In this document: positions 1-5,965 of the stretch, in pieces | Layout of the letters: the number at the start of each line of letters is the position of its first letter | How positions within the stretch are numbered: the stretch's first letter is position 1 | Origin: Solirubrobacteraceae bacterium | GTDB lineage: Bacteria; Actinomycetota; Thermoleophilia; Solirubrobacterales; Solirubrobacteraceae | Length of the DNA: 5,965 nt | NCBI GenBank assembly: GCA_025935735.1 | Contig: JAICUS010000386.1 | Coordinates: forward strand, 1 to 5,965 | Direction of reading: 5' to 3' | Made by a program: the position numbers and the translations under genes | Notes under the pieces: model-generated | Told to the model about the DNA's origin: nothing | Database searches by the model: none | The model's input: only the letters and a program-made list of their open reading frames with translations

Positions 1-1386
1 CAGCCGGGCGGCCTCCAGCCGGGCCAGCGCCATCGTCTCCAGGTAGCGGCGCCGGCGCGGCTCGGGCAGGCTCGGCGCGGCGGCCTCGGCGTCCGCGCGG
101 TGGGCCGCCGCCGCGGCCCGGTCGCCGTCCTCCAGCGCCGCGCAGGTCAGCGCCGCGGACGCCTCGGCGTCGGCGGCCAGGCGGTCGGCCGGCAGCTCGG
201 CCACCAGCGCGCGCAGGGCGGGGCCGTCGCCGCGCACGTAGAGCTCGAACCAGTGCTCGGCCACCAGCGCGAGCGCCAGGTCCCACTCGCGCGCCGCGAC
301 GGCGTGCGGCAGGGCCTCGGCCGCGGCGCCGTGCTCGGCGAGCCAGCGGGCGGCCCGCGCGTGCAGCTCCTCCAGCTCGTCCGCCAGCTCGCGCTCGGCC
401 CGCGAGCGCAGCAGGCGGCCGAACAGCCGGTGGTAGCGGAACCACTCGCGCCGGCCGTCGAGGCCGATCACGAACCCGTTGGTGCGCTCGAGCTCGACCA
501 GCGTGTCCGCGCCATGACCCTGACCGGTGAGCGCGTCGGCCAAGCTGCCGCTGACGCGGTCCACCACCGCGGTGCGCAGGCAGAACGCGCGCAGCCGCGG
601 CGGCTGGCGGTCGAGCACCTCGGCCAGCAGGTAGTCCCCGACCACCCGGTCGTCGCCGGCGAAGTCGGCCAGGAAGCGGTCCGGGTCGTCGTGGCCCTGG
701 AGGGTGAGCGCGGCGAGCCGCAGGCCGGCGGCCCAGCCCTCGGTGCGCGCGTGCAGGACTCGCAGCTGCGCTTCCGTCAGCCCCACCCCGTGCGCGCGCA
801 GCACCTCGTCGGTCTCCTCCGGCGTGAAGGCCAGGTCGGCCGCGCGGACCTCCACCATCCGGCCGCTCACCCGCAGCACGTGCAGCGGCAGCGCCGGGTC
901 GGCGCGGGCCACCAGCACGAGCCGCAGCCTGTCCGGGGCGTGGAGCAGCAGGAACGAGAGCTGGGCGACGGACTCGCGCGCGCGCACGACGTGGACGTCG
1001 TCGAGGACCAGCACCAGCGGGTGCGGCAGCGCGGCGAGCGCGTTGACCAGCCGCGGCATGAACGCGTCGCGCGACTCCGGCACGGGCGCGGCGAGCGCGG
1101 CCAGCGCGGAGTCCTGCGGCGCGGCGCCGGCGCGATCGATCGCCTCCAGGACCGTGTTCCACAGCCGGTGCGGCGTGTCGTCCTCGGGCTCGAGCGACAC
1201 CCAGGCCACCGGCTCGCGCAGCGACGCGGCCACCGAGGCCACGAGCGCGGTCTTGCCGCTCCCGGCCGGGGCGCAGACCAGGGTTACGGGCTCGGCGAGC
1301 CCGGACCCGAGCCGCTCGCGCAGCCGCGGGCGCTCGACCATGCCGAACGGCGCCGAGGGCACGGCGAACTGGGTGACGAGGGGCAT
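1..1386 (-). CDS. LuxR-family (MalT/LAL-type) ATP-binding transcriptional regulator, N-terminal 462 residues, truncated by window edge
   Basis: Read on the minus strand from the ATG at 1386-1384, an uninterrupted frame of 462 codons runs to base 1, so the C-terminus lies outside the window. Near the N-terminus there is a Walker A loop, APAGSGKT (residues 39-46), and a Walker B strand ending LDDVH with D129 and D130. The stretch FRYHRLFGRLLRSR and the Ala/Leu-rich helices after it match the winged-helix and TPR-like region of MalT/LAL-type STAND ATPases. These proteins are usually 800-950 residues long and end in a LuxR helix-turn-helix, which would lie beyond the left edge; the DNA-binding domain is therefore inferred, not seen. 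A purine-rich GAGGGGGG lies about 10 nt before the ATG and can serve as ribosome binding site. The gene is divergent from the MerR-B12 gene. Ligand and targets are unknown. The large plus-strand frame over this region is its antisense shadow. Confidence 0.9.
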   Translation of the reverse strand, partial: MPLVTQFAVPSAPFGMVERPRLRERLGSGLAEPVTLVCAPAGSGKTALVASVAASLREPVAWVSLEPEDDTPHRLWNTVLEAIDRAGAAPQDSALAALAAPVPESRDAFMPRLVNALAALPHPLVLVLDDVHVVRARESVAQLSFLLLHAPDRLRLVLVARADPALPLHVLRVSGRMVEVRAADLAFTPEETDEVLRAHGVGLTEAQLRVLHARTEGWAAGLRLAALTLQGHDDPDRFLADFAGDDRVVGDYLLAEVLDRQPPRLRAFCLRTAVVDRVSGSLADALTGQGHGADTLVELERTNGFVIGLDGRREWFRYHRLFGRLLRSRAERELADELEELHARAARWLAEHGAAAEALPHAVAAREWDLALALVAEHWFELYVRGDGPALRALVAELPADRLAADAEASAALTCAALEDGDRAAAAAHRADAEAAAPSLPEPRRRRYLETMALARLEAARL

Positions 1387-1507
1387 CGCGCCGCGTCCCC
1401 CCTCGTCAGCGCTCTGACGGTTTGACGCGCCCACCCGCGGCATGTCATGGTCACCCTATAGCCGTGTCGAGGGTCTGTCGAGATTTGTAACGGTCAAACA
1501 ATTAGCC
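1387..1507. promoter_or_regulatory. Divergent control region between LuxR-type and MerR-B12 genes
   Basis: This is one of the few AT-enriched stretches in the window, especially 1477-1507. It contains a perfect 6+6 inverted repeat (1404-1419), two facing TTGAC sequences, and the left arm of an inverted repeat spanning the MerR start. On the plus strand, TTGACG (1422-1427) is followed after 18 nt by CATGGT (1446-1451). On the minus strand, TTGACC (1497-1492) is followed after 16 nt by GACCCT (1475-1470). If both work, the promoters face each other and the 5' ends of the two transcripts overlap. The -10 matches are weak, so this assignment is tentative. A GTCACCC heptamer at 1450-1456 resembles the half-sites of regions A and B but has no -10-like hexamer at the same distance. 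Confidence 0.4.
1404..1419. repeat. Short perfect inverted repeat CGTCAG-N4-CTGACG
   Basis: CGTCAG at 1404-1409 and CTGACG at 1414-1419 are perfect reverse complements separated by CGCT. Another TGACG follows at 1423-1427, overlapping the candidate -35 TTGACG. It lies about 18-33 nt upstream of the LuxR-type start codon, so it would be in that gene's leader or close to its promoter. A dimeric regulator site is possible. A terminator is unlikely because no T-run follows. Confidence 0.35.
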
Positions 1508-1525
1508 ATGTCCGCACCGGTTACA
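1486..1525. promoter_or_regulatory. Candidate operator: inverted repeat TGTAAC ... GTTACA around the MerR-B12 start
   Basis: TGTAAC (1486-1491) and GTTACA (1520-1525) are perfect inverted copies with centres 34 nt apart, flanking the ATG at 1508. MerR-B12 regulators of the CarH/LitR class are known to bind near their own promoters at sites containing TGTACA-like cores; TGTAAC is similar but not identical. Position and AT content fit autoregulation, but binding by this protein is inferred. Confidence 0.3.
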
Positions 1526-2335
1526 GGTGAGTTGCGGATGGGCGCGTTCAGCCGGCGCGTCGGAGTCTCGCCCGCCGTGCTGCGCGCCTGGGAGGCGCGT
1601 TACGGGTTGTTCACGCCGCGGCGGACGTCCGGCGGGTTCCGCCTGTACTCGGCCGCGGACGAGAGCCGGGTGCGCCGGATGCTCGCGCACCTCGCCGAGG
1701 GCGTCGCGCCGCGCGAGTCCGCCGCGCTCGTGCTGGGGGCGCCGGCGCCCGACGCGCTGGCGGTCGAGTCCCTCACCGCCGCGTGGAGCGCGCTCGACGG
1801 CGCGGAGGCCGACCGCGCGCTCGACGCGCTGCTGGACCGCCCGGAGCCGGCGCGGACGGTCAGCGACGTGGTCCTGCCGGCCCTGGGCCGCGCCGCCGAC
1901 GCCTGGGGCGGCCGGACGCCGCTCGCCACCGCGCGCTGCCAGCTGGCGAGCCGCCAGCTCGAGGCGCGGCTGCTCGCGCTCGCCGCCGGCTGGCACCAGA
2001 ACGGCGGGCCGCTCGCGCTCGTGGGCTGCGGGCCGGGCGAGCACCACACGCTCGGGGCGCTGACCTTCGCGCTCGCCCTGCACGGCCGCGGCTGGCGCAT
2101 CGCCTACCTCGGGGCGGACACGCCGGTGGACGGGCTCCTGCCGGCGGCGCGCGCGCTCGGCCCCGCGCTCGTGACGGTCGCGTTCACCGTGGCCCGGCCG
2201 GGCCGCGAGCTGCGCCCGCTGGCCGCCGAGTTCCCGCTCGCCGTCGCCGGCCCGGGGGTCGACTCCGCGGGCGCCCGCGCCGCCCGCGCCGCCTGGTTCG
2301 CCGGCGCGCCGGCCGCGGCCGCCGAAGGCCGCTAG
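1508..2335 (+). CDS. MerR-family transcriptional regulator with C-terminal B12-binding domain (CarH/LitR-like)
   Basis: This 275-aa protein opens with a MerR winged helix-turn-helix (about residues 10-75: FSRRVGVSPAVLRAWEARYG, then a wing with RRTSGGFRLYS). A helical-bundle linker (about 90-160) and a Rossmann-like cobalamin-binding domain (about 165-265) follow. The B12 motif is E178-x-H180-x-x-G183, the E-x-H-x-x-G form used by CarH-type proteins; H180 would be the lower cobalt ligand. In CarH the linker carries W-x9-EH, which packs on adenosylcobalamin. Here W133 is present but E-H is replaced by R143-C144, so light sensing through adenosylcobalamin should not be assumed. Start choice: ATG 1508 leaves enough residues ahead of the MerR fold but has no Shine-Dalgarno. 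AGGTGAG (1525-1531) fits a start at ATG 1538, which would give 265 aa. An upstream in-frame ATG at 1442 looks too long. The stop interlocks with that of the convergent 68-aa gene. Confidence 0.88.
   Translation: MSAPVTGELRMGAFSRRVGVSPAVLRAWEARYGLFTPRRTSGGFRLYSAADESRVRRMLAHLAEGVAPRESAALVLGAPAPDALAVESLTAAWSALDGAEADRALDALLDRPEPARTVSDVVLPALGRAADAWGGRTPLATARCQLASRQLEARLLALAAGWHQNGGPLALVGCGPGEHHTLGALTFALALHGRGWRIAYLGADTPVDGLLPAARALGPALVTVAFTVARPGRELRPLAAEFPLAVAGPGVDSAGARAARAAWFAGAPAAAAEGR
1525..1531 (+). promoter_or_regulatory. Shine-Dalgarno-like AGGTGAG that may set an alternative MerR-B12 start at 1538
   Basis: AGGTGAG lies 6 nt before the in-frame ATG at 1538. It is the best ribosome binding site in this region and argues for the shorter protein. 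MerR-family proteins normally have a few residues before the first helix, which argues for 1508 or for the in-frame TTG at 1532. The two lines of evidence disagree. Confidence 0.4.
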
Positions 2336-2538
2336 TCGGCCGGCGGCAGGCGGCGGACCTCGACGAGCTCGACGCCCAGATCCTGCAGGCGGTCGAGCAC
2401 GTCGCGCAGGCCGTCCTGGTCGTCCACGGGCCCGCGCAGCACGGTTTCGACGGGCTCGACCTGAACGGCGAGCCCGAGCGCGTCGGCGAGGTGGTCGCCC
2501 ACGCGCCCGCGGACGCGGATCTCGTAGTTGAGCGCCAT
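2332..2538 (-). CDS. Small conserved hypothetical protein (68 aa), paralogue of the 71-aa protein at 5207-5422
   Basis: This is a 68-aa soluble protein with no signal peptide or membrane segment. The pattern reads strand (YEIRVRGRV), helix, two strands around VETVLRG, helix (LRDVLDRLQDLG), strand (VELVEVRRLPP), suggesting a compact alpha/beta fold. I do not recognise a named family, though small proteins of this general form are familiar from actinobacteria. It aligns without gaps over 61 residues to the 71-aa protein encoded at 5207-5422, with about 32 identities including EIRVRG, LGL, TVLRG, LDRL and the LPP ending. It starts 12 nt after the stop of the degenerate B12-like gene, so the two form an operon read from promoter region A. 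Its stop shares the palindrome CTAG with the stop of the convergent MerR-B12 gene. Function unknown; an adaptor or small-molecule-binding role is only a guess. Confidence 0.8.
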   Translation of the reverse strand: MALNYEIRVRGRVGDHLADALGLAVQVEPVETVLRGPVDDQDGLRDVLDRLQDLGVELVEVRRLPPAD

Positions 2539-2550
2539 GCCAGGGATCGC

Positions 2551-3177
2551 TCATGCTCCCGCCTCGCCGGGTGACGCATCGTCGCTCTCAGGGGATGACT
2601 GCGCGTGCGCCAGGCGCGCCAGCCCGGCCGCGTCGAGCGCCGCGGCGGCGCGGCCGATCAGCGCGAGCGGGCGCTCGCGGGCCAGCGCCCGCAGCTCCGC
2701 CCGCTCGGGGCCGGTGAGGCCGGCGGGCGCTCCGCTCACGACCACGAGCGCCGCGGGCTGCTCGCGGGCGGCGTCGCGCAGCGCGGACACCGGCGTGGCC
2801 GCGCCCAGGTAGGAGATCCGGCAGCCCCGCTCCGCCAGCTCGATGCCGAGGGCGACGAGCGCCAGCACGCGCTCCTCGCGCGGCGCGCACGCCAGCACGA
2901 CGAGCGGCCCGCGCCCGGCCTCCCAGCCGCGCGCCTGGGCGAGCAGGCGCTGCTCGAGCATCGACGTGGCGACCCGGTGCGCGACGGGCTCGGACTCCAG
3001 GCGGGCGAGCACGGGCTCGGCCACCTCGCTCAGGAACACGGGAGGAGAGCGGGTGGCCAGAGCCTCGTCGAGCAGGTTGTGCACCGATTGCAGCCGGAAC
3101 CGTCGCAGCGCGCGCTCCAGCCGCGCGACCAGCGGGTCGGCGGCGTCGACCGCCGCCTCGGCGTTCTCGCTCGACAT
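2551..3177 (-). CDS. Stand-alone B12-binding-like domain protein lacking the cobalt-ligating histidine
   Basis: This 208-aa protein has no DNA-binding domain. A helical bundle (about residues 15-88) is followed by a Rossmann-like domain (about 90-192) and a short acidic tail. It resembles the sensor half of the MerR-B12 protein at 1508-2335: LEQRLLAQARGW matches LEARLLALAAGW, and ISYLGAATPVSALRDAA matches IAYLGADTPVDGLLPAA. Where that protein has E-H-H-T-L-G, this one has E101-E-R103-V-L-A106, so the lower-ligand histidine and the glycine are both lost, and the CarH-type W-x9-EH is absent. Cobalamin binding in the usual base-off/His-on mode is therefore unlikely. It may be a ligand-free partner, a binder of another molecule (compare SCHIC-type domains that take heme), or an anti-regulator. 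The ATG at 3177-3175 has a weak GGAG 10 nt upstream. It is first gene of an operon with the 68-aa gene and divergent from the Usp gene. Confidence 0.8.
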   Translation of the reverse strand: MSSENAEAAVDAADPLVARLERALRRFRLQSVHNLLDEALATRSPPVFLSEVAEPVLARLESEPVAHRVATSMLEQRLLAQARGWEAGRGPLVVLACAPREERVLALVALGIELAERGCRISYLGAATPVSALRDAAREQPAALVVVSGAPAGLTGPERAELRALARERPLALIGRAAAALDAAGLARLAHAQSSPESDDASPGEAGA

Positions 3178-3192
3178 GGTGCGGATGCTCCG

Positions 3193-3267
3193 AGCGTGTC
3201 AGCACCTTGGGTGAGGGCGGCTCACCCCGGCCGGATGAGGAGCCGTCATCCCCGGGCTGCCTAGGCT
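3193..3267. promoter_or_regulatory. Bidirectional promoter region A with a four-heptamer alternating array
   Basis: Four heptamers start exactly 12 nt apart in alternating orientation: GGGTGAG (3209), CTCACCC (3221), GGATGAG (3233) and GTCATCC (3245). The first two form a perfect 7-bp inverted repeat. On the plus strand, TAGGCT (3262-3267) follows the last heptamer after 10 nt and precedes the Usp ATG (3276) by 8 nt, so the transcript could be leaderless. On the minus strand, CACGCT (3198-3193) follows the outer heptamer after 10 nt and lies upstream of the B12-like gene. No conserved -35 hexamer is visible at the usual distance, which would fit an activator-dependent promoter. Region B repeats the geometry. 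Confidence 0.6.
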
Positions 3268-3275
3268 CGGCGAGC

Positions 3276-4145
3276 ATGCCGTCCGCCGTCGTCGTCGCCT
3301 GTGATCCGGCCGCCTCCGACCGGTCGGCGATCGACTTCGCGGCCGGCCTGGCGCGGACGCTCGGCGCGCCGCTGGTCGTCGCCGTCGTGCGGCCGGCGGA
3401 CGCGCTGGCCGGGGTGGAGAGCGACGACGGGGCCGAACCGGAGCGCCCGCCGGCCGGCCTGCTGCGCGGCCACCCGGGCGCCGAGCTGCGCGCGCTGCGC
3501 GCGGCCTCCCCCGCCGCCGGCCTGCAGCGGCTGCTGGCCACCGAGCACCCGCGGCTCGTCGTGCTCGGCTCGGCGCGCGGCGCCCTCCACGGCTTCACCC
3601 GCCTCGGCGCGACCGCCGAGCGCGCCCTCCACGGCTCCCCCTGCCCGGTCTCGGTCGTCCCGCTGGGGCACGGCGGGCGCGCGCCCGGCCCGGTGGTGGT
3701 CGGCGTGCTGCCCGGCCCCGAGGGCCGCGGCGCGCTCGCGCTGGGCGCGGAGCTGGCCCGCGCGGCCGGCGCGCCGCTGCAGCCGCTCGCCGGGCGGCGG
3801 CGCGCGCCGAGCGCCGCCGACGCCCGCGCGCTGGCGGCGGGCCTCGCGGACGCCCTCAGTGCCGCGCCGCCCACGCCCGGCGACAGCCCCGGCGCGCTCC
3901 TCGTCGCCGCCCTCTCCGCGGCCGCCGGCGGCTCCGCGGAGCCGCGCGTCCTCGTCGGCGATCCCGTGGACGCCCTCCTGCGCGCGTCCGCGGGCGCGGG
4001 GATGCTCGTGCTCGGGTCGCGCGCCTACGGGCCCCCCGGCGTGGTGCTGCCCGGCGGCGCGGCGCGCCGCGTGCTGGCCGGCGCCCGCTGTCCCGTCGTC
4101 CTCACCCCGCGCGCCGCCGCCCGCGAGCCGGCGCTGGTGTCATGA
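3276..4145 (+). CDS. Universal stress protein with two tandem Usp domains
   Basis: This is a 289-aa cytosolic protein. The first Usp domain (about residues 1-130) begins with the strand AVVVACD and ends with GSARGALHGFTRLGATAERA (98-117) followed by SPCPVSVVP. The second (about 138-278) begins PVVVGV and ends GSRAYGPPGVVLPGG (247-261) followed by CPVVLTP. The G-S-x-R-G ... G signature is the actinobacterial version of the nucleotide-binding loop, so ATP or another nucleotide may bind; the second copy has GG where G-S/T is common. Tandem Usp proteins are widespread in actinobacteria and are linked to hypoxia, dormancy and general stress, usually without a known reaction. The ATG at 3276 starts right at the first beta strand; the in-frame TTG at 3207 would lie inside the promoter array. 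No clear Shine-Dalgarno is present. The stop overlaps the FGE start as ATGA, giving translational coupling. Confidence 0.9.
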   Translation: MPSAVVVACDPAASDRSAIDFAAGLARTLGAPLVVAVVRPADALAGVESDDGAEPERPPAGLLRGHPGAELRALRAASPAAGLQRLLATEHPRLVVLGSARGALHGFTRLGATAERALHGSPCPVSVVPLGHGGRAPGPVVVGVLPGPEGRGALALGAELARAAGAPLQPLAGRRRAPSAADARALAAGLADALSAAPPTPGDSPGALLVAALSAAAGGSAEPRVLVGDPVDALLRASAGAGMLVLGSRAYGPPGVVLPGGAARRVLAGARCPVVLTPRAAAREPALVS

Positions 4146-5008
4146 GCGCGGTGGGCGCCCCGCCGCGGCAGGACATGGCCTGGATCCCCGGCGGCCGCTT
4201 CCGCATGGGTTGCGACGCGTTCTATCCGGAGGAGCAGCCGGTCCGCATCGTCGACGTCGAGGGCTTCTGGATCGACACGCACCCGGTGACCGTGGCGAGC
4301 TTTCGCCGCTTCGTCCGCGCGACCGGCCACGTGACGACCGCCGAGATGGCTCCCGACCCGGCCGACTACCCGGACGCCGACCCGCGGCTGCTCGTGCCCG
4401 GCTCGCTGGTGTTCCGGCCGACGCCGCAGCCGGTACCGCTGGACGACCACCTGCAGTGGTGGCACTGGGTGCCGGGGGCCTGCTGGCACAGCCCGGAGGG
4501 CCCGGGCAGCGACACCTACACGCGCGGGCGCCACCCGGTGACCCACGTCACCACCGCCGACGCCGCCGCCTACGCCGCGTGGGCGGGCGCAGAGCTCCCC
4601 ACCGAGGCCGAGTGGGAGCACGCCGCCCGCGGCGGGCTGGACGGCGCGCGGTTCGCCTGGGGCGACGAGGACGACCCGCGGGCGTGCAACCGCTGGGTGG
4701 GCGAGTTCCCCTGGCGCGGGTATCGCGGCACGTCGCCGGTCGCCACGTTCCCGGCCAACGGCCACGGGCTGTACGACATGGCCGGCAACGTCTGGGAGTG
4801 GACGAGCGACCCGTTCGCGGCGGCGCCGCCGCCCTCGCCCTGCTGCGCATCTGCGCCCGGCGAGCACATCCCGCGCCAGGTGATCAAGGGCGGCTCGCAC
4901 CTGTGCGCGCCGAGCTACTGCCTGCGCTACCGGCCGGCGGCGCGCCAGGGCGAGGCCGTCGACACCTCCACGAGCCACATCGGCTTCCGCTGCGTCGTCC
5001 GGCCCTGA
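4142..5008 (+). CDS. Formylglycine-generating enzyme (FGE/SUMF1 family)
   Basis: This 288-aa protein has the FGE-sulfatase fold from end to end: MAWIPGGRFRMGCDAFYPEE at the start, PTEAEWEHAARGG in the middle, GLYDMAGNVWEWTSD, then KGGSHLCAPSYCLRYR near the C-terminus. The pair C255 and C260 (C-x4-C) matches the two active-site cysteines of aerobic FGE, which bind copper(I) and use O2 to oxidise a cysteine in C-x-P-x-R motifs of client proteins to formylglycine. Many SUMF1-like relatives lack these cysteines, so their presence argues for real FGE activity. Known clients are type I sulfatases, but no sulfatase is encoded in the window. A C-C pair (PCCASAP) in a loop before the active site is an extra feature of unknown meaning. 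The gene overlaps the Usp stop by 4 nt and is probably translated by coupling. No signal peptide is seen, so it should act in the cytosol. ATG 4175 is a possible shorter start. Confidence 0.92.
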   Translation: MSAVGAPPRQDMAWIPGGRFRMGCDAFYPEEQPVRIVDVEGFWIDTHPVTVASFRRFVRATGHVTTAEMAPDPADYPDADPRLLVPGSLVFRPTPQPVPLDDHLQWWHWVPGACWHSPEGPGSDTYTRGRHPVTHVTTADAAAYAAWAGAELPTEAEWEHAARGGLDGARFAWGDEDDPRACNRWVGEFPWRGYRGTSPVATFPANGHGLYDMAGNVWEWTSDPFAAAPPPSPCCASAPGEHIPRQVIKGGSHLCAPSYCLRYRPAARQGEAVDTSTSHIGFRCVVRP

Positions 5009-5018
5009 CCGGCCGCGC

Positions 5019-5210
5019 TCACACCGGCGGCGGGACCCGGCTGTTGCGGTCGTTGAGGTAGAGGAACAGCGAGATCGCGAAGCCGACGACCCCGACGATC
5101 ATGAGGATGGTCCCCACGGTCTGGATGTCGATCCCGGCCAGGGTCGCGGTCACCGCCCAGTGCAGGATCGCCCCGACGGCGATCAGGAACAGGCTGACGC
5201 CGAGGCTCAT
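5019..5210 (-). CDS. Small two-helix membrane protein, DUF6458 family
   Basis: This 63-aa protein has two hydrophobic segments (about residues 4-23 and 30-51) joined by GIDIQTVG, and a short polar tail ending NSRVPPPV. The opening MSLGVSLFLIAVGAIL, the D-x-x-TVG turn and the ILMIVGVVG helix are typical of the small actinobacterial membrane proteins annotated as DUF6458. Function is unknown. Its ATG overlaps the stop of the upstream 71-aa gene as ATGA, so the two are translationally coupled and should be transcribed from promoter region B. The gene ends 10 nt from the stop of the convergent FGE gene, leaving no room for a conventional terminator; the intervening bases show no clear hairpin with T-run. 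Confidence 0.85.
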   Translation of the reverse strand: MSLGVSLFLIAVGAILHWAVTATLAGIDIQTVGTILMIVGVVGFAISLFLYLNDRNSRVPPPV

Positions 5211-5422
5211 GCGGCCACCGGCGGAAGCGGGCGGACGTCGACGATCTCCAGGCCGCCGCCGCGCAGGCGGTCGAGTGCGCCGTGCAGCGCCGGGCGGTCG
5301 GGCAGCGTCCCGCGCAGCACGGTGTGGCGCGGGGCGACGAACGCCTGCAGTCCCAGGCGCTCGGCGCCGTCCACGGGGACGGGGCCGCGAACGCGGATCT
5401 CGACGAGTGAGGGCTTGGCCAT
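5207..5422 (-). CDS. Small conserved hypothetical protein (71 aa), paralogue of the 68-aa protein at 2332-2538
   Basis: This is a 71-aa soluble protein sharing EIRVRG, LGL, TVLRG, LDRL, G-x-E, VR and LPP with the 68-aa protein at 2332-2538 in a 61-residue gapless alignment. The predicted layout is the same small alpha/beta fold. A longer frame continues upstream to 5896, but that part has no resemblance to the paralogue and is the antisense of the HdeD-like gene. ATG 5422-5420 is therefore chosen; it gives MAKPSLVEIRVRG, close to MALNYEIRVRG in the paralogue. GAGG at 5434-5431 could serve as Shine-Dalgarno. The same bases form part of the -10-like GAGGCT (5434-5429), in which case the transcript would be nearly leaderless. 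The stop overlaps the start of the DUF6458 gene. Function unknown. Confidence 0.8.
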   Translation of the reverse strand: MAKPSLVEIRVRGPVPVDGAERLGLQAFVAPRHTVLRGTLPDRPALHGALDRLRGGGLEIVDVRPLPPVAA

Positions 5423-5428
5423 CGGCCC

Positions 5429-5503
5429 AGCCTCACCGGACGTGGTGTGAGCGGGCATCCCCCGGCCGGGGTGAGGCGCCGTCATCCCGCCGGCGCCGAG
5501 CAT
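5429..5503. promoter_or_regulatory. Bidirectional promoter region B, matching region A in geometry
   Basis: Heptamers GTGTGAG (5445), GGGTGAG (5469) and GTCATCC (5481) sit at offsets 0, 24 and 36, as in region A. The second position is degenerate: GGCATCC at offset 9 instead of 12, within the GC-rich dyad CATCCCCCGGCCGGGGTG (5456-5473). On the plus strand, GAGCAT (5498-5503) follows GTCATCC after 10 nt and lies upstream of the HdeD-like gene, giving a leader of roughly 27 nt. On the minus strand, GAGGCT (5434-5429) follows the outer heptamer after 10 nt, just ahead of the 71-aa gene. The block from about 5461 to 5487 also resembles 3226-3251 in base sequence. Confidence 0.6.
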
Positions 5504-5525
5504 GCAACGAGCGACATCGTTCGAG

Positions 5526-5530
5526 AGGAG
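5526..5530 (+). promoter_or_regulatory. Ribosome binding site of the HdeD-like gene
   Basis: AGGAG lies 6 nt before the ATG at 5537 within the purine run GAGAGGAG (5523-5530). This is the clearest Shine-Dalgarno in the window and fixes the start of the downstream gene. It contrasts with the Usp gene, which has none. Confidence 0.8.
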
Positions 5531-5536
5531 CGTCAG

Positions 5537-5965
5537 ATGGTGAGCGAAGTGGCCGCGGTGGCCAAGAACTGGTGGCTGTTCGTCGTGCTGGGGTCGATCT
5601 GCCTGATCGCCGGCGTCCTGGCCATCGTCTGGCCGGACAAGACGCTGCTGGCGATCGGCATCTTCGCCGGGGTCTACCTGATCATGGCGGCGATCATGGA
5701 GATCGTCGAGGCGATCTTCGGCGAGCCCGGCGGGCGGACCATGAGCGCGATCCTCGGCGTGCTCGCGCTGATCGCCGGGCTGATCCTCCTGCGCCGGCCG
5801 GGCACGAGCCTGCTGGCCATCGTCATCGCGCTCGGCATCTTCCTGGTGGCCGAGGGCGTCATCCGCGTCGTCCGCGCCTTCGAGGCGCGCGAGCACCGCG
5901 GCTGGTCGATCGCGCTCGGCACGTTCGACGTGCTGATGGGCATCGTCATCCTCGCCTGGCCGGGC
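5537..5965 (+). CDS. HdeD-like DUF308 membrane protein, N-terminal 143 residues, truncated by window edge
   Basis: The frame is open for 143 codons to the right edge. After a short cytosolic start (MVSEVAAVAKN) there are about five hydrophobic segments, roughly residues 12-31, 36-58, 69-86, 91-112 and 123-141. The repeating pattern is the DUF308 signature: G-x-x-x-LIAGVLAIVWPDKTLLAI, then a second ILGVLALIAGLILLRRP-type unit, and a third beginning GTFDVLMGIVILAWPG. HdeD-family proteins are about 180-210 residues with six transmembrane helices, so roughly a quarter to a third is missing. In Escherichia coli HdeD is tied to acid resistance; in actinobacteria the role is undefined. The gene is divergent from the 71-aa/DUF6458 operon and reads from promoter region B. 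The long minus-strand frame opposite it is a shadow. Confidence 0.88.
   Translation, partial: MVSEVAAVAKNWWLFVVLGSICLIAGVLAIVWPDKTLLAIGIFAGVYLIMAAIMEIVEAIFGEPGGRTMSAILGVLALIAGLILLRRPGTSLLAIVIALGIFLVAEGVIRVVRAFEAREHRGWSIALGTFDVLMGIVILAWPG

Follow-up and report, generated by a model that had tools for sequence, protein, structure and literature searches.

Two intergenic regions in a stretch of Solirubrobacteraceae DNA carry similar alternating series of short inverted words, and in each case a hexamer resembling a promoter -10 element stands at a fixed distance on either side. What kind of promoter is built in this way, which genes does it serve and which protein reads it? In the window (the whole stretch of 5,965 nucleotides that was analysed), array A occupies positions 3209..3251 and consists of GGGTGAG (3209-3215), CTCACCC (3221-3227), GGATGAG (3233-3239) and GTCATCC (3245-3251); array B occupies 5445..5487 and consists of GTGTGAG (5445-5451), ATCCCCC (5457-5463), GGGTGAG (5469-5475) and GTCATCC (5481-5487). 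With F denoting GGRTGA and R denoting TCAYCC, both arrays read F-R-F-R, and their boxes score 6, 6, 6 and 6 of 6 in array A and 5, 5, 6 and 6 in array B. The original prediction placed the region A heptamers at exact 12-nt steps, which we confirmed, all four hexamers matching 6/6. Its heptamers at offsets 0, 24 and 36 in region B are also present, but the degenerate box that it described as shifted is in register, being the second box at 5457-5463 with the hexamer TCCCCC (5/6). The proposed placing of the sites on the same face of the DNA applies only loosely, as each 12-bp step drifts by about 50 degrees at 10.5 bp per turn.

A NANNNT hexamer had been predicted 10 nt outside each outer box, and TAGGCT, CACGCT, GAGCAT and GAGGCT all lie at exactly that distance. 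The sequence supports the four outward promoters of one operator type, although the count rises to five with region C (2569..2599, minus strand), which was absent from the earlier account. There an R box (2593-2599), a degenerate F box (2581-2587) and a second R box (2569-2575), scoring 6, 4 and 6 of 6, are followed by N10-GAGCAT to give a weaker candidate promoter at 2553-2599 that reads leftward from within the 3' end of the B12-like gene at 2551..3177(-). Repeats arising by chance in GC-rich DNA, or acting as RNA-level signals such as hairpins or terminators, have next to no chance of accounting for this pattern. As complementary sequences the F and R boxes might pair in a transcript, but they lie upstream of the -10 element and the start codon and would therefore be missing from these mRNAs, so we rejected hairpins; chance was rejected because 200 dinucleotide shuffles gave no array with a summed score of at least 21 (the window arrays score 24 and 22) and the reversed-pattern controls were near zero.

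The predicted promoter unit is an asymmetric one with three boxes, TCAYCC-N5-GGRTGA-N7-TCAYCC-N10-NANNNT, and the F-R-F-R array is, on this reading of the sequence, two opposed units with a common inner R-F pair; the symmetry of the array arises because two asymmetric units overlap. Box distances in 20 of 21 sources bear the imprint of this arrangement: F to R at 12 nt occurred 35 times, R to F at 12 nt 30 times, F to F at 24 nt 26 times, R to R at 24 nt 20 times and F to R at 36 nt 10 times, while every other distance up to 60 nt occurred 0-2 times. NANNNT stood at offset 10 in 95 of 115 non-redundant three-box units and at each other offset in 0-6; the remaining 20 units had none at N10. Many of the regions had been selected for containing arrays, and one source, L220 (4 of the 95 units), had been picked from a list built with a TAGNNT -10 element. 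Where both core boxes of an array scored 5/6 or better, NANNNT was found at N10 on 58 of the 79 sides that had a good outer box and on 3 of the 41 that lacked one. A -10 element was present on 39 of 44 sides with a 6/6 outer box and on 1 of 43 with an outer box of 3/6 or less. Of 106 F-R pairs with a promoter, 95 had an upstream R box of 5/6 or better, compared with 20 of 144 other F-R pairs. Similar sequences were removed by ungapped identity from the counts of 115, 79, 44 and 106 and from that of 38 units given below, and L205, a near-copy of L204, was left out of the box-distance, upstream-R-box and 115-unit counts. Of the 106 promoter-bearing units, 70% have G and 29% have A at box position 3 (GGATGA itself is found in array A), and their column frequencies contain no canonical -35 element.

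These data bear on whether the arrays are operators through which a repressor blocks the -35/-10 region of both promoters. Repressors commonly use palindromic operators, and four boxes spanning about -65 to -23 could block RNA polymerase. Repression is nevertheless unlikely given a spacing to the -10 element locked at one value (95/115), an outer box that tracks the presence of the promoter (39/44 against 1/43) and the lack of a canonical -35 element in the column frequencies; moreover, the MalT proteins of E. coli and Actinoplanes activate their promoters. We also rejected recognition of the boxes by an alternative sigma factor: a sigma-70-type -35/-10 pair needs a spacer longer than N10, and inverted alternation is not expected of it.

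The genes predicted to respond lie close to the -10 elements. To the right of array A, TAGGCT (3262..3267, plus strand), 10 nt from the array box, is followed 8 nt later by the start codon at 3276 of a universal stress protein (USP) gene (3276..4145, plus strand; two matched stretches), whose stop codon is overlapped by the start of an FGE-sulfatase (SUMF1-like) gene (4142..5008, plus strand) in a predicted operon. To its left, CACGCT (3193..3198, minus strand) lies 15 nt before the ATG at 3177 of a B12-binding-like protein without a helix-turn-helix (HTH) (2551..3177, minus strand; no Pfam family, weak CarH match at E 8e-4). Array B has GAGCAT (5498..5503, plus strand) on its right, 33 nt before the start at 5537 of a DUF308/HdeD-like membrane protein gene (5537..5965, plus strand) that is cut by the window end, and GAGGCT (5429..5434, minus strand) on its left, 6 nt before the ATG at 5422 of a 71-aa protein (5207..5422, minus strand; no Pfam family). 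The GAGCAT of region C (2553..2558, minus strand) precedes by 14 nt the ATG of a 68-aa protein (2335..2538, minus strand), its predicted target, which has no Pfam family and resembles by eye the protein of 5207-5422.

We infer that the USP mRNA made from the TAGGCT promoter is leaderless, and two of the four array A and B promoters (hexamer-to-start distances 8, 15, 6 and 33 nt) could be of this kind. An open reading frame of at least 60 codons starts 22-26 nt past the box, as for leaderless mRNA, in 55 of the 95 units with NANNNT at N10, and several target mRNAs are probably leaderless. In L204, L206, L208 and L220 the hexamer at N10 before the genes for DUF308-like proteins is TAGCTT or TAGCGT, with an ATG 6-8 nt later, and an L208 gene resembling that of the 68-aa protein has an array scored 4, 6, 6 and 5 with CAGCAT at N10. 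An FGE-sulfatase homologue lies downstream of a 6, 6, 6 unit in L326 and L327, where NANNNT is found not at N10 but, as CACAAT, at N11. Taken together, the targets resemble a regulon for stress or maintenance: USP, DUF308, DUF7144, DUF1269, SHOCT, SfLAP and FGE-sulfatase.

The original prediction proposed a search for the alternating 12-nt array among relatives, and its spacing proved to be conserved in orthologous intergenic regions. The palindrome GGRTGAGNNNNSGTCAYCC had 33 matches in 17 of 146 genomes and none for the reversed-pattern control, G236 and G381 being near-identical at the locus. With at most one mismatch, the three-box pattern matched 38 of 399 genomes and gave one control match; some genomes with one array match are probably chance. 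The other proposed search, STCAYCC-N10-NANNNT, fared badly in a closely similar form: in 24 genomes GTCAYCC-N5..15-TAGNNT matched 77 times and its reversed control 102 times, and a single box plus a -10 element is too weak a signal. A contig scan for relatives gave 45% identity for the best among the matches listed. In another actinobacterial family the unit was found in 40 of 81 genomes (control 0), and in the set from that family 24 of 38 units had the -10 element at N10; three of the 38, all without it, come from other genomes. The zero-mismatch pattern was found in only 4 of 396 genomes drawn across the phylum, G160 among them, yet the family reached through G160 is rich in units, and the distribution is therefore patchy. 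Among 21 named actinobacterial genomes there were three one-mismatch matches in two genomes, none with a -10 element at N10.

Which protein reads the boxes? Two regulators are encoded at the left of the window, a MalT-like STAND/LuxR protein (1..1443, minus strand; N-terminal 481 aa, with the HTH beyond the window) and a CarH-like MerR protein with a B12-binding domain (1508..2335, plus strand). Both kinds had been suspected originally, and co-occurrence supports only the former. STAND homologues (E <= 1e-60) were found in 18 of 19 Thermoleophilia genomes with at least two array matches and in 37 of 380 others, a comparison in which two candidates were scored per genome and related genomes are not independent. 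A STAND match was present in 23 of the 38 genomes with any array match; 32 STAND-positive genomes had no array match, and G001 had two array matches without a STAND match. Light- or cobalamin-dependent binding by the MerR-B12 protein is very improbable: it is a DNA-binding regulator encoded beside the arrays, but its homologues occurred in 5 of the 19 genomes and 58 of the 380 (Fisher P 0.20; the set is taken to be the same 399 genomes), and G311, G236 and G381 have arrays and a STAND orthologue but lack a MerR-B12 match at E <= 1e-40 among the six candidates scored in each. It was rejected on this lack of co-occurrence and is probably not the array regulator.

We infer that the STAND protein is the best candidate. 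Seven of 24 genomes searched carry an orthologue with 64-70% identity, and in all seven an array lies within 1.5 kb of the STAND frame. It is rather unlikely that the STAND gene is just a frequent neighbour and that the arrays are bound by a different regulator, of LuxR/NarL type or unrelated, with an identical half-site. Many array regions hold no STAND frame: in array-chosen regions of 5-20 kb, one was found in none of the seven from L215 to L221, in 6 of 18 from L253 to L272 (without L261 and L264) and in 2 of 4 from L285 to L288 (L289 and L290 were scanned for arrays and left out of these gene counts). A STAND match is also missing from 15 of the 38 genomes with any array match and from 1 of the 19 with two or more, and the array regulator may be encoded farther away, or a different protein may have this role. 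Against such a substitute stand the co-occurrence (18/19 and 37/380), the distance of 13-65 nt between array and stop-to-stop STAND frame in L208, L253, L257 (3' side of the gene) and L261, the presence of STAND frames in all four array-dense regions from another family, and a box sequence that matches the MalT type.

The copy in the window shows the NTPase part only and is cut before the HTH, but the orthologue at L203:10902-13547 has GerE, TPR_MalT and AAA_22 above the cut-off and AAA_16 below it, the architecture of a MalT-type STAND/LuxR (LAL) protein. In the PDB it matches the N-terminal part of MalT best (8bob, E 1.9e-44), and its HTH can be aligned with the E. coli MalT HTH. It scores 315 bits against the MalT equivalog PRK04841 (NCBIfam), whose curated cut-off is 537, and by this measure is a relative of MalT and not MalT itself. 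No maltose genes were found among the window targets or the array-linked proteins scanned, which are part of the regulon.

Our preferred reading, to which we give a probability of about 0.78, is that two divergent promoters, both dependent on an activator, make up each region, with half-sites of a MalT-like STAND/LuxR activator standing exactly 10 nt from NANNNT. The STAND protein, whose gene often lies close to an array, would be switched on by ATP plus a signal, oligomerise and bind the boxes. The promoter-proximal F-R pair would span about -41 to -23, bracketing the place of a -35 element, and would keep sigma region 4 in that position and bring in RNA polymerase. The opposed units share the inner R-F pair, and a single assembly of the activator would therefore suffice for both directions, probably with one polymerase at a time.

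Such rigid geometry allows regulon members to be read from raw sequence. It would give a first functional context to the DUF308, DUF7144, DUF1269, SHOCT and SfLAP families and an FGE-sulfatase gene, and in more than one actinobacterial family it would assign targets to MalT-like STAND regulators that are now orphans. The placing of a LuxR-type box between -35 and -10 also raises a direct structural question, namely how a pair of activator heads leaves room for sigma region 4 between them.

Operators of the DosR/NarL type share a LuxR-type HTH and palindromes with the arrays, and USP genes are among the DosR targets, but their half-sites and spacing are different and their proteins have receiver domains. 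MalT of E. coli is the reference STAND/LuxR activator, and its boxes at malPp resemble ours in the word GGATGAG and in a box near -35. In that promoter, by contrast, TCATCC, TCCTCC, TCCCCC and GGATGA are spaced differently and GGATGA has no box of this kind on its downstream side, and E. coli MalT regulates maltose genes. The E. coli consensus, as quoted in the available text of PMC7567727, is GGGGA(T/G)GAGG, with a core of GGA(T/G)GA where our units have GGRTGA. BvgA at Pfim3 likewise binds as head-to-head dimers in series, the last being co-centric with the -35 position where sigma region 4 also localises; it differs in that its dimers are 22 bp apart, its half-site is another and it is a phosphorylated response regulator and not a STAND protein, and the part of that account available describes no divergent arrangement (PMC7250471).

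The original prediction knew of no described operator of this form, a statement that has to be withdrawn in part of its scope: the boxes are of the MalT type, and the inner pair corresponds to the MalT operator of Actinoplanes (PMC7567727, available text). The MalT homologue of Actinoplanes sp. SE50/110 (ACSP50_3915) activates promoters with TCATCC-N5-GGATGA, a spacing reproduced exactly here with T/C and A/G variants, the arrays having mostly TCACCC/GGGTGA. The 3' end of the Actinoplanes pair lies 34.4 +/- 1.0 nt from mapped starts (PMC7567727); that of the array pair would lie at about -36 if the T of NANNNT is -7, as estimated from the -10 elements and start codons. The Actinoplanes activator, a MalT-like LuxR protein, is encoded among its own targets, which include no maltose genes; the proposed activator here would likewise be encoded among its targets, with no maltose gene among those scanned. 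The accessible part of the Actinoplanes report does not mention a third box, a back-to-back array or a 12-nt series (PMC7567727). This was the only related operator found in a literature search to which most subscription papers were closed, and within that reach no third box between -35 and -10, back-to-back form or stress/DUF regulon partly shared with another family was described. The odds are about even that these promoters form an undescribed and widespread actinobacterial class, in which a STAND activator on three half-sites, the third in the -35/-10 spacer of a rigid R-F-R-N10-NANNNT unit that is often leaderless and can be mirrored for two-way use, controls a shared stress/DUF regulon and also explains the MalT region of Actinoplanes.

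Both arrays in the window, A (3209..3251) and B (5445..5487), are built from the boxes GGRTGA (F) and TCAYCC (R) in the order F-R-F-R, and on re-reading the sequence we found all of the boxes and -10-like hexamers (NANNNT) of the original prediction where it had placed them. The "shifted" box that it proposed in region B is unneeded, as the second box in register is ATCCCCC (5/6). With each box scored as matches out of six, the arrays have summed scores of 24 and 22, and none of at least 21 arose in 200 dinucleotide shuffles. A fifth promoter, weaker than the other four, lies in region C (2553-2599) and is directed at the gene for a 68-aa protein, and the short gap between the STAND and MerR-B12 genes (1443-1508) holds no array.

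This GC-rich actinobacterial DNA encodes a MalT-like STAND/LuxR regulator truncated at the window edge (1-1443, minus strand), a MerR-B12 protein (1508-2335, plus), the 68-aa protein (2335-2538, minus), a B12-binding-like protein without an HTH (2551-3177, minus), a USP with two matched stretches (3276-4145, plus), an FGE-sulfatase (4142-5008, plus), a 71-aa protein (5207-5422, minus) and a DUF308 protein (5537 onward, plus). Of 24 genomes searched, 7 encode proteins that share 64-70% identity with the STAND protein; the MerR-B12 protein is 58% identical to one from Solirubrobacter taibaiensis. The 68- and 71-aa proteins match no Pfam family and each have an array upstream; by eye, they resemble each other, and similar small proteins also lie downstream of arrays in three regions from relatives (L208, L210, L211). 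The 2551-3177 product is an HTH-less relative of CarH-type B12 proteins. Compared by eye, it has REERVLA where the MerR-B12 protein has GEHHTLG, and its B12-ligand histidine looks lost. Again by eye, similar proteins and a USP-like protein form divergent pairs at arrays in L203, L206 and L207.

The distances between boxes, read in all but one of 21 sources (L205 was excluded as a near-copy), peaked only at 12, 24 and 36 nt, so the predicted spacing is kept in relatives. Because perfect boxes in these sources were never found 60 nt apart from F to R or 36 nt apart from R to F, arrays seem to begin with F, to end with R and to contain four boxes at most. Searched for in 146 genomes, the F-R palindrome occurred 33 times, in 17 of them, and its reversed control not at all; the three-box pattern with at most one mismatch occurred in 38 of 399 genomes (control, 1 match). 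Less favourably, one box paired with TAGNNT 5-15 nt away showed no enrichment (77 matches versus 102 in the control; 24 genomes).

We interpret the promoter as R-F-R-N10-NANNNT, because the -10 goes with both the outer box and the upstream R box. Among 62 non-redundant arrays, a good outer box was accompanied by NANNNT at N10 on 58 of 79 sides (other offsets, 0-7); where no such box was present, the figure was 3 of 41. When the core was perfect, the -10 was present in 39/44, 7/13, 5/8 and 1/43 cases at outer box scores of 6/6, 5/6, 4/6 and 3/6 or less, respectively. When F-R pairs alone were the starting point, 106 had a -10 and 144 did not, and an upstream R box of at least 5/6 accompanied 95 and 20 of these, respectively; a fourth box of that quality occurred in only 28 of the 106. 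In eight STAND-anchored sources, window included, upstream R box and -10 were both present 31 times, both absent 36 times and mixed 3 and 3 times. Altogether 95 of 115 units (TCAYCC-N5-GGRTGA-N7-TCAYCC) have NANNNT at N10; many regions had been selected for holding arrays, with the -10 a criterion only for L220 (4 of the 95). The F-R-F-R array can thus be read as two R-F-R units back to back with a common inner pair. Of the 95 units, 55 have an ORF of 60 codons or more that begins 22-26 nt past the last box (6-10 nt past the hexamer), and 40 have none beginning there; any five-position run within 27 to 59 has at most 18 starts. To judge from sequence, a leaderless mRNA would be expected to have its start codon at 22-26 nt.

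A STAND homologue (E <= 1e-60) is encoded by 18 of 19 genomes with at least two array matches versus 37 of 380 others (P 3.6e-16, weakened by genome relatedness and by a limit of two candidates scored per genome), which favours the LuxR-type suspect of the original prediction; its MerR-B12 suspect showed no link (5/19 versus 58/380; P 0.20). Across 399 genomes, the homologue was found in 23 of 38 with any array match versus 32 of 361 others, and in 5 of 19 with a single match, nearer background. An array lies within 1.5 kb of the STAND frame in all 7 genomes with a 64-70% orthologue, of which five were listed partly for holding the palindrome and two (G236, G381) are near-identical at the locus, their nearest array being weak (2,6,5,6). 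Array-selected regions contained a STAND frame in 0 of 7 (L215-L221), 6 of 18 (L253-L272, omitting L261 and L264, where one was already known) and 2 of 4 cases (L285-L288), and 4 of 4 regions chosen as array-dense in another family contained one. The four array-neighbouring STAND proteins checked all match GerE and MalT-TPR, one TPR match being below cut-off. In L208, L253, L257, L261 and L329 an array lies some 70 nt or less from a STAND stop-to-stop frame, on the 3' side in L257; related matches at G340:C27:4515-7118 and G162:C4:2475-5075 each have one in-frame TGA within the aligned stretch.

A draw across the phylum gave matches in 4 of 396 genomes, including G160, and led to the G626 family, probably of another class than Thermoleophilia, where the unit occurs in 40 of 81 genomes (control, 0). 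The -10 stood at N10 in 24 of 38 units (other offsets, 0-5) at 32 loci, mainly of this family; three loci came from genomes outside it and have no -10 at N10. FGE-sulfatase and DUF7144 genes lie downstream of arrays there, and one to three MalT-like STAND genes adjoin; in the three-box unit upstream of the FGE-sulfatase gene in L326 and L327, NANNNT is not at N10 and CACAAT stands at N11. Arrays in G466 and G452, which belong to a further family with matches in 2 of 3 genomes, adjoin SfLAP and DUF308 homologues. Regulon content thus appears partly common to different families. A broader regulon is suggested by other regions: in L216 an array lies upstream of a DUF2254 membrane protein and in L217 upstream of a histidine kinase, while by eye L221 has one before a PAS-LuxR-like protein and L222 one before a kinase-like protein that adjoins a STAND paralogue.

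We put at nearly four in five the probability that a putative STAND activator on three boxes replaces the -35 element and recruits RNA polymerase. Loaded with ATP and a signal, the activator would assemble on the boxes, stand in for the -35 and bring polymerase to a -10 whose spacing from the boxes is constant; where units lie back to back, they would serve two genes. About 88 bp separate the transcription starts predicted for the two directions, and therefore two polymerases probably cannot occupy one array simultaneously.

GGATGAG in the window is a word of the MalT box. The STAND orthologue (L203:10902-13547) has GerE and MalT-TPR domains and MalT as its best PDB match, but its NCBIfam MalT score of 315 against a cut-off of 537 indicates that it is not MalT. 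E. coli malPp, compared by sequence, spaces the same words differently and lacks such a box on the downstream side of GGATGA. According to the Actinoplanes MalT paper (PMC7567727), promoters with TCATCC-N5-GGATGA are activated by a MalT homologue, described there as controlling no maltose genes; measured against 17 mapped starts, the 3' end of the motif is 34.4 +/- 1.0 nt away. Taking the T of NANNNT as -7 would place the inner R-F pair here at about -36, within 1-2 nt of that operator position, and the extra box of the unit at about -29 to -23. The extra box and the inner F box would then bracket the -35 position, resembling the arrangement at Pfim3, where PMC7250471 describes the last of the BvgA dimers as co-centric with the -35 while sigma region 4 is still there.
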